Shown: positions 1-64,000 of the stretch, piece by piece
Layout of the letters: each line of letters starts with the position of its first letter
How positions within the stretch are numbered: position 1 is the first letter of the stretch
DNA from: Polyangium fumosum
GTDB taxonomy: Bacteria > Myxococcota_A > Polyangia > Polyangiales > Polyangiaceae
Length of the DNA stretch: 64,000 nucleotides
Reading direction: 5' to 3'
NCBI RefSeq assembly: GCF_005144585.1
Contig: NZ_SSMQ01000035.1
Coordinates: forward strand, 1 to 64,000
Made by a program: the position numbers and the translations under genes
Notes under the pieces: generated by a model
Told to the model about the DNA's origin: nothing
Database searches by the model: none
What the model saw: the letters and a program-made list of their open reading frames with translations, nothing else

Positions 1-324
1 CAGAGGTTCGGGGAGCTCGCCCGTGAGCGCTTCCCAGCGATTGCGCGCAAGCTTGCGATGGTTCGCCGCGCGATAAAGCGCGACCGTGAAGAGCCAAGAC
101 CGCGCTTGCTCGCCCCCCACGAGGCCGTCCCGCCGTTGCCAGGCAACGAGAAAGACCTCCTGCACGAGATCGTCCACCTCGCGCGGCTCCACGCGGCCAT
201 GCTTGAGGAGGACGGAACGAACGAAGGGGCGGTACTCGCGGTAAAACCGCGCGAAGAGCGCCTCCGGGGAGGGAACGCTTGTAGGTTTCTTGGCGGATGC
301 AGGGCAGACGTCTACGTTGCTCAC
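1..324 (-). CDS. ECF-family RNA polymerase sigma factor, 5' part only
   Basis: The reverse strand reads 108 codons without a stop from a GTG at 324 to the window edge, so the C-terminal half lies outside. The visible part contains an ECF sigma region 2: a helix with FARFYREYRPFVRSVL, then DDLVQEVFLVAW, the conserved segment that contacts the RNA polymerase clamp and the -10 element. The segment SWLFTVALYRAANHRKLARN continues region 2. A GTGGAG sequence about 10 nt upstream could be the ribosome site. ECF factors direct RNA polymerase to stress or envelope promoters; the target here is unknown. No anti-sigma gene is visible on this side. Confidence 0.85.
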   Translation of the reverse strand, partial: MSNVDVCPASAKKPTSVPSPEALFARFYREYRPFVRSVLLKHGRVEPREVDDLVQEVFLVAWQRRDGLVGGEQARSWLFTVALYRAANHRKLARNRWEALTGELPEPL

Positions 325-566
325 AGCTTGTGAACTCCACTTCGCTTGGGGTTTGCAGGTCAGACGCCGGTCGGTGTTACCAGCACCGGCTGGCGTCGCT
401 TGCTTTTGTCTCATGAAGTGGGGGGAAAGGCAATCACGAAAGGCGTGGATTGGTTCGTCGCGGGAGAACCCGCGATCCATGCAGAATGCGGCGATGGCGC
501 TCGCAATGGGCCTGCTGATCCACGCCGAACGGGCGGGCCGCCCTGGGGGGACGGCCCGCCCTCGAA

Positions 567-899
567 TCACGATGCGCGGCGGTAGACGAGGCGTCCCAGC
601 GTGGCGATGACGTGGTCGATTCGATCGAGCACCCGTGCATCGACGGTGCCGATGTACCTCATGGCCTGGGCGACGTGGATGCAGGCCAGCACCTCTCGGG
701 CCGACCCCAGGGCCGTCTGATAACGTTGCCGTTTATGCCCCGCCGTGTTCCCGGCCCCTTCCGCCGTATTGAGCGCGACGCTCTGCATGGCCCTGCGCAG
801 TTGCCGAGCGAGATCCGAATCCCTCCGTTCGATCTGCTCCGCAATGCCAGCCGCGTCCCCCGCCATGACCAGGACGACCTCGTAAATCCTCAGCACCAT
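567..899 (-). CDS. Four-helix-bundle protein (23S rRNA intervening-sequence protein family)
   Basis: This 110-aa protein begins MVLRIYEVVLVMAGDAAGI and contains the family signature SVALNTAEGAGNTAGHKRQRY around residues 40-60, followed by ALGSAREVLACIHVAQAM. Members form homopentameric four-helix bundles. They were first found inside 23S rRNA intervening sequences but are often free-standing in myxobacteria; their molecular role is unknown. The length of 110-125 aa is normal for the family. No rRNA flanks it here. A 14-bp inverted repeat and a hexanucleotide microsatellite lie upstream. Family assignment is firm; function is not. Confidence 0.85.
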   Translation of the reverse strand: MVLRIYEVVLVMAGDAAGIAEQIERRDSDLARQLRRAMQSVALNTAEGAGNTAGHKRQRYQTALGSAREVLACIHVAQAMRYIGTVDARVLDRIDHVIATLGRLVYRRAS

Positions 900-1270
900 G
901 AAACCCTCCGCCCGACGACCCTTTCGCCGGGACCCCCGTCCCACACCGTCGCGCGCAGGCCTCTTCAAGGCTGCGCAGCACCGCGCGGAGCCGCGCGGAG
1001 CGCGAAGCGCGAGCACGGCGAGCACGGCATGGCCTTGAAGAGGCCGAGCACGACGGTACGCTTGCCGACCCCGAGCAGGATCCCCTGCGTCCCCGTCCCT
1101 CCTTGCATGTGCGCTTGACTTTCGCCCGCACATGCGCTCCCGCCCCCGCCCCCGCCCCCGCCCCCGCCCCCGCTCCCGCTCCCGCTCCCGCTCCCGCCCC
1201 CGCTCCCGCTCCCGCTCCCGCTCCCGCTCCCGCTCCCGCTCCCGCTCCCGCTCCCGCTCCCGCTCGCCCG
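900..1270. other. Non-coding interval with an inverted repeat and a hexanucleotide microsatellite
   Basis: No credible gene lies here; the long frames crossing it are artefacts of the repeat and of GC bias. It holds a perfect 14-bp inverted repeat (958-971 and 1032-1045, arms GGCCTCTTCAAGGC and GCCTTGAAGAGGCC) and a 6-bp tandem repeat at about 1138-1265. It lies upstream of the four-helix-bundle gene and downstream of the glycosyltransferase stop codon. Confidence 0.7.
1138..1265. repeat. Hexanucleotide tandem repeat (CCCGCC/CCCGCT)n
   Basis: About 21 copies of a 6-bp unit alternate between CCCGCC blocks and longer CCCGCT blocks. Read on the minus strand it is GGGAGC/GGGGGC repeated, with many closely spaced G-triplets that could form a G-quadruplex. 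It starts 5 nt beyond the stop codon of the glycosyltransferase gene, so it would lie in the 3' untranslated part of that transcript and in the leader region of the next minus-strand gene. Translated on the plus strand it gives Pro-Ala or Arg-Ser repeats, which explains the spurious long frames there. Confidence 0.95.
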
Positions 1271-3325
1271 TTATCGCGCTCCTCCCCCGCAAGAGACGAG
1301 CCGCGCCGACGGCGCCTCGCTCAGCACCTCGCACCGCGCGATCACGCCGTGCACCTGCGCGAGCACGAACGCGTCCCGCTCGATCACGAGCGTCGGACCT
1401 TCGTCGATCGCCGCGAGCAGGTGGTCCCGCGCTGCTTCCTTCGTGGCCTCGTCCATCCGATGCACCTGCACGAGCGGCAGGATCCGGCGGCCTGCTTGCT
1501 CCAGGACGAACTCGCCCGACACCTCGGTCCGTGGCCACGCAACGGGCGCGTTCGCCGCGCGCTGGAGGTAGTACACGAGCAGGGTCGCGTCGTAATGCGC
1601 GACCGTGACGATACGTCGCTCCGGCCGGCTCGCGGCGACCGCGGCGAAGCGAGGCATGAACGCGTCCGCGTCGGGCACGTAGGGGCGGTGCGCGCGAGGG
1701 GCGCCCATGGAAAACAGCACCGACAGCGACGCGCCGCCGAGCAGCGACCAGGCCCACGCCGGGACGCACCGGTGCCGCGCGACCGCGAGCGCGAACGCGA
1801 GCGCCGGGGCCACGGCGACGAAGTAATAGGTCTGCACGCGCGCCACCTTCGCGGCGAGCGTGATGCCGAGCGCGGTCACGAGCGCCGCGCCCACGGCCAC
1901 CACGGGCCCCACGTTTCGCCGCGTCCGGAGCCCGAGCATCGCGGCGCATCCCACGAGGAACGGCACCCCGGGACCCACGCACGACACCGTCTCGCCGAGC
2001 AGACCGAGCAGCATCGGGATCGGCGCGTGGCTGCCCCACGCGAGGTCCGGGAATCGCTCGGCCACCTCACGCGCGCCGTGATCGCGCACGACCGTCACGC
2101 CGAGCAGGACGAGCGCCGGCGCGCCGAGCGCGGCCCCCACGCCGATCGGCAGGGCCACGCTCCGCAGCGGCTTGCGTGCCGCGACGAGCCCGAGGAGCAC
2201 GCCCACGATCACCAGCGGCGCGAGGTAATACGTCCACGCGAGGAGCGCCGTCGACGCCGCGAGCCCGATCCGCGCCGCCCGCGAAGGCTTCTCCGCGAGC
2301 CGCGCCGCGAGCGCGCACGTCACCACGACGAGCAGCCCGAACAGCGGGATCTCGCTCACCTCCCGCGCGTGCACGACGAAACCGGGGCTCACGGCCACGA
2401 GGAGCGCCGCGATCGCCCCGAGCGGCCCTGCGCGCCCGCGCACGAGCCGCGCGCCCCACACGATCGCCGGCGCGACGAGCGCCCCCGCGATCGCCGCCGG
2501 CGCGCGCATGACCGCCTCGGAGTCCCCGAACGTTCTCGCGACGTGCAGCACGACGAACCAGAGCGGCGGGTGCCGATCTTCGAGCCCCTTGCCCGTCAGG
2601 ATCTCGCCGAGCGGCAGGGATCCCGTGAAGACACGTTGCACGTCCTGGTCGTGCACGAACGGCATCTCGAGGTGCAGCGCCCGCAGCACGAGCCCGAGAC
2701 CCAGGAGCGAACCTGCGACGAGCGCATCGCCACGCGGCAGGGATCCGAGCAGCGCCATCCCGAGCGCGAGCAGCGCCGGCACCACGATCCTGCGGAACCC
2801 CACGAGCCGCCCGAGCACGCGCCCCAGGAGCGGCAGCTCTGGCTCGGCCGCGAGTGGGATCGACGTGGGCGGGCCGAGCCCCGTGTCGTTCCGGTCGAGT
2901 GCGTCGCGGAGCGCCTGCGTCACGGCTTCCTGGTCCTCGGTCGGCGCCGTGGATCGCGGCGTCTCGTAGGCCACGCCGAAGCTCTTCGTCTCGCGCACGC
3001 CGGGCCATTGCCCCCGCTCCACGACGTGCAGCTCGATCCGCCCCGCAGGTCCTTCCGGCCCGGCCTCGCGCCGCGCCGTGAAGATGACGTCCTGCTCCTC
3101 GCCCCGCCGCGGCGGAGACAGGTGATACCCCCGCGCGATGACCACGCCCGGTGCGAGCGGGAGGAGCAGATCCTCCCACGTCGTCGTCCTCGGCGTTTCG
3201 ACGCCGGGCCGAAGCAAAAACGAGGCCGCGAGGAGCAAAATCCCGACGAGGAACACGCGGAGCCACGGCTTCTCCGCGAACGCCCTCGCCCTCCGGAGGG
3301 CACCGCGCCATTCCCGCTCCGCCAT
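1271..3325 (-). CDS. Membrane glycosyltransferase, GT39/ArnT-PMT-like (GT-C fold)
   Basis: The 684-aa product starts at an ATG (MAEREWRGAL); a longer frame begins upstream at 3439 but its extra 38 residues do not look coding. It has an N-terminal transmembrane segment (LRVFLVGILLLAASFLL), a periplasmic stretch of about 100 residues, then eight or more hydrophobic helices. The region after residue 200 carries the GT39-type pattern LHLEMPFVHDQDVQRVFTG and EDRHPPLWFVVLHV, where acidic residues face the membrane surface. Such enzymes move a sugar from a polyprenyl-phosphate carrier to protein or lipid in the periplasm. Donor and acceptor are unknown. It is divergent from the metallophosphoesterase gene at 3476. 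Confidence 0.75.
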   Translation of the reverse strand: MAEREWRGALRRARAFAEKPWLRVFLVGILLLAASFLLRPGVETPRTTTWEDLLLPLAPGVVIARGYHLSPPRRGEEQDVIFTARREAGPEGPAGRIELHVVERGQWPGVRETKSFGVAYETPRSTAPTEDQEAVTQALRDALDRNDTGLGPPTSIPLAAEPELPLLGRVLGRLVGFRRIVVPALLALGMALLGSLPRGDALVAGSLLGLGLVLRALHLEMPFVHDQDVQRVFTGSLPLGEILTGKGLEDRHPPLWFVVLHVARTFGDSEAVMRAPAAIAGALVAPAIVWGARLVRGRAGPLGAIAALLVAVSPGFVVHAREVSEIPLFGLLVVVTCALAARLAEKPSRAARIGLAASTALLAWTYYLAPLVIVGVLLGLVAARKPLRSVALPIGVGAALGAPALVLLGVTVVRDHGAREVAERFPDLAWGSHAPIPMLLGLLGETVSCVGPGVPFLVGCAAMLGLRTRRNVGPVVAVGAALVTALGITLAAKVARVQTYYFVAVAPALAFALAVARHRCVPAWAWSLLGGASLSVLFSMGAPRAHRPYVPDADAFMPRFAAVAASRPERRIVTVAHYDATLLVYYLQRAANAPVAWPRTEVSGEFVLEQAGRRILPLVQVHRMDEATKEAARDHLLAAIDEGPTLVIERDAFVLAQVHGVIARCEVLSEAPSARLVSCGGGAR

Positions 3326-3461
3326 CCGCAGCCTCGGGACGCTAAACGACGGCCCCCCGTGGGTAAAGTGGACACCACGAAAGGCCTGGAGGCCTCGGGA
3401 TCCTCGCGCGAGCGAGCGGCGAATCCCGGGCAAAAGCAATAGCTTGTGTGCTCGCGCGCCT

Positions 3462-3467
3462 TATACT
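3462..3467 (+). promoter_or_regulatory. Possible -10 element giving a leaderless transcript
   Basis: TATACT lies 8 nt before the GTG start at 3476, so transcription would begin at or within a base or two of the start codon. No Shine-Dalgarno sequence is visible, which fits leaderless initiation. No good -35 hexamer is seen at 16-18 nt, so this is tentative. Confidence 0.35.
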
Positions 3468-3475
3468 GATCCCTC

Positions 3476-4477
3476 GTGCCGAGCACCCCTCCCTCCGAAG
3501 GCTTGCTCCTCGAGCAGTACCGCGGCCACCTGCCCGGGGATGAGACCGTCGTCCCGCCTGCGGCCGTCGCCCGCGCCAAGACGCGCATCCAGGTCCGGCG
3601 CTTCGCGGGCCCCGCGCACTACACCGAACACCTCTCCCACCTGCGCATCGCGCACCTGACCGACCTCCACGTCGGCCGCGTGACCCCGTGGGCCGTGCAG
3701 CTCGCAGCCGTCGAGCTGACCAACGCGGAGAAGCCCGACCTCATCCTGCTCACGGGCGATTTCGTGTGCCACAGCCAGCAGTACCTCGACCGCCTGGAGG
3801 CCCTCGTGCGGCGCTTCGAGGCGCCCGTGATGGCGGTGCTCGGCAACCACGACTACTGGTCCGGCGCGGACGAGGTGCGAGGGGCCCTGCGGCGCGGCGG
3901 CGTCGAGGTCCTCGACAATCGCCACACCCTCATCGGCTTGCGCCACCAGATGCTCCAGGTCGTCGGCCTGGACGACGCGTACACCGGCCATGCGCGCAGG
4001 GACGAGGCCTTGAAGGGCCTGCGCCGGGATCTGCCGACGATCGCCATGTCCCACATCGCCGAGGAGGCCGACGGGCTCTGGGCCTTGGGCGACGTCCCGC
4101 TCGTCCTGTCCGGCCACACCCACGCGGGCCAGGTCACGCTCGCGCGCTTGCACGAGCTCTCGATCGGCAAGCTCGCGGGGCACCGCTACGTGCACGGCCT
4201 CTACGGCAGCCGCAGGAGCGGCGGCGCGCACCGCGGCGCGGTGTACGTCGGCGCGGGCATTGGCGCGTCCGTCATGCCGATTCGCCTCGGCGATCGAGGT
4301 CAACGCGAGGTCGCGATCTTCGAGCTCGGCTACGAGCCTGGTGCGATCGAAGAGCACCACGACGATCAGCCCCCGCTGCCCGGCCGTGCGCCTACGCCCG
4401 AGATCATGGCCAAGCGCGCCGCCGCGGTTGTCGCCAAGCGCGAGAAGCGCGAGCGCAAGAAGACCGGAACGGTCTAG
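3476..4477 (+). CDS. Metallophosphoesterase (calcineurin-like, YaeI/YkuE-like)
   Basis: This 333-aa protein has all five blocks of a dinuclear metallophosphatase: DLH at 63-65, GD at 94-95 (ILLTGDF), GNHD at 123-126, MSH at 191-193 and GHTH at 213-216. The order LTDLHVGRVT...GDF...GNHDYW...GHTHAGQ is typical of YaeI/YkuE-type enzymes, which are usually membrane-anchored and have been linked to lipid-phosphate hydrolysis. Here no signal peptide or membrane helix is visible, and a soluble N-terminal extension of about 55 residues precedes the domain. The C-terminus is a lysine- and arginine-rich tail. The true substrate cannot be told. Confidence 0.85.
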   Translation: MPSTPPSEGLLLEQYRGHLPGDETVVPPAAVARAKTRIQVRRFAGPAHYTEHLSHLRIAHLTDLHVGRVTPWAVQLAAVELTNAEKPDLILLTGDFVCHSQQYLDRLEALVRRFEAPVMAVLGNHDYWSGADEVRGALRRGGVEVLDNRHTLIGLRHQMLQVVGLDDAYTGHARRDEALKGLRRDLPTIAMSHIAEEADGLWALGDVPLVLSGHTHAGQVTLARLHELSIGKLAGHRYVHGLYGSRRSGGAHRGAVYVGAGIGASVMPIRLGDRGQREVAIFELGYEPGAIEEHHDDQPPLPGRAPTPEIMAKRAAAVVAKREKRERKKTGTV

Positions 4478-5306
4478 CCCGCGCGCACGCCCCCTCGGAG
4501 CCACGCGCCCGTGGCCCGCTCGCAAAACACCTCCAGGGTCTTGCCGCCGGCCCCGTGGAAGAACCGTACACAGCGCCGTTCTTCCGCCCCAGGGTCTCGC
4601 TCGTGCGTGGTTCCAGGCGAGGGGCGAACAGCCTCCACGGCGTCCGGGGCCGTGACTCGCTGCGACGGCCCACGAGGAGATCCATGCTCCAGCCGAACAT
4701 GTGCCCTCGGCTGTCGACGGCGCGTGTTCGGCGGCGTGATGGATGCCTCCGCTTGGCGAGGGCCTGAGGTCCGTGGTGCGCCCCCCTGGCGTTGGCCTGG
4801 CTCCTCGCCGGTCGTCCCCCGCGACAAGGCCCGGAGGCGTCTGACGGTGCGTGTTCGGCCGCTCGACAAGGCCCCTCGGGCGCCGCCGGACCGTGCCTTC
4901 ACGCTCGACCTTCCACCGGGACCACGCCTCGCTCCGTGTCCGGCGGCGAGACGCTCGCCCTGTCGCGCCGACGCACCTTGTTCGGCTTCGTGCCCGAAGG
5001 TCTCGCGTGGCGACGTGACGCGTCACGGCGCCGAAACACACGAGGACGAGCTCCGACACCGCCTGTCGAGCTGTGTTCCAAGCCAATGGCACATACGTGG
5101 CCGCTTGAACCTGCAGCCCTGCCGCCTTGGTGGGCGTCGTCATCGCCTGTCTTGCTTGCGGCCGTTCGATGAACTGCGCATCGCGCAGTTCATCGACCCC
5201 GGGTCCAGCGCCTCGCTGGTCCGGGTCCAGGGGTGGACAACCCCTGGTGGGGCCTGGGGCGACGCCCCAGCTCCGCGCCTCCCGAAGGAGACCCATGGCT
5301 TTGGGG
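4478..5306. other. Gene-poor interval of about 830 bp
   Basis: Reading frames occur on both strands, but none has recognisable domains or a ribosome site, and all are rich in Arg, Pro and Ala as expected from GC-rich non-coding DNA. A minus-strand frame ending near 4474 finishes with a protein-like stretch (RFFHGAGGKTLEVFCERATG), which could be a decayed gene end. The right end carries copy A of the multi-hairpin repeat. Confidence 0.6.
5166..5275 (+). repeat. Multi-hairpin dispersed repeat, copy A
   Basis: The element starts with a perfect 14-bp stem (5166-5179 TCGATGAACTGCGC; 5183-5196 GCGCAGTTCATCGA; loop ATC). Shorter hairpins follow: GGTCCAGC/GCTGGTCC, CAGGGG/CCCCTG and CTGGGGC/GCCCCAG. 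Two further copies lie at 44259-44362 (reverse) and 44454-44560 (forward). All three are intergenic. It resembles REP/BIME-type non-coding repeats; no transposase is nearby. Confidence 0.85.
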
Positions 5307-5777
5307 CTAGACGCGATGCGCTTCGAACTTTGCGTGGACGAAGCGCAGCACGTCGTCCCGGTGCTTCTGCGCGCTGAGTTCGTGGTGGAAGACGGCCTCG
5401 ATGACCATCGTCGGGCTCACGACGAACGTGTATCGCTGCGCCACCCCCACGACCGGCCAGAGCACGTCGTAGGCGCGGGCGATCTGCTTGTCTGCGTCTC
5501 CGATGAGCGGGAAGGGCACGTGGAGGTCGCCGGCGAATTTGCACTGCGTGTTGGTGTCGTCCGTGCTCACGCCGACGAGGTTTGCGCCGGCCAGCAAGAG
5601 CTCGTTGTAGTTGTCCCGGAAGGCTGTGGTCTCGCCCGTGCAGACGGGCGTGAAGGCCTTCGGGAAGAAGTACACGACGGTGCATAGCCCCTCTTGTTTG
5701 GAGAGGACGAACCGGGTGCCGGCGCTCGTCTGTGCGTCGATCTCCGGCGCGTGATCTCCGACCTTGAGCGCGCTCAT
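5307..5777 (-). CDS. Peroxiredoxin, Bcp/PrxQ-like
   Basis: The 156-aa protein has the thioredoxin-fold peroxiredoxin signature FFPKAFTPVCTGET, placing the peroxidatic cysteine at C46 with the active-site Thr and Pro (T43, P44). It would reduce H2O2 or organic peroxides in the cytoplasm using a thioredoxin-like donor. Bcp proteins often have a resolving cysteine five residues after the first; here that position is Thr51, so C79 (NTQCKF) or C32 might resolve, or the enzyme may be 1-Cys. The length fits the family. The ATG start lacks a clear Shine-Dalgarno. The MoxR/DUF5682 pair lies 134 nt upstream on the same strand. Confidence 0.9.
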   Translation of the reverse strand: MSALKVGDHAPEIDAQTSAGTRFVLSKQEGLCTVVYFFPKAFTPVCTGETTAFRDNYNELLLAGANLVGVSTDDTNTQCKFAGDLHVPFPLIGDADKQIARAYDVLWPVVGVAQRYTFVVSPTMVIEAVFHHELSAQKHRDDVLRFVHAKFEAHRV

Positions 5778-5911
5778 CGTAGAGAGGGGTAGCAAAGCGA
5801 TAGGAGCGCGTCGAGCGGGGCCGGAAGGCCTGAGGGCGCGCGGCTCCTCACTCGCCGCGCGAGCCGCGCCGTCACCTCGGCCCGCATCGAATCCGCGCGC
5901 GAGGCGCCGCG

Positions 5912-8410
5912 TCAGCGATTCGGCTCCGGGACCGAACCTGCCCACGCCGCCTCGGCTTCGAGCCAGCGAAGCTCCCACGCCGAGAGCCGCGCCACTTCTT
6001 CGGGCGGCAAGGGCGAGACGATCCGCGCCTCCGCGGCGCCGAGGCCGAGCAGCTTCGCGGCGCGGGAAGAGATCTCTTCGAGTTCCCGAGGGCCGAGCCG
6101 CGTGAGGGCGCGGCGCAGGGACGGGAGCGACGCGAGGAAGCCCTCGAAGCTGCCCGAAGACACGTGCGCGATGAGCGCTTCGAGCAGCGATGGCTCGTCG
6201 AGCAACGCGCGCGGCGAGAGCGCGAGCAGGCCTTCGAGGTACGCGCCCTTCGCCTCGGGCCGCCCCCGCGCCGCCTCGAAATGCGCGCCGAGCTCCGCGC
6301 CGTGCCCCGCGCCGAGGCTCACGAGCAGCCCGTCGAGCGCCCCCAGCACGAGCGGCGACGTCGCCCGCGCGATCTCCCGCGCAGCGCGCGCCTTCGCCAG
6401 CACGAGCTCGCGCGCGGGGCCCATCCCGTCGTCCGCGAGCGTCGCGCCCCCGAGATCCATGAGCAGCGCCGGCACCTCCGAGGCCCGCGCCCCCGACGTC
6501 TGCGCGAGCCGCCCGAGCCCGCGCGCCCCCGCCTCGTACGCTGCGCGCCCGAGCGCGTCGAGCCACGCCGCTTTGGGGAGGCCGAGCCGCGCGCGTTGCG
6601 CCCGCACCCGCCGGAGCCTCCGCGCCGCTTCGAGGAGCGAGCGTGGATCCTCGTCTGCGTGGATCGCCGCCTTCAGCGCCGGCGCGAGCCGCTGGCAGAT
6701 CGCTTCGAGGCCCATCCGCACGCCTCGACCCACGCACGCCGCGATCGCCCCCGCGCGGCCTTCGCCTTCCCGCGCCGCGCGCGCGAGCTGCCGCGCGGCC
6801 GCCTCCTCCACGCTCGCCCCCTCCGCCGCGAGCTCCAGGAGCCGCGCGTCCACCTCCGGCGCGTAGGCCACGGTCCAGCGCTCCGTCGTCGCCTCGAGCG
6901 TGGTAAACGCTTGGGGCTTTGGGTCGCCTTCGGCGCCCTTCGCCCCAAACCCCTCCGCGTCGCCTGCGCCGACCTGCGTCGCGAAGCCGAGCCCGAGCCA
7001 CGCCGTGCGATGCAAGAACCACGAGCACCGCCGCGCCTTCCTCGACGTCGCGAGCGAGAGCTCGATCCCGCGCGGCGGCCCTGCCGAGGGCAAGAGCCCG
7101 AGCGCCTCGGCCGTCTCCCGGAAGTCCCGCGTGAGCGGGCTCGGACCTGCTTTCGGCCCGAGCTTGCCCATCCGGCTGCCGCGCAGCGCCTCGCCGAGCG
7201 CCGCGATCACCCGCCGCCCCGAGACCCGCAGCTCGCCTTTCACGAAGCAACTCGTCGCGGCCTCGATCACCTCGGCCCGCCCGATCTTCGGCCGTCCCCG
7301 CAGCGACGCGAGCTCCCGCGCGAACGCGAGCGCCGCGATCGCGTCGGCCGGGCCGAGCGCGTCGCCCTCGGCCCGCGCCCGCCGGATCGTCTCGAGCAGC
7401 ACGCGCTCCGCCGCCTGCGCGAAGGGATCCGCCTCCGCCCGCGCTTCCCACACGTGCTGGTAGAACGCCGGCCCGCTCATCCCCGGCGCGTAGCCGAGCA
7501 GCGCGTCGAGCCGCGGGAACGTGTACGGCACGAGCCGCACCTCCGCGTCCACGTCTTCCCTCGGCGCCGGCCGCAGCTCGGCCAGCGTCTCGCGCGCGCT
7601 GCCGAGCGCGACCACGTGCAGCGCCCCCGCCACCACGAGCACGCGCTTGCCTCGTTGCGCCGCCGCCTCCGCGATCTTCGCCGCCATGAACCGCTCGCGA
7701 AAGAGCGTCCCGTCCGCTTCGAGCTCCTCCTGCCCGAACGTCCGCCGCGTCGCGAGCGCGTACGCGCCCACCGCGAGCGCCCAGCCCTCGGGGGTCTCGT
7801 CCCAGCCTCCCTGCTCGAAGAGCGCCTCCCACAGCTCGTCGAAGTCGCGCGCGCCTGCCCGCACGCAGAGCGCCGCCGTGAACCGGCTCCGCCCGAACCA
7901 CGCGCCCGCGTCTTGCCCGAGCCGCTCGCCGAGCGCTCGCTCCGCCGAGGGGAGATCGTCCTCGCCCGCGTCCGTCTCCTCCTCGGGCAGCGGCGAGAGC
8001 CGATCGATGAAGCGCACCTCGGCGCCGCTCGCCTTCGCGTAGCGCAGCGCCACGAGCTCGGGCGAGTAGTCGCAGAACGGGTAATACGCCCGGGATCGCG
8101 GCGCCTCGGCGGCGCGGATCTCGTCGCGCCGCGCGACGAAGCGCGGGCTCTTGCCTTCGGTCATCGCGCAGAGCGCGAAGGGCGCGCGGCTCTCCGGATC
8201 GAGCAGCGCTTCGAGCTGCTCCTCGAACGGCGCGGGCAGCTCGACGAGGATCACGTCGGGCGCGAAGCGCGGCAGGAACGCTTCGAGCTTCGCCGCGCAC
8301 GTCGGGCTCTGGTGGCGCACGGGAAAAAAGGCGAGCGAGGTCGACAACCCGAGCCGCTTCGCGACCTCGGCGCGCGTCTCCTTCGGCGCTCCGAGGTCTC
8401 CGAGGGTCAT
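5912..8410 (-). CDS. DUF5682 family protein (partner of MoxR AAA ATPases)
   Basis: This 832-aa protein starts at an ATG overlapping the stop of the MoxR-like gene (ATGA), so the two are translationally coupled. The N-terminal half has the DUF5682 landmarks: FFPVRHQSP (res. 28-36), VILVELPAPF (53-62), YYPFCDYSPELVALRYAK (109-126) and RVLVVAGALHVVALG (256-270), a pattern reminiscent of TraB/ChaN-like folds. The C-terminal half is alanine-rich and helical. DUF5682 genes usually accompany a MoxR ATPase, a VWA protein and sometimes a SWIM-domain protein in clusters of unknown, possibly chaperone or defence-like, role. Here the VWA gene is absent. Residues about 481-501 are encoded by a GC-rich palindrome that looks inserted in frame. 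Confidence 0.8.
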   Translation of the reverse strand: MTLGDLGAPKETRAEVAKRLGLSTSLAFFPVRHQSPTCAAKLEAFLPRFAPDVILVELPAPFEEQLEALLDPESRAPFALCAMTEGKSPRFVARRDEIRAAEAPRSRAYYPFCDYSPELVALRYAKASGAEVRFIDRLSPLPEEETDAGEDDLPSAERALGERLGQDAGAWFGRSRFTAALCVRAGARDFDELWEALFEQGGWDETPEGWALAVGAYALATRRTFGQEELEADGTLFRERFMAAKIAEAAAQRGKRVLVVAGALHVVALGSARETLAELRPAPREDVDAEVRLVPYTFPRLDALLGYAPGMSGPAFYQHVWEARAEADPFAQAAERVLLETIRRARAEGDALGPADAIAALAFARELASLRGRPKIGRAEVIEAATSCFVKGELRVSGRRVIAALGEALRGSRMGKLGPKAGPSPLTRDFRETAEALGLLPSAGPPRGIELSLATSRKARRCSWFLHRTAWLGLGFATQVGAGDAEGFGAKGAEGDPKPQAFTTLEATTERWTVAYAPEVDARLLELAAEGASVEEAAARQLARAAREGEGRAGAIAACVGRGVRMGLEAICQRLAPALKAAIHADEDPRSLLEAARRLRRVRAQRARLGLPKAAWLDALGRAAYEAGARGLGRLAQTSGARASEVPALLMDLGGATLADDGMGPARELVLAKARAAREIARATSPLVLGALDGLLVSLGAGHGAELGAHFEAARGRPEAKGAYLEGLLALSPRALLDEPSLLEALIAHVSSGSFEGFLASLPSLRRALTRLGPRELEEISSRAAKLLGLGAAEARIVSPLPPEEVARLSAWELRWLEAEAAWAGSVPEPNR
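6907..6970 (-). repeat. Palindromic element embedded in frame in the DUF5682 gene
   Basis: On the minus strand it begins GAGGGGTTTGGGGCGAAG and its other arm reads GGCGACCCAAAGCCCC, forming an imperfect hairpin with TTGGGGC, GGG and CGCC paired. It encodes GAGDAEGFGAKGAEGDPKPQ, a low-complexity insert between two ordinary stretches. The end sequence (CGCCCCAAACCCC in reverse) matches the elements at 48744-48790 and 63172-63214. Confidence 0.55.
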
Positions 8411-9540
8411 CGCTCGCGGCCGATCTTGCGCCACGCTTCGAGGAGCGCGCCCCAGGGGCCGCCGTGCCGCGCCGCCCGATCCCGCACGACCGTCTCGACG
8501 TACCGTTCGAGCTTCGCCGTGTCCTCGGCCGCGTCCAGGGTCGCCGCGCCGGCGAGGTGCGAGGCCACCTCCTCGGCGCCGAGCCTCCCCGTGCCGTAGT
8601 AGTGCGCGTGCAGCGCGGCGGCGTGGAGGGTCGCGATCGCCTCGGCCGTCGACAGGGGCGCCTCGGGCCTGTCGAGGTGCACGCCCTCGCGGCTCCGCCC
8701 TGCGCGGAGCTCCTGGAACGTCGTCACCACGAGCTCCACGGCGTCCTGCGGCACGGGCACGCTCGCCCCGGCCGCCGCGAGCTGCGTTTGCACCTCGCGC
8801 TCGACGAGCGCCATCTCCACGCGTGGATCGCGGATCGGCCGCACCGACTCGAAGTTGAACCTGCGCCGGAGCGCCGCGCTCATCTCGTTCACGCCGCGGT
8901 CGCGCGCGTTCGCCGTCGCGATCAGGTTGAAGCCTGCGCGCGCGAAGAGGATCCCGTCCTCGCCTTCGAGCTCGGGCACGCGGAGCACCTTGTCGGACAG
9001 GATGCCCACGAGGCTGTCCTGCACCTCCACGGGGCAACGCGTCAGCTCCTCGAAGCGCGCGATCCGGCCCTCGCGCATCGCGGCGAAGAGCGGCGAGGGC
9101 ACGAGCGCCTCCCGCACCGGGCCCTTCGCCAGGAGCAGCGCGTAGTTCCAGGTGTACTTGATCTGATCCTCGGTCGTGGCGGCGCTGCCTTGGACCGTGA
9201 GCAGGCTCGTCCCGGTCGCGGCCGCGGCGAGCAGCTCCGAGAGCATCGACTTCGCCGTGCCCGGCTCGCCGACGAGCAGGAGCGCGCGCGGCGAGGCCAG
9301 GGTCACGATCGCGCGCTCGACCAGCGCGTCGTCCCCGAAGAATTTTTGGGTGACGGCGATCTCGCCTGCGCCGCCGGGCCTGGGGAGCTTCGCCTCGCCC
9401 GAGCCCAGGATGAACGTCCGGATCATGCGCGGCGAGAGCCGGAAGCCACGCGGCTTCGGGTGTGTGTCGGCGGCGGCGAGGGCGTCGAGCTCGTCGCGAA
9501 AGAGCACCTCTGCGGCGGGACGGAGGACGGATTCGGCCAC
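8407..9540 (-). CDS. MoxR-family AAA+ ATPase
   Basis: The 377-aa protein has Walker A GEPGTAKS at 91-98, a Walker B-like RIARFEELTRCP at 159-170 (FEEL, as in the RavA/MoxR class) and sensor I/II elements NLIATANARDRGVNEM and LRRRFNFES. MoxR ATPases act as chaperones that load metals or assemble complexes, usually with a VWA-domain partner. The stop codon overlaps the start of the DUF5682 gene by 4 nt. A 273-nt divergent intergenic region separates it from the cysteine-rich lipoprotein array. The expected VWA partner is missing here and may be encoded elsewhere. Confidence 0.9.
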   Translation of the reverse strand: MAESVLRPAAEVLFRDELDALAAADTHPKPRGFRLSPRMIRTFILGSGEAKLPRPGGAGEIAVTQKFFGDDALVERAIVTLASPRALLLVGEPGTAKSMLSELLAAAATGTSLLTVQGSAATTEDQIKYTWNYALLLAKGPVREALVPSPLFAAMREGRIARFEELTRCPVEVQDSLVGILSDKVLRVPELEGEDGILFARAGFNLIATANARDRGVNEMSAALRRRFNFESVRPIRDPRVEMALVEREVQTQLAAAGASVPVPQDAVELVVTTFQELRAGRSREGVHLDRPEAPLSTAEAIATLHAAALHAHYYGTGRLGAEEVASHLAGAATLDAAEDTAKLERYVETVVRDRAARHGGPWGALLEAWRKIGRER

Positions 9541-9813
9541 GCGGTTCGCTTCTCGCCGCCCGGCGGGGGGCGGCTCTGGAAGGGCTACCTGGGCGATTTC
9601 TCCGCGTCAATCCGGCCCGTCCGCGCGTGGGCGCCGCGACGCGGTGAAACCCGGTGCCCTCGTGGGCCGCGCCGCCTCCGCGCCGGATCCCGGCTGGAAG
9701 TTCGCCGGAGGCTCGCGTTGCCGGGCACGATTCGCTAGCATCATCGGTGACGTGTCCCGACGAACTACCCGGGCGAGCCTGCGGGCGCCGGGCGGGGCAG
9801 GGAGAAGCCTTCG

Positions 9814-10713
9814 ATGAACCGAATGTCTTGGCTCTTGGTCGTTCCGCTCGCTCTCGCGTCTGCCCTCTCCGTGCCGATGGGGTGCGTGGAGTTCGACACT
9901 TACTTCTTCGATAGTTCGCCTGACGGTGGGTCGGGCGGGAAGGACGGCGGGACGGACGGCACGGGCGGCACGGGCGGGATGCAGCCGCAGTGCACGACGG
10001 TCGACCAGTGCCCGGACACCCCCGAATGCCGCATCGGCGGCTCGTGCGATGAGGGGGCGTGCAGTTGGACGACGCAGAACCTGCCCGGCACGCCCGTCGG
10101 CGCGCAGATCTATGGCGACTGCAAGCGGCGGGAGTGCAATGCGGCGGGCGTCATCACGCAGGCCGACGACCCTGACGACAAGTACGACTGGAAGAGCCCC
10201 TGCTACGTGGATGATTGCAATGCATGGAATTCGCCGAAGGCTGATCCTGGTAAAGCATGCGAGACGGCATGGGGCAAGGCCGGTCTTTGTACCGATCAGT
10301 TCCAATGCAGAGAGTGCACGTTGGATGCGCATTGTCCCGGGGCCAAGTGCGCCTCCAATGGCCAATGCGTTCCGCTGCTTTGCGGGAACGGCATCCTCGA
10401 TGCGGCCAACGGCGAGACGGACGTCGATTGCGGAGGCAACACCTGCGCCCCCTGCGCACTCGGCATGAACCTGAAATGCAACCAGCGGTCGGATTGTGAA
10501 ATGGAAGGAAATTGCTCCGGGAACCCGAAAGTCTGCGTAGCGCCCCTTTGCAATGACTCCTTCCCGAACGGCAACGAGACCGACACGGACTGCGGCGGGA
10601 GCTGCGCGGAGGACGTAGCAAACCCGAAGAGGTGCTCCGTCGATCAGGGGTGCCTCGTTCCGAACGACTGCGCGGCGGGGTTGTCGTGCAAGGCCGGCAA
10701 ATGCACGCCCTGA
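9814..10713 (+). CDS. Cysteine-rich lipoprotein, tandem-array member A
   Basis: This 299-aa predicted lipoprotein has a signal peptide ending VPMGC (Cys24), then a Gly/Asp/Thr linker with TGGTGG repeats. The cysteine-dense ectodomain repeats the motif NGxETDxDCGGxCxPC (for example NGETDVDCGG and NGNETDTDCGG), a pattern common in myxobacterial surface proteins of unknown function. Conserved QCTTVDQCPDTPECRIGGSCDEG makes it a close paralogue of the fourth array member. GGAGAA lies 8 nt upstream of the ATG. It is probably outer-membrane-anchored with many disulfides; the ligand is unknown. Confidence 0.8.
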   Translation: MNRMSWLLVVPLALASALSVPMGCVEFDTYFFDSSPDGGSGGKDGGTDGTGGTGGMQPQCTTVDQCPDTPECRIGGSCDEGACSWTTQNLPGTPVGAQIYGDCKRRECNAAGVITQADDPDDKYDWKSPCYVDDCNAWNSPKADPGKACETAWGKAGLCTDQFQCRECTLDAHCPGAKCASNGQCVPLLCGNGILDAANGETDVDCGGNTCAPCALGMNLKCNQRSDCEMEGNCSGNPKVCVAPLCNDSFPNGNETDTDCGGSCAEDVANPKRCSVDQGCLVPNDCAAGLSCKAGKCTP

Positions 10714-10822
10714 TGGTCTGACTTTCGGGAAGGCCCCCGGGGTCCGCGAGGACGGGGTGGGGCCTCTCGTGGCCGAGTGAAGGAATCAAAAACGCCAAAT
10801 CTGGCGTGGAGGAGCTTCGAGC

Positions 10823-11860
10823 ATGCGAATCGGACGAGCTTGGATTTGGCCCCTCGTGATTGCGGGGCTCTCTTCTTTTGCGGTGGCTTGCGGGACCGAC
10901 CCGAACCCGGGGAACCCGACCGGCACGGGCGGCACGGGCGGCACGGGCGGCACGGGCGGCACCGGCGGTGAGGCCGGCGAGGGCGGCGGCGGCAACGGCG
11001 GCAACGGCGGCGGCTCGAGCACGGGCGGCGGCAGCGGCGACACCTGCAAGCGCAGCGAGTGCCCCGGCGTCGACTCCCCGTGTGGCGTCCGCATCTGCGA
11101 CGGGGGCGCTTGTGGAATGCTGGTCCTCCTGCAGGAGGGCACGGTCCTCGAGAGCCAGACGTACGGCGACTGCAAGCGCGCCGTGTGCGACGCGAACGGC
11201 GGCGTCATGCAGGTCGACGACACGAACGACCGGTTCGACGACGGCAACCCCTGCACGCTCGACACGTGCATGAACGGGGAGATGCTCCACATCAACCAGG
11301 ATGCGGGCTTCGCCTGTGGCATGAACGGCAAGTGCAACGACGCCGCCCAGTGCGTGCGCTGCAACGTCAACGGCCCTGCCAACGAATGCCAGAACGGCAC
11401 CTCCTGCGTCGCGTCGAAGAACTACAAGGACTCCGAGACGCTCGACATCGCCATCAACAAGTGCGTGCCGGGGACGTGCAAGGATGGCTCGAAGAACGGG
11501 AGCGAGACCGACATCGACTGCGGGGGCAGCGCCTGCGCGCCATGTGACGAGGGCAAGGCGTGCAACGGGCCGCTCGACTGCCTCGAAGCCGTCTGCGACG
11601 CCGCCACGAAGACGTGTGTTGCGCCCACGTGCAACGACGGCGCCTTGAACGGCACCGAGACCTTCCCCGACTTCGGCGGCCCGATGTGCCCGAAGAACAC
11701 CGTCGTCGGGGCCGCGTGCCACGTCCCCGAGGACTGCGCCTCCGGCGTCTGCCAGGCCGCGAAGTGTGCGGCGCCCGCCTGCACCGACGCGACCCAGAAC
11801 GGCAGCGAGGCCGGCGTCGACTGCGGCGGGACCTGCGCGACGACATGCATCGAGCCCTGA
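10823..11860 (+). CDS. Cysteine-rich lipoprotein, tandem-array member B
   Basis: The 345-aa protein has a signal peptide ending SSFAVAC (Cys23), a long Gly/Thr linker (TGGTGGTGGTGG then GEGGGGNGGNGGG) and an ectodomain with NGSETDIDCGGSACAPC and the degenerate NGTETFPDFGGPMC. The last copy, NGSEAGVDCGG, is followed by a Cys near the C-terminus. GGAGGAG precedes the ATG. It shares the start MRIGRAW with member C (MRIERAW), so B and C form one pair and A and D another. Function is unknown. Confidence 0.8.
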   Translation: MRIGRAWIWPLVIAGLSSFAVACGTDPNPGNPTGTGGTGGTGGTGGTGGEAGEGGGGNGGNGGGSSTGGGSGDTCKRSECPGVDSPCGVRICDGGACGMLVLLQEGTVLESQTYGDCKRAVCDANGGVMQVDDTNDRFDDGNPCTLDTCMNGEMLHINQDAGFACGMNGKCNDAAQCVRCNVNGPANECQNGTSCVASKNYKDSETLDIAINKCVPGTCKDGSKNGSETDIDCGGSACAPCDEGKACNGPLDCLEAVCDAATKTCVAPTCNDGALNGTETFPDFGGPMCPKNTVVGAACHVPEDCASGVCQAAKCAAPACTDATQNGSEAGVDCGGTCATTCIEP

Positions 11861-12076
11861 GCCGCGCGCGAATCTCCACCCCGCGCGCCGGCCTCTTGCG
11901 CTATCGTGCAGGCGTACACCTGTCACGGACGTAACGAAGGCCCGAGCCCTCACGCCCCCGCAGGCGGCCTCCGCCCGCGGGGGCGCGCTTTCTTTTCCGA
12001 AGGCGCGCGCCGGGGGGGCTCGCGCTTCGGCGTCGAGAGAGCCGCGGGCGACGCGGCCCGGGAGGAATGCTTTGCC

Positions 12077-13039
12077 ATGAGAATCGAACGAGCTTGGATG
12101 ATCGCTTGTATCCTCGGCGCGACGATTGCGGCGTCCGCGGTCGGCTGCGGGGACGACCCCAGCTCCAACACCACGACGTCGAGCTCGTCGAGCGGCGGGA
12201 CGGCCGGCACGGGCGGCACGGGCGGCACGGGCGGCACGGGCGGCATGGGCGGCGACGGCGGTGGCGTGCCCCCCGAGTGCACGAAGGCGGCGGACTGCAC
12301 GATGCAGGGCGAGGCGAACTATTGCGGCGAGCCGGCGTGCGAGGCGGGCAAGTGTGTCCGCAAGGCCCTGCAGCCGGCGGGCACGCCGCTGCCTTCGCAG
12401 GTCTACGGCGATTGCACCGAGGTGCAATGCGACGGCAGCGCCCAGCCTGCGCCCGTCTTCAAGGACGACGACGTCTACAACGACGGCAACGAGTGCACCG
12501 ACGACGTCTGCGTGGACGGCGTCGCCTTGCACAACGTCCAGGCGCAGGGCTTCCTCTGCTCCGCGGCGGGCATTTGCAACGACATGGGCCAGTGCGTGCA
12601 ATGCATCGAGGGCGTGCAGGGCTGCTTCAGCGGCAACCAGATGTGCATGGAGGGCGCCTGCGTCGGCATCAACTGCGCCAACGGCGTCAAGAACCCGGGC
12701 GAGGGCGACATCGATTGCGGCGGCAACTGCCTGCCCTGCGACGACGGCAAGACGTGCACGAACGGCTCGCAATGCAAGAGCGGCGTCTGCACGGGCGGCA
12801 TGTGCGCCGTGCCGAGCTGCATGGACGCGGTGAAGAACGGGAACGAGAGCGGCTTCGATTGCGGCGGCGGCGAATGCCCGCCGTGCCCCACGGACGATAG
12901 CTGCCTGCTCCCGACGGACTGCCAGAGCGGCGTCTGCGTCGACGTCTTCTGCGCCGCGCCGAGCTGCACGGACGCCCTGCAGAACGGCGAGGAGTCCGGC
13001 ATCGATTGCGGCGGCCCCTGTCCGAACGCCTGCCCCTGA
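12077..13039 (+). CDS. Cysteine-rich lipoprotein, tandem-array member C
   Basis: Start chosen at the ATG after GGAGGAATGC (MRIERAWMIACILG); a longer frame reaches back to 11906 without coding features. The 320-aa product has a lipobox ending SAVGC (Cys24), a Ser-rich then TGGTGG linker, and NGVKNPGEGDIDCGGNCLPC plus two more NGxESGxDCGG repeats. It is most similar to member B. The 216-nt gap before it holds a GC-rich hairpin-like stretch. A strong terminator follows it. Confidence 0.8.
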   Translation: MRIERAWMIACILGATIAASAVGCGDDPSSNTTTSSSSSGGTAGTGGTGGTGGTGGMGGDGGGVPPECTKAADCTMQGEANYCGEPACEAGKCVRKALQPAGTPLPSQVYGDCTEVQCDGSAQPAPVFKDDDVYNDGNECTDDVCVDGVALHNVQAQGFLCSAAGICNDMGQCVQCIEGVQGCFSGNQMCMEGACVGINCANGVKNPGEGDIDCGGNCLPCDDGKTCTNGSQCKSGVCTGGMCAVPSCMDAVKNGNESGFDCGGGECPPCPTDDSCLLPTDCQSGVCVDVFCAAPSCTDALQNGEESGIDCGGPCPNACP

Positions 13040-13052
13040 GCGGCGCTCCTTG

Positions 13053-13090
13053 CGCCGGCGCGTGATTTTTCGTCACGCGCCGGCGTTTTT
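13053..13090 (+). terminator. Rho-independent terminator after lipoprotein C
   Basis: A perfect 13-bp stem (CGCCGGCGCGTGA at 13053-13065 with TCACGCGCCGGCG at 13073-13085), a 7-nt loop and five T residues follow the stop codon by 13 nt. It separates members C and D into different transcripts. Confidence 0.9.
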
Positions 13091-13138
13091 CTTCCGACCC
13101 CGAAGGACATCGCCTAGGATCCCGCCCCGGAGGCGGTG

Positions 13139-14002
13139 ATGGTTCGGCATGTCTTTGGGTTTCTTGGGCTTTCGATTTCTCTTTTCGTGGCGGCATGTGC
13201 GCCGGAGCTTCAGACGGACGGCACGGGCGGGATGGGCGGCGCGGGCGGGACGGGCGGCACGGGCGGCACGGGCGGGATGCCGCCGCAGTGCACGACGGCC
13301 GACCAGTGCCCGGACACCCCCGAATGCCGCATCGGCGGCTCGTGCGACGAGGGGACGTGCAAATGGACGACGGAGAACCTGCCGGGTACGGCCGTCGGCG
13401 CGCAGGTCTATGGCGACTGCAAGCAGCGGGAGTGCGACGCGTCGGGCGTCATCACACAGGCCGACGACCCTGACGACGTGTATGAATGGGGGAACCTCTG
13501 CTACAAGAATGCTTGTAATGCGTGGGAAACGCCGGTGCCTGAGTCTGGCAAGCAATGTCCCACGAAATGGGGCAAGGCCGGCCTTTGTACCGACCAATTT
13601 GAATGCGATGAATGTACGTTGGACGCTCATTGTCCCGGGGGCAAGTGCACCCCCGATGGTCGATGTGTTCCGCTGCATTGTGCGAACGGCAGCCTCGATG
13701 CGGCCAACGGTGAGACGGACGTCGATTGTGGCGGTCCATGCGTGCCCTGCGCGGCCGGCCTGAAGTGCAACCAGCGGGCCGACTGCGAAGGCGAAGGATC
13801 GTGCGGAGGCAGCCCCAAAACCTGCCAGCCACCATCCTGCAACGACACCTTCAAGAACGGCAACGAGACCGACCTGGATTGCGGTGGCAGTTGCGCAGAT
13901 GACGTGGCAAACCCCAAGAGGTGCACGCAGGGGCAGGGCTGCCTCTTCCCTGACGACTGCTCCGCCGGCCTTTCCTGCAAAGCCGGCACCTGCCAGCCCT
14001 GA
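13139..14002 (+). CDS. Cysteine-rich lipoprotein, tandem-array member D
   Basis: The 287-aa protein starts at the ATG that follows CGGAGGCGGTG; a GTG three bases earlier is an alternative. The signal peptide ends LFVAAC (Cys20), followed by a TGGMGGAGGTGG linker. The ectodomain closely matches member A in sequence and cysteine spacing (CTTADQCPDTPECRIGGSC, GKAGLCTDQF, NGETDVDCGG, NGNETDLDCGG), implying a recent duplication with B and C now lying between them. Function is unknown. Confidence 0.8.
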   Translation: MVRHVFGFLGLSISLFVAACAPELQTDGTGGMGGAGGTGGTGGTGGMPPQCTTADQCPDTPECRIGGSCDEGTCKWTTENLPGTAVGAQVYGDCKQRECDASGVITQADDPDDVYEWGNLCYKNACNAWETPVPESGKQCPTKWGKAGLCTDQFECDECTLDAHCPGGKCTPDGRCVPLHCANGSLDAANGETDVDCGGPCVPCAAGLKCNQRADCEGEGSCGGSPKTCQPPSCNDTFKNGNETDLDCGGSCADDVANPKRCTQGQGCLFPDDCSAGLSCKAGTCQP

Positions 14003-14014
14003 ACGATTTCCCCC

Positions 14015-14374
14015 ATGCCTGCCCCCCGCCTCCCCGACGTCCCCTCCGATTGCCTGCTCTGCGGCACCTGCTGCTTCTCCGACCTCCCCGAGTACGTCCG
14101 CGTCTTCGGCGTCGATCACGACCGCATGGATGACGGCGCCCGCGCGCTCACCGAGTTCATCGGCAATCGCTGCTACATGCGCATCGAGGACGGCCATTGC
14201 GCCGCGCTCGTCCCCGACCCGGCGACGCGCCGCTTCGTCTGCTCCATCTATCCCATGCGCCCGGACGCCTGCCGCTCCCTCGACCGCGGCACCTCCGCGT
14301 GCCTCGGCGAGCTCAGCCTGAAACAAGAGCGCCCCCTGCTCGCGCTCGAAGCGATCGTCCGAAAGACGCGTTAG
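14015..14374 (+). CDS. YkgJ-family cysteine cluster protein
   Basis: The 119-aa protein carries the N-terminal CLLCGTCC motif (Cys13, 16, 19, 20) and later cysteines in RCYMRIEDGHCAAL and FVCSIYPMRPDACRSLDRG, the typical YkgJ/zinc-or-iron-chelating cluster. Members are thought to bind a metal or Fe-S cluster; their roles are poorly known. It starts 12 nt after lipoprotein D and ends in a 4-nt convergent overlap with the kinase gene. Confidence 0.85.
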   Translation: MPAPRLPDVPSDCLLCGTCCFSDLPEYVRVFGVDHDRMDDGARALTEFIGNRCYMRIEDGHCAALVPDPATRRFVCSIYPMRPDACRSLDRGTSACLGELSLKQERPLLALEAIVRKTR

Positions 14375-15714
14375 GGAGAATTTCCCGCGTCCGTCCCCGC
14401 GTCCGCTCCCACGGGCGCGGCGCGGCGCTCGATCCGCATCGTCACGTCCAAGAGGACGGTTTGTCCCGCAATGACCCGGATCTCCCGCTTCTCGTCCGGC
14501 GCGTTCGGGTGCTTGAACGTCACGTAATGCCGGCCCGACACGACCGGGATCGGACGCCCGATCGGCGTCACGTCCACGTACCGCCCGTCGACGAGCACCT
14601 CGGCCCACGGCCGCGCGAGCACCTTCACGTACCCCCGCTCCGACGCGTCCGCCTCGCTCGCCGGCTCAGCCGTCACGTCCTCCTCGCGGACGAACCCCTC
14701 CACCACGACCGCGCCCACCACGACGAGCCCGAACAACCCCACGAGCCGCTGCACGAGCGGCCCGAGCGGCAAGGGCGGCGGCCCCTTCTTCGGCTGCCTC
14801 CGCCCCTTCTCCTCGCCGATCTCCTCGCCCAAAAACGAGAGCGCGAGCGCCCGCGTCACGAGCTTCCGCGACGCATCCCGCGTCGCCTCGTCGAGCGCCT
14901 CGGCGAGCGCCTCGGCCAGCGCGTCTCCGTCCTCGAACCGATCCTCCGGCCGCTTCGCCAGGCAGCGCATCACGATCCGTGAGAGCCCTCGCGGCAGCAC
15001 GATCCCGTGCCGATCGAGCGGCTTCGGCTCCTGGCTCCGCACCCGCCGCGCGAGCTCGTCGCGCCCCTCCGCGCCTTCGTCCCACGGCCGCGCCCCGGCG
15101 AGCATCTCGTAGAGCACGACCCCCAGAGAAAACACGTCCGATCGCGGGCTCGCCGGCTCCCCCACGATCTGCTCCGGCGCCGCGTACTCCGGCCCGGACA
15201 GCCGTTCGCTCCCGTCGAACGGCGAAGGCGCGGCGGGCGCCGACAGATCCATCGCCGCCCCGAAATCCACGAGCACGCTCCGCCCGTCCGGCGCGAGCGT
15301 GATCCCCTCCGGCCGCACGTCCCGATGCACGATCCCTCGCGTATGCGCGTGCCCGAGCCCCGACGCGACGCCGAGCGCGATCGCCGTCGCCACCTCGTGC
15401 GGCAGCCGCTTCGTCCGCGCGAGCACGGCCGCGAGCCGCGGCCCCGGCACGTCTTCGAGCGCCACCCACGTCGCGCCCGACCCCGGCGACACGTCGAGGC
15501 AACGCACCACGGACGCGTGCCCCATCTTCGCGAGGATCCGCGCCTCGCGCCCGAGCGCCGACCCGAGCGGCGACCCTTCCGCGAGCGTCCCCTTCAGCGC
15601 CTTGACGATCGCCACGCGCCCGAGCCGCTCGTGCTCGGCGCGGTAGAGCGTGGCGATCGCCCCTTCGGACAGCTTCTCCCGGACCCGGTACGGCCCTATC
15701 TGCGCCTGCAACAC
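14371..15714 (-). CDS. Serine/threonine kinase-like membrane protein, degenerate active site
   Basis: The 447-aa protein has an N-terminal kinase fold (about 8-275), a predicted membrane helix (LVGLFGLVVVGAVVVEGF) and a C-terminal PEGA-like domain (YVKVLARPWAEVLVDGRYVD). K38, E57, the HRD Asp (D132) and DFG (150-152) are present. The Gly-rich loop is eroded: where kinases have GxGxxG it reads S16-E-G18-A-I-A21. The catalytic loop is HRDVRPEG, with Gly137 in place of the Mg-binding Asn. It may be a weak kinase or a pseudokinase scaffold. The GTG start lies 6 nt after the iPGM-like stop, so it belongs to the RNase H/iPGM-like operon. Confidence 0.8.
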   Translation of the reverse strand: MLQAQIGPYRVREKLSEGAIATLYRAEHERLGRVAIVKALKGTLAEGSPLGSALGREARILAKMGHASVVRCLDVSPGSGATWVALEDVPGPRLAAVLARTKRLPHEVATAIALGVASGLGHAHTRGIVHRDVRPEGITLAPDGRSVLVDFGAAMDLSAPAAPSPFDGSERLSGPEYAAPEQIVGEPASPRSDVFSLGVVLYEMLAGARPWDEGAEGRDELARRVRSQEPKPLDRHGIVLPRGLSRIVMRCLAKRPEDRFEDGDALAEALAEALDEATRDASRKLVTRALALSFLGEEIGEEKGRRQPKKGPPPLPLGPLVQRLVGLFGLVVVGAVVVEGFVREEDVTAEPASEADASERGYVKVLARPWAEVLVDGRYVDVTPIGRPIPVVSGRHYVTFKHPNAPDEKREIRVIAGQTVLLDVTMRIERRAAPVGADAGTDAGNSP

Positions 15715-15720
15715 CAGCCC

Positions 15721-17274
15721 CTAACGCGGCGAGCGGCCACCCGTCATCCCGCTCGGCGCCTCGATCCCGAGCACCTCGAGCACCACCTTCGCCACGTCCG
15801 CGAGGCTCTGATCCTCTGCGAGTTTTCCGCGCGGGTGCGTCGAGACGTACGGCACCACGTTCGTCGTGTGACCGCCGCGCGGCTTGCCCTCCGCGTCGAG
15901 CATCTCCTCGCAGCCGCCGTGTGTCCCCACGACGAACAGCGCGCCGCCCTTCTCCTCCGTCGCCGCGGCGATCTGCGCGACCGCCGCGTCCACGGCCTCG
16001 ACCGCCGCGATCGCCGCCGCGAGATCACCCCGGTGCGCCGCGTGATCCGTCGCCGCGAGGCTCACGATCACCACGTCGTGGCTCCCTTCGCGGATCGCGC
16101 GCATCGCCGCCTCTGCGATGTTCTCCGCCTCGACGACGCGGATCTCCTCGCCGTCCTTGCGGGTCCTGCGACCCCCGTCGAACCCTTGCGCGACGTGCCT
16201 CGCGCGGTCCGGCTCCGCGATCCGGAGCTGCGTCAACCCGGCCGCCGCGAGCACGTCGCCGAGCGTGCCCTCCGGGGGCTCGTCCGGGAACGCGCTCATC
16301 ACTTCGAGCGCCGGTTCGAGCCCCACGAGCGAGAGCAGGCCAAACTCGTCGAACGCGTACACGGGCTTCTTCCGGTCCGTCAGGTACGCCTCGACCTCGG
16401 GGGGGATGCCGCGACGAACCATCATCGCCGCGAGCTGCTCCACGCGATCCGCGCGGTGCGTGAGGAAAAGCCCCGCCTCCTCGCCGAACCACGACCAGCC
16501 AGCGCTTTGCCCCGAGGCGAAGTCGGCCATGAACGACCCGACCATGCCCTCGTACTCGCCGATCCGCGTGGGCTCGACGTTCCCGTCCGTCAGCTTCGCC
16601 TGATACGCCGCCTGCAGCGCCTCGTACGGCGTCTCCTTCGTCTTCGCCTCGCCGCGTACGATCGCCGCGTAGGCCTTCTCCGTGCGGTCCCAGCGGCCGC
16701 TCCGATCCATCGCGTACGACTGCCCGGAGATCGTCCCGATCACGCCTTTGTCTTCGAGCTCGAAGGCGAGCGGCTCGAGCAGCTTCCACGCGCTCCGCGG
16801 CGCCGCAGCCTTCTCCTCCAGGAACGCGTGCACCACGACCTTCACGTCGTGCGCCTCGCACACCCGCACCATCATGCGCAGATGCTCCAGCGTCCCGTGC
16901 GCGCCGTCCGCCGAGATCGGCGCGAACAGGTGCAGGCGGCAGTTCCGGTCGTGGGCGATCCACATCGCCCGCTCGATGACCTTGTTCGACCAGAGCTTCT
17001 TCGCGGCGATCGCCTCATCGATGCGCGTGCGGCCAGGGCGCGGCGTCCGGCCCGTCCCGATCGCCTCGTACCCGAGCGCGCCCGCGCCGACCTTGCCCGC
17101 GCCGAGCCCCACGGCCTCGCCGCTCGCCCGCAGGCGCGTCTTTCCGAACTGCTCGCCGAGCCGCGTGAGCGCCTCGGTCTTCGCCAGCCGGACCGCGTTT
17201 CCCTCGCGCGCGTCGCGCTCCCCGAGCCCGTCGAGCAGGCACAACACCACGGGCTTCTGCCTCGCCACCACCAT
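15721..17274 (-). CDS. iPGM (GpmI) family protein lacking the catalytic serine
   Basis: The 517-aa protein aligns over its full length with cofactor-independent phosphoglycerate mutase: LLDGLG (Asp15), SADGAHGTLEHL (His126), SYAMDRSGRWDR, THRADR, TDHAAH (Asp410/His414) and GGHTTNVVPY (His469). The nucleophile loop, normally GNSEVGH, reads GAGALGY, replacing Ser62 by Gly65. The metal pair Asp444-His445 reads Thr451-His452, the Arg153-Asp154 pair reads Lys155-Ala156 and Lys336 aligns with Arg357 (numbers from the Bacillus enzyme, recalled). One manganese site and the phosphoenzyme step should be lost, so glycolytic activity is unlikely. The frame is intact throughout. Its start is 9 nt after the RNase H stop. 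Confidence 0.8.
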   Translation of the reverse strand: MVVARQKPVVLCLLDGLGERDAREGNAVRLAKTEALTRLGEQFGKTRLRASGEAVGLGAGKVGAGALGYEAIGTGRTPRPGRTRIDEAIAAKKLWSNKVIERAMWIAHDRNCRLHLFAPISADGAHGTLEHLRMMVRVCEAHDVKVVVHAFLEEKAAAPRSAWKLLEPLAFELEDKGVIGTISGQSYAMDRSGRWDRTEKAYAAIVRGEAKTKETPYEALQAAYQAKLTDGNVEPTRIGEYEGMVGSFMADFASGQSAGWSWFGEEAGLFLTHRADRVEQLAAMMVRRGIPPEVEAYLTDRKKPVYAFDEFGLLSLVGLEPALEVMSAFPDEPPEGTLGDVLAAAGLTQLRIAEPDRARHVAQGFDGGRRTRKDGEEIRVVEAENIAEAAMRAIREGSHDVVIVSLAATDHAAHRGDLAAAIAAVEAVDAAVAQIAAATEEKGGALFVVGTHGGCEEMLDAEGKPRGGHTTNVVPYVSTHPRGKLAEDQSLADVAKVVLEVLGIEAPSGMTGGRSPR

Positions 17275-17283
17275 GCGTGTACT

Positions 17284-18042
17284 CTACTCGCTCTTCGGGC
17301 TCGCTTGCCGGGTCGTCCGCCGCGATCGCACGGCTTCCCGGGCCAGCGTGTCCGCGCGTTCGTTCCCGCGGACGCCCGAATGTCCAGGGACGTACTCGAG
17401 CCGCGTTTTGCTGCGCTTCAGGGCATCTTTGACCTCGGCCACGAGGTCCGTGTTGGCCTTCGCCTTCCAGCCCTTCTGGAGCACGCCGATCGCGTACTGG
17501 CTGTCCGTGCGGACGAGCAGGGATTTCCCCGTGTCCGCGACGGCTTCCACGGCCCGCAAGATCGCCGTCAGCTCCGCGATGTTGTTCGTTCCGTTGCCGA
17601 GATACTCGCTGATCTCGATCCGCCGATCTCCATCTTCCACCAGCACCCCGAGCCCCGCCGGCCCCGGATTGCCGGTGCAAGCGCCGTCCGCGTAGGCGAC
17701 GACCTGCCCCTCCGCAGGTGGCGGCGCCGCGTCATGCGCGGCCTTCGCGGCGGCTTTGCGCTCCTCGGACGTCGTCGCCTTGGCCCGGCTCGTCCCCGCG
17801 GACTTCGTCGCGCCCTTGGCCTCGCCTTCTTTTTTCTCGACGGCTTCGGCCTCCCCACACGCGTCGTCCGGCAAGAGCTCGCCCGGGACCACCTTCAGGT
17901 TGTCCTCGCGTGCTCCGTACTTCCGCCCGTCGTTCGGCTTGTACCGGATCTCCACACGACCGCCGTCCGAGACCAGGCGGCCTGCCTCGTCGGCCTTCGC
18001 ATACACCTTTTGCCCGCGCAGGAGCGCTCGTACCCACGGCAC
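17284..18042 (-). CDS. rnhA: Ribonuclease HI with N-terminal extension
   Basis: The C-terminal half of this 252-aa protein is an RNase HI domain with the DEDD residues: YADGACTGNPG, NNIAELTAIL, VRTDSQYAIGVL and GHSGVRGNERAD. It cuts the RNA strand of RNA-DNA hybrids. The first 60 residues (RGQKVYAKADEAGRLVSDGG, RYKPNDGRKYGA) form a separate basic module, joined by an Ala/Lys-rich linker. The GTG start at 18042 has AAGGTG upstream; the open frame runs further but lacks coding character. It heads a tight minus-strand operon with the iPGM-like and kinase-like genes. Confidence 0.85.
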   Translation of the reverse strand: MPWVRALLRGQKVYAKADEAGRLVSDGGRVEIRYKPNDGRKYGAREDNLKVVPGELLPDDACGEAEAVEKKEGEAKGATKSAGTSRAKATTSEERKAAAKAAHDAAPPPAEGQVVAYADGACTGNPGPAGLGVLVEDGDRRIEISEYLGNGTNNIAELTAILRAVEAVADTGKSLLVRTDSQYAIGVLQKGWKAKANTDLVAEVKDALKRSKTRLEYVPGHSGVRGNERADTLAREAVRSRRTTRQASPKSE

Positions 18043-18150
18043 GCGCGCACCTTGGCACAGACCCCCGCCCTGACGAAAGCAATCGTCATCGGTTCCGTCA
18101 CGCCGTCGCCCCCGTGACAGCCGGCCCGGCCCGTTGTACACGCCCCCTTC

Positions 18151-18969
18151 GTGAACGAGAACGAAGACGTGCGACCCTTTTTTGCGCCTGGCCTCTTCGA
18201 GGGGCAGGTGGCCATCGTCACCGGCGGTGGCAGCGGCATCGGGCTCTCCGTGGCGCGGGAGCTCGGCCGGCTCGGCGCGAGCATCGTGATCTGCGGGCGA
18301 AAACCCGAGAAGATCGAGGCCGCGCTCGGCACGTTGCGCGAGGCGGGCCTCGCCGAGAGCCGCCTCCTCGGCTTGCCTTGTGACATCCGTGAGCCTGCGC
18401 AGATCGAGGCGTTCGTCCGCGCCGCGATGGAGCGCTTCGGCCGCGTCGACATCCTCGTGAACAACGCGGGCGGCCAGTTCCCGAGCCCCGCCGAGCAGAT
18501 CTCGCCGCGTGGCTTCGAGGCCGTCGTCCGCAACAACCTGAACGGCACGTTCTACATGACCCGCGAGGTCGCGAACGTGGCCATGATCCCGCAAAAGCGC
18601 GGCCGCATCGTCAACGTCACGGCGATGGTCGTCCGCGGGTTCCCGGGCATGGCGCACACCGGCGCCGCGCGCGCGGGCGTCGAGAACCTCACGCGCACGC
18701 TCGCGGTCGAGTGGTCCTCGCATGGAATCCGGGTCAATGCGGTCGCGCCGGGCACGATTCGTTCGAGCGGCACGGCGCAATATGGCGACGGGATGCTCGA
18801 GGTCGCGCGCAAGGCGACGCCCTTGAAGCGCCTCGGCGGCGTGGACGAGGTCGCGCGTGTGGTCGTGTTCCTCGCCAGCGAGCGCAACGATTTCATCACG
18901 GGCGCGGTGATCCCGATCGACGGGGGCGCCTCGCTCTGGGGCGACATCTGGCCGATCTCCGACCCCTAG
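18151..18969 (+). CDS. SDR oxidoreductase, trans-2-enoyl/2,4-dienoyl-CoA reductase-like
   Basis: The 272-aa protein has the Rossmann motif TGGGSGIG (24-31), NNAG (104-107) and NNLNGTFYMTREV. The sequence AHTGAARAGVENLTRTLAVEW, followed by GIRVNAVAPGTI, matches peroxisomal trans-2-enoyl-CoA and 2,4-dienoyl-CoA reductases better than classical SDRs. As in dienoyl reductases the usual YxxxK is not present at its normal place (it reads TxxxR). It probably uses NADPH to reduce an unsaturated acyl-CoA in fatty-acid metabolism. The start is GTG. It is divergent from the RNase H operon and the next gene begins 1 nt after its stop. Confidence 0.8.
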   Translation: MNENEDVRPFFAPGLFEGQVAIVTGGGSGIGLSVARELGRLGASIVICGRKPEKIEAALGTLREAGLAESRLLGLPCDIREPAQIEAFVRAAMERFGRVDILVNNAGGQFPSPAEQISPRGFEAVVRNNLNGTFYMTREVANVAMIPQKRGRIVNVTAMVVRGFPGMAHTGAARAGVENLTRTLAVEWSSHGIRVNAVAPGTIRSSGTAQYGDGMLEVARKATPLKRLGGVDEVARVVVFLASERNDFITGAVIPIDGGASLWGDIWPISDP

Positions 18970-18970
18970 C

Positions 18971-21238
18971 GTGAACGCCGGCGATCCCCATACCTCCCCG
19001 GGGGGAGGAGCTCCCGAGAGCCCGCGGCCCGCGCCCGAAGCGCTCCCGTCCGCGCCCGCGGCGCCCGTGCCCGCGGCGCCCGTGCCCGCGCCTGCACCCA
19101 GGACAAACTATTTTCGCGCCGCCTACGCGTGGTGCCGCGAATACGTCCTCGGGTACGACCCCGGGTTTTTCTGGGTCCTCGCGCCTTTCATCCTGCTCTG
19201 CATGGTGCTCTATACCCGGGCGCCCACGACGAACTACATCTTCGACGAGCAGGAAGCGCTCCTCGCGAACCCGTACGTCAACGCGACCGGGGGCTTGCGC
19301 TACATCGACGCCATCTTCCGCGATTTCTGGGGCTTGCCGCCCGATCGCAGCGTCGGCTCGTATCGCCCGGTCCCCAATTTCCTGTGGCGCGCGCTCTGGG
19401 CCATCTCCAAGCAGCCCTTCTTTCACCATTTCTACAACGTCCTCTTCCACGCCGTGAACGGCGCGCTCCTCTCGCTCGTGACCTTCCGGATCACGCGCAG
19501 GCGGGGCACGGCCTATCTCGCCGGCGCGATCTTCGTCTCCGCCGCCATTCTCACCGAGGCCGTGAGCGGCATCGTCGGCATCGCCGACGTCTTCGGCGGC
19601 ATGGGCGCCCTCCTCGCCGTGCTCGCGCTCGCGCTCCCGGGCTGGCTCATGCCCGCGGGCGTCTTTTTCGCCCTCCTGTTTGGCCTCTTCAGCAAGGAGA
19701 GCGCGGTCGTCTGCGTCCCGCTCGTCCCCTTCGCCGCGCTCGTCTTCGCGCCGCACCTGCACCCCGAGCGCCCCGCGCGGATCCTCCGCACCACGGCCGC
19801 GCTCGTCGCCTCCGTCTTCGCGTTTGTCCTGTACGTCGAGCTGCGCAAACGCTGGTTCCCTTCGCCGACGCCGGCGGAGCTGCTCGAACCCTTGCCCGAG
19901 GGGGCCTCGCAGCTCTCGCGAGCCGCGCGCGCCTTCCTCCTCTGGTTCCACCAGGCGCCGCTCCCGCGCGACCCGCTGAACAACCCGCTCGCCGAGGTTG
20001 ATCTCCCGCACCGCGTCGCCGGCGCCCTCCGCGTCTACTTTCGTGGCCTCGTGCAGGTCGTTTTTCCGCGCACCCTGAGCGGTGATTACTCGTTCCCGCA
20101 GGAGCCCGCGCCCGATCGCCTGGTGTTCCCCGAGAGCGTGCTCGGCGGCCTCTTCTTGATCGGGCCGCCCCTCGCGGGGATCGTCGCGTGGATCGTCGGC
20201 GTCGTCCGGGAGCGCGCGGCGCGCAAGGAGATCGTGCGGCTCGGGCTCGCCGGACCCACGGCGCCGGGCCGCCCTCGGCTCGCCGTCGTCGCGGCTGTCC
20301 TCTTTGCGCTCGCGCCCGCGCTCGTGGCCATCGAAGTCTTCGTCCTTCGGCCGCGCGGGATCTCGCTCACCTTGCGCGGGTTTTCCTGGGCCATCCTGGC
20401 CGTGCCCATCTTCGCGATCTCGCTCGGCCTCTTCGCCGAGGGCACGCGCGGCGTGGTCCCGCCCGACGCGCCCGAGGCCCCGCGTCCGCTCGGGCGCGCG
20501 GGGCTCGCGCTCGTGGCGGTGGGCCTCGTCTGGCTCGTCGGGAGTTATTTCCCGCACTCGAACATCCCGGTCGTCCTGCCGACCGTGCGGGCCGAGCGAT
20601 TCTGGTATTTCCCGGTCATCGGCACCTCGCTCGTGCTCGCGGTCGCCTTCGCGGCGGTGCACGAGCGCCTGTCGAAGCGCCCGCGCCTCCGCTTCGTGGT
20701 CCCGGCCGTGTTCGTGGCGTTTTTCGTGTTCCAGTGCGTCAAGGCCTACACACACGCCATGGATTACCGCTCGGACCTCACGTTCTGGGAGGCGACGAAG
20801 GACGCGGTGCCGATGTCGGCGAAGGCGCACCTCAATTTTTCCGTCATGAAGGGCGCGCGCCAGGACATGGAGACGCGCCTCGCCGAGAGCCGGAAGGCGC
20901 TCGAGCTCGCGCCCGACTGGGCCATGGCGCACGTGTATACCGGCGACACGCTTTGCCGCATGGGCCGACCGGACGAGGCGTGGCCCCATTACGAGATCGG
21001 CTTTGGCAAGGGCGCGAACGAGATCGGGCTCCTCGCGCTCGGGCTTCAGTGCCTTTACGACGTGAAGAAGCTGAAGGAGCACGAGGACGCCCTGCGCGCG
21101 CTCGCGGAGGAGCACCCCGGGACCTGGCTCGCGTACCTCGCGATCGACACGCTCGACAACGGCGAGAAACACGGCGGCGTCGATCCGAAGCACCGCCCGC
21201 GCTCCTACAACGAAGGGCCGAAGGACAACGCCGAATAA
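18971..21238 (+). CDS. TMTC-like GT-C membrane protein with C-terminal TPRs
   Basis: This 755-aa protein has an Ala/Pro-rich N-terminus, about eleven membrane helices and a C-terminal tetratricopeptide part (ALELAPDWAMAHVYTGDTLC, GRPDEAWPHYEIGF). The first luminal loop YIFDEQEALLANPYVN and the segment RPVPNFLWRALW follow the layout of TMTC-type O-mannosyltransferases, in which an acidic loop near helix 1 binds the lipid-linked sugar. It may glycosylate exported proteins, with the TPRs recruiting substrate. The GTG start is only 1 nt past the SDR stop, implying one transcript. A strong terminator follows. Confidence 0.75.
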   Translation: MNAGDPHTSPGGGAPESPRPAPEALPSAPAAPVPAAPVPAPAPRTNYFRAAYAWCREYVLGYDPGFFWVLAPFILLCMVLYTRAPTTNYIFDEQEALLANPYVNATGGLRYIDAIFRDFWGLPPDRSVGSYRPVPNFLWRALWAISKQPFFHHFYNVLFHAVNGALLSLVTFRITRRRGTAYLAGAIFVSAAILTEAVSGIVGIADVFGGMGALLAVLALALPGWLMPAGVFFALLFGLFSKESAVVCVPLVPFAALVFAPHLHPERPARILRTTAALVASVFAFVLYVELRKRWFPSPTPAELLEPLPEGASQLSRAARAFLLWFHQAPLPRDPLNNPLAEVDLPHRVAGALRVYFRGLVQVVFPRTLSGDYSFPQEPAPDRLVFPESVLGGLFLIGPPLAGIVAWIVGVVRERAARKEIVRLGLAGPTAPGRPRLAVVAAVLFALAPALVAIEVFVLRPRGISLTLRGFSWAILAVPIFAISLGLFAEGTRGVVPPDAPEAPRPLGRAGLALVAVGLVWLVGSYFPHSNIPVVLPTVRAERFWYFPVIGTSLVLAVAFAAVHERLSKRPRLRFVVPAVFVAFFVFQCVKAYTHAMDYRSDLTFWEATKDAVPMSAKAHLNFSVMKGARQDMETRLAESRKALELAPDWAMAHVYTGDTLCRMGRPDEAWPHYEIGFGKGANEIGLLALGLQCLYDVKKLKEHEDALRALAEEHPGTWLAYLAIDTLDNGEKHGGVDPKHRPRSYNEGPKDNAE

Positions 21239-21263
21239 GTCCCAGGGCCTTCGAAACGAGAAA

Positions 21264-21295
21264 CCCCGCCTCGGCTGGACCGAGGCGGGGTTTTT
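21264..21295. terminator. Bidirectional rho-independent terminator
   Basis: CCCCGCCTCGG (21264-21274) pairs with CCGAGGCGGGG (21280-21290) around a 5-nt loop. It is flanked by AAA on the left and TTTTT on the right, so it can end transcripts from both the TMTC-like gene and the convergent metalloprotease gene. Confidence 0.9.
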
Positions 21296-21324
21296 CCTTT
21301 TATCCGACGATCAGACGGAGAGGA

Positions 21325-22254
21325 TCACTTGTTCTTGCGGTACGTGGCCCACTGGGCCTGCATCCGCGAGCTCTGGCCCTCGGTGAAGGTGTTCATGCAG
21401 GCGTCGTCGGTGTAGTCCATGAAGTTCAGGATGGGATCGACGCCCGAAATGGCCGCGCAGCTGTCGCGGCCCGTCGGGCAGCCGTACGCGGCCGATTTCT
21501 CGGCCGGCGTGTCGGCGACGCCGTCGCCGCCGGTGCTGGCGTTCTTCGCGCAGCCACCCTGGAACGTGTGGTAGAGGCCCATCCAGTGGCCGACCTCGTG
21601 CGTGCCCGTGTCGCCGAGGTTGTACGGCACCGCGGAGCCGCCGGGGACCGACGAGAAGAGGAGGACGACGCCGTCATCCTTCGGGTTGCTCGTGTAGCTC
21701 GAGGGGAACGTCGCCCAGCCGAGCAGGCCGCCGCCCGGGTTCGAGCTGTAGACGTTGAGGTCGTCCGCCGAGCCCTGGCGGAGGGCCGTCTTCATGTTCT
21801 TCTCCGCCGTCGTGCCCGGGCCCGCCGTGTACCACGTGCTGTTCGTCGTGCGGTCGACGCTGACGAGGTTGAAGCTCACGCCCCAGGGCGCGTACGCGGC
21901 ATTGAGGACCTTGATCTGGTCGTCGATCTGGCTCTGCGGGATATCGCCGTTCGAGATGCCCGTCCCCTTGTTGATGACGTGCCAGTAGACGGGGATGGTC
22001 GCGCCGACGCTGACGTTGAGGTTGTCCTTCCAGGGAGCGAGCTGCTCGAACTCGGCCTCGAGCTTGGCGAACTCCTCCGCTGTCAGCTCCTTCGTGCCGC
22101 AGGTGCGCACGACGGGCACGCCGGCGGCTTCCGTCTCGCCCCCGACATCCACGCCCTCGCCGATCTCGCTCGAGTCGGCGCTGCAGCCCGCGCCGAGCAG
22201 CGCGAAGGCGGAGAAGAGACCCCCGAGAATGACCGTGTACTGAAGATTGCGCAT
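21325..22254 (-). CDS. M43-family zinc metalloprotease, secreted lipoprotein
   Basis: The 309-aa product begins [12 protein letters not shown] at an ATG with AAGGAGAG upstream. Its signal peptide ends in a lipobox, LGAGC (Cys24). The catalytic site [11 protein letters not shown] (219-229) gives three zinc ligands and the general base, and [11 protein letters not shown] (277-287) is the Met-turn of metzincin-like pappalysins. Cysteines in GGCAKN, YGCP, DSCAA and DACM probably form the usual disulfides. It would degrade extracellular protein, fitting a predatory lifestyle. The transcript ends at the shared terminator. Confidence 0.9.
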
Positions 22255-22293
22255 GCGGCTCTCCTTGTGCTGTCGGAAAAAAAGGACCCACGC

Positions 22294-22323
22294 AATGTAC
22301 AGGGCGCGCACCGTTTTATTCAA
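22294..22323 (-). promoter_or_regulatory. Putative sigma-70-type promoter of the metalloprotease gene
   Basis: On the minus strand TTGAAT and TACATT are separated by 18 nt. The -10 element ends about 40 nt before the ATG, leaving a short leader that contains the AAGGAGAG ribosome site. Confidence 0.4.
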
Positions 22324-22391
22324 GTGAAATCGATTCGAAATCGACGCCATGCCGGGGCGCGTAATGACGCGTCCGGTATCAAAAGCAATCA

Positions 22392-22406
22392 AATTGTAAA
22401 ACAATT
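22392..22406. promoter_or_regulatory. Putative operator, perfect inverted repeat AATTGT-N3-ACAATT
   Basis: A 6+3+6 palindrome in an AT-rich pocket about 140 nt upstream of the metalloprotease start. Size and spacing suit a dimeric helix-turn-helix regulator. No regulator gene is adjacent. Confidence 0.35.
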
Positions 22407-22625
22407 GGCCGCGGCGCTTGCGGAGGGGAGCCCACGTCCGCCTGGGGCGTGACGCGTAAATATCCGAAGCAGCGGATAATTTGGTCCAGCTTCGTCAATC
22501 GCGGCGCTGCTGGCATGGGCCGCGTCACACGCTCAACGGTGCAATTGCAAATGAATTACAACGGTCTGTTCGCCGCGGCGCCACTTCGGCCGGCATGTGG
22601 TCATTCCTATGACCACGGCATTCAA

Positions 22626-23759
22626 TCAACGGTGGCAGAATATTCCAGTGTTGGCGCTGTATACGACGGCGTCGAGCCGATGCTCCGGACGCACGAGACC
22701 GAGCTCCGGCGCCCCGAGGTCGACCTCGATCTCGCCCCCGACATCCGAGAACCCGCACGCCCGCGCCCCGAGCTCGGATCCGATTCGCCAGAGCGCCTCG
22801 GCCGGCGTCCGCCCCGCCGCATCCTGGGTCCGCAAGGCGATGCGCTTGCCCGTGCGCAGCCGCTCGCCGAGATCCACGCACCGAAGATCCTCGAGCGGCG
22901 CCGTCATGACGTGGCTGTCGATCCCCGTGCAAAGCAAGGCACCCGCGTCCACGAGCGCCGTCACGTCCGGCAGTCCATCGCCGAGATCCCGCTCCGTCGT
23001 CGGGCACAAGCAAACGAATGCGCCCGCCTCGCCGAGGAGCCGCGCCTCGTGCGGCGCGAGGTGCGTCGCGTGCACCGCCACGAAGCGCGGCGAGAGCACG
23101 CCCCGGTCGGCGAGGAGCTCGACCGGTCGTTTCCCCGTCTCGGCGAGGCACGCCGTGATCTCCGCGGGCTGCTCGGCCACGTGCGCGTGCAGCATCATGC
23201 CGCGCGCCTCGGCGAACGCCGCGATCGGCCCGAGCCAATCGGGCGGGACCGCGCGCACGCTGTGCGGCGCGACGCCGATCCGCACATCGGGGTCCTGCGC
23301 CCATCGCGCGGCGAGTGTCTCGATGTCGGCGAGCGAGCGATCGAGGTCCGCATCGGAAAACCTGCGCTGCGCCCCCTCGGGCGGCTTCCCGGCGCCCGCG
23401 CGCGTGTAAATCACGCGGAGCAGCGCGATGCGGAGCCCCTCGGCCTTCGCCGCGCGGATCACCTGATCGGCGAGCACGACGCGATCGTCGTAGGGCACTC
23501 CGCCCGGCTGGTGATGCACGTAGTGGAACTCGCCCACCGTGCGCACGCCCGCGCGGTAGAGCTCGCGGTACGCGACGCGCGCGATCGCGTGGATGCTCTC
23601 CGGCGTGAGCGTGTCCGCGAGCGTGTACATCGAGGTCCGCCAGGACCAGAAGTCGTCCGTGCCCGTGGGGCCGGGCCGCTGCGCGTCGCCCCGCATCGCG
23701 CGCTGGAAGGCGTGGGAATGCGCGGTCGCAAGGGCGGGCAGGAGAAACCTCTCGTTCAT
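22626..23759 (-). CDS. Formimidoylglutamate deiminase-like amidohydrolase (HutF family), short N-terminus
   Basis: The 377-aa protein matches the HutF barrel: ATAHSHAFQRAMRG (metal-binding HSH at 14-16), FWSWRTSMY, FHYVHHQPGG, MLHAHVAEQP, AVHATHL and TGIDSHV. HutF converts N-formimidoyl-L-glutamate to N-formyl-L-glutamate in histidine breakdown. Typical members have about 50-60 residues before the first His motif, forming part of a beta-sandwich; here the ATG is only 14 residues before it, with GAGG upstream. It could be a trimmed active form or a relative with another substrate. It lies 37 nt downstream of the sulfatase pair; no other hut gene is in the window. Confidence 0.75.
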   Translation of the reverse strand: MNERFLLPALATAHSHAFQRAMRGDAQRPGPTGTDDFWSWRTSMYTLADTLTPESIHAIARVAYRELYRAGVRTVGEFHYVHHQPGGVPYDDRVVLADQVIRAAKAEGLRIALLRVIYTRAGAGKPPEGAQRRFSDADLDRSLADIETLAARWAQDPDVRIGVAPHSVRAVPPDWLGPIAAFAEARGMMLHAHVAEQPAEITACLAETGKRPVELLADRGVLSPRFVAVHATHLAPHEARLLGEAGAFVCLCPTTERDLGDGLPDVTALVDAGALLCTGIDSHVMTAPLEDLRCVDLGERLRTGKRIALRTQDAAGRTPAEALWRIGSELGARACGFSDVGGEIEVDLGAPELGLVRPEHRLDAVVYSANTGIFCHR

Positions 23760-23796
23760 GAGCGCCTCGTCGCGAGCGTCACGCGCGCACTGCGAT

Positions 23797-25806
23797 TCAT
23801 TTGCCCCAGTTGACCTTGGGGCGACCGGGCGGGGTGACGTTCGGCATCACATGGTAGAGCGAGCGCGCGAAGAGCGGCAGCGATCCACACGCGGCCTCGC
23901 CGAGGTTCTTCTCTTCGTCGGGATCGGTGCGCAGATCGAAGCAGTGGTACTCGGCGTCCCACTCGCGCGCCTGCACCTTGAGCGGCCCCTGCATCGCGCC
24001 CCAGTTGCGGAACGCGCACTCCCACACGCCCGTGCAGTTCGTGAGCGGCACGGGCTCGATCGTCCGCTCGGGCCGCGTGAGCGGGTGGCCGATCATGCGG
24101 CGCCGGAAGGGCACGAGCGCAGGGTCGTCCCATACGCCGAGGAGATCGAGGAACGTGGGCGCGAGGTCGAGGTGGTAGACGTACGCGTGCTCGGCCGCGC
24201 GGATGCTCGCCTCTTCCTCCGGCGCGAGCGTGCCCGCGGGCGCGTCGATCCACGTCGGCACGCGGATCTCCTCCTCGTAGAGCGAGCTCGTGTGCCCCAT
24301 CTGCCAGTGCTCGCGGAACGACTCGCCGTGATCGGACGTGTACACGACGACCGTGCGCGCGCCTTTGTCGGTCTCGCGCACGTGCCGGAGCAGCTTGCCC
24401 ACGGCCATGTCCGACAGGTACACGACGTTCTTGTAGTAGTTCAGGAACTGGTCGTTGAGCTCGGGCGCGTTCTTGAAGACCGCCGGCTGGAACGGCGCGT
24501 GTTTCTCATCGTAGACGTAGGGGTAGTGCACGTTCGAGTAGTGCACGACGGCGAAGAAGGGCTCTTCGAGCTCGCCGAACTCCTCGATCACGCGCTCGGT
24601 GAGCAGCGCGTCGTACGCGCCCGCGTCGAGATCCGCCATCGTGTCGAGGTGCGTCGCGACCGCGAAATGGCTCGCGGGGATGTCTTGCACGTAGAGCCGC
24701 GCGTTGCCGAAGATGAGGTTCTGGCTCGTCCAGTACGCCGTGTCCCAGCCCGCCGCGGCCGCGTACTCCCAGAGCAGCGGCACCGAATGCAAGACGGCGC
24801 GTGGCTCGGTCGGGCGCACGCCGGACCAGATGTTCGAGATGGAGATCGCCGTCGTCGAGTCGTGCGCGTGCATCTCGTGGAGGGGCATGCGGTTCGGCAC
24901 GGCCTCGTTCGAGAAGGGCGTCGCGCAGTCGCCGGCAGGGTCGTAGGCGACGCAGGACACGTCGGCGCGCTGGCTCTCTTGCAGCACGAGCAGCACGTTG
25001 CGCGGCCGCTTCGGCTTCGCGGAGAGCTTCGGCACGGGCTCGGGGCGCCGGCGCTCGACGCGTAGATCGGGCGAGTCGTTCGTGAGGTCGAGGTTCTCCT
25101 TCACCGTCGCCGTGACGCCGTGGAAGTAGAGGAGATCCGGCGGCGACGACATGACGACGCGGTAACTGACGGGCGTCTTCACCGCGAGGACGAGCACGGC
25201 CGGGACGAGGATCGGCGCGACGAGCCGCGGGATCCGACGCGGTCGTACGAACCTCCGCGCGAAGACGAGCATGCCGATCGAGGCCGCGATCGCGAGCACG
25301 ACCTCGAAGAGCAGGCTCGGTCGGGCGAGCGGGAGGTAGCCGTAGAGCGAGTGCGCGACCGACTTCGAATGGATCTGCCCGTCGAGCGTGAGGTACGTGT
25401 TCCACTGCCTGTGGAACGCGCCCTCGACGCCGAGCGCGACCGAGAAGAGCAGGACGAAGAGCCCGCCCACGGCGACGCGGAAGACCCCGCGGGCGCGCGA
25501 GGCCACGTAGAGCAAGACGGCCCAGAAGACGAAGCTCTCGCAGAGCCCCGCGAGGTAGCCGAGCCGATGCCACCGATCGAGCCGCAGCAGGTGATCGTGC
25601 CGGCGCAGGAGGTCCGTGGCGAGCACCCAGAGCATCGGCGTGAGCAGCGCGAGGAACCCGATCCACCTGCGCCGCCGCCTCCGCTGCTTGCGCCGCTGCC
25701 CCGCGGGTCCGAGCTGTTTCTTCGCCTTGCGCTTGCCGGGCTTCGTCGTCGCCGCCGTCGCCGTGGTCGCGGCGGGCCCAGGGCTCCCTTCGGTCACGTC
25801 CGTCAC
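23797..25806 (-). CDS. Membrane sulfatase-family protein (LtaS/phosphoethanolamine-transferase type), copy 1
   Basis: The 669-aa protein has a basic N-terminus, five predicted membrane helices and a periplasmic alkaline-phosphatase-fold domain from about residue 290. Visible metal and nucleophile motifs are NVLLVLQESQRADV, DSTTAISI (likely catalytic Thr) and VVYTSDHGESFREH. It lacks the CxPSR motif of true sulfatases and resembles lipoteichoic-acid synthase or phosphoethanolamine transferase architecture, so it may move a phospho-group from lipid to an envelope glycan. It is a paralogue of the gene immediately upstream, 13 nt away. The GTG start has no clear ribosome site. Confidence 0.8.
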   Translation of the reverse strand: MTDVTEGSPGPAATTATAATTKPGKRKAKKQLGPAGQRRKQRRRRRRWIGFLALLTPMLWVLATDLLRRHDHLLRLDRWHRLGYLAGLCESFVFWAVLLYVASRARGVFRVAVGGLFVLLFSVALGVEGAFHRQWNTYLTLDGQIHSKSVAHSLYGYLPLARPSLLFEVVLAIAASIGMLVFARRFVRPRRIPRLVAPILVPAVLVLAVKTPVSYRVVMSSPPDLLYFHGVTATVKENLDLTNDSPDLRVERRRPEPVPKLSAKPKRPRNVLLVLQESQRADVSCVAYDPAGDCATPFSNEAVPNRMPLHEMHAHDSTTAISISNIWSGVRPTEPRAVLHSVPLLWEYAAAAGWDTAYWTSQNLIFGNARLYVQDIPASHFAVATHLDTMADLDAGAYDALLTERVIEEFGELEEPFFAVVHYSNVHYPYVYDEKHAPFQPAVFKNAPELNDQFLNYYKNVVYLSDMAVGKLLRHVRETDKGARTVVVYTSDHGESFREHWQMGHTSSLYEEEIRVPTWIDAPAGTLAPEEEASIRAAEHAYVYHLDLAPTFLDLLGVWDDPALVPFRRRMIGHPLTRPERTIEPVPLTNCTGVWECAFRNWGAMQGPLKVQAREWDAEYHCFDLRTDPDEEKNLGEAACGSLPLFARSLYHVMPNVTPPGRPKVNWGK

Positions 25807-25819
25807 GTCTTTGATTCGT

Positions 25820-27781
25820 TCATTTCACGAGGCCCGGCAGCCCTCCGTGCAGGGCCTCCGCGCGCGCGGCCATGTCCCCGCACGCCGCCGCGCCGAGATC
25901 GTTCCGCTCCTTCGGATCCGCGAGCACGTCGTAGCAATGCCACGCCGTGTCCCACTCCCGGGCTTCGAGCTTCAAGTTCCCCCGCATCATGCCCCAGTTG
26001 CGGAACGCGCAGCCCCACACGCCCGAGCAGTTCGTGAGCGGCACCGGCTCCGTCCGCTCGATCGGGCCGAGCAGGCTCTTGCCGATCATCGCGCCGTACC
26101 AGCGCGAGAAGCCCGCCTCGCGCTCCAGGCCGAGCATGTCGAGGATCGTCGGCGTGAGATCCGTGTGGAACACGATCGACTCGCGGTGCGACGCGAGCGC
26201 GGCCGTCTCGGCCTCGGTGAGCGTGCCCTCGGGCGCGTCGATCCAGCCCGGCACGTGGATCTCCTCGTCGAGCACCGCGCCCGTGTGCCCGAGCTGCCCG
26301 TGCTCGCGGAACGACTCGCCGTGGTCCGACGTGAACACCACGATCGTGCGCTCGCCGAACGCCTGTTCCCGGACGAACCGCAGCATCTCGCCGATCGTCC
26401 GATCCTGCAGGTGGACCGCGTCGAGGTAGTAGTTGCGGTACGCCTCGTTGTCCTCGGGCGCCTTGCTGTCCATCGCGGGCTGGAACGGGGCGTGCTCGGC
26501 GTCGATGCGGTAGGGGATGTGCGTGTTGCCGTAGTGCGCGACCGCGAAAAACGGCTCGCGCATCTCGCGGATGTCCTTGCGGATGCGCTCGGTGAGCAGC
26601 TCGTCGCGCGCGCCGAGATCCATGTCCGCGAGCGGATCGAGATCGGTCGCGCCGGTCTGGTGCGAGGTCGGCAGGTCCTGCACGTAGAGGCGCGAGTTCG
26701 CGAACATCATGTGGTGGCTGGTCCAGTACGCCGTGTCGTACCCGGCCGCGTTCGCGTAGTCGAAGAGGAGCGGATGGCCGTGCAGGTCCTCGCGCGAGGA
26801 CGTCGGCGGCAGGCCCGACCAGAGCACCGCGAGCGAGATCGCGGTGGTCGAGGCGTTCGATCGCATCTGGAGCAGCGGAAAGCGCTTCCTCGCCGCGGCG
26901 TTCGTCGCCGGCGAGAAGGGGCAGTCATCGGTCGGCGCGATGCAGTGCGCGTCGGCGCGCACGCTCTCGGTGATGACGAAGAGCACGTTCGGCCGCGTCA
27001 CGCGCGCGCCGCTCGGGATCGCCGTGGCGCGTGGGAGCGTGGGCGGCGTGCGAACCCCGGGGCGGACGTGCTCGGGCGGCCGGAGCCCGGTGATCTGCTT
27101 GATCACGCCGCCCATCGCGTGGAGGTAGATCACGTCCGGCGTCGACGCCTGCACGGTGCGGTACGAGCAGGGGATCACGAAGCCGAAGAAGATCGCGATG
27201 GGCGCGAGGATCCGCGCCGCGCGTCCGCTCCGCGTCTGCCGCGGCCGCACGAACCTGCGCGCCGCGACGACCAGCGCCGCGGCGCAGACGAGCGGCGGCG
27301 CGACGGCCGAGACGAGGTTCCCGCCGTCCGCGCGCAGGTGCCCCAGGACGCTCTCCGAGAACGACGTCGCGAAGAGCAACGCGTCGAGGTTCACGTACGT
27401 CGAGTAGCAGCGCTGGAAGTAGATCTGGACGCCGAGCGTGACCGTCGCGAGCAGCACGAAGAGCGAGGCCGAGACCCAGCGGACGGCGCCGCGCCGCGAG
27501 GACGCGGAGTAGAGCAAAAGGCCCCACAGGACCGCGCTCTCGAGGATCGCGCCCGCGTAACTCACGACGTGCTTGCCGCGCAGATCGAGCAGCCTCCCGC
27601 CGCGGATGCCGATGTCGACGGCGAGCACGAGGACGGCCGGAGCGAGGAGCACGAGCCAGGCGAGGCGGCGCCGCGCCCGGGCCAGGCGCCGGAGCTTCTG
27701 GCTCTTCGGCGCGAGGGAGGCGGGATCGCTCGTCCGCGTGCCTTCCGCGCTGGGGTCGAGGGGGTAGTTCGTCGCGGACAC
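25820..27781 (-). CDS. Membrane sulfatase-family protein (LtaS/phosphoethanolamine-transferase type), copy 2
   Basis: The 653-aa paralogue of the next gene has the same layout: short cytosolic tail, five membrane helices, then the catalytic domain with NVLFVITESVRADAHC, STTAISLAVLWSG and VVFTSDHGESFREHGQLGH. Shared blocks such as EPVPLTNCSGVWGCAFRNWG near the C-terminus show a tandem duplication. The Cys pair in this block may form a disulfide. GTG start. The two copies probably act on the same class of envelope substrate with different specificity. Confidence 0.8.
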   Translation of the reverse strand: MSATNYPLDPSAEGTRTSDPASLAPKSQKLRRLARARRRLAWLVLLAPAVLVLAVDIGIRGGRLLDLRGKHVVSYAGAILESAVLWGLLLYSASSRRGAVRWVSASLFVLLATVTLGVQIYFQRCYSTYVNLDALLFATSFSESVLGHLRADGGNLVSAVAPPLVCAAALVVAARRFVRPRQTRSGRAARILAPIAIFFGFVIPCSYRTVQASTPDVIYLHAMGGVIKQITGLRPPEHVRPGVRTPPTLPRATAIPSGARVTRPNVLFVITESVRADAHCIAPTDDCPFSPATNAAARKRFPLLQMRSNASTTAISLAVLWSGLPPTSSREDLHGHPLLFDYANAAGYDTAYWTSHHMMFANSRLYVQDLPTSHQTGATDLDPLADMDLGARDELLTERIRKDIREMREPFFAVAHYGNTHIPYRIDAEHAPFQPAMDSKAPEDNEAYRNYYLDAVHLQDRTIGEMLRFVREQAFGERTIVVFTSDHGESFREHGQLGHTGAVLDEEIHVPGWIDAPEGTLTEAETAALASHRESIVFHTDLTPTILDMLGLEREAGFSRWYGAMIGKSLLGPIERTEPVPLTNCSGVWGCAFRNWGMMRGNLKLEAREWDTAWHCYDVLADPKERNDLGAAACGDMAARAEALHGGLPGLVK

Positions 27782-27977
27782 GCTGCGCGCCCCATCCTAG
27801 CCCAAATCACGTCCCCGCGACGAATGGGTGACGTGATTGCAACGACCGTGCTGGAGGACCGGGGCCCCGCGTTGCCCCGGCCACGGGAGCAGGCGGCCAC
27901 GAGGGCAGGGGGCCATGCTCCTCCGGACGGTTCGATTTATGCTCCGCCCCGGCCGAAGGGCCGTCCGGAGTCAGCCC

Positions 27978-29075
27978 ATGTCGACGAACACCGAGCCCAC
28001 GGAACACGCGCGCCTCACCCTGGAGCTCGAGACGGCGCTCCTGCGCGAGCTGCGCTCGACCTACCAGGACCTCAACGCCTCGTACTTCCGGCGCGCGTTG
28101 AAGATCCCGACGATCGAGCTCGGCGACGCGGAGCGTTACCTCGGCCGCTGGCACCGGGAGACGCGCTGCATCGAGATCGGCCGGCGGCTCGTGATCGAGC
28201 GACCGTGGGGGATCGTGGTCGAGGTGCTGAAGCACGAGATGGCGCATCAGTACGTGCACGAGGTGCTCGGTCAGACGAGCGAGCAAGCGCATGGCCCAGC
28301 CTTCCGCGGGGTCTGCCAGCGGCTCGGGATCGACGCCCACGCCTCGGGGCTGCCCGACGCGCGCGGCGAGGACCCGGGCGAGGCGCGTGTGCTCGAGCGG
28401 ATCGCGAAGCTGCTCGCCCTCGCGGAGAGCGCGAACGTCAACGAAGCGCAAGCCGCGATGAACGCCGCCCAGCGCTTGATGCTGAAGTACAACATCGACA
28501 GTGTCGCGGAGCGGCAAGCGCGAGGCTACGGCTTCCGCCACCTCGGCAAGCCCACGGGCCGCGTGACCGAGGCCGAGCGGCGGCTCGCGTCGATCCTCGG
28601 CAAGCACTTCTTCGTGGACGTCATCTGGGTGCCGGTCTACCGGCCCCTCGAAGGCAAGCGCGGGAGCGTGCTCGAGATCTGCGGCACGCACGCGAACCTG
28701 GAGATGGCGAGCTACGTGCACGCGTTCCTGACGCGCACGGCCGAGCAACTCTGGACCGCGCACAAAAAGGCGAAGGCGCTCGGCGGCAACCGCGATCGGC
28801 GCACCTTCGTGGCAGGCGTGATGGCGGGGTTCGACGAGAAGCTCGGCACGCAACGCGAGATCAACACGAGCGACGGTCTCGTGTGGGTGAAGGACGCGGA
28901 CCTCGGGCGCTACTACCGGCAGCGGCATCCGCGCATCCAGCACGTGAAATACGCGGGCGGGCCCCGCAGCGAGGCGCACGCCGAGGGGCGCGCAGCGGGC
29001 CGGCGCATCGTGCTGCACAAGCCGGTCGGGCAGGGGCCGAGCGGCGGAGTTCGGCTTCTGCCAGGCAAGTCCTGA
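27978..29075 (+). CDS. SprT-like metallopeptidase domain fused to DUF2786
   Basis: The 365-aa protein starts at an ATG preceded by CCGGAG; a longer frame reaches 27837. The N-terminal SprT-like domain has the zinc site HEMAH (86-90) with the third ligand in AHGPAF (His105). The DUF2786 region follows (VLERIAKLLALAESANVNEAQ, LMLKYNID, about 136-175) and a basic domain completes it. SprT-like (Spartan) proteases cut DNA-protein crosslinks in eukaryotes; the bacterial role is not settled. The C-terminus is Arg/Lys/Gly-rich, which could bind nucleic acid. No obvious operon partner. Confidence 0.8.
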   Translation: MSTNTEPTEHARLTLELETALLRELRSTYQDLNASYFRRALKIPTIELGDAERYLGRWHRETRCIEIGRRLVIERPWGIVVEVLKHEMAHQYVHEVLGQTSEQAHGPAFRGVCQRLGIDAHASGLPDARGEDPGEARVLERIAKLLALAESANVNEAQAAMNAAQRLMLKYNIDSVAERQARGYGFRHLGKPTGRVTEAERRLASILGKHFFVDVIWVPVYRPLEGKRGSVLEICGTHANLEMASYVHAFLTRTAEQLWTAHKKAKALGGNRDRRTFVAGVMAGFDEKLGTQREINTSDGLVWVKDADLGRYYRQRHPRIQHVKYAGGPRSEAHAEGRAAGRRIVLHKPVGQGPSGGVRLLPGKS

Positions 29076-29085
29076 GCGAGGCTCG

Positions 29086-30090
29086 TCAGGAACAACAGAA
29101 AAAATCGCGCTGCTCGACGAACCCGAGCGCGGCGAGATCCTTTCGGATGATGTCCCGCGCCCCGCGCGCGCCCACGGCCACGAGCACGAAGTGCCGCGCG
29201 GGATCGAGCGAAGCCGCGGGGACGATCGGCGCTCCGTACGCCGTGCGGCCGATCTTCCTCGGATCGATGTCCACGAACGCCGTGGCCTTCGCGCCCTCGG
29301 CCGCGAGCGCACGCGCGAGCTTGCGCCCCGTCGGCCCCGCGCCCCACACGACGAACGCGCGTGCGTCCTGCGCGAGCCGCGGCGCGAGGTAGTGCGCCTT
29401 TGCTTCGATGAAGCGCACGATCGCGTAACGACCGTCGCGGAACGTCGCGCGGCCGGGATGGTGACGCCAGCGCAGCAGCGTTCGATCCACCTTCGCGAGC
29501 CCGTAGCCCGCGGTGTGGAGCCGGAGCCAGAGGTCGTAGTCCTCGGGCCAGTGCACGTCGCGGAACGCGCCCACGGCCTCGAACGCCTCGCGCCGTAGCA
29601 TCACGGAGGGATGGCAGAGCGGGGCCTCGACGAAGATCTCGCGGTCGTGATCTTCCGGCGTGACGATCGCGTTTTGCCACGCCACGTACCGCGCGAGCCC
29701 CTCGCCGACGGCCTCGGCCGGGAAGGGCTCCACGCGTGTCCCCACGACGCCGAGACGCTCGTCCTTGCGGAGCGCGTCGACCTGCCATCGGAGCCTCTCC
29801 GGCAGCGAGACGTCGTCCGCGTCCATGCGCGCGAGGAAGGGCGCGCGCGAGGCCGCATGTGCGCAGGCGAGCGCGCGCGCGATCCCCACGCCGCCGGTTT
29901 GTAGCGGCACGACGCGCGGATCCTCCGCGGCCCTACGCGCCACGATCGCCGGGCCGCCGTCCGTCGAGCCGTCGTCGACGACGAGGACCTCGATCGGCAC
30001 CTCCCGCTCGGCGAGGATGCCCGCGAGCGCCTCCTCCAGCGTGCTCTCCGCGTTGCGATACGGGATCAGGACGGAGACGAGCGGCGACAC
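29086..30090 (-). CDS. Family 2 glycosyltransferase with C-terminal nucleotide-binding-like region
   Basis: The 334-aa protein has a GT-A fold: VSVLIPYRNAESTLEEAL, VLVVDDGSTDGG, ARMDADD (the DxD metal site) and WPEDYDLWLRLHTAG with the catalytic acidic pair. After residue 240 a second module begins FVVWGAGPTGRKLARALAAEG, a Rossmann-like GxGxxG, ending in FCCS. It probably adds a sugar to a surface glycan; the extra module may bind a nucleotide-linked cofactor or only be structural. GTG start. It follows the SpoIIAA-like gene by 12 nt. Confidence 0.85.
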   Translation of the reverse strand: MSPLVSVLIPYRNAESTLEEALAGILAEREVPIEVLVVDDGSTDGGPAIVARRAAEDPRVVPLQTGGVGIARALACAHAASRAPFLARMDADDVSLPERLRWQVDALRKDERLGVVGTRVEPFPAEAVGEGLARYVAWQNAIVTPEDHDREIFVEAPLCHPSVMLRREAFEAVGAFRDVHWPEDYDLWLRLHTAGYGLAKVDRTLLRWRHHPGRATFRDGRYAIVRFIEAKAHYLAPRLAQDARAFVVWGAGPTGRKLARALAAEGAKATAFVDIDPRKIGRTAYGAPIVPAASLDPARHFVLVAVGARGARDIIRKDLAALGFVEQRDFFCCS

Positions 30091-30102
30091 GGAGAGGCAG
30101 AG

Positions 30103-30501
30103 CTATGGCAGCCTGCGGCTCTTCCGCAACGACTCGCCGGTCGCGAGCCACTCGCGCGCCTCTTGCTCGTCCGTGAAGCGGCGGATGAACTTATCTGCGC
30201 CCGTCTCGCGGGCGAGGCGGCTCATGTGCAGCGCGAGCACCTCGCTCTCGAGCACGGTCGCCATGCGCCGCACGCCCATGGTCTTCGCGAACTCCTGCAC
30301 GTCGCGCACCACCTCGACCACGTCGGGCGACGCGGGCCGGAACTTCCGCAGATCCGCGAAGATCTTGAGCTCGGGGCCGGTCATCGTGACGGCCGAGCGG
30401 CGCAGCTCCACGACGAACTGCTTCATCTCGTCGACCTGCACGAGCCCTTCCATCGAGAACTCGATCGCCGTGTTCAGCTTGTCGAGCTTGATCTGGAACA
30501 T
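30103..30501 (-). CDS. SpoIIAA/STAS-like small protein
   Basis: The 132-aa protein starts MFQIKLDKLNTAIEFSMEGL with GGAG about 10 nt upstream. The alternation of short strands and helices, with VDEMKQFVVELRRS, LKIFADLRKFRPASPDVVEVV and a C-terminal FTDEQEAREWLATG, matches the SpoIIAA-like (STAS-related) family seen in myxobacteria. Such proteins are usually signalling adaptors; no phosphorylatable serine can be assigned with confidence. It sits between a lipoprotein gene and a GT2 gene on one strand. Confidence 0.7.
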   Translation of the reverse strand: MFQIKLDKLNTAIEFSMEGLVQVDEMKQFVVELRRSAVTMTGPELKIFADLRKFRPASPDVVEVVRDVQEFAKTMGVRRMATVLESEVLALHMSRLARETGADKFIRRFTDEQEAREWLATGESLRKSRRLP

Positions 30502-30585
30502 GCGCGGAGCTCCGGGAGTAAGCGCGACCATACCACGCTCCCCCGCTCGTCGAGAACGCGCCGCGCGACCTCGCCGCGCGGCTCG

Positions 30586-31275
30586 CTACTTCTTGAACTT
30601 GCTCAGGTGCGTGATGAACCAGCGGCCTTGCCACGAGATGATCACGCGCACCTCGATCGACTCCGTCTTCTCGCCGATCCGGTAGCGGAGTTTTCCGCGG
30701 AAGGTGCGGTAGTAGCCGATCTTGTTGCCCTCGTCGCCGGGCGGCACCCACTTCGGCTTGGAGCCGAGCTCGAAGCCCTCGAACGTCGCGCCCTCCCAGG
30801 ACTTGCGCTTCTTGTGCAGGGCGTGGATGTCGCGCGCGTAGGTCCGGTGAAGCTGGTCCCAGTACTTGTCGGGGCCCTTCACGTCCTTCAGCGAAACGAA
30901 GGGCTCCTTCGGGAACCAGAACGACTCGCCGCGCGCCGGATCATCGTTCACGATCGCGTCGAAGAGCGCGGCCGCGCGCTTCTGCAGCTCCTCGCTGCTC
31001 TCCGGCGGCAGGACCTTGTTGTCCGCCACGTACGGCGCCGCGACCTGGGCCGCGTCGCTGCCCGCGTCCGAGAGCTCGGCCGTGGGCGATGCATCCGCAG
31101 AAGGCGCCTCCGCGTCCGCCGCGCCGCCGTCCGCGACGAGGGGCGCAGGGGCGGGCGGCACGGGCGCGGCGGCGCTCGCTGGGGGGGCTACGGCTTCCTT
31201 TTTGGGAGGCCCCGAGGGCGCCTGCGCGCTCGTGCATGCGGTCAGCACGACGAGCGCGAAGGCGCGCGGGAGCAC
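30586..31275 (-). CDS. Lipoprotein with NTF2-like C-terminal region
   Basis: The 229-aa protein has a short signal peptide with lipobox LTAC (Cys14), an Ala/Pro-rich linker to about residue 80, and a globular domain starting SSEELQKRAAALFDAIVNDD that ends YRIGEKTESIEVRVIISWQGRWFITHLSKFKK. This layout resembles NTF2-like envelope proteins. The GTG start is the only reasonable one and lies 19 nt after the OmpA gene stop, so the two are probably co-transcribed. Function is unknown. Confidence 0.7.
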   Translation of the reverse strand: MLPRAFALVVLTACTSAQAPSGPPKKEAVAPPASAAAPVPPAPAPLVADGGAADAEAPSADASPTAELSDAGSDAAQVAAPYVADNKVLPPESSEELQKRAAALFDAIVNDDPARGESFWFPKEPFVSLKDVKGPDKYWDQLHRTYARDIHALHKKRKSWEGATFEGFELGSKPKWVPPGDEGNKIGYYRTFRGKLRYRIGEKTESIEVRVIISWQGRWFITHLSKFKK

Positions 31276-31294
31276 GAGGCCGTGGCGCAGGATG

Positions 31295-34000
31295 TTACTT
31301 GTCCCTCTCCAGGATGATGAGCTGCACGCGGCGGTTCTTCGCGCGCTGCGCGCTCGTCACGTTCGGCCCGAGCAGCTTGTCCTGCCCGTAGCCCTTCGCC
31401 ACGAGGCGCGAGGCGTCGACGCCGGCCGAGACGAGCCACGTCCGCACGGCCTGGGCGCGCTGCTCGCTGAGCGTCTGGTTGCGCTCGCGCGTGCCCGTGT
31501 TGTCCGTGTGGCCCTGGATCTCGATGCGCCGGATCTTCGGGTTCTGCTGAAGCACGTCCGCGATCTCTTCGAGCAGCGTGTTCGAGTCGCCGAGGATCTT
31601 CGCCGAGTCGCTCTCGAAGTGCACCTGCCGCGAGATCTTGATCTCGTTGCCCTGCACCTTGACGCTCGCGGCCCGCGCGGCCGGGCGCTTGTTCATCCCG
31701 AGCGAGACCTTCGCCTCGTCGTTCAGGCGCACGTCCGCGTCGCTCACGTGGTTCATGAAGCCCGCGGCCTCGGCGCGGATCTTCGTCGCGCCCAGCGGCA
31801 GATCGCGGAACGACACCACGCCCTTGCCGTCGGCCGTCGCCGTGCGCTCCTTGCCCGTCGCGTCGACGATCCGCACGACCGCCGCGGGGATCACATCCCC
31901 CGTCTCGGCGTCACGCACGACCGCCGAGATCGCGCCGATCTTCGGCAGCGCTTCGAGCGCGCAGTCGACGTCCACGATCGTCGGCCCTTGTTGCGGCGGC
32001 GGCGTCGCGGGGGCTGGCGCCGCGGGCGGCGGCGGCGCTGCGCCGGGCTGACCAAAGGGCGCCGGCGGCGAGAACTGCCCCGGCGCGCCGAACTGACCCT
32101 GCGCGCCGAATTGCCCCGGCTGCGCGCCGAACTGGCCCTGCACGCCGAACTGCCCCTGCGGGTTGAACTGCCCCGGCGTGGGCTGCGCCGGCGGCGTCGG
32201 TTGCGCGGGCGCCTCCGCCTTCGGCAGCGTCGGCGGCGGCGGCGCGACCACGGTCGCCTGGCACGTCGTCGGCTTGTAGCCCGGCGCGCGCACCGAGAAC
32301 GTGTACGTCCCCGGCTCCAGGTGACGCGTGAGGAACGTGCCGCCGGCGCTCGTCGCGAACGGCGGATCCTGGTTCCCCTCGATGGACACGATCGCGTCGG
32401 GGATCACGGCCTCGGGCTTGTTCGTCTCGTGCACCGTGCCGCGGACGAACGACTGCGGCGCCGGCAGGATCACCGGCTCCGGCGGCGGCGGCGGGGGCGG
32501 CGGCGGCGGCGGCGGAGGCGGCGGCGGGATCTCCTTCGTGTCGTACGCGTACGCGAGCCCGAGGTAGACGGTCCACGGCGCTTGTGGCGCGATCTCCTCG
32601 ACGAACACCGAGGTCGCCGAGAGGCCGATGTCCACGGCCGCGTGCCCCGAGAGGCCACGGAACGCCTTGCTGAACGGCGTCACGCGCGTGCCGATCGTGA
32701 GGCGCGAGGGCAGACCCGCGTAGCCGGGGCCGCCGGCGGCCTGCGGATCCTCCGCGCTGAAATCGGCGAGCCCGAGGCAGACGTCGCCGCGCGACACGCG
32801 GCCCGTATGACACTCGTAGCCTTGCCGGTTCACGGGGACGTCGACCGTGTACTCGACGTACGGCTGCGCGTACCGGAAGGGCAGCTCCACGCCGATCCAC
32901 GGCGTGAAGAAGTCGACGCGGTTGATCCCGAGGCCGAAGCGCTCGATGCGCGAGATCGGCTGCCGATCGCGGCCGTCGCGGTATTCGAGCGCGCGCCCCT
33001 CCTCCACCTCGCGCACGAGCTGGCCGGAGTTGTCGACCTTGTAGCCGAGGTTCACGTTCACGCGCAGCGGGAAGCCTTGCCCGCCGGGCTTGCGGAAATC
33101 GGCGCTCGCGAGGGCGCGGAAGAACGCGCTCGTGCCCGCGCCCGAGACGCCCACGCTGCCCGTGCCGTTCAGCAGCATGAGCTGCGCCTCGGCGCCGAAC
33201 GAGAAGTACGAGCCGACGCGCGACGGCGTGAACAACTTCAGGCCGAAGTTCGTGTCGCCGAGGACCTGCAGGAGCTGCGGCTTGCCTTGATCGTTCGAGT
33301 TCGCGTACGTGCGGATCGCCGCGAACGCTTCGAGGAACGAGAACGGCGTCGCGCTGAGCGCGAAGAACGCGCCGACGTGGCTCGACGCGTCCGCGAGGTT
33401 GTCGCGCGTGCAGGTGATCCGCTGCCCGGCCGCTGTCGACAGGTTCGGATCGCAGAGGAAGTTCGAGGTCGAGAAGAAGTCGCTGAGGAACGAGACGCGG
33501 AACGTCCCGGCCGCGCCCGAGCCGGCGTACGACGTGCGCAAGAGGCCGGTCGAGCCGAACGAGTTCGGCTGCTCGAGGAGCGTCCGCGCGCGCTCCTCGA
33601 GCTCATCGACCTTCGGCGGCTCCACGGCCGTCTCGTTTGCGGGCGGCTGCTCGGGCGGAGCCGCGCCCTCTTGTCCTGGAGCCGGAGGTAGCTGTCCTGG
33701 AGCCGGAGGTAGCTGTCCTGGCTGCGGCTGGAACTGTCCTGGCTGCGGCTGGAACTGTCCTGGAGGGGGCTGGAACTGTCCTGGCGGCGGCTGGAACTGA
33801 CCAGGCGGCGGCTGGAACTGTCCTGGTTGCGGCTGGAACTGCCCCGGTTGCGGCTGGAACTGCCCTGGCGGCGGCTGCGGGCCGAACGGCTGCTGCGCCT
33901 CCGCGTCCGCGGTGACCAGGAGGCAGAAGGCCATGGGAAGCGCGGTGAGCGCGACGAACCGCCGCGTCTCGGCAAAGGAGGCGTTCTCAAGCGTACGCAT
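31295..34000 (-). CDS. Large OmpA-family outer-membrane protein with Pro-Gly-Gln repeats
   Basis: The 901-aa protein has a signal peptide ending ADAEA, then about 80 residues of QPQPGQF/PPPGQF repeats. A central part of about 400 residues has beta-strand character and is followed by a 16-residue polyproline stretch (near 32475-32525). Two carboxypeptidase-regulatory-like modules, split by a second GQF-rich linker, precede an OmpA C-terminal domain with VHFESDSAKIL, IQGHTDNTGTRERNQTLSEQ and SAQRAKNRRVQLIIL, which binds peptidoglycan. It is likely a cell-wall-tethered barrel protein. ATG start; it is divergent from the NtrC gene. Confidence 0.85.
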   Translation of the reverse strand: MRTLENASFAETRRFVALTALPMAFCLLVTADAEAQQPFGPQPPPGQFQPQPGQFQPQPGQFQPPPGQFQPPPGQFQPPPGQFQPQPGQFQPQPGQLPPAPGQLPPAPGQEGAAPPEQPPANETAVEPPKVDELEERARTLLEQPNSFGSTGLLRTSYAGSGAAGTFRVSFLSDFFSTSNFLCDPNLSTAAGQRITCTRDNLADASSHVGAFFALSATPFSFLEAFAAIRTYANSNDQGKPQLLQVLGDTNFGLKLFTPSRVGSYFSFGAEAQLMLLNGTGSVGVSGAGTSAFFRALASADFRKPGGQGFPLRVNVNLGYKVDNSGQLVREVEEGRALEYRDGRDRQPISRIERFGLGINRVDFFTPWIGVELPFRYAQPYVEYTVDVPVNRQGYECHTGRVSRGDVCLGLADFSAEDPQAAGGPGYAGLPSRLTIGTRVTPFSKAFRGLSGHAAVDIGLSATSVFVEEIAPQAPWTVYLGLAYAYDTKEIPPPPPPPPPPPPPPPPEPVILPAPQSFVRGTVHETNKPEAVIPDAIVSIEGNQDPPFATSAGGTFLTRHLEPGTYTFSVRAPGYKPTTCQATVVAPPPPTLPKAEAPAQPTPPAQPTPGQFNPQGQFGVQGQFGAQPGQFGAQGQFGAPGQFSPPAPFGQPGAAPPPPAAPAPATPPPQQGPTIVDVDCALEALPKIGAISAVVRDAETGDVIPAAVVRIVDATGKERTATADGKGVVSFRDLPLGATKIRAEAAGFMNHVSDADVRLNDEAKVSLGMNKRPAARAASVKVQGNEIKISRQVHFESDSAKILGDSNTLLEEIADVLQQNPKIRRIEIQGHTDNTGTRERNQTLSEQRAQAVRTWLVSAGVDASRLVAKGYGQDKLLGPNVTSAQRAKNRRVQLIILERDK
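33660..33885 (-). repeat. Coding minisatellite in the OmpA-family gene
   Basis: Tandem units of about 21-24 bp of the type TGTCCTGGCTGCGGCTGGAAC encode the repeated PGQFQPQ/PGQFQPP and PGQLPPA blocks. Units are in frame and vary mainly at one or two codons, so copy number could change without frameshifts. Confidence 0.85.
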
Positions 34001-34169
34001 CGACCCTCGAAAGGCAGCAGGGGAGGGGTCTCTCCCCCCACGGGAGTGGACCGTCCTCGCTGCGCGGGCGGTTGTATCATTCCCATGAGAAAGCAGAAAC
34101 TATCCGGTTGTGTCCCCGTACGGATCCGGCCCACCCGCGGGAAGAACCCCGTGCTAGGAAGGGGCCAGC

Positions 34170-35561
34170 ATGGGTTCCCGCGGCCGAATCCTGATCGTCG
34201 ACGACGAGGCCAACGCGCGGGCTGCGCTCGCCGAGATCCTGCGTGAAGAAGGGTACACGACCGAGACGGCAGCCGACGGGTTCAAGGCCCTCGGCAAGCT
34301 CGAAGAGTTCGCGCCCGACGTCGTCCTGACCGACCTCAAGATGCCGGGCCTCGACGGGATCGGCCTCATGGAGAAGGCGCAGGAGTCGCGCACGACGGCG
34401 ACGTTCGTGGTGATGACCGCGTTCGGCACCATCTCGAACGCGGTCGAGGCCGTCAAAAAAGGCGCCTACAACTACCTCACGAAGCCGCTCGACTTTCAGG
34501 TCCTCGAGGTCGTCGTCGAGCGCGCGGTCGAGCAAGCGCGCCTGCTCCAGGAGAACTCCCGCCTCCGGCAGAAGCTCCGCGAGCGCAACGCCTTCGGGCA
34601 CGTGATCGCCTCGCACCCGAGCATGGTCAAGCTCCTCCGGCTCGTGGAGCAGGTCGCGCCGAGCCGTGCCAGCGTGCTCATCGTCGGCGAGACGGGCACG
34701 GGCAAGGAGCTCATCGCCGAGATGATCCACCGCGGCAGCCCGCGCGCGAAGGCGCCGCTCGTGCGGCTCAACTGCGCGGCGCTCAGCGAGTCGCTCCTCG
34801 AGAGCGAGCTCTTCGGCCACGAAAAAGGCGCGTTCACGGGCGCCGTCGGCCGGCGTGAGGGCCGCTTCGAACAGGCCAGCGGCGGCACCTTGTTCCTCGA
34901 CGAGGTCAGCGAGATCCCGCTCGCCACGCAGGTCAAGCTCCTGCGCTTCTTGCAGGAGCGCACGATCGAACGCGTCGGCGGCAACGAGACCTTGAAGGTC
35001 GACGTGCGCATCATCGCCGCGACGAACAAGGACCTCCGGCAGCGCATCACGGAGGGCCATTTCCGCGAGGACCTCTACTACCGGCTCAACGTGGTCACGC
35101 TGGAGATCCCGCCGCTCCGCGCGCGCACGAGCGACATCCCCGAGCTCGCGGCCTTTTTCCTCGGCCGTTACGCCGAGGAGAACGGCAAGCGCATCGAGGG
35201 GTTCACCGACGACGCGCTCGCGGCCCTCGCGGCGTACGCCTGGCCCGGCAACGTGCGCGAGCTCGAAAACGCGGTCGAGCGCGCCGTGGTCCTCTGCGAA
35301 GGCCCGCGCGTCGAGCGGCGCCACCTGCCGGGGTCGCTCGACGTGGGCGCCGGCGAGGGCGTGATCCCGCCGATCCCGGGCAGCACGATCTACGATCTGG
35401 AGAAGTACGCGATCCTCCGGACCCTGGAAGCGTGCAAGGGATCCACCTCGAAGGCCGCGACGATCCTCGGCATCAGCCCGCGCAAGATCCAGTACAAGCT
35501 CCACGAGTACACGAGCACCGTGCCCGGCGCGCGCCGGGAGGGCGGTGAGGAAGGCGCATGA
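34170..35561 (+). CDS. NtrC-family sigma-54-dependent response regulator
   Basis: The 463-aa protein has a receiver domain with D11/D12, phospho-acceptor D55 and K105, a sigma-54 AAA domain with Walker A GETGTGKE (173-180), GAFTGA (220-225, the sigma-54-contacting loop) and [10 protein letters not shown], and a Fis-type C-terminal helix-turn-helix ([22 protein letters not shown]). It should activate sigma-54 promoters when phosphorylated. No histidine kinase gene is adjacent. Its stop overlaps the ABC ATPase start by 4 nt, so both are made from one message. Confidence 0.92.
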
Positions 35562-36592
35562 GCGAGGCCGGGGCGATCGACGCGGGCGGCGGGGCGGACA
35601 GCGGCGGCGGGGCGGACAGCGGCGCGGCGAGCGAGAGCGCGGCCGCGGGCGAGACGTTGATCGAGGTGCGGGGCCTGCAAAAGACCTTCCGCGTGGGCTT
35701 CTACGGCCGGCGCGTCGAGGCGGTGAAGGGCGTCGACTTCGACGTCCGGCGTGGCGAGATCTTCGGCTTCCTCGGGCCGAACGGCGCGGGCAAGACCACG
35801 ACGATCAAGATGCTGACGGGCCTCATCAAGCCCACGGGCGGCGAGGCGTTCCTCTTCGGCGCGCGTGTCCCGAGCGCGGAGGCGCGGCGCCGGATCGGGT
35901 TTTTGCCCGAGAACCCCTACGTCTACCCGTACTTGACCCCGCGCGAGTTCATCACGCTCTGCGGCCGCCTCTCGGGCCTCGCGGGCGCCGCGCTCGCGTC
36001 GCGCACGCAGGCGATGCTCGCGAAGGTGGGCATCGCGTACGCGGCCGACCGGCCGGTGCGCCGCCTCTCGAAGGGCATGCTCCAGCGGACGGGGCTCGCG
36101 GCGGCGCTCGTCTCGGATCCGGAGCTGCTCGTGCTCGACGAGCCGATGAGCGGCCTCGATCCGGTGGGGCGCAAGGAAGTACGTGACCTCATCCTCGAAG
36201 AGCGCGCGGCGGGCCGGACGATCTTCTTCTCGACGCACATCCTGAGCGACGTCGAGGCGATGTGTGATCGCGTGGCCATCCTGCGCGAGGGCCGGGTCGT
36301 CGTGCGCGGCGCGCTCCGCAAGCTCCTGCGCGGCGACGTGCTCCGGACCGACGTGACGCTCGCCGGCGCGAGCGAGGCGCTCTGCCGATCGTTCGAGCAG
36401 CAAGGACACGGCGTGCGGACGCGCGCGGACGTGGTCGTCGTGGAGATCGAGGGCGAGAAGCAGGTCGGCGACGTGCTGCGGGCGGCGCTCGACGGCGGCG
36501 CGCAGGTCCTCGAGGTCGTCCCGCGGCGCGAGACGCTCGAAGACCTCTTCATGCGCCGGGCGCTCTCGCAGGGGCTTTCCCGCGAGGATTGA
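35558..36592 (+). CDS. ABC transporter ATP-binding protein without visible permease
   Basis: The 344-aa protein has a 30-residue Gly/Ala/Ser-rich N-terminus, Walker A GPNGAGKT (73-80), a signature motif in the form [14 protein letters not shown], Walker B LLVLDEP and the H-loop FFSTHIL, with a C-terminal domain of the NatA/gliding-ATPase type. It would power export or membrane remodelling with a permease such as an ABC-2 protein, but the next gene is convergent and unrelated. The 4-nt overlap with the NtrC gene indicates coupled translation. Its 3' end overlaps the GFA gene by 44 nt on the other strand. Confidence 0.88.
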
Positions 36593-37052
36593 ATCCCTCC
36601 CGGAATCGCTCTGCGAACTCCTTCATCAACGGTTCATAGTCCGCGGGATCCGGAAACGCCTCGAAGCTGTGCACGGCGGGCGTGCTCGCCCAGGGCAGTT
36701 TTTCCCGGGTGCTCGTCTCGATAAAGGGCCAGAACCAGCTCGGATCGTCGAGCATCGTCGCGCGGACGATGACGAACGCATCCATGCCGGGGGGCCGGTT
36801 GAACATCCAGCTCTTGCAATGCGGGCAGTAGAAATGGCGGACCGGGCCGTGCAGCGCGCCGAGCACGGGGTCGCCTTGCGTCACCTGAAAACCGTCGCTC
36901 GGGAGCAGAATGCTGAGCGAAAAGGCGCTGCCGCTCATCCGCTGGCAGCCATTGCAGTGGCAGGCCACCGTGACCATCGGCGGGGCCGTGACCTTCAGCC
37001 GGACCTGACCACAACGGCATCCGCCTTCCCAGGGCAATTTCCAATCGTTCAT
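36549..37052 (-). CDS. GFA/CENP-V family zinc protein
   Basis: The 167-aa protein has the zinc-binding pattern of the GFA family: [29 protein letters not shown] and [12 protein letters not shown]. Members were named for glutathione-dependent formaldehyde activation, but most have unknown reactions. The C-terminal region mentions no further domain. The 3' end overlaps the convergent ABC ATPase gene by 44 nt. Confidence 0.88.
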
Positions 37053-37184
37053 CGCGCCTCCCGGTCGCGGATATGTGGCAGGTTTGCCTGGCAGTCAAGG
37101 CACGTGAACCTCGTGGTTTGGGCGGCGCGATTCAAGATCGCTGGGAGGGAGTCTTCTGCAACGATTGAGCGCCCACGCGCAGGC

Positions 37185-37805
37185 TCAGCTCGGGAACCAC
37201 AGCCGCAATGCGACCCGGGCGACGTGATCTTCCACGAGCCGTCGCCCCGCTTCGCCTCCCACGCCCGCGATTTGCTCGAGGTCCGCGTCCGCGAGCAGCG
37301 CGAGGTGCATGATGAGGCCGGTCATCGTCTGGATCGTCAGCCGCGCCTCCGCGACGCCGAGCCCGCCCATGTTCCCGAGCAGCGACGCGAACGCGTCGAG
37401 CATGGGCCCGCGCACGTGCCGGGCCCGCTGGGGTTCGAGCTGCCCGAGCTCGGCGTTGAGCCGCGCGCGTAACTTGAGGCTGTGCCGCTCCGAGACCGCG
37501 AAGCCGTAGATCCGCCGCGCCGCCTGCTCGATCCCGAGACGTGCGTCCGGTTGGGTGGTGAGCGGCGCGAGCTCGACGACCAGCGCGCCGAACCGCGCGT
37601 AATACGTGTCGAGGCACGCTTCGAGCAGGCTCTCCTTGGTCGGAAAATAGTAGTGAATCGTCCCCAGGCTCACGCCCGCGCGCGTCGCGACCTGCCGGAC
37701 CGACACATCGACCTCGCACGCGTCCGATTCGATCAGCTCCTGTCGCGCTGCGGCGACGATCCGGTTCCAGGTCTCCTCGGAGCAAGCATCCTTGGGGCGC
37801 ACCAT
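37185..37805 (-). CDS. TetR-family transcriptional regulator
   Basis: The 206-aa protein has an N-terminal TetR helix-turn-helix: IVAAARQELIESD, VSVRQVATRAGVSLGTIHYYFPTKESLLEACLD. The C-terminal ligand domain is unremarkable. The ATG at 37805 (MVRPKDACSEETW) was preferred; in-frame starts at 37823 and 37856 would extend it, the last overlapping the upstream lipoprotein gene by 13 nt. No clear ribosome site is present. Its targets could be itself or the divergent neighbours; no operator is evident. Confidence 0.88.
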   Translation of the reverse strand: MVRPKDACSEETWNRIVAAARQELIESDACEVDVSVRQVATRAGVSLGTIHYYFPTKESLLEACLDTYYARFGALVVELAPLTTQPDARLGIEQAARRIYGFAVSERHSLKLRARLNAELGQLEPQRARHVRGPMLDAFASLLGNMGGLGVAEARLTIQTMTGLIMHLALLADADLEQIAGVGGEAGRRLVEDHVARVALRLWFPS

Positions 37806-37843
37806 CGACGTGCGCGGTAGCATACCCGCGGCCGATTTCCCGC

Positions 37844-39004
37844 TCAGAGCAGGCAAATGTGGTCCGGCACGAAATCCTGAACGCCGAGGTGCACGATCGT
37901 CCCCTTGTCGCCCACGAGAAACCCATCGACCAGCTCGTAGGCGACGTCGTGGAAATCCACCTCGAAAGGCAATTTCACTTTTTCGAGGTGGTTTCTATCG
38001 GAGGCCAGGCCTCCCTGGAACCACACCGTGCCCCGCCGCCCCACGGCCAGCATTTCGCTGATCCCGCCCCAATGGTTGTGCTCCGTGGCGCGGATCTCTT
38101 CCCCCGCGACGAGGTCCTTCGCCGCGGACCAGGGCGCGAACGAGGCCGGCGGCCTGGGCTCGGTCTTCTCCGTCGGCACGTACGAGAGCCAAACCCCGTC
38201 GCCCATGATCTGAAGGTGCTCGTCCACGACACGCAGCGTCGCCTGCGTCGGGGGGGGACGCGGAATGCACACGAGCTCCCCGTCCGGGGCTTTGCAAACC
38301 ACCATCGCCCCACCCGCGCCCACAGCGCACAGATATCCTCCGCAACTCCCGAGGGCATACAGATCCGCCGTCGTCCGCGTCTCGACGGTCCTCCAGACCC
38401 CCTCGAGCGACCGCTCCACCATCACCCCGCCCGCGCCCACGGCCACGGTCTTTGGGCCGAGGTGGCGCAACGCGAAGAGGTGCGCCGATGTCCCCGTCGA
38501 TTCGGTCCGCCAAACCCCGGAGAGATCGCGGAAGACGGCCATCCCGTTCGACCCCACCGCGAGGGAGGGGTGGTTTTTCCTTCGATCCTCCGTGATGGTT
38601 TCGCCGTCCTTGTAATGGATCACCGGGACCAGGGCGTGGAGGTTCTCCGTCGTCCCCGTGGCCTCGGGTTGCCATCCCGCCTTTGGATCCCGCAGGAGCG
38701 CCGTCCCATGGTCGCCCACGACGAGGATCCGCCCCCCTCGGAACATGTGGACCGCGCGCAGCGACTCCGTCGTGCCGCTGTCCTCCCGCTCGAATCGATA
38801 CAGGTAGCCGCCGGGTTTTCCCTGGAAGATCTTCTCCGGCGCGTGCCGCATCTCGAAGGGTTTCGGATCGTGGCCCAGCGACGCGAGCGGTTTTTCCATG
38901 GCGGGCGGCGGTCCGCACCGGTCGTCCGCGCTCGCGCTGGCGTACGAGGCGCAGGCCGGGAGCCCGAGCAGGATCGCGAGCAAGAGCGCGCGTTCCGTAT
39001 TCAT
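37844..39004 (-). CDS. Lipoprotein with beta-propeller-like repeats
   Basis: The 386-aa protein has a lipobox ending GLPAC (Cys18) and a body of repeated units such as ESLRAVHMFRGGRILVVGDHG, NLHALVPV, LFALRHLGPKTVAVGAGGV and DLYALGSCGGYLCAVGAGGA. Each ends in a Val-Gly-x-x-Gly turn with a Gly-Thr-Thr-Glu-Asn/Ser-Leu linker. This is typical of BNR/kelch-like propellers on myxobacterial surfaces. The ATG has a strong GAGGAGGTG site and overlaps the stop of the next lipoprotein gene by 4 nt. Function is unknown. Confidence 0.75.
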   Translation of the reverse strand: MNTERALLLAILLGLPACASYASASADDRCGPPPAMEKPLASLGHDPKPFEMRHAPEKIFQGKPGGYLYRFEREDSGTTESLRAVHMFRGGRILVVGDHGTALLRDPKAGWQPEATGTTENLHALVPVIHYKDGETITEDRRKNHPSLAVGSNGMAVFRDLSGVWRTESTGTSAHLFALRHLGPKTVAVGAGGVMVERSLEGVWRTVETRTTADLYALGSCGGYLCAVGAGGAMVVCKAPDGELVCIPRPPPTQATLRVVDEHLQIMGDGVWLSYVPTEKTEPRPPASFAPWSAAKDLVAGEEIRATEHNHWGGISEMLAVGRRGTVWFQGGLASDRNHLEKVKLPFEVDFHDVAYELVDGFLVGDKGTIVHLGVQDFVPDHICLL

Positions 39005-39921
39005 GGTCCCACCTCCTCGGCGTCGATCACGTAGGCCCCGGTGAGCCGGGCCTCGTCGAGGTGGCTCCCATTCGTGTTCGGAGGGCCGAGCCGCGTCGAA
39101 TCCAGCACCACGTAATGGTCGCCCGCCGGCAGATCGGTCGTGACCTCCACCTCGTAGTGCCCCGCGTCCGCGCGGGTGCAGACGACCGGCTTCTCGTGAC
39201 AACCGCTCCGGATCTCCAGCGCGAGCTGGAAATGCGCCGCCGCGCGCAGGCGGATGCGCGTGGGTGCGGCCAGGGAGAGCCGGTGCACGGATTCTCCCCC
39301 GAGGAGGCCACACGAGGCGCGCGCGCCCCCCGACTTCGATTCGAAGGTTCCGTACGTGCGTTCGCCCGGTCGGACGAGCGGGGCGCGCGCGCAGAGCGGC
39401 GCGACGAGCGCGGGCTCCTCGGGGCGGATCACCGCCGTCTTCGAGGTGTCGCGATCGACCCGCAGCGTGTACGTCCCCGCCTCGTCCCAGAGGTTTCCGT
39501 CGACGATGACCCAGTAGAAATCGGGTTCGAGCGGGAGCGACAGCGTCGCCTTGTTGCCGGCCCGCGCGGCCTTGCAGCCGATCCCGAAGTGACCCGGCCC
39601 GGCTTTGTGCTTTTTCTGGATCTGGATCACGCCCTCGAAGGACGCGGGGACGAATTCGAAGCGGTAGCTCGCCGTCTCGTGCACCTCGAAGCCGTAGAGA
39701 TGATCGAGATCCTGCCCCGTGCGCCCGCCATTCTTGCAGGTCGAGCCGCCGCTATGGTCCGGCGAGCGCGTGTCGCCGCGCGAGACCTCGCCGAGCACGA
39801 GGGTCCTCTTCGGCTCGGTGAGGGTCGGCGTATCCGGCGACGTGTTGATCCGCGGAATGGTTGTGCAGGCCGAAAGGACGAGGAGCAACGTGGCGAGCAG
39901 GGGCGCAGGAGAGCTTCTCAT
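39001..39921 (-). CDS. Lipoprotein, possibly with pre-peptidase-like beta domains
   Basis: The 306-aa protein has lipobox LSAC (Cys19) followed by two similar beta-rich halves: one with LYGFEVHETASYRFEFVPASFEGVI and FYWVIVDGNLWDEAGTYTLRV, the other with VHRLSLAAPTRIRLRAAAHFQLALEI and GDHYVVLDSTRL. The repeated 'rFeFv...GTYtL' layout resembles bacterial pre-peptidase C-terminal (PPC) domains. It is translationally coupled to the propeller lipoprotein (ATGA overlap), so the two may act together at the cell surface. Confidence 0.65.
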   Translation of the reverse strand: MRSSPAPLLATLLLVLSACTTIPRINTSPDTPTLTEPKRTLVLGEVSRGDTRSPDHSGGSTCKNGGRTGQDLDHLYGFEVHETASYRFEFVPASFEGVIQIQKKHKAGPGHFGIGCKAARAGNKATLSLPLEPDFYWVIVDGNLWDEAGTYTLRVDRDTSKTAVIRPEEPALVAPLCARAPLVRPGERTYGTFESKSGGARASCGLLGGESVHRLSLAAPTRIRLRAAAHFQLALEIRSGCHEKPVVCTRADAGHYEVEVTTDLPAGDHYVVLDSTRLGPPNTNGSHLDEARLTGAYVIDAEEVGP

Positions 39922-39958
39922 GACGTTTACGTCGCCATGCGACCCGGGACGGGGGCGT

Positions 39959-40846
39959 TCATTGGCTCTCGCCCACCGCCTCCTCCAGCTCGGCCACGCG
40001 CGCGGCGAGCTCCGCGGCGGCCTTCTTGGCGGCCTGGAGCTCCGCCTTTTTTTGCGTCTTCTCCGCGTCGGCCCTGGCGCGCGCGACGGCCTCCTCCTGC
40101 GCGACCTTCTCGTCGCGTTGCTTCTTCATGGCGAGGAGCTCCACCTCGGCCGCCGCGATACGCCGGTCGAGCTCTTTCACGGTGAGCCGCTCCGCGCTCG
40201 ATCCCGGACGGAAGAAAGAATCGGCCCATCCGGTCCCGAGCTCGGGCGTCTTGTGCTGGATTTCGCCGAGCTTGCCGTGGAGCGATTTGCGCAGGGCATT
40301 GAACTCGTCGACGAGCTGCTTGCGTGAGCCGAGGGTGCGGAAATCGGCGATCTTCTGGCTCACGGCCGCCTGTGTCGTGGTCTTTTGATCGGCGCGCTCG
40401 ACGAGGTCCGCGAGCGCGGCGCCGATCGTCTGGAGTTGCTGGCTCGACGCCGTCTGAAGGGAAGGGGGCCAGTGGCGCATGGTATCGAGCTGCCCGCCGA
40501 GGATGGGGCGTTTGAGCTCGCTGGGCCTCTGGCTCCCGAAGTAATGGGCGTACGGCAGGGCGCCGCGGTCGTTCTTCGATTCGATGAGCGTCAGGGCGGC
40601 GATGGCGTCGGTCAGGCGATCGAGGTCGTCGTCCACGAACTCGACGGCGGCGTTCGCCGCGAAGCGCTCGCCGATCAGCGCGAGCTCCTCCGTCAAGGAG
40701 GCGTCGAGCTTGGGGCGGAAGGCGTCGAGCTCGGGCACGAGCGACGCCGTGAGCGGGTGTGAGAGGAGGCGCCCGCGTGTGTGAAAAAATTCTTCATAAA
40801 GCGTGAAAATGCCCGTTCGTACGACGAGCGTGATGATTCCAGCCAT
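39959..40846 (-). CDS. Coiled-coil protein of unknown function
   Basis: The 295-aa protein starts MAGIITLVVRTGIFTLYEEF at an ATG; the frame can be extended to 40888 without support. The middle contains a histidine/tyrosine-rich segment (ALPYAHYFGSQRPSELKRP), and the last 90 residues are a long heptad-like coiled coil rich in Lys, Glu and Ala (LDRRIAAAEVELLAMKKQRD and beyond). It has no signal peptide. No family is recognised. A very G-rich region lies upstream. Confidence 0.6.
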   Translation of the reverse strand: MAGIITLVVRTGIFTLYEEFFHTRGRLLSHPLTASLVPELDAFRPKLDASLTEELALIGERFAANAAVEFVDDDLDRLTDAIAALTLIESKNDRGALPYAHYFGSQRPSELKRPILGGQLDTMRHWPPSLQTASSQQLQTIGAALADLVERADQKTTTQAAVSQKIADFRTLGSRKQLVDEFNALRKSLHGKLGEIQHKTPELGTGWADSFFRPGSSAERLTVKELDRRIAAAEVELLAMKKQRDEKVAQEEAVARARADAEKTQKKAELQAAKKAAAELAARVAELEEAVGESQ

Positions 40847-41408
40847 GGTTGGCACGCTAACGCGGCTGTTCCGCAGGGAGCAACACAAAAATCGGGGCCG
40901 AGAGCCTGCGTCGAGGGTCGACGTGGGAGGGGGGGTGGCTGGAGGGGCGTGGTGCGCGACGCGGGGTGGATCCGGGCGGCCGACTGGCTGCCGTCGAGGG
41001 TCGGCGGTGGGCGGTGGGCGCCGAACTGGCTTTCGTCGAGGGGCGACGCGGGGCGCGGAGGAGGGGACTTCGGTTCGTCGAGCGCACGCGGCGGGGGGGC
41101 GGGCGGGGATCGGGGACCGGCGGCGTTTTGCGGGCGGGTGAGGGGCGGCGCGTCGCGGGCCGTGAGGCGCGGCGCGGCGGGGGAGGTGGGCGAAGGAGGA
41201 GCGCGGACGTCGCCTCCACGATGCGGGGGGACGCAGGGGCGGGGGGAAGGTGCACGGGAGGCGGCGGGCCGAGCGAAAAGAAGCGTGGAGCGTCGGGACG
41301 GCGTCACGCCTCGTCGTGAGCGTCGGGCCTCACCCAACGCAGCAGGCGGCAGGCGGATTCGTGCTTACACTTGACACCCTATGCGGCCGTATGCGTACGG
41401 TCGGCAAC
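40847..41408. other. Strand-asymmetric G-rich intergenic region
   Basis: No convincing gene. From about 40915 to 41300 the plus strand is strongly G-rich over C (runs such as GGGAGGGGGGGTGG and GGCGGGGGGGCGGG) while neighbouring genes are balanced. Multiple G-tracts could fold into quadruplexes on either the DNA or an RNA made from it. A putative promoter for the next gene sits at its right end. Confidence 0.55.
41371..41401 (+). promoter_or_regulatory. Putative promoter of the 41409 lipoprotein gene
   Basis: TTGACA (41371-41376) and TACGGT (41396-41401) are 19 nt apart. Transcription would start about 41408, right at the chosen ATG, giving a leaderless message. The spacing is long, so confidence is low. 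Confidence 0.3.
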
Positions 41409-42017
41409 ATGTCGATGCGCAAGATTCGATACGGTCTGAGCAGGGGGGCGTGGCTGCTGGTCGCTCTCTCCGCCGCGCTGACCATCTCCTGCGGGAACGC
41501 CAACCCCGAGGTCGTGCGGGACACGACAGGCGCGACGTTCTCGTGGACGTGCGCGGAAGATGGCTCTTACAACGAGGGCTGCGCGATCAAGCCCCTCGAT
41601 GCGCCGCCGCCGGCGGAGTGCGACAGCGGCAGCGGCGAGCGCGGCAGGGTTTTTTATTCGTATGCCTGGGGTAGGTTCATCGCGATCTGCTCGGTCGTCG
41701 GATTGGACGGCGGCGCGTGGTTCACCGATGCGTCGCTGTGCAGGTTCGTCGCGTGCGACACGGACGACGAGTGCCCGCAATTTCCGGACGCCGCCTACAC
41801 GTGCTCCGCCGGCCTGTGCCAGGAACCCGAGCGGAAGGGAGAGATCCGCGATGCAGGGGACGTGGTCACGCTCTGCATGGCCGACGAGCCGCGCCCCCCG
41901 GATTGCCGAGCGCAGATCAACGACCCCGAGGTCACGGCGCAGTTCCAGCTCGCGCAGGCGAGCTGCGACAGCGCGACCGGCGTCTGCAAGGTCCCTGCGG
42001 ATTGCTGGCAGCCCTGA
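41409..42017 (+). CDS. Small cysteine-containing lipoprotein
   Basis: The 202-aa protein begins MSMRKIRYG; ATGs at 41391 and 41415 are alternatives. The signal peptide ends AALTISC (Cys28). The mature part has paired cysteines (TFSWTCAEDGSYNEGCAI, ICSVVG, CRFVACDTDDECPQF, YTCSAGLCQEP, CMADEPRPPDCRAQ, ASCDSATGVCKV). The CDTDDECP...YTCSAGLC pattern resembles small Cys-rich modules of myxobacterial lipoproteins. Unknown function. It is convergent with the FAH gene. Confidence 0.7.
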   Translation: MSMRKIRYGLSRGAWLLVALSAALTISCGNANPEVVRDTTGATFSWTCAEDGSYNEGCAIKPLDAPPPAECDSGSGERGRVFYSYAWGRFIAICSVVGLDGGAWFTDASLCRFVACDTDDECPQFPDAAYTCSAGLCQEPERKGEIRDAGDVVTLCMADEPRPPDCRAQINDPEVTAQFQLAQASCDSATGVCKVPADCWQP

Positions 42018-42025
42018 GGAGGGAT

Positions 42026-42044
42026 TCCGGTGCGTAGCGCCGGA
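42026..42044. terminator. Short hairpin between convergent genes
   Basis: TCCGGTGC (42026-42033) pairs with GCGCCGGA (42037-42044) with one G-U pair and a 3-nt loop. It lies between the stops of the lipoprotein gene and the FAH gene, but has no T-tract on either side. Confidence 0.3.
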
Positions 42045-42046
42045 GT

Positions 42047-42919
42047 TCAGGGACCTGCTTCCGCGATGACGTGATTGCGCAGCGTACCGACGCGCTCGAT
42101 CTCGACCTCGAAGACGTCCCCCGGCTTCAGGAACACCGGCGGATTACGCACGAACCCTACCCCCCCGGGCGTGCCGGTCGCGATCATGTCGCCGGCTTCG
42201 AGCGTCATCACCTCGGACAGGATCGCGATGGCGTCGGCGACGCTGAAGATCATGTCCGAGGTGTTCGCCTCCTGCATGACCTTTCCGTTGAGGAGGCCGC
42301 GAAGCACGAGGCCCTTGGCGCCGAGCGGCAGCTCGTCGGCGGTGACGAGCTCGGGGCCGAGCGCGCCGGTGGCATCGAAGTTTTTTCCGATCGTCCACTG
42401 GTGCGTGCGCAATTGATAATCGCGAATCGAGCCATCGTTCAGCAAGGTATACCCAGCGACGTGATCGAGCGCCTGCGCGCGAGAAACGTTGCGGCAGGTC
42501 TTTCCGATCACGACGACGAGCTCGGCCTCGTAATCGAAGTGCGTCGACACCGAGGGCCGCACGAGCGGCTCGCCATGCCCCACGAGGCTCGTCGGATACC
42601 GACCGAAGACGACCGGGTACTCCGGCGGCTTGACCGCGTTCTCCGCGGCATGATCGACATAATTGAGCCCGAGGCAAAGCAGCTTGCCCGGCGCCGGGAG
42701 GACCGGGCGAAACCGGACCTCGTCGTCGCGGAGGAGCGCGCTCGCCGCCGTTCGTGCGACGACGTCCGCAAGCGCTCGCGCGTCATGAGCAGGCGATCGG
42801 AGGAGCGCGCCCACGTCCGTCGGCCATCCCGGGAGGGCCGCACTCACGTTGACGATCCCGTCCGCGCGGCGCGCGCCGAGGAAGGGGGTTTCGTTTGCGT
42901 AGAGCGATGACAGTTTCAA
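42047..42919 (-). CDS. Fumarylacetoacetate hydrolase-family protein
   Basis: The 290-aa protein has FAH C-terminal domain landmarks: CLGLNYVDHAAEN, HFDYEAELVVVIGK (metal-binding Glu pair), NDGSIRDYQLRTHQWTIGKNFD and GDMIATGTPGGVGF. Members cleave C-C bonds of acylpyruvates or decarboxylate ring-cleavage products; Asp and Glu ligands hold Mg2+. The TTG start is supported by an excellent GGAGGT site six nt upstream, inside which the stop codon of the deacetylase gene lies. Third gene of a VOC/deacetylase/FAH operon. Substrate unknown. Confidence 0.88.
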   Translation of the reverse strand: MKLSSLYANETPFLGARRADGIVNVSAALPGWPTDVGALLRSPAHDARALADVVARTAASALLRDDEVRFRPVLPAPGKLLCLGLNYVDHAAENAVKPPEYPVVFGRYPTSLVGHGEPLVRPSVSTHFDYEAELVVVIGKTCRNVSRAQALDHVAGYTLLNDGSIRDYQLRTHQWTIGKNFDATGALGPELVTADELPLGAKGLVLRGLLNGKVMQEANTSDMIFSVADAIAILSEVMTLEAGDMIATGTPGGVGFVRNPPVFLKPGDVFEVEIERVGTLRNHVIAEAGP

Positions 42920-42922
42920 GGT

Positions 42923-43621
42923 CTACCTCCGAAAGGGCATCGAACCGTGCGCTGTTCGATCCTCTACACCAGCAGCGACGAGGGCGTCGAGATCACCGAC
43001 GATCTCGCCCTCCAGGATCGGCGTGACGGAGACCGGAAGGTCGGTGACGAATTCGATTCCCTCACGCTCCGCCGTGTCGAGGAAACCTTCGAGCCCGGCC
43101 AGACATGCGCCGGGGATGTCGTGCAGGACGACGACCGCGTGCGGCTGGGCCAGGCAATCCGCGAGCGCGCGCGCGGCCCATCCCTCCGGGTCGACCCAGT
43201 CGCGCGGGACGGAGGTCCAGAGGACGCACGAAAAGCCCCGCTCGACGAGGTGCGTGACGGCGGCGCGGCTGAGCAGATGCGGCCCGAGGAGGCCCCCACC
43301 GCCGAACGGTCGAAATCGCTTGGGGCCCGGGACGAGCGGATCGAGCAGCTCGTCGGTCGCAGCGATCTCCGCCGCGACGGCGTCGGGCCGCGGATCGTCG
43401 CCGAGCGGGACCTCGTGGGTGAACGAGTGATTGCCGACGAAATGCCCTTCAGCGACCGCGCGAGCGACGAGCGCGCGGCCCTCGGGCGCGACGAGGTGCT
43501 TGCCGAGCACGAAGAAATGCGCGCGTACGTTCCTTCGGCGCAAGACGTCGAGCACCGCCTTCGTGATCCCAGGGTCGGGCCCGTTGTCGAACGTGAGCGT
43601 CGCGCGCTTCAAGCCCGGCAT
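42923..43621 (-). CDS. Polysaccharide deacetylase-family protein
   Basis: The 232-aa protein has the NodB-type motifs TLTFDNGPDPGITK, HSFTHEVPLG and RPFGGGGLLG. The first motif is DN rather than the usual DD, replacing one metal-ligand Asp with Asn, a form seen in a recognised subgroup. VVVLHDIPG carries the C-terminal His. It would remove acetyl groups from a glycan or act on a related amide. The ATG overlaps the VOC gene stop (TGATG); a GTG one codon upstream is possible. No signal peptide, so it may be cytoplasmic. Confidence 0.85.
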   Translation of the reverse strand: MPGLKRATLTFDNGPDPGITKAVLDVLRRRNVRAHFFVLGKHLVAPEGRALVARAVAEGHFVGNHSFTHEVPLGDDPRPDAVAAEIAATDELLDPLVPGPKRFRPFGGGGLLGPHLLSRAAVTHLVERGFSCVLWTSVPRDWVDPEGWAARALADCLAQPHAVVVLHDIPGACLAGLEGFLDTAEREGIEFVTDLPVSVTPILEGEIVGDLDALVAAGVEDRTAHGSMPFRR

Positions 43622-44157
43622 CACCGGTAGGTGTTGTTCGACGTGTGGTCGCCGGCAAGCCAGCGAGCGAGCTCGCGATGCGCGTCCTTCCGCCGCGCCT
43701 CGTCGACCTCCGGCGCGATCGCCTTCGGGGCGTCACACGTGAGCTCGACAATCATGTCGTTCGGGTCTTTCACGTAGACCGACCGGCAGTACCCGTGCTC
43801 GAGCACATACGTATCCGGCGCGCGATACCCCGCCCTCTCGATACGCGACTCGATCGCGCGCTGCGTCTCGGCATCCACCAACAACGCGATGTGGTGAAAG
43901 GGCGACGCGGGCATCGACGGACCAAAGAGGCTCTGATCGCGGTCATTCGCGAACTGGAAGAACGCGAGCGCGCTCCCGTCCTCGAGCCCAAAGAAACAGT
44001 GGCAATAGGTCCGCACCTCGCCAAAAAGCTCGTCGGCCTCGCACCACGTGGCGACCAGAGGCAACCCGATGATCTCCTCGTAGAACACGCGCGTCTTTTC
44101 GAGGTCCTTCGAGACGTACGCCGTATGATGGAGCCGGGTCGGCCGTCGTGCGCTCAT
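43621..44157 (-). CDS. VOC-family (glyoxalase/extradiol dioxygenase-like) protein
   Basis: The 178-aa protein starts at an ATG with a strong GGGAGGAATTGC site. It contains one vicinal-oxygen-chelate domain: RLHHTAYVSKDLEKTRVFYEEIIGL, CFFGLEDGSALAFFQF, PFHHIALLVD and YCRSVYVKDPNDMIVELTCD, giving His and Glu metal ligands. It may isomerise, lyse or oxygenate a small metal-bound substrate. First gene of a three-gene operon whose members overlap or nearly touch; aromatic or acylpyruvate catabolism would fit with FAH. Confidence 0.85.
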   Translation of the reverse strand: MSARRPTRLHHTAYVSKDLEKTRVFYEEIIGLPLVATWCEADELFGEVRTYCHCFFGLEDGSALAFFQFANDRDQSLFGPSMPASPFHHIALLVDAETQRAIESRIERAGYRAPDTYVLEHGYCRSVYVKDPNDMIVELTCDAPKAIAPEVDEARRKDAHRELARWLAGDHTSNNTYR

Positions 44158-44258
44158 GCAATTCCTCCCAAGCAAAAGGCTAGGTTTTCGGCGTTCCAGC
44201 GGTCAAGCCGTTTCGTCTCTTCCAGGGGGGCCACACAGCCCTCGCGAAGCCGCTTCGC

Positions 44259-44362
44259 TGGGGCGTTGCCCCAGGCCCCAGCAGGGGCTCTCCGCCCCTG
44301 CACCCGGACCAGCCAGGGGCTGGACCCAAGCTCGATGAACTGCGCGATGCGCAGTTCATCGA
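44259..44362 (-). repeat. Multi-hairpin dispersed repeat, copy B
   Basis: Reverse-oriented copy. Its 14-bp stem (44332-44345 and 44349-44362) has the same sequence as copy A. The following hairpins GGTCCAGCCCCTGGCTGGTCC, CAGGGGC/GCCCCTG and CTGGGGC/GCCCCAG keep the order seen in copy A. Confidence 0.85.
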
Positions 44363-44453
44363 ACAGGCCCGGGTCAAGACCAGCGACGGTGTTGCCGACC
44401 AAGACCGCCGCGCTGCGGGTTCTGCTGGCAAGCCGGCTTCTTCGTCGGCCTGT

Positions 44454-44560
44454 TTGAAAAACTGCGCTTCGCGCAGTTTTTCAACCCTGGGTCCAGCGCC
44501 TCGCTGGTCCGGGGTCGAGGGGGCGGACAGCCCCCCGCGGGGACCGGGGCGGCGCCCCGG
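44454..44560 (+). repeat. Multi-hairpin dispersed repeat, copy C, with compensatory changes
   Basis: The long stem reads TTGAAAAACTGCGC (44454-44467) and GCGCAGTTTTTCAA (44471-44484). Relative to copies A and B three positions differ in the left arm and the matching three differ in the right arm, so all 14 pairs remain. Downstream hairpins are GGTCCAGCGCCTCGCTGGTCC and CCGGGGC/GCCCCGG. Confidence 0.85.
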
Positions 44561-44579
44561 TGCGGCGCTTCCGTTTGCT

Positions 44580-45308
44580 TCAGGGAGGCGTGATGATGTG
44601 GTGCTCGTCTTCGGACGATGCGTTCATGGTCGCCCGCTTGCCGAGGCGATCCTCGTACCAGCGACGTGCCACGCGGCCGGCCACGTCACGGCTGCCGAGG
44701 CCAAAGGCGAGCGCTGCGGCGAGCGCGATGGCCCCGAGCGTCAGCGAGAAGGCGAGCGTCACGATCTCCTCGGCGATCTGGAGTTCTCGCAGCGCCATGA
44801 ACGCGCCGAGCGCCAGGATGCCCGCCCGGATCGCGCCTGCGACGAGCGGACGTTGCGACGTCGTCGGCGCCTCGCCTGGCACGCTTGCTCCGTTCGTCTC
44901 CAGCATCCGCGCGCGCACCCAGTTCGCGAACAGGAGCGCGGCGCCGAAGATCACCGCCGCTGCCAGCACGTGCGGCAGGTACGCGATGATCGCCGCGATC
45001 CCTGCGGCCACCGCGCCGAGCCGCCACACGTCGGCCGTGTACATCAGCACGATGAGCATCGTCACCCAGAAGACGATCGACGCGCCCCAGCGGGAACCTT
45101 GCTCCGTTCGGTCCGCTCGCACCGCGATGCCCAGCCTGTCGACCAGCCGGTCGAAGCCCACCCGGTGCAGGAGGGGCCTCGTGATCGAGGCGAGCAGCTT
45201 CGCGATGAAATAGCCGACCACCAGGATGGCGAGACCCCACAGGAGATCCGGCAGAAACGCGAGGAAATCGTTCCACGCAGCCCTGAGCCAAAACGTGCTC
45301 CGATCCAT
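44580..45308 (-). CDS. Mechanosensitive-channel-related membrane protein (conserved TM-helix repeat)
   Basis: The 242-aa protein starts MDRSTFWLRAAWNDF after a GGAGG site. It has about five membrane helices with the MscS-associated TM-helix repeat twice: LLWGLAILVVGYFIAKLLASITRPLLHRVG and VLAAAVIFGAALLFANWVRARML, plus SLTLGAIALAAALAFGLGSRDVAGRVA, a segment close to the pore helix of MscS-like channels. The cytoplasmic vestibule of true MscS is absent, so it may be a small conductance channel or a regulatory homologue. Confidence 0.8.
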   Translation of the reverse strand: MDRSTFWLRAAWNDFLAFLPDLLWGLAILVVGYFIAKLLASITRPLLHRVGFDRLVDRLGIAVRADRTEQGSRWGASIVFWVTMLIVLMYTADVWRLGAVAAGIAAIIAYLPHVLAAAVIFGAALLFANWVRARMLETNGASVPGEAPTTSQRPLVAGAIRAGILALGAFMALRELQIAEEIVTLAFSLTLGAIALAAALAFGLGSRDVAGRVARRWYEDRLGKRATMNASSEDEHHIITPP

Positions 45309-45428
45309 GTTCGGTCCTCCGACCCGGAGGCCAATGCAATGCGCGGACCGGCTCGACGGGGACGTTTTCTCCGCGCGCTCCACGCCGTTCGTCCGGCGCG
45401 CGCGGGAACATCATGCATCGACGTATCG

Positions 45429-46025
45429 TCAGGAGTGCGGCGCGGCGGGCGCGGGCGGAGGCGGCTCCTTCGCCGGCATGTTCCGGCGAATGTAGAGCGC
45501 GGCGCCGGCGCCGATGAGCGCGGCCAGCACGACCGCGAGAATCCAGATCGCCGTCGCCGGGTTGCTTGCGGGCTCGGGGCGCGAGGAGACCTTCGCCGAC
45601 GAAGGCGCGCTGTGCGGCGCCGAATGCGGCACGAAGAGCGCGGACGGCGGGGCCGGGCGTGGGCTTGCCGGGCCGAACGGTGACATGAGCGCTTCGGGCG
45701 GCGCGGGGCGCTCGCCTGGAGCGAGCGGGGGTTTGGCGCGTCCGGGCGAGATGCGTACGGTGGGCATGCGCCGCGGGTCGACGCTGCTCGCGATGGCGAC
45801 CTTGCCTGCGGTCTCCGCGGGGTCCGGCACGTGCGCCGCGGGGAGCGCCGTGGGCCCCACATAGGCCCGCGCCTCGCGCTCGCCGCCGCCGACGAGGACG
45901 TTCGCTTGGTTCGGAGGGGCCGAGGGCCTGAGGACGGGGGGCGGCTCGGGCGACCCCCCCGCTCCGAACGAGGGATCGACGAGATCGCCGTCGTGCTCCG
46001 AATCCGAGGGTCTTCTCGAGCTCAT
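45429..46025 (-). CDS. Proline-rich protein with one C-terminal membrane helix
   Basis: The 198-aa protein starts MSSRRPSDSEHDGDL. The first 150 residues are low-complexity, rich in Pro, Ala and Ser, with no domain; a single helix follows (ATAIWILAVVLAALIGAGAALYI) and then a short proline-rich tail, RRNMPAKEPPPPAPAAPHS. Such tail-anchored disordered proteins are common in myxobacteria. No family recognised; topology probably N-in. Its promoter region faces the large signalling gene at 46419. Confidence 0.55.
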   Translation of the reverse strand: MSSRRPSDSEHDGDLVDPSFGAGGSPEPPPVLRPSAPPNQANVLVGGGEREARAYVGPTALPAAHVPDPAETAGKVAIASSVDPRRMPTVRISPGRAKPPLAPGERPAPPEALMSPFGPASPRPAPPSALFVPHSAPHSAPSSAKVSSRPEPASNPATAIWILAVVLAALIGAGAALYIRRNMPAKEPPPPAPAAPHS

Positions 46026-46418
46026 GCGTCTCTTCACGCACCCCCTCGTCGCCGCGCTCCGCGGCGGCGGCGCCGTCTCGACGACGGAAGCACGGGGGCA
46101 CTTTTTGCGTATCCCAGGCCCGCGAGGCCGCCAAGGGGGTATCGCGCGGCATGCGCCACTTTCCGCCCGCGCCGCTCCCGGGCCTCGTTCGCAGGGCTTT
46201 CGCGCGTGCGCATGGGACGACAGCCAACGCCGGCGGGATCACGTGCGCCCTGTCGTCAAGCTTCCGTTGATTTTTGCTCGCGTCCCTTGCACTCTGCGCT
46301 CTGGCGTCGCGTGGCGCCCACGCCCGCATCGGGCCTCTTTGCTCGGTGCGTCGTGGGGGTCGCCGGAGCGCCGCGGCGGCGCGAGCTTGCCGCTTTCGGA
46401 GCGCCGGAATCCACGGAC
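46026..46418. other. Divergent promoter region
   Basis: About 390 bp between divergent genes. I see no gene. Frames reading through from 45831 on the plus strand are extensions of the next gene without coding character. No convincing promoter hexamers or repeats are visible. Confidence 0.5.
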
Positions 46419-49400
46419 ATGAACCCGCTCGTCCCCGACTTCATCCTGTACCAGGACACGAGGGGGAGGACCGAAGGCAACTTCGCGGCGGCGGCGCTCT
46501 TCATCGACATCCCGGGCTTCACGAACCTGACGGAGAAGCTCTTCCCGCACGGCCGCGAGGGCGCCGAGATCCTCGCCGGCACGTTGCGCTTCTACTTCGA
46601 CCCGCTCATCGGCGCGGTGCACGAGCTCGGCGGGATCATCGTCGGCTTCGCGGGCGACGCGTTCACGGCCGTCTTCCCGCACTCGACGGGGCGCAACGTC
46701 GCCGAGCACGCGCTCGCCGCGGCGCTCAAGATGCGCCAGTTCTTCTTGAACCGCGCCGTCCGCGCGACGCGCTTCGGCACGTTCCCCTTCTCGTACAAGG
46801 TCGGCCTCTCGTGGGGCGCCGTCGAGTGGGGCATCGTCCGCACCTCGCCCGAGCGCGCGTACAGCTACTTCCGCGGCCCTGCGATCGACAAGTGCGCGTT
46901 GATCGAGCACCACGCCGAGAAGGGCGACATCCTCATGGATCTCGCCTTCCAGCAGCGCATCGCGGGCCGCGCCGTCACGCCCGTCGCCGAGGGCGTGCTC
47001 AAGCTCGCGGACACGTCCGACATGCCGCTACCGCCCGTGCCGCGCGTCCGCCCGCACGGCGAAGGCGCGCACTTCGTCCCGCCGGGCATCCGCGACATGC
47101 CGCCGCAGGGCGAGTTCCGCCACGTCACGAGCGTCTTCGTCTCGTTTGATCAGATCCCGAGCTTCGAGGACCTGATCAAGCTCGTCGACGTCGAGGCGAG
47201 CCGCTACGGAGGCACGTTCACGGGCGTCGACTCGGGCGACAAGGGCATCAACTGCTTGATCCACTTCGGCGCGCCGATCACGCACGAGAACGACACCGAG
47301 CGCGCGCTCGACTTCGCGCTCGGCCTCCGCAAGAACGCGCCGAAGGGGATGCAGATCCGCGCCGGCATCACCCACGGCCTCCGGTACGCGGGCTTCAACG
47401 GCGGCACCGAGCGGCAGGAGTTCGCGTGCCTCGGCCCCGCGACGAACCTCGCGGCGCGCCTCATGATGAGCGCGCCGTGGAAGGAGCTCTGGTGCGACGG
47501 CGAGGTCTCCGGGCGCGCCCAGGGCACGCACCACTTCAAGCCCGCGGGGGATCACCGCTTCAAGGGCTTCGAGCAGCCGATCAGCGTCTACACCCTCGAT
47601 CGCAAGCGCGTCGCCGTGCAGCGCGAGTTCCTCGCCCGCGGCCTCGTCGGGCGCGAGCAGGAGCTCGGGGTCCTCACGACGCACCTCGCCCCGATCTTCG
47701 CCGGCCAGAACGCGGGCATCGTCTACGTCGACGGCGAGCCGGGCCTCGGCAAGAGCTTCCTCGTCGACACGTACCGCCGCAAGCTCGAGGACAACAAGAA
47801 AGAGCGCCCGATCCTCTGGATCGACGCGCGTTGTGATCAGACGCTCCGGTCGAGCTTGAACCCCTTCGAGTACGCGCTGAAGGAGTACTTCGTCCAGACG
47901 TCGGCGACGGGCCGCGAGGAGAAACACGTCAACTTCGACGACGCCCTCGATCGCTTGATCGACCGCCTCCCGGACAGCGAGGCCCTGCTCAAGCGCGAGC
48001 TCGAAAAGGCCCGCAGCGTCTTCGCCGCGATGATCGGCATCCGCTGGGACGGCTCGGTCTACGAGCGCATGGATCCCAAGCTCCGCTTCGCCGGCACGCT
48101 CGCCGCGCTCTCGCTCTGGCTCCGCGCCGAGAGCCTCCTCCAGCCCGTGATCTTCCACCTCGAAGACGCGCACTGGGCCGACGGCGACTCGCTCGAAGCG
48201 GTCAGCCACGTCGCGCAGGCCGTCAAGGATTGCCCCGTCGCGATCCTCTGCACCTGCCGCAACAACGACGACGGCAGCCCCTTCCGCATCGAGCTCGACG
48301 AGAATGTCCCGCAGCACGCCGTCACGCTCGGCCCGCTCTCGCGCGACAAGCTGCGCGAGCTCGCCGAGGGCCTCATGGGCGGCCCCGTCTCCGAGGTGCT
48401 CGCCATGTTCCTGAGCGAAAACGCGAACGGCAATCCGTTCTTCGCGCAGGAGATCATGACGTACTGGCTCGAAGCGAATCAGCTCGCGGGCAAGAAGAAA
48501 GAGAAGGAGGACACGGGCGTCTCGACGCCGAGCATTTTCCTCCTCCCGAACGACGTCAACAGCCTGCTCATCGCGCGGCTCGATCGCCTCGAACCCAAGG
48601 TCAAGCGTGTCGTCCAGGCCGCCGCCACGCTCGGCCGCGAGTTCGATCTGCGCATCCTCTCGCGCATGATGGACGACGACCCGCTCTTGCCCGAGCTCGT
48701 CCGTGTCGGCGAGGAGCAGTGCATCTGGTCGCCCATTCTTGCGCATGGGGGCTACGCGCAGGCGAGCGGAGCTACGCCCCCAAACCCCCCGTCGAAGGGC
48801 CGCTACCGCTTCAGCAACGTGCTCTTGCGGAACGCGGCCTACGAGATGCAGTCCCGCGCGCGCTTGCAGGAGCTGCACCGCCGCGCGGCCGAGGCCATCG
48901 AGGTCGCGCACGAGGACGACCTCACGGGGCAGCTCACCGCGCTCGGGCGCCACTGGCAACGCGCCGGACAACCGAAGCGCGCCCGCTGGTACTTCCTCGC
49001 CGGCGCGCGCAAGGCCGCCGAGCGATACGCCCACGGCGAGGCCAAGCGCCTTTACCGCGCCTACTTCAAGCTCACGACCGAGCCCACGCTGGAGAGCGTC
49101 GTCGTGCGTTACGAGTTCGGCCGCGACGTCCTCGAGCTCCAGGGCCGGCACGAGGAGGCCATGCAGGAGCACGTGCGTGTCCTCGACGAGGCGCAGAAGC
49201 TCGGCGATCGCGCCTCCGAGGCGCTCGGCCTGCTCGGCCTCGGCCGCGTCAACTGGGCGACGGGGCGCATCGAGAGCGCGCGCGCCTTCTACGAGCAGGC
49301 GCTCACGACGGCGCGCGAGGCGCAGAGCTTGTGGAACGAGGGGCTCGCGCTGAAGAGCCTCGCGGTCTTGCACAAGGAGCAAGGCCGGTTCGAGCTCGCG

Positions 49401-49568
49401 CGCACCTTCTTCGAGCAGGCCCTCGACATCGCGCGCAAGGTCGGAAATCGCCGCGACGAGGGCAAGATCCTGAGTGACCTCGCCAGCCTGCACCACCAGC
49501 AGGGCCACGTGAACGAGGCCGTCGCGCTCCAGGAGCAGGCGCAAGCCATCGCTCGCGAGCTTGGCTGA
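46419..49568 (+). CDS. Dual class III cyclase-like / AAA ATPase / TPR signalling protein
   Basis: The 1049-aa protein begins MNPLVPDFILYQDTRGR. Cyclase-like domain 1 (about 18-190) keeps both metal Asp motifs, LFIDIPGFTNLTE and FAGDAFTAVF; domain 2 (about 230-400) has SVFVSFDQIPSFEDLI, lacking the first clear Asp, with GDKGINCLIHFG. An AAA/STAND-type ATPase follows with GEPGLGKS (439-446), LEDAHWADGDS and NPFFAQEI. TPRs fill the C-terminus (RASEALGLLGLGRVNWATG and onward). Residues about 776-791 are encoded by an inserted palindrome. It could make cAMP or use its cyclase folds as sensors; the neighbouring SulP protein has a cNMP-binding domain. Confidence 0.85.
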   Translation: MNPLVPDFILYQDTRGRTEGNFAAAALFIDIPGFTNLTEKLFPHGREGAEILAGTLRFYFDPLIGAVHELGGIIVGFAGDAFTAVFPHSTGRNVAEHALAAALKMRQFFLNRAVRATRFGTFPFSYKVGLSWGAVEWGIVRTSPERAYSYFRGPAIDKCALIEHHAEKGDILMDLAFQQRIAGRAVTPVAEGVLKLADTSDMPLPPVPRVRPHGEGAHFVPPGIRDMPPQGEFRHVTSVFVSFDQIPSFEDLIKLVDVEASRYGGTFTGVDSGDKGINCLIHFGAPITHENDTERALDFALGLRKNAPKGMQIRAGITHGLRYAGFNGGTERQEFACLGPATNLAARLMMSAPWKELWCDGEVSGRAQGTHHFKPAGDHRFKGFEQPISVYTLDRKRVAVQREFLARGLVGREQELGVLTTHLAPIFAGQNAGIVYVDGEPGLGKSFLVDTYRRKLEDNKKERPILWIDARCDQTLRSSLNPFEYALKEYFVQTSATGREEKHVNFDDALDRLIDRLPDSEALLKRELEKARSVFAAMIGIRWDGSVYERMDPKLRFAGTLAALSLWLRAESLLQPVIFHLEDAHWADGDSLEAVSHVAQAVKDCPVAILCTCRNNDDGSPFRIELDENVPQHAVTLGPLSRDKLRELAEGLMGGPVSEVLAMFLSENANGNPFFAQEIMTYWLEANQLAGKKKEKEDTGVSTPSIFLLPNDVNSLLIARLDRLEPKVKRVVQAAATLGREFDLRILSRMMDDDPLLPELVRVGEEQCIWSPILAHGGYAQASGATPPNPPSKGRYRFSNVLLRNAAYEMQSRARLQELHRRAAEAIEVAHEDDLTGQLTALGRHWQRAGQPKRARWYFLAGARKAAERYAHGEAKRLYRAYFKLTTEPTLESVVVRYEFGRDVLELQGRHEEAMQEHVRVLDEAQKLGDRASEALGLLGLGRVNWATGRIESARAFYEQALTTAREAQSLWNEGLALKSLAVLHKEQGRFELARTFFEQALDIARKVGNRRDEGKILSDLASLHHQQGHVNEAVALQEQAQAIARELG
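48744..48790 (+). repeat. Palindromic element embedded in frame in the cyclase/ATPase/TPR gene
   Basis: The element starts CATGGGGGCTACGC and ends GCTACGCCCCCAAACCCCCC. It encodes HGGYAQASGATPPNPP, interrupting ordinary sequence between WSPI and RYRFSN. It matches 63172-63214 closely at both ends and shares GCCCC(C)AAACCCC with 6907-6970. Confidence 0.65.
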
Positions 49569-49694
49569 GTTCAAACGAACGCTGTCCCGGGGGCGGCGGC
49601 TGTGGGCTCGGGGGCGACCATGTGCGCTGCTCTTGCCAGGGGCGCCCCTGTTCGCAGAAGATGGCGGCCCCCCGAGCTTCTCCCGACGACGACG

Positions 49695-51932
49695 ATGGAA
49701 GGGCAGCAGAGTCCGCCGATGCCTTCGACGCCCGCGCCCTCCCTCGGGCGTGGGCTCCGTGGATCGCGCGTCCTGTCCGGCCTCTTCGCGGGCGCCATGT
49801 CGGGCACCCTCGTCGCCACGTTCAGCATCACGCTCGCGGCGCTCATTTTCTCCGGCAATCTGACGAGGTACCTGCCGGCGGGCATCGGCATGGCCCTCGC
49901 GGGCTCGGCCATCATCGGCGCGATCGTCGCCCTCGGCAGCTCCTACCGCGCCGTCATCGCCGCGCCGCAGGAGAACACGGCCGTCGTCCTCGCCCTCGTC
50001 GCCTCGGGGATCGGCAGTCACATCACGGCCAAGGGCGGCGATCCTTTCCCCACGATCGTCGCGGTCTGCTCGCTCTCCGCGCTCGTCACGGGGGGCCTCT
50101 TCCTCGTCCTCGGCGGCCTTCGCCTCGGCACCCTCGTCCGCTTCATCCCGTACCCCGTCGTCGGCGGGTTTCTCGCGGGCACCGGATGGCTCCTCTTCAC
50201 GGGATCCATCTCGGTCATGGTGGGCACCGAGTTCTCCCTCGCGTCCTTGCCGCTGCTGCTCCGCGCGGATGCGATCGTCAACTGGGTCCCGGGCCTCACG
50301 CTCGGGCTCTTCTTGACGATCCTGCTCCGGCGCTACCACCACTTCCTGCTCTTGCCGGGCCTGCTCGTCTTCGCCGTCGCCATGTTTTACGGCGTCCTGT
50401 ACGCGGCGGGCGGCACCGTCGCCGAGGCCCTCGATCGCGGCATGCTCCTCGGCCCCTTCCCGAGCGGCGCCCTCTGGCCGCCGATGGCGCCATCCGAGGC
50501 GCTACGCATCGACTGGGCCGAGATCGGCGCGAACGCGGGCAACCTCTTCGCGATCACCATGCTCGCGACGATCTCGATCCTGCTCAACGCCTCGGGCCTG
50601 GAGATCGCGACCGAGCGCGAGATCGACCTCGATCGGGAGCTCCGCGCGACGGGCATCGCGAACCTCGCGGCGGGCCTCGGCTTCGGCATGGTCGGCTACC
50701 TCTCGCTCAGCGAGTCGACCTTGAACCACAAGGCCGGCGCCGAGAGCCGCATCGCGGGCATCCTCTCCGCGTGCATCTGCGCCGCGGCCCTCTTCTTCGG
50801 CGCCTCGGTCTTCTCGTACTTCCCGAAGCCCGTTCTCGGCGGCTTGCTCGTCTTCCTCGGCGCGGGTTTCCTCCTCGAAACCCTCTACGACTCCTGGTTC
50901 CGCCTCCCGCGCGTCGAGTACGGCCTCGTCGTCATCATCCTCGTCGTCATCGCCTGGATCGGCTTCCTCCCGGGGATCGGCGTCGGCATCGTCGTCTCCT
51001 CCGTTCTCTTCGCGGTCAACTACAGCCGCATCGACGTCATCAAGCGCGCGGCGGTCGGCTCCGACGTCCGCAGCAACGTCGAGCGCAGCGCCGGGGACGA
51101 GCTCACGCTGGAGGAGCGCGGCAGGGAGCTCTACATCCTCCAGCTCCAGGGCTACATCTTCTTCGGCACTTCGTACACGCTGCTCAAGCGCGTGCACCAC
51201 CGCATGCTCAGCGAAGATCCCGCTCCCACGCGGTACGTCCTGCTCGACTTCCGTCACGTCGACGGCATCGACTCCTCCGCCGTCCTCTCCTTCGTCCGCC
51301 TGCGCAAGCTCGCCGTGTCGAACGGCGTCACGCTCGTGCTCACCGACCTCCCGAGCGCCGTCCGCAACCAGCTCGAACGGGGCGGGTTTGCCGACGGATC
51401 GAGGCGCGTCCGTTTCTTCCCCGACCTCGATCATGGCCTCGAGTGGTGCGAGAACGAGGTCTTGCGCGCGGCGCCGCCGAGCCTGCTCCCGCCGACGAAG
51501 CTCATCGACGAGCTTGATCGTGTCTTCCGCACCCGCGAGTTCGTCGCGGGCTTCCTCGAATACCTCGAACGTGTCGAGGCGCCCGCGGGCTACCAGATCT
51601 ACCGCCAGGGCGACGTTTCGAAGGACCTCTACCTCATCGAGTCCGGCGAGCTCACGGCCTGGCTCGAGCTCGACGGCGGCAAGACCAAGCGCCTGCGCAC
51701 GATGGGCCCGGGCACCGTCGTCGGTGAGTCGGGCCTCTACCTCGGCACGCGCCGCTCGGCCACGGTCGTCACCCTCCGGCCCACGGTCCTCTATCGCCTC
51801 TCGCTCGGCGCGCTCGAGCGCATGACGCGCGAAGCGCCGCACCTCGCGGCCGCGTTCCACCAGTTCGTCGCTTGCCTGCTCGCCGAGCGGATGGTCCTCG
51901 CGACGGGCGCATCAAAGACCCTCTTCAACTGA
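49695..51932 (+). CDS. SulP anion transporter with STAS and cyclic-nucleotide-binding domains
   Basis: Start placed at MEGQQSPPMPSTP; the frame is open to 49602. The 745-aa protein has a SulP membrane core of about 12 helices (SGLFAGAMSGTLVATFSITL, QENTAVVLALVASG, FIPYPVVGGFLAGTGW), a STAS domain (ILQLQGYIFFGTSYTLLKR, LDFRHVDGIDSSAV) and a C-terminal cNMP-binding domain (GYQIYRQGDVSKDLYLIESG, GTVVGESGLYLGTRRSATV). SulP proteins carry sulfate, bicarbonate or similar anions. The cNMP domain suggests gating by cAMP or cGMP. Upstream by 126 nt is a cyclase-domain protein, which could be the source of the signal. Confidence 0.9.
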   Translation: MEGQQSPPMPSTPAPSLGRGLRGSRVLSGLFAGAMSGTLVATFSITLAALIFSGNLTRYLPAGIGMALAGSAIIGAIVALGSSYRAVIAAPQENTAVVLALVASGIGSHITAKGGDPFPTIVAVCSLSALVTGGLFLVLGGLRLGTLVRFIPYPVVGGFLAGTGWLLFTGSISVMVGTEFSLASLPLLLRADAIVNWVPGLTLGLFLTILLRRYHHFLLLPGLLVFAVAMFYGVLYAAGGTVAEALDRGMLLGPFPSGALWPPMAPSEALRIDWAEIGANAGNLFAITMLATISILLNASGLEIATEREIDLDRELRATGIANLAAGLGFGMVGYLSLSESTLNHKAGAESRIAGILSACICAAALFFGASVFSYFPKPVLGGLLVFLGAGFLLETLYDSWFRLPRVEYGLVVIILVVIAWIGFLPGIGVGIVVSSVLFAVNYSRIDVIKRAAVGSDVRSNVERSAGDELTLEERGRELYILQLQGYIFFGTSYTLLKRVHHRMLSEDPAPTRYVLLDFRHVDGIDSSAVLSFVRLRKLAVSNGVTLVLTDLPSAVRNQLERGGFADGSRRVRFFPDLDHGLEWCENEVLRAAPPSLLPPTKLIDELDRVFRTREFVAGFLEYLERVEAPAGYQIYRQGDVSKDLYLIESGELTAWLELDGGKTKRLRTMGPGTVVGESGLYLGTRRSATVVTLRPTVLYRLSLGALERMTREAPHLAAAFHQFVACLLAERMVLATGASKTLFN

Positions 51933-51951
51933 GGCGAAAGCCCCGGGCGCC

Positions 51952-54057
51952 ATGAACATCCTCCCGAGGCTCCTCTGCACGGCGACGATGGCCGGGACGC
52001 TCCTCGCGCCGCGCCTCGCGTCGGCCGACGGCGCGCTCCGCACGGTCCTCGTCATCGACGCCTCCTCGTCGATGCGCGGCACCGATCCCAAGGAGCTCCG
52101 CAAGGTCGCGGCCGAGCTCTTCGTCGACCTCACGCGGAGCGGCGACGAGCTCGCGGTCGTTGGCTTCGACGGCGCCGCGCGCGACGCCATGGCCTCGCTC
52201 GTCGTCGTGCGGACCCCCGACGATCGCGCCGAGATCAAGCGCGCCGTCCGCGCCGTCGGCAACGACGGCAACTGGACCGATTTCACCGCCGGCCTCGAAG
52301 GCGCGCGCCGCCTCCTCGAGGCCAAGCCGCGCGCCCCGGGCGACCAGGACCTCATCGTTTTCCTCACGGACGGCCGCTGTGATCCCGACCCGCGTGGCCC
52401 GCTGGCAGACGCCGCGCGCGCGTCCGGCGGCAAGGCCCGGGTCGAACAAGTTTGTCAGGCCAAGGTTCTCGACGACCTCGTCCCCTCCCTCGGGAAAACC
52501 CGTATCTACGCCGTCGGGTTGTCCAAGAGCGCCCCCCGCGCCTTCCTCGACGACCTCGGCCGCCGCACGGGGGGCATTGGCGTCGCGACGGACCGCCCCG
52601 ACGAGCTCCCGCGCCTCTTCGCCGACATCTACGCCCGCCTCTTTGGCAGCCGCCTCTCCGAGGGCGCGTCCGCGCCTTCGATCTCGGTCCCCGTCGACGA
52701 AGGGGCGAGCTCGCTCGACCTCGTCCTCGTCGGCCCCCCAAAGCTCGGCATGCGCCTCTTCGACCCGAAGGGCGCGGAGGTCTCCACCACGGGCGACCGT
52801 CCCGGCGTGTATTTCTCGGACAACCCTGCGTACCGCCTCCTGCGCCTCGACGCCCCCGAGCCCGGCGCGTATCGCCTCGACGTCGCCGGCGGCGGCACCG
52901 GCGGCCGGTATGCGGTCCTGCAAAACCTCGACTTGCATCTCGCATTCCCGGGTTTGCCTGAGGTCCTCGAAATCGGCAAGAGCGCCACCCTGAAGCTCCG
53001 CCTCGCCACCCCGGGCGGCAAAGCCCCCTCGAAGACCTTCCTCGACCGCCACGCGTTTTCCCTCGCGGCCGTGGAAGGCGTGAACGCCTGCGACGACGTG
53101 GCCCTCGCCGCGGCGGCCCCCATTCCCCTCCGCGCGCTCCCGGACGGCTCGTTCGAGGCCACGATCACGCCCTCGAAAAAGGGTGCCTTGTGCCTCCTCG
53201 GCCGCATGAGCCCGGGGGAATCCGGCGTCCTCACGCGCGAGACGCGCAGCGCCGCCGTCCGCGTCATTCCTCCGATTCACCTGAAGGCCACCCTCACCAC
53301 GCCGTTTGGCGTGATGAAACAAGGCACCGTCAACACCGCGTCGATCTCCCTCGAAGGCAGTGAGGTCGGCGAGCTCATCTTCGCCGATATCGAAAAGGAA
53401 GGCCTCGCCCCGGGGATGTCCCTCTCGCGCCGCGACGTCGAGATTGGCCCTGCCACGGCCAAGCGCCTCGATATCGCCCTCGTCGTCGGCCGCGACGCGC
53501 CCCCGGGCCCGCGCGAGATCACGCTCCGCATCGTCCCCAAGAAGCCGCAGGGCTTCGAGGATCGCGCGGTCACCGTCCGCGTCCCGGTCACGATCGTCCC
53601 GCTCACGTTTTGGGAGCGATATGGCCGCACCCTTCAAGGCGGCCTCCTCTGCCTCTTTACCTTGTTCTTGGTCCTCGGCCTCATGCTCCCGGCGCGATTC
53701 CGGCGCACGGCGATCCTCCATTACGAAGATCGCCGCGACCCCGATCTCCCGCGCCAGGCCAAGTTCCCGCTCGGGGCCAAGGCGCGCGCGGGTCTTTATC
53801 GATCGGCGCGTGTCACCGTCGGCCCGATGGGCCCCGTGCTGCGCGGCGGCGTCGTCGAGCTCCGCGCCGGCCCCGGCGGCGCCGTCCTCGCCCGTCCTGC
53901 GGCGGGCAAACGCGCGACGGAGCTCCCGCGCGACGACGATTTCAGCGCGGGCGAGCCCCGCGAGCCCCGGCTCGTGAAAGGCTGGTTCCGCGTCTCTCCG
54001 GGGGTGAAATACGCGATCGAGGGGACGGGGCTCGTCTTCTGGTGGAATCCGCGGTAG
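51952..54057 (+). CDS. Membrane-anchored VWA-domain protein
   Basis: The 701-aa protein has a signal peptide (MNILPRLLCTATMAGTLLAP) and a VWA domain with MIDAS DASSS (36-40), NWTDFTAGLEGAR and IVFLTDGRCDPD, showing an intact metal site. A long region of beta-sandwich-like repeats follows, then a single membrane helix (GGLLCLFTLFLVLGLML) near residue 575 and a cytoplasmic C-terminal domain (from about 590). This places the VWA outside the inner membrane. It follows the SulP gene by 19 nt. VWA genes commonly neighbour large tubulin-like genes, and one lies 3.5 kb downstream. Confidence 0.85.
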   Translation: MNILPRLLCTATMAGTLLAPRLASADGALRTVLVIDASSSMRGTDPKELRKVAAELFVDLTRSGDELAVVGFDGAARDAMASLVVVRTPDDRAEIKRAVRAVGNDGNWTDFTAGLEGARRLLEAKPRAPGDQDLIVFLTDGRCDPDPRGPLADAARASGGKARVEQVCQAKVLDDLVPSLGKTRIYAVGLSKSAPRAFLDDLGRRTGGIGVATDRPDELPRLFADIYARLFGSRLSEGASAPSISVPVDEGASSLDLVLVGPPKLGMRLFDPKGAEVSTTGDRPGVYFSDNPAYRLLRLDAPEPGAYRLDVAGGGTGGRYAVLQNLDLHLAFPGLPEVLEIGKSATLKLRLATPGGKAPSKTFLDRHAFSLAAVEGVNACDDVALAAAAPIPLRALPDGSFEATITPSKKGALCLLGRMSPGESGVLTRETRSAAVRVIPPIHLKATLTTPFGVMKQGTVNTASISLEGSEVGELIFADIEKEGLAPGMSLSRRDVEIGPATAKRLDIALVVGRDAPPGPREITLRIVPKKPQGFEDRAVTVRVPVTIVPLTFWERYGRTLQGGLLCLFTLFLVLGLMLPARFRRTAILHYEDRRDPDLPRQAKFPLGAKARAGLYRSARVTVGPMGPVLRGGVVELRAGPGGAVLARPAAGKRATELPRDDDFSAGEPREPRLVKGWFRVSPGVKYAIEGTGLVFWWNPR

Positions 54058-54212
54058 GTGGCACCGACGAGAACGGCGACTACGACCTCTACGCGTTCCT
54101 ACCGGCAACGCAGTATACGCTGAGGGCGGGGTGGTTCTGCGTGATCGACGGCGGCGCGAGTCAGAAGGACTACCCGCTCGCCACGTCCAGCTTCACCACA
54201 GCCGCGCCCTGA
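54055..54212 (+). pseudogene. Remnant of a carboxypeptidase-regulatory-like (beta-sandwich) gene
   Basis: Directly at the VWA stop begins a frame reading VGGTDENGDYDLYAFLPATQ, YTLRAGWFCVIDGGASQKDY and ending TSSFTTAAP at a TGA. This is the usual ending of a beta-sandwich repeat (GxDENGxYxLxxLPxxxYTL) of carboxypeptidase-regulatory-type proteins, but there is no start or earlier part. It looks like the tail of a gene cut at the recombination joint. Confidence 0.5.
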
Positions 54213-54219
54213 GCGCGGA

Positions 54220-54278
54220 GCCTGGAAAGATCCGCTTTTCACGAGCCTTCCGTCTCTGGTACGGTCGGCGCCCCCCGC
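54220..54278 (+). repeat. 59-bp direct repeat P1 (copy of the tubulin-like gene promoter)
   Basis: This segment and 57503-57561 match at 53 of 59 positions, starting GCCTGGAAAGATCCGCTTT and ending GCGCCCCCCGC. Within it TTTTCA (54236-54241) and TACGGT (54260-54265) lie 18 nt apart, a possible promoter for the TerB-like gene. Confidence 0.9.
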
Positions 54279-54317
54279 GGTGAGACCCTCCTCCACTGTG
54301 ACGGAAACGACGCCCCG
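54279..54317 (+). repeat. 39-bp direct repeat Q1
   Basis: GGTGAGACCC...TCCACTGTGACGG...GACGCCCCG matches 54953-54991 at 37 of 39 positions. Q1 immediately follows P1 and precedes the TerB-like gene. Confidence 0.9.
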
Positions 54318-54389
54318 TCCCGCGACGATCGTGGCCCGGGGCGGCGGCACAGAATCATCACACCCAACGACGATACCATCGAGGTGAAT

Positions 54390-54908
54390 ATGACGACGAA
54401 TCGAGAACTGGGGTATTTGTGGTCGCTCAAGCAGAAGTGCAACGTTGACAAATTGCCGACGCTCGAGGCGTATGATGGCTATCTGAAGGCGATTCTCACG
54501 TGCGCCAATGGAGATGGCAACCTGACGCCCGCAGAAAGAGAGTGGGTGATCGGGCATGGGTCTGCGGTGGGCGCGCTCGACTCGTTGCTGGACGAGCTCA
54601 AGACCTACAAGGCCGACGAAGACATCGAGAAGCTGCTCGCCATGAGCCCGCAGGCGGATGCTTCACGGCGCGTCCTCATTTACGACGCGGTTCGAGCTTG
54701 CAGCGCCGATGGGGAATACAACGACCGGGAAAAGGCCACGGTGCGCAAGATGGGCGCGAAGCTCGGGATTTCCGAGGATTTGATCCGCCAGATCGAAGAC
54801 GTCGCCCTCGAAGAAGCCCGACTGTGGGAGCGACGGGTGAAGCTCGTGTATCCGGCGGGGACGCCTCCGACGCTGCGCGTGGACACCCCCTCGTCCGACC
54901 CGGCCTGA
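54390..54908 (+). CDS. TerB-like (tellurite-resistance/DjlA-N type) helical protein
   Basis: The 172-aa protein starts at an ATG preceded by GAGGTG; a GTG at 54384 is in frame. It has two TerB-type helical segments, each with a short acidic turn: LTCANGDGNLTPAEREWVIG (EF-hand-like) and ACSADGEYNDREKATVRKMG, followed by LGISEDLIRQIEDVALEE. TerB folds bind metals or act in membrane-stress complexes. The gene is flanked by Q direct repeats and has its own copy of the P promoter region. Base composition is a little lower in GC than its neighbours. Confidence 0.7.
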   Translation: MTTNRELGYLWSLKQKCNVDKLPTLEAYDGYLKAILTCANGDGNLTPAEREWVIGHGSAVGALDSLLDELKTYKADEDIEKLLAMSPQADASRRVLIYDAVRACSADGEYNDREKATVRKMGAKLGISEDLIRQIEDVALEEARLWERRVKLVYPAGTPPTLRVDTPSSDPA

Positions 54909-54952
54909 AACCCCCGGCGTGACACCGAGGGACCCCCCCGCGGCGCCTCCCC

Positions 54953-54991
54953 GGTGAGACCCGCATCCACTGTGACGGAAACGACGCCCCG
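54953..54991 (+). repeat. 39-bp direct repeat Q2
   Basis: Second copy of the element at 54279-54317. It lies 44 nt after the TerB-like stop codon. Similarity fades on both sides, with a short shared GCGACGATC after a small insertion. Confidence 0.9.
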
Positions 54992-55046
54992 ACCTGCCTG
55001 GCGACGATCCTGAAAGCTCGAACCGGCGGACGACCCATCCTCGCCG

Positions 55047-55066
55047 AAAAAACGGCTCCGTTTTTT
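55047..55066. terminator. Terminator-like hairpin with A and T tracts
   Basis: AAAAAACGG (55047-55055) is complementary to CCGTTTTTT (55058-55066), giving a symmetrical A-tract/stem/T-tract structure that could act on either strand. The stem is short. Confidence 0.4.
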
Positions 55067-55441
55067 GTCGTCGGACCCATCCCTTTCGAAAAAATGGAAG
55101 CCGAAACGGCGACCTGTTCCTTCCTTTCCAGGCCGCGCCTCTCCTCGGCGGGCCGCGGACCGGTCGAGCGCCCGTTCGTGTCGTCGTTTTCTTGAAAACG
55201 ACCCTCCCGCGGCGGACCGTGGGGAGGCGCGTCCGGCGACGGATGCGTCGCTCGGCGACGGGGGGAGAGGTTTTTTCGGCGAGGAAGGTCTCCGGCGTGA
55301 TGGGACGTCCGGGGAACGCCGGACGGTGCGTCGAGAGCCTTTCCCCGGTTCCGCCGCCGCCGTTGCCCTTCTTGCCGGCGCTCGCGTCGGGAATGATCTC
55401 GTGGATCTGCGCCTCGGTGAGGCCGAGGGTCTTGAGGTCGC

Positions 55442-55537
55442 TCACGCGAGGGACTCGGCCTTCTTGGCCGCATCGAGGATCTCCTTCGCATTTCCGAGCG
55501 CCTTGACCCCCGGCCCGGGCCTCATCGTGATCCTCAC
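55442..55537 (-). CDS. Possible 31-aa small protein, coupled by GTGA overlaps on both sides
   Basis: The frame starts at a GTG overlapping the stop of the gene above (GTGA) and ends at a TGA overlapping another GTG (GTGA). It encodes VRITMRPGPGVKALGNAKEI plus LDAAKKAESLA, an ordinary-looking amphipathic helix. The next frame begins SDLKTLGLTEAQIHE. Either this is a coupled short gene, or the two frames are pieces of one protein separated by a frameshift. No family recognised. Confidence 0.3.
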   Translation of the reverse strand: MRITMRPGPGVKALGNAKEILDAAKKAESLA

Positions 55538-56622
55538 GTCGACGGCGCGCTGCCGGTGCGCATGGCCATGAACTTGTCGCGGAGCTCGTGGAGCTCCTCG
55601 AGCTGGTGGTTGAGCTCCACGCTCGTTTCCCCCGGGGGCCGCAAGGGTTCCTTGCTCGCTTGGAGCTTTCGCTCGATGTCGGCGATCCACGGCTCGACCA
55701 CGGCGAGCCCCGCCTCGGGTTCGTTGCTCCTCAGGCAGACCTTCACGTACATCTCTGGATACATCCAGCTCTCGTCTTGGCCCACGCGGACGAACTCTTC
55801 CCAGGCGTCTCGGCAGGCCTGGAATGGCGCGCGAAGACTGCAAGCTGCCATGAGGATCGCCTCGGCGGTCTTTGCCCCTATATCGAGCACACACGCCTCG
55901 AACGCCTCGCCCTCGCCCGCGCGCGCCACGAATTCCGCCTCGACCCGTCGGTAGTCGGCCTCGACATCGGCGAAGCTCCGATCGAGCGATTTTCCGTAGG
56001 TCTTGAAGACGGCATGGTGCGCCTTCCGGAACTCGTCGTAGAGCGCGTCGGCCTGCTCTTCCTCCGGGGTGATCGGGGGGGCTGCCTCGTCCTCGCGGCG
56101 GGTGTCTTGCCACGGGACGACCTCGCCCCGTTTCTGGGCCTCGAGCACGTCCCGGAGGTTCCCCAGGTCCTCGAGCTCGTGTTCGTAAAAGCGCGCCGGG
56201 TACTCCGTCCCCGTCCCCCTGGCGTCCTCGAGCAAGCGCTCGAGCTTTGTGATGAGCGGGTCGAGCACCACGAGCCCCTCGTCTGGCCGCTCGTCGTACG
56301 CACAGCAGTCTCCATAAGCCCGTGTCTTCCAGCACTCTGTTTCGATGCTCGAAAAGCCGAGACGAACCAGATCGTTCCACGCCTCGCGGCAGACCTCGAA
56401 GGGCGGATGCTTCTCATGGGCTAGCAACAGGATGTGTTCTGCGATGCGTCGTGGGATCTCCCGCACAGCGACATCGTCGTCGCCGACGCGCGCCAAAAAC
56501 TCCACTTCGAGCTTGCGGAAGTCTTCCACGCCCTCGGCGAAGCTCCGGGTTCGCTCTAGCGACTTGACCAACAGAGCGCCGCACGCCCTGGCAAACGCCT
56601 CCGCCTCATCTTCCGTGGTCAT
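55534..56622 (-). CDS. Protein of unknown function with an internal domain duplication
   Basis: The 362-aa acidic, helical protein starts at ATG 56622 (MTTEDEAEAFARACG). Two copies of a ~100-residue unit are visible: FRKLEVEFLARVGDDDV, IAEHILLLAHEKHPPFEVCREAWNDLVRLG, ERPDEGLVVLDPLITKLERLL and, later, YRRVEAEFVARAGEGEAF, TAEAILMAACSLRAPFQACR, DAWEEFVRVGQ, NEPEAGLAVVEPWIADIERKL. Both end in an amphipathic helix, as in TPR-like scaffolds, and share a Cys in the xxFxxCRxAW motif. No signal peptide. It lies 16 nt downstream of the frameshifted lipoprotein gene and is probably co-transcribed. Confidence 0.7.
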   Translation of the reverse strand: MTTEDEAEAFARACGALLVKSLERTRSFAEGVEDFRKLEVEFLARVGDDDVAVREIPRRIAEHILLLAHEKHPPFEVCREAWNDLVRLGFSSIETECWKTRAYGDCCAYDERPDEGLVVLDPLITKLERLLEDARGTGTEYPARFYEHELEDLGNLRDVLEAQKRGEVVPWQDTRREDEAAPPITPEEEQADALYDEFRKAHHAVFKTYGKSLDRSFADVEADYRRVEAEFVARAGEGEAFEACVLDIGAKTAEAILMAACSLRAPFQACRDAWEEFVRVGQDESWMYPEMYVKVCLRSNEPEAGLAVVEPWIADIERKLQASKEPLRPPGETSVELNHQLEELHELRDKFMAMRTGSAPST

Positions 56623-56638
56623 CGATTCCAACCCTTGG

Positions 56639-57366
56639 CTACCAATCTGTGCAAGAAGCTTTGCCGTCTATCAGGTCGACATGAGCAGGCCACTTCTTGT
56701 TTTGGGGATTCGTGCACTTTTGCCAGCACGCAGTGCATCTCGTTTCATGCCACGAACGCGACCACCGGCCCCCGAGAGGTGTGCCCAGACAATTTTTCAA
56801 AGTCTCATCACACTCGTCTCTCCACTTCTGCCTCCTCGTGATCGCCTCCGCCGCCCCCACCGCGACCGTGGCCGTGACCGTCACGCCGACGGCGATCGCG
56901 AAGGCTTCGATGATGACCTCGGTGAAGACGACCGTGACGACCACGATCGTCACCACCTCCCCGATCGGCCCCCGCTCCGGCATCCCCTGCCCGTTCGCCG
57001 CTGCGGGCCTACGCAACAGGCCCTTCGCGAGGACATCCTCGGGCAACGTCATGCCGCGCAGGGCGATCCGCATGCAACCCCGACGTCCGGATTGGGCTGG
57101 CCCGTCGTCTCCACCTCCACGACACGGCCTTCCTGGTCGACCTTTATCGAGGCGTCGAGCGTGTAGTATCCGGGCTCGATGGTGCTTTTGAGCTCATCCA
57201 CGCATGCCCTGAGGCGCTCTGCGGTGGCTTCAGGCACGCGCGGCCGGTCCTCGGGCGCCGAAGGACGGTAAATCCTCACCGACGAGCAGCCAAGCGGCAG
57301 GAGCGAGAGCGTCAGGCAACCGAGGAGGCCCAGGGCGAGGAGGGGGCGCCAGCGCGGACGTCGCAT
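56639..57366 (-). pseudogene. Myxobacterial lipoprotein family gene split by a frameshift
   Basis: Frame 1 (57366-57049) encodes a lipoprotein start (lipobox LPLGC, Cys27) and LDASIKVDQEGRVVEVETTG, then leaves frame and stops. Frame 2 (57073-56639) resumes with CMRIALRGMTLPEDVLAKG, a hydrophobic segment (VVTIVVVTVVFTEVIIEAFA) and a Cys-rich tail (DECDETLKNCLG, RCTACWQKC). In the family I recall from this group, a beta module ending before a cysteine leads into an ALRxM-Pro motif, one hydrophobic helix and this tail in one protein. The frames overlap by 25 nt, and adding one G to the GGGG run near 57080 would join PDV-GG-CMRIALRG. Real mutation and sequencing error are both possible. Confidence 0.65.
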
Positions 57367-57502
57367 TTCCTGGATCGGAACAGAAGCGCCGAACGCCTGT
57401 CAATGCAGCGGTCGGGATCAGGCTGCGCCCCTTCGCCTTTGTCGGAGCCCTGACCGCCCCAGGACCAGGCCGACGTTCACGACTGCGCCACGCGCCGCCG
57501 CC

Positions 57503-57561
57503 GCCTGGAAAGATCCGCTTTCCACGGCCCTTCTGTCTCTGGTACGCTCTGCGCCCCCCGC
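57503..57561 (+). promoter_or_regulatory. P2: promoter region of the tubulin-like operon (59-bp repeat copy 2)
   Basis: Contains TTTCCA (57519-57524) and TACGCT (57543-57548) with 18-nt spacing; transcription would begin near 57555, about 27 nt before the ATG, with GGGGAGGGG as ribosome site. A GG-N10-GC pattern (57541-57554) also occurs, so sigma-54 use cannot be excluded. P1 at 54220 is the same sequence with six changes. Confidence 0.45.
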
Positions 57562-57581
57562 TCTCGGGGAGGGGAAATCGC

Positions 57582-60500
57582 ATGCCGCTCAGCGAAAAGA
57601 AGATCGCCCCCGCGTTTTTCATTGGCCTCGGGGGCGCGGGAGGCGCCATCGTCGACGAGCTCGCCCGCAAGGTGAAGCAGGAAGACTCGTTCGAGCGATA
57701 CAAGGACCTCGTTCACTTCTTCGCGTTCGACACCGACGCCGACGACCTCGCGCGGCTCGTCTGGATCGACGCGGCCCACAAGTTCGTCCTGTCGGACTTC
57801 GACAAGCCCGAGTACGTCGAGCTCAAGCGTGGAAAGCTCCACGCCAAGCCCGATCCCCTCTTCGAGCAGTGGTGGCCCGCGTGGTATCAGCCCCGCGCGC
57901 ACCGCGGCAAGGGCGCCGGCCAGATTCGCATCGAGAGCCGCCTCTCGCTCTACCACCACCTCGAAAACGATCGCGCCAAGATCCTCGAGACCCTGGAGAA
58001 GGCGATCCGGCGCGCCTACGACGTCCACAACCCCTTCCGCGCCAACAAGGCCGCCAAGATCCACATTTATGCCTCCCTCGCCGGCGGCACCGGCTCCGGC
58101 GGCTTCGCCACGATGGCGCTCACGGTCCGGCGCCTCCTCGGCGGCCAGCGTGGGCATCGCATCATCGGCACGTTCGTCCTGCCGAACGTCTTCCGCGGCA
58201 AGGGCCTGCCGCCGAACCAGTTCGACAAGATCATGTCGAACGGTTATGCGGCCCTGCAGGAGCTCGAGCTGCTCCAGAGCGCCAGCCCCGCCGCGCCCGC
58301 CCGTTTCCACTACGACCCGGACAACCCCGAGCGTGTCCTCGTCGACCGGCCGCCGTTCGATCAGGTCTATCTCGTCGAAGAGAAGACCGAGAGCGGCGTC
58401 GTTCTCGCCGACTCGCAGGAGGTCTACCCTGCGATTTCCGACGCCGCGCACGCGCAGATCTTTACTTCCATCCTCGATCGCGAGGGCTCGACGCTCGACA
58501 ACGACACGCGCGAGCTCATGCAGCTCGACGAGCAGGCCTTCACGAAGTCGTTTGGCTCCTTCGGCATCGGCGCGCTCGTCCTGCCCGTGGAGGACGTCCT
58601 CGAACACGCGGCCTTGAAGCTCGGCGCGGAGCTCTTGCTCGCGGCCGTGCCCGGGGGCAGCGCGGCCCTCGGCGACGGCGCCGATCTCGACGCGGCCGAT
58701 CAGGCCTTCGTTCGCGGCCTCGAGAGCAAGGCCGAAGGCAAGGGCGAAGAGTCCGAGCCGTATCGCCGCGCCGTCGAGTGGGCGCGCGGCGGCGGCAGCG
58801 GCGGCGAGGGCACGATCGGCGCGTTCCTCCGCCGCACGCGCGAGGACGTCGCCAAGCGCATCGACGAGGCCATCAAGCTGCGCGGCTGGGACGAGGCCGA
58901 GCTCTCGGCGTTCGAGCGCGACCCCGAGCGCGTCCGCTCCGAGACCGCGCAGGCCTTCGCCGCGCTCAAGGTCCAGGTCGGCAAAAGCGAGGACGCCGCG
59001 CGCGAGCGTGCGCGCGAGGCGGCGTTGCGCGTCGCGGCCGAGTCCGGCGAGCTCTCGCTCACCGAGCTCGCGAAGGACAAGGGCCCGACCGAGGCGCGCT
59101 ACTTCCACGCCTTGCTCCGGCAGGCCGTCGCGGCCGAGCAGGAGACGGCGCGCAAGGCCTACGAGCGTGGCCTCGTCCTCACGGACGGCCGCCTCGGCGA
59201 GGACTTCAAGCGCCGCGTCGACGAGCTCGCCGCGGCCGCGCCCGAGACGCTGCTCGAAAAACTCCCGGGCCGGGAAAACGATTACTTCGAGGTCGCCGCC
59301 TCCTTCGCCGGCTGGTATCGCGACGTGCTCGACGGCCTGCGCGCCCGTATCCGCGCGAATGCCTTGATCGAATACTTCTCGGCTGTCCTGCGCGAGCTCG
59401 ATCGCCGCCGTTTGTCGAGCTTCCATTTCTTCGCGCGGGTCGATCGCATTCAGCGCCGCCTCGAAGAGCGCGCGGCTCGTATCGTCGCCGCGGGCGGCCG
59501 GCGGCACGAGGGCGGCGACGCGAATCGTTACGTCCTCGATGTCGAGGTCCTCCAGGATCACCGCACCGGCCGTCGCTTGTGGGATCACCTTTATGCGCGC
59601 CTCGTGCGCCCGAGTGATCTCCAGCTCTCCGGCGCGCTCTCGCGCCTCGCGACGGTCGCGAGCCAGGGCGGTGCGGAACAGGACATCGAGCGCCGCATCA
59701 TCGACGACCTCGTGCAGCTCGCCTCGGCCGCGCTGCGCGCCCGCATCGCGGGCGGCCTCGAAGAGCGCGGTTTGCGTATCGACGAAGAGCTTCGTTTCGA
59801 GGCCCAGCTCGTCTCGGCCACGCGCAGGCTCGAGCGCCGCGGCGGCCCGCTCCCGCCCGCGTCCGATCCGCAGTGGATCGAGGAAGCGCGCCGCACGCCC
59901 GAGGATGAAATCCAGAAATACGTCAAGGACAAGCTCGAATTCGCGGCTGCGAAATGCGCGCCTTTCCTGACGCTCGGCGCGGGCGCGCCGCTCCTGCCCG
60001 ACAAGGCGTACGTCGTCATGCACGGCGATTACGAGCGCACGCTCGGGCCCATGCTCGCGCACCTCGCCACGCACCGCGTCGATCGTGGCCAGATCGTCGC
60101 TTCGGACCACCCGTACGAGATCATCTTCTACCTCGCGCGGCTCGGCTGCCCGCTGCACGCCGTGAAGAGTTTGTCCGATTATGAGCGCCGGTACCGCGCC
60201 GTGAAGGACAAGGAACTCGCCGAGGGCGCGAAGGTGCCGGGGTTGCCCAAGGGCGTCCCGCAGATCCCGCTGCACATCGATCGCAACTGGGAGGGCGCGC
60301 CGGACACGGAGACGCGCCTCTTCCGCATCTCGATCGACGGCGTGCGCGAGAACGACTCCAAGCTCGCCTGGACCGAGCGGCTCTCGCATGTCCAGAAGAA
60401 GGCCAGCGAGGAGCAGGTCCGCACGGACGACATCCGGGATTTCACGCTCGCCATTGCGTTTGGTATCATCCGCCGCACCGAGGGCGTCTACCTGATCGAG

Positions 60501-60800
60501 GACCCGGACCTCCCGGAGGAGCGCCGCAAGCTCGGCAAATTCCGCGACCAGGCCTTTACGAGTTACAGCGGCCGTATCGACGCGCAAAAGACCTGGGTGC
60601 GTCGCGCGTATGCCGCAGCGCTCCTCCGGATCGAGGAAGACCGCAACCTCGCCGCGCTCGTCTCGCTCGTCGCGGCGCACGTCGCCGACATCGAGCGCCT
60701 GGTCAAGCTCGCCGACGGTGCGGGCGGCAAACCCGAGCTCGACCACCTCGCCCGCGAGCTCGAATGCCTCGCGGGGTTCCGCCGGGAAAAAGGGCTCTGA
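57582..60800 (+). CDS. Large tubulin/FtsZ-like protein (Tubulin_2 type)
   Basis: The 1072-aa protein starts KKIAPAFFIGLGGAGGAIVD, a glycine-rich Rossmann-type loop (GLGGAGG at 15-21), and carries the tubulin/FtsZ signature as SLAGGTGSGGFATMAL (GGTGSGG at 168-174). FDTDADDL and RIESRLSLYHHLEN fit the GTP-binding half, and the middle segment PNVFRGKGLPPNQFDKIMSN is characteristic of large tubulin-like bacterial proteins. About 600 further residues are helical. Such families are thought to form GTP-dependent filaments at membranes and often neighbour VWA and membrane-protein genes. It has no membrane segment itself. First of a three-gene operon. Confidence 0.85.
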   Translation: MPLSEKKIAPAFFIGLGGAGGAIVDELARKVKQEDSFERYKDLVHFFAFDTDADDLARLVWIDAAHKFVLSDFDKPEYVELKRGKLHAKPDPLFEQWWPAWYQPRAHRGKGAGQIRIESRLSLYHHLENDRAKILETLEKAIRRAYDVHNPFRANKAAKIHIYASLAGGTGSGGFATMALTVRRLLGGQRGHRIIGTFVLPNVFRGKGLPPNQFDKIMSNGYAALQELELLQSASPAAPARFHYDPDNPERVLVDRPPFDQVYLVEEKTESGVVLADSQEVYPAISDAAHAQIFTSILDREGSTLDNDTRELMQLDEQAFTKSFGSFGIGALVLPVEDVLEHAALKLGAELLLAAVPGGSAALGDGADLDAADQAFVRGLESKAEGKGEESEPYRRAVEWARGGGSGGEGTIGAFLRRTREDVAKRIDEAIKLRGWDEAELSAFERDPERVRSETAQAFAALKVQVGKSEDAARERAREAALRVAAESGELSLTELAKDKGPTEARYFHALLRQAVAAEQETARKAYERGLVLTDGRLGEDFKRRVDELAAAAPETLLEKLPGRENDYFEVAASFAGWYRDVLDGLRARIRANALIEYFSAVLRELDRRRLSSFHFFARVDRIQRRLEERAARIVAAGGRRHEGGDANRYVLDVEVLQDHRTGRRLWDHLYARLVRPSDLQLSGALSRLATVASQGGAEQDIERRIIDDLVQLASAALRARIAGGLEERGLRIDEELRFEAQLVSATRRLERRGGPLPPASDPQWIEEARRTPEDEIQKYVKDKLEFAAAKCAPFLTLGAGAPLLPDKAYVVMHGDYERTLGPMLAHLATHRVDRGQIVASDHPYEIIFYLARLGCPLHAVKSLSDYERRYRAVKDKELAEGAKVPGLPKGVPQIPLHIDRNWEGAPDTETRLFRISIDGVRENDSKLAWTERLSHVQKKASEEQVRTDDIRDFTLAIAFGIIRRTEGVYLIEDPDLPEERRKLGKFRDQAFTSYSGRIDAQKTWVRRAYAAALLRIEEDRNLAALVSLVAAHVADIERLVKLADGAGGKPELDHLARELECLAGFRREKGL

Positions 60801-60815
60801 GGCCCCGGGGGGCGC

Positions 60816-63227
60816 GTGCGCGGAATCGACGATCGAACGAGGCGCCCCACGCTGCTCGTCGGCGTGGGCGCCTTCGGCCGTGACGTCGCGCGCGCGGCCC
60901 GCGGCGCCTCGCTCGTCGCGCTCGACGTCGCCCTCGGCGCGGACGGCAAAACGGACGGCGCCGCGCTCGATCCTTCCGCGAAAGATCCATATACGCCCGT
61001 CGTGAAGCGCGCCGAGGACGCCCTCGCCGCGCTGCTCGACGTCGGCCATTACCTCGGCTCCTCGTCCCCCACGGACCCGCGTGGCCCGCTCTGCGACGTC
61101 CTCGTCGTCGCCGACCTCGGCGAGTCGTCCGTCGCGCCCCTCGTCGCGCCCCTCGCCGCCGCGCTCGCCTCGGGCCTGCGCCGCGCCTTTTCGGCCATCC
61201 TCCGCTCCGGCGACGGCGCGCTCGTCGTTTGCCCCCTCCTGGTTTGCCCCCGCGCCGGCGATCGAGCCGTCATGGCGCGCGCCGCCTCGTCCCTCGCCGA
61301 GCTGTCCCGCCAAACCTCCTCCTCGGCGCGCGCGCGCCTCGGCGGCCGCGTGTATCTCGTCGAGGACCAGAGCGGCAAATACCTCCTCTCCCGCGCCGAG
61401 ATGGTCCGCTCCTTTGCCGCGTTCCTCTCGACCTTGTGCTTGCCGCCCGTGCGCGACGACGATCGCGGCGTTCGTCGCCTCGTCGAGGACGACGGGCCGC
61501 CGGGCACCTTCGCCACCTTTGCCTGCGCGAGCCTCGTCTTTGATCACGCGGCGCTCTCACGGATCGCTGCTGCGCGCCTCGGCCGCGAAATCCTCGCGCT
61601 CCTCCGCGCGCCCGTGGATCCGGCCGCGCTCGACATTGCCTCGCTCGCCGCGCCGCTCGTCCCCACGCAGAGCCGCCTCGACACCGAGCTCGGCGAGGCC
61701 GAGCCGCTCGCCGAATGGCTCGCGCCGCCGACGATCGACGTCCCCCCGATCGAATGGGACGACGATCCCGAGACGCTCCTCGAACGCAAATTCGGCTCCC
61801 TCTACCGGGCGCGCGCCGAGGCCACGATCGCCGCGTTCCGGGACGAGGTCGAGCGGTTCCGCATGGACAAACTCGCGGCCGCGCTCGAACAACGCGGCAA
61901 GGTCCGCCTCGAAGGCGGCGCGCGCGCCATCGAGACGCGTGTCGCCGAGCTCGTCGCCGAGCGCCCCACGGGCCACGCGCGGGCGCTCTTGGTTTTACGG
62001 GACGCACGCACCCGGGCCAAGGGGTACCTCGACGAGGTCGTCCGCGCGATCGAGGCGCCCGAGCTCTCGCCGCTCCCGGCCTCGCCGCTCGCGGAAAAAC
62101 TCGCGGCCCTGGAGGAGGCCATCTCCTACCGCCCGCGCCCGCGCCGCATGGTCGTCCTCGGCGCGGCCCTCGGCCTCGTCTCCGCGCTCCTCCTCTCGGG
62201 CGTGCTCGTCTCTTCCTATCGCGCCCTGCTCGCGCCTTTCCCACCTTTTTTCGACGCCGTCTCGCCTTTGCCGGCCGGCCGCCTCCGCCCTTTTTTCACC
62301 CCGCCCGTCCCGCTCCTCGCCGGCGTCGCCCTCTCGGCCTATTCGACGGGCTATCGGCTCTGGAAGCACCGCAAACGCCACCACAACTGGGCCTGCGAAG
62401 CCAGGGACGACCTCGCGCAGTCGATCGCGCGGCACATCCGCGAAGACCTCGTCGGCCATTACGAGCGCCGCTTGCATTACGCGCGCCTCCTCTGGGTCCA
62501 GCGCGTCCTCGCCCACCTCCTCGGCCGCATCGAGCAGGCCCTCGCCGCCCTCGAAGCCACGCGCGCAGCCCTCGCCGCCGCCGACCGCGCCTTGCACCGC
62601 GAAGAACACGAGGGCGAGCGAAACCTCTTTTCCGGGGGCATGCTCGCCTCCTCGGTCTTGCACGCCTCCATCGTCGGCCCCGACGACGTCGACGCCATTT
62701 ACGCTGAAATTCGCCCGCCCGAGCCGAGCGCCGCGGCCGAACGCTGGCTCCGCGAGAGCCTCGCCGAGCGCCCCTGGACCGAGGCACCGTTCGCGGCGCA
62801 CGACGACCTCCTCGCCTTTTGCCGCGCCGAGCTCGAATCCTTCGAGAAGACCTCGCCCTTCGAGGAAGGCAAATCCGCGCTGCACAAGGCTGCCGAAGCC
62901 TCGGCCAAGGGCTTCCTCCGCCGCCTCTTCCTCAAGCTCTCGCCCGGCCTCGAGCTCGCCCCGAAATATGCGGCCGAGGCACCCGCTCCGCTCCGTCTCC
63001 TCTTCGCGCCGCCCGAGGCGCGCAAGCTCGTCGACGCCACGCTCGCCGAGGGCGGCTTCGAGGGCGCCTGGGACGTGCGCGCGCTCTCTCCGGATCCCGG
63101 TTCGATCCTGCTCGTCGTCGCGCGCACCGGCCTGCCGCTCGAAGCGCTCGCCCTCGCGCAGCCAGACGATGGGGGTTCCGCTCGGACGAACCGAGCTGCG
63201 CCCCCAAATCCCCCGGAGGAATCGTGA
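60816..63227 (+). CDS. Membrane protein with a tubulin-like N-terminal fold, operon partner
   Basis: The 803-aa protein starts (GTG) with RRPTLLVGVGAFGRDVARAARG, a degenerate version of the GLGGAGG loop in the preceding protein (GVGAFGRD at 16-23), and continues with a Rossmann-like layout (DVLVVADLGESSVAPLVAPL). It lacks the GGTGxGG signature and so probably does not hydrolyse GTP. Two membrane helices (about 445-467 and 500-520) lie in the middle; the C-terminal 280 residues are helical and soluble. It may anchor or cap the tubulin-like filaments. It starts 15 nt after the first gene; its last 18 residues come from an inserted palindrome. Confidence 0.65.
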   Translation: MRGIDDRTRRPTLLVGVGAFGRDVARAARGASLVALDVALGADGKTDGAALDPSAKDPYTPVVKRAEDALAALLDVGHYLGSSSPTDPRGPLCDVLVVADLGESSVAPLVAPLAAALASGLRRAFSAILRSGDGALVVCPLLVCPRAGDRAVMARAASSLAELSRQTSSSARARLGGRVYLVEDQSGKYLLSRAEMVRSFAAFLSTLCLPPVRDDDRGVRRLVEDDGPPGTFATFACASLVFDHAALSRIAAARLGREILALLRAPVDPAALDIASLAAPLVPTQSRLDTELGEAEPLAEWLAPPTIDVPPIEWDDDPETLLERKFGSLYRARAEATIAAFRDEVERFRMDKLAAALEQRGKVRLEGGARAIETRVAELVAERPTGHARALLVLRDARTRAKGYLDEVVRAIEAPELSPLPASPLAEKLAALEEAISYRPRPRRMVVLGAALGLVSALLLSGVLVSSYRALLAPFPPFFDAVSPLPAGRLRPFFTPPVPLLAGVALSAYSTGYRLWKHRKRHHNWACEARDDLAQSIARHIREDLVGHYERRLHYARLLWVQRVLAHLLGRIEQALAALEATRAALAAADRALHREEHEGERNLFSGGMLASSVLHASIVGPDDVDAIYAEIRPPEPSAAAERWLRESLAERPWTEAPFAAHDDLLAFCRAELESFEKTSPFEEGKSALHKAAEASAKGFLRRLFLKLSPGLELAPKYAAEAPAPLRLLFAPPEARKLVDATLAEGGFEGAWDVRALSPDPGSILLVVARTGLPLEALALAQPDDGGSARTNRAAPPNPPEES
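63172..63214 (+). repeat. Palindromic element forming the 3' end of the 60816 gene
   Basis: Starts GATGGGGGTTCCGCTCGG and ends CCGAGCTGCGCCCCCAAATCCCCC, pairing GGGGG, C and GCTCGG. It encodes DDGGSARTNRAAPPNPPEES with its flank, and the gene's stop follows directly. Strong match to 48744-48790. Confidence 0.7.
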
Positions 63228-64000
63228 TCGACGCGCTCCTCACGCTCCTCGGCGAATTGTCGCGCCTCGCCCAGGCCAAACCCATTCGCACGAGCCTCGG
63301 CGGCATGGCCGTCGCCCTCGCGATCCTCCTTTACCTCGGTGCCCTCGCCAAAGCTCGCTTCGAGCTCCGCGCCGTCCGCGTCTCCACCGGCCCTCTTTTT
63401 GCGCTCGCCGGCCTCGTCGTCCTCGCGCTCTCGCTCGTCGTGGCGCTCGTCGACGCCCTGCTCGCCCATTACGACATGCTCCTCATCGAGGAGCGCGTGC
63501 TTTTGCTCCTCGCGCCGGGGGAGGGGTGGGAAGCTTATGAGGCCTTGCGCCGGATCCTCGCCCTCGCCGCGGGTGGGCGATTCATGCTCCCCGGCCCCGT
63601 GCATGTGCCGCTCGCCTTGCTCCTCGGCGCCGTGGTGTACCTCGGCCTCGTGTTCTGGGCCGCGCGCACGCTCGAAGAGCTCGGCTCGCTCGAACAGAAG
63701 CCCGACGACGTCCTCGCGCGCGAGCGGCTCGAACAGCAAAAAGCCATCGCCAAGGCCCTGGCCGAGGGGCGGCCGCTCCCGGTCAAACCCGTCGAGAGCG
63801 CGCCGCTCGCCGACGATCGCTTCGGCCGCGTCTTCAAGCTCCTCGGCCACTGGACGAGCGTCGAATACGTCGAGGCGCGTTTCGTGCGCTGGCAAGGCCC
63901 GCTCGTGTGGGCCCTTTCCGGCCTCGCCGCGCTCGCCCTCCCGGCTGCGCTCGCGGGGCATTTCCCAGCCCCGCTCTGGGTCGGCGCTGCGATTGCGCTC
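63224..64000 (+). CDS. Polytopic membrane protein of the tubulin-like operon, 5' part
   Basis: The frame starts at a GTG overlapping the previous stop (GTGA) after GGAGGAATC and runs off the window after 259 codons. It has at least four membrane helices: GGMAVALAILLYLGALAKAR, TGPLFALAGLVVLALSLVVALVDALLA, HVPLALLLGAVVYLGLVFWAA and LVWALSGLAALALPAALAGHF. A cytosolic loop between helices 3 and 4 is charged (EQKPDDVLARERLEQQKAIA). No family is recognised. Coupled translation with the tubulin-partner gene suggests that the three products form one membrane complex. Confidence 0.75.
   Translation, partial: MIDALLTLLGELSRLAQAKPIRTSLGGMAVALAILLYLGALAKARFELRAVRVSTGPLFALAGLVVLALSLVVALVDALLAHYDMLLIEERVLLLLAPGEGWEAYEALRRILALAAGGRFMLPGPVHVPLALLLGAVVYLGLVFWAARTLEELGSLEQKPDDVLARERLEQQKAIAKALAEGRPLPVKPVESAPLADDRFGRVFKLLGHWTSVEYVEARFVRWQGPLVWALSGLAALALPAALAGHFPAPLWVGAAIAL

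Follow-up and report, generated by a model that had tools for sequence, protein, structure and literature searches.

The locus lies at the end of the window, by which we mean the whole stretch of DNA analysed: 64,000 nucleotides of a Polyangium fumosum contig (NZ_SSMQ01000035.1). It consists of a gene for a tubulin-like GTPase (TUB), two genes that follow it closely (G2 and HEL), and, upstream, a gene for a VWA protein (Table 1). G2 starts 15 nt past the TUB stop codon, and the start of HEL overlaps the stop of G2 in the letters GTGA; the first-pass annotation gave these spacings as joining the three genes, and both can be read directly at the TUB/G2 and G2/HEL junctions. The window holds the first 777 nt of HEL, which encode its N-terminal membrane helices, and the rest was read from the contig. 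In this genome the VWA and TUB genes are separated by two further ORFs; the corresponding gap measures ~0.1–2.3 kb in other Polyangium species. A TerB-like ORF in this gap (54384–54908) was considered as part of the module and rejected: its match (E 7e-4) falls below the cut-off, and no counterpart was found at the other loci gathered. An antisense ORF (57477–61547, minus strand) failed the codon-position filter and was set aside as a high-GC artefact.

Table 1. Genes of the tubulin module, with positions in the window unless stated otherwise
Gene	Position	Strand	Product
VWA gene	51952..54057	+	Signal-like N-terminus, VWA domain with intact MIDAS, one TM helix, C-terminal tail
TUB (gene 1)	57582..60800	+	1072 aa; Tubulin_2/FtsZl1 GTPase
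G2 (gene 2)	60816..63227	+	803 aa, GTG start; predicted membrane-embedded pseudotubulin
HEL (gene 3)	63224..66607 on contig; 63224..64000 in window	+	1127 aa; predicted pseudo-helicase

TUB belongs to the Tubulin_2/FtsZl1 proteins. It matches Pfam Tubulin_2 far above the cut-off (E 7.6e-49; 167.3 bits against 27), and has the coiled coil and the vWA neighbour gene that go with that family. The two glycine-rich loops that first drew attention to it are in place: T1 (GGxG[GS]; here GLGGAGG) at residues 15–21, and T4 (GGTGSGG) at residues 168–174. Their glycines are invariant, and the GGTGSG of T4 is present in all 41 members of the family; a T7-like DN, also conserved, occupies the expected region at residues 306–307. 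The AF2 model (pLDDT 86.2) aligns with CetZ (VIA; Z 23.2 over 308 residues, model range 8–889) and predicts a full tubulin fold interrupted by a helical insertion of ~450 aa, with the C-terminal domain placed after it. Helices of up to ~70 residues form a long coiled coil behind the GTPase domain, and the insertion might prevent the assembly of ordinary protofilaments. This genome encodes a separate, canonical FtsZ, so TUB is probably not the tubulin of cell division.

G2 is the stranger of the pair. The first-pass annotation proposed comparing both proteins with tubulin profiles; TUB matched, but G2 has no match in Pfam or NCBIfam at E values up to 1, and its relation to tubulin was reached solely by profile–profile comparison and predicted structure. 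Aligned with the TUB family by hhalign, G2 matches the corresponding region of TUB (E 3.2e-5, prob 72.8, ~96 columns); searching PDB sequences with profiles built from either alignment, TUB or G2, gave nothing of use. The AF2 model of G2 (pLDDT 81.7) has a tubulin GTPase-like domain at ~9–265 and a tubulin C-terminal domain at ~690–790, and its best alignment, to CetZ, has a Z of 19.4 over 276 residues (range 9–792). Between the two domains lie ~420 residues that form a coiled coil and a membrane hairpin (~442–520). Membrane positions were assigned by scanning hydropathy in a simple way and from the helices of the AF2 models. In most of the 36 G2 proteins, one or two such segments fall near residues 430–530. 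The T1-like loop, GVGAFG, is kept: GVGAFGRD, reported at the outset as a degenerate first loop in a membrane protein, is found at residues 16–23, and the membrane segment begins at residue 442. The T4 loop is not: DLGES occupies its position in the window protein, and GGTGSG occurs in none of the 36 family members. The predicted structure of G2 is thus that of a complete tubulin fold from which the T4 signature has gone, with a membrane hairpin set between its two tubulin domains. Since a tubulin fold without the signature loop, GGGTG[ST]G, is not enough, we do not class G2 as a tubulin GTPase.

G2 could instead be no relative of tubulin at all, but a membrane protein that binds nucleotides through an ordinary Rossmann fold and shares with TUB merely GxGxxG, a motif common among such folds. 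Short-chain dehydrogenases do appear, weakly, among the Foldseek matches of the full model, and the hhalign match to TUB is short and of middling probability; but that match falls on the right part of TUB, the best 50 VIA matches listed are all tubulin-superfamily chains (Z 17.4–19.4), and the structural alignment runs through to ~790, across a C-terminal domain that Rossmann dehydrogenases do not have. We regard a mere Rossmann protein as very improbable indeed. Foldseek also finds TubZ (prob 1.00) and PhuZ. AhlB/SmhB pore toxins and dynamins, which it returned too, were dismissed as relatives, their rmsd being ~30–57 Å and the matches accounted for by long helices. The pairing of an active-looking tubulin with a signature-less, membrane-embedded one in a single operon, singled out early on as the most novel part of the locus, is real, and is still its most novel part.

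The third gene was described initially as encoding a polytopic membrane protein. This holds for its N-terminal part, which has four membrane helices; the protein as a whole is helicase-like. Behind the helices comes a region resembling the SF2 helicase MrfA/YprA, and then a C-terminal MZB Zn-binding domain that matches Pfam above the cut-off (E 1.7e-8). The alignment to YprA itself (PDB 6znp; E 1.1e-18) takes in the RecA1 region, part of RecA2 and the MZB domain. HEL differs from MrfA/YprA in its added membrane helices and in its missing motifs: II (DExH), III (SAT) and VI (QxxGRxGR) were looked for in the aligned HEL relatives and none was seen, whereas canonical paralogs retain DExH and QxxGRxGR. 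In the window protein PDLE replaces DExH. Walker A (TPPLSGKT) is intact here and lost in most relatives; the MZB domain is kept here and in several relatives, and its cysteines are lost in a large clade. On its motifs we rejected an active helicase, and HEL is best described, from its sequence, as a multi-pass membrane pseudo-helicase.

The VWA protein, likewise picked out beforehand for its intact MIDAS and membrane helix, matches Pfam VWA_2 (E 1e-11) and VWA (5e-10). The MIDAS, DASSS, is at residue 36. A signal-like segment stands at the N-terminus and a tail of ~120 aa at the C-terminus, with a single membrane helix near residue 560; the protein is predicted to be exported and of the adhesion type. 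In spite of the two intervening ORFs, the gene belongs to the module, for relatives carry it at the corresponding position, upstream of TUB.

That the gene order might be conserved among relatives was an early expectation, and it is kept well beyond the Polyangiales: VWA–TUB–G2–HEL recurs across Myxococcota, is seen in Acidobacteriota, and is kept less completely in gammaproteobacteria; the genes are passed on as a group. The gene directly downstream of TUB is G2 at 55 of 67 testable loci; HEL lies downstream at 34 of 48, and VWA upstream at 40 of 67. TUB, G2 and HEL have correlated distance matrices (rho 0.60–0.79; 0 of 2000 permutations), a signal that plain vertical descent also predicts. 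Genes for kinases, PP2C and FHA proteins recur nearby. Within the order, TUB is patchy, occurring in 25 of 140 genomes, a distribution that suits an accessory or conflict role no less than a structural one.

How might these proteins work together? From the sequences and models we infer a filament or remodelling machine at the inner membrane, much as the first-pass annotation did. The locus would encode a conserved, membrane-docked tubulin machine in which TUB, as a GTP-driven polymer or switch, is docked on a non-hydrolysing G2 in the membrane and gated by VWA; we give this an even chance of being correct. TUB would bind and hydrolyse GTP, and self-assemble or switch. G2, unable to hydrolyse GTP, would stack on TUB through the longitudinal interface of tubulins. 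Anchored in the membrane, it would be a fixed seed, cap or adaptor; the analogy is with gamma-tubulin, or with alpha-tubulin and its non-hydrolysed site. HEL might be a structural platform or docking module of DNA-helicase descent, and the VWA domain might sense a ligand outside the cytoplasm and gate assembly. Most likely, the machine would organize or remodel the inner membrane or envelope locally.

Other functions can be imagined for the same four proteins. The module could be a conflict or stress-response complex, in which assembly of TUB at the membrane is the effector or signalling step, triggered when VWA senses an invader or damage to the envelope. Conflict systems that combine tubulins with vWA proteins have been published (Kaur et al. 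2020, PMC7159879), the patchy distribution and the kinase and PP2C neighbours at several loci are in keeping, and one relative locus (L144) carries a DO-GTPase2 gene. In the present organism, however, neither DO-GTPase2 nor GAP1-M has a match anywhere in the draft genome, although both searches found their control in Corynebacterium glutamicum; judged by these two models, the DO-GTPase and GAP1 components of a GAP1-N2 conflict system were not detected. PADLOC matches neither TUB, G2 nor VWA, and HEL has weak helicase-like matches only; no effector domain was recognized. We judge a conflict role unlikely. Less probable again, and by our reckoning quite improbable, is a DNA-handling machine, in which a HEL of MrfA descent still binds DNA at the membrane while TUB moves or partitions it, in the way that TubZ moves plasmids. 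The ancestry of HEL, its intact Walker A and the retained MZB domain speak for this, as does the presence of TubZ and PhuZ among the fold matches of G2; the loss of motifs II, III and VI throughout, of Walker A in most relatives and of the MZB cysteines in a large clade speaks against it, and the cluster has no recognizable DNA-binding adaptor like TubR.

To return to the membrane-docked machine, a bolder form of it is possible, if on the unlikely side: a new class of tubulin pair, in which the soluble GTPase TUB assembles from a transmembrane, catalytically dead G2, on a pseudo-helicase platform and under the control of a VWA sensor outside the cytoplasm. If true, such a pair would amount to a membrane-nucleated bacterial tubulin cytoskeleton apart from cell division. 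G2 would be an unusual, transmembrane tubulin fold, with a bearing on how bacterial tubulins are tethered to membranes and nucleated. FtsZl1 proteins are widespread and, to our knowledge, have been without an assigned function since 2010; a four-protein unit is now defined that can be reconstituted, and that offers clear residues for mutation.

The tubulin/VWA core is already known. FtsZl1 (Tubulin_2)/vWA was predicted to be a membrane-remodelling system by Makarova and Koonin (2010; PMC2875224), who described an N-terminal GTPase domain, a long coiled coil and a helical C-terminus, with a vWA gene and many uncharacterized membrane proteins in the operon. TUB is of the same family and architecture, with a vWA gene nearby. 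Their alignment includes a myxobacterial member from Plesiocystis pacifica; a Plesiocystis locus (L092) is in the present set, too. In that account the T6–H7 elements and the C-terminal tubulin domain were not found, whereas the present models put that domain behind the large insertion. Neither helicase nor DUF1998 occurs as a word in its main text, and no description of a second, degenerate tubulin was found there.

The GAP1-N2-type, GTPase-centric conflict systems of Kaur et al. (2020; PMC7159879) share with our module a coiled-coil tubulin beside membrane vWA proteins. As set out there, the tubulin theme occurs in Firmicutes and Actinobacteria and is built on DO-GTPases and GAP1, whereas DO-GTPase2 and GAP1-M are undetected in this genome. 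Firmicutes versions have two tubulin genes; at an Oscillospiraceae locus that we found, both tubulins keep GGTGSG, unlike G2. Neither a membrane-hairpin tubulin nor a pseudo-helicase is described in its account of the tubulin systems. Since the main texts of these two papers, so far as they treat such systems, describe neither G2 nor HEL, these two inactive proteins, a membrane tubulin and a pseudo-helicase, seem to be core parts recognized for the first time.

Two tubulin-fold proteins together are no novelty in themselves. By analogy, G2 and TUB recall gamma-tubulin, BtubA/BtubB and other paired tubulins. In such pairs one partner may be non-hydrolysing. G2 would differ from all of these in having no T4 loop, and in having its tubulin fold interrupted by a membrane hairpin.

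A GTPase-competent-looking tubulin, a signature-less membrane tubulin, a membrane pseudo-helicase and a membrane VWA protein form a set that is retained together across phyla, and this locus, in a Polyangium-like host genome of about 13 Mb, carries all four. The reading frames, loops and spacings that the first-pass annotation had described here are all found in the sequence. The third gene is cut by the end of the window, and the rest of it was taken from the same contig (G000:C129), up to position 66607. The tubulin gene is 95-96% identical in named Polyangium strains.

Features of the tubulin locus and its surroundings
Feature	Position	Strand	Description
Cyclase-domain protein	45831-49568	+	1245 aa; adenylate/guanylate cyclase, AAA and TPR domains; adjoins the cNMP-binding transporter gene
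SulP-type sulfate transporter	49602-51932	+	STAS and C-terminal cyclic-nucleotide-binding domains; immediately 5' of VWA gene
VWA gene	51952-54057	+	intact MIDAS; membrane helix near residue 560
TerB-like protein	54384-54908	+	small; between VWA and tubulin genes; Pfam TerB E 7e-4, below cut-off
TUB (gene 1)	57582-60800	+	GLGGAGG, residues 15-21; GGTGSGG, residues 168-174
G2 (gene 2)	60816-63227	+	GVGAFGRD; starts 15 nt past the TUB stop
HEL (gene 3)	63224-66607 of contig	+	1127 aa; GTGA overlap at start
Large protein	66420-69119 of contig (L002:6420-9119)	+	no Pfam match; immediately 3' of HEL gene

The TerB-like protein also has a weak PADLOC PDC-S48 match, and its gene was not seen at the corresponding place in related species. 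The position of the transporter gene upstream of the VWA gene is apparently conserved in other Polyangium species. A gene with a start similar to that of the large protein lies 3' of HEL in another Polyangium (L062); none was seen in other genera.

TUB matches Pfam Tubulin_2 (E 7.6e-49) and is the only such protein found in the host genome, which encodes canonical FtsZ separately. Its T1 and T4 glycines are invariant among 41 aligned family members, as is the DN at residues 306-307, which would occupy the T7 loop position of tubulin and FtsZ, judging by the order of elements rather than by superposition. Between residue 8 and about 889-928 the AlphaFold2 model (pLDDT 86.2) aligns with structures of the tubulin superfamily, the best being CetZ (Z 23.2, rmsd 3.8 over 308 residues), and on the strength of this alignment a C-terminal tubulin domain appears to be present beyond an inserted helical stretch of roughly 450 residues. 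Makarova and Koonin (2010; PMC2875224) reported detecting neither that domain nor the T6-H7 elements in this family. A tubulin-gene-like fragment with three stop codons (L061, G089:C2:383808-384113) is possibly a pseudogene copy.

G2, suspected from the first of being tubulin-like, has no match in Pfam or NCBIfam, but its family does align by profile with that of TUB (hhalign E 3.2e-5, probability 72.8), the aligned stretch being the final strands and helices of the GTPase domain. Its AlphaFold2 model (pLDDT 81.7, pTM 0.67) supports the suspicion: Foldseek matches it to TubZ (probability 1.00), and each of the 50 VIA-align rows shown is a chain of the tubulin superfamily (Z 17.4-19.4), with coverage from residue 9 to about 790. 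G2 adjoins TUB, moreover, at every locus where it is clearly found. Three lines—profile similarity, predicted structure and gene position—thus support a tubulin origin. The T4 loop is missing from 36 of 36 family members, which carry sequences such as DLGES instead, and the same 36 have no conserved DN motif; the T1-like loop remains as GxGxFG, with one glycine gone in several lineages. In the model an insertion separates the GTPase-like domain from the C-terminal one; it includes long helices and a membrane hairpin (residues about 442-472 and from 498 onward), and in most relatives it has a hydrophobic segment or a pair of them. The description that fits G2 best is membrane-embedded pseudotubulin. 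Acidobacteriota and gammaproteobacteria have a divergent group of G2 proteins, whose N-termini carry GYGxYG or a similar sequence and whose homology to the others extends over the whole protein (hhalign probability 99.6, E 1.8e-24). At L124-L127, L130, L145 and L149 the tubulin is much longer (~1260 aa), as is the pseudotubulin where complete (~1180-1520 aa), the insertion being enlarged.

HEL had been taken for a polytopic membrane protein. This holds for its about four N-terminal helices, but a part follows that is related to MrfA/YprA helicase (PDB 6znp, E 1.1e-18), with an MZB Zn-binding domain (E 1.7e-8) at the C-terminus. In this copy the Walker A is intact (TPPLSGKT), and PDLE stands at the DExH box site. 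No DExH box, SAT motif or QxxGRxGR motif was found among the aligned relatives, and most lack Walker A too; canonical paralogs of the same order, Polyangiales, retain them. HEL therefore constitutes a pseudo-helicase family. Several lineages retain the MZB cysteines, which are gone from a large Polyangiales clade.

Within the order, 25 of 140 genomes have TUB and 9 of 145 have G2 matches; all the strong G2 matches adjoin a TUB gene, and HEL matches adjoining TUB in the nearest relatives score far over background helicases. The proposal that the gene order is conserved, with a VWA gene nearby, was borne out by 80 loci gathered from public genomes via conserved tubulin motifs. Where there was sequence to judge, G2 lies immediately 3' of TUB in 55/67, HEL downstream in 34/48 and the VWA gene 5' of the tubulin gene in 40/67, counts from which very divergent copies may have escaped because the profiles were built on known members. 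Among the lineages with such loci are Polyangium, Plesiocystis, Enhygromyxa, Archangium and Lujinxingia, and also Thermoanaerobaculia and other Acidobacteriota. Some gammaproteobacteria have them too, though HEL was missed in part of these. TUB, G2 and HEL have correlated distance matrices, as expected from co-inheritance, a pattern that vertical descent alone also gives. Three or four tandem VWA genes precede the tubulin gene at L137, L143 and L146 (acidobacterial and gammaproteobacterial), and genes for a protein kinase, a PP2C phosphatase or an FHA protein are recurrent neighbours of the tubulin loci.

What might such a set do? TUB could undergo GTP-dependent assembly or switching, and G2 could present a tubulin-like surface, held in place at the membrane, on which seeding, capping or docking could occur; HEL may be a structural platform, and the VWA domain may relay an external signal. 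The module probably serves to organise or remodel the envelope locally. The main rivals are that the module handles DNA, or that it serves conflict or stress response. Kaur et al. (2020; PMC7159879) class related tubulin-vWA systems with GTPase-centric conflict systems; theirs, however, require a DO-GTPase and GAP1, whereas searches of this host genome found neither DO-GTPase2 nor GAP1-M, which counts against a conflict role.

The tubulin-vWA operon itself was already published by Makarova and Koonin. The main-text sections consulted of PMC2875224 and PMC7159879 make no mention of a degenerate membrane tubulin or a tubulin-linked pseudo-helicase, and a literature search for the combination of these with a tubulin returned nothing relevant; G2 and HEL may be among the unnamed families of the 2010 supplementary tables. 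In a Firmicutes locus with paired tubulins, both retain the GTP signature that G2 lacks; G2 is therefore a different kind of partner.
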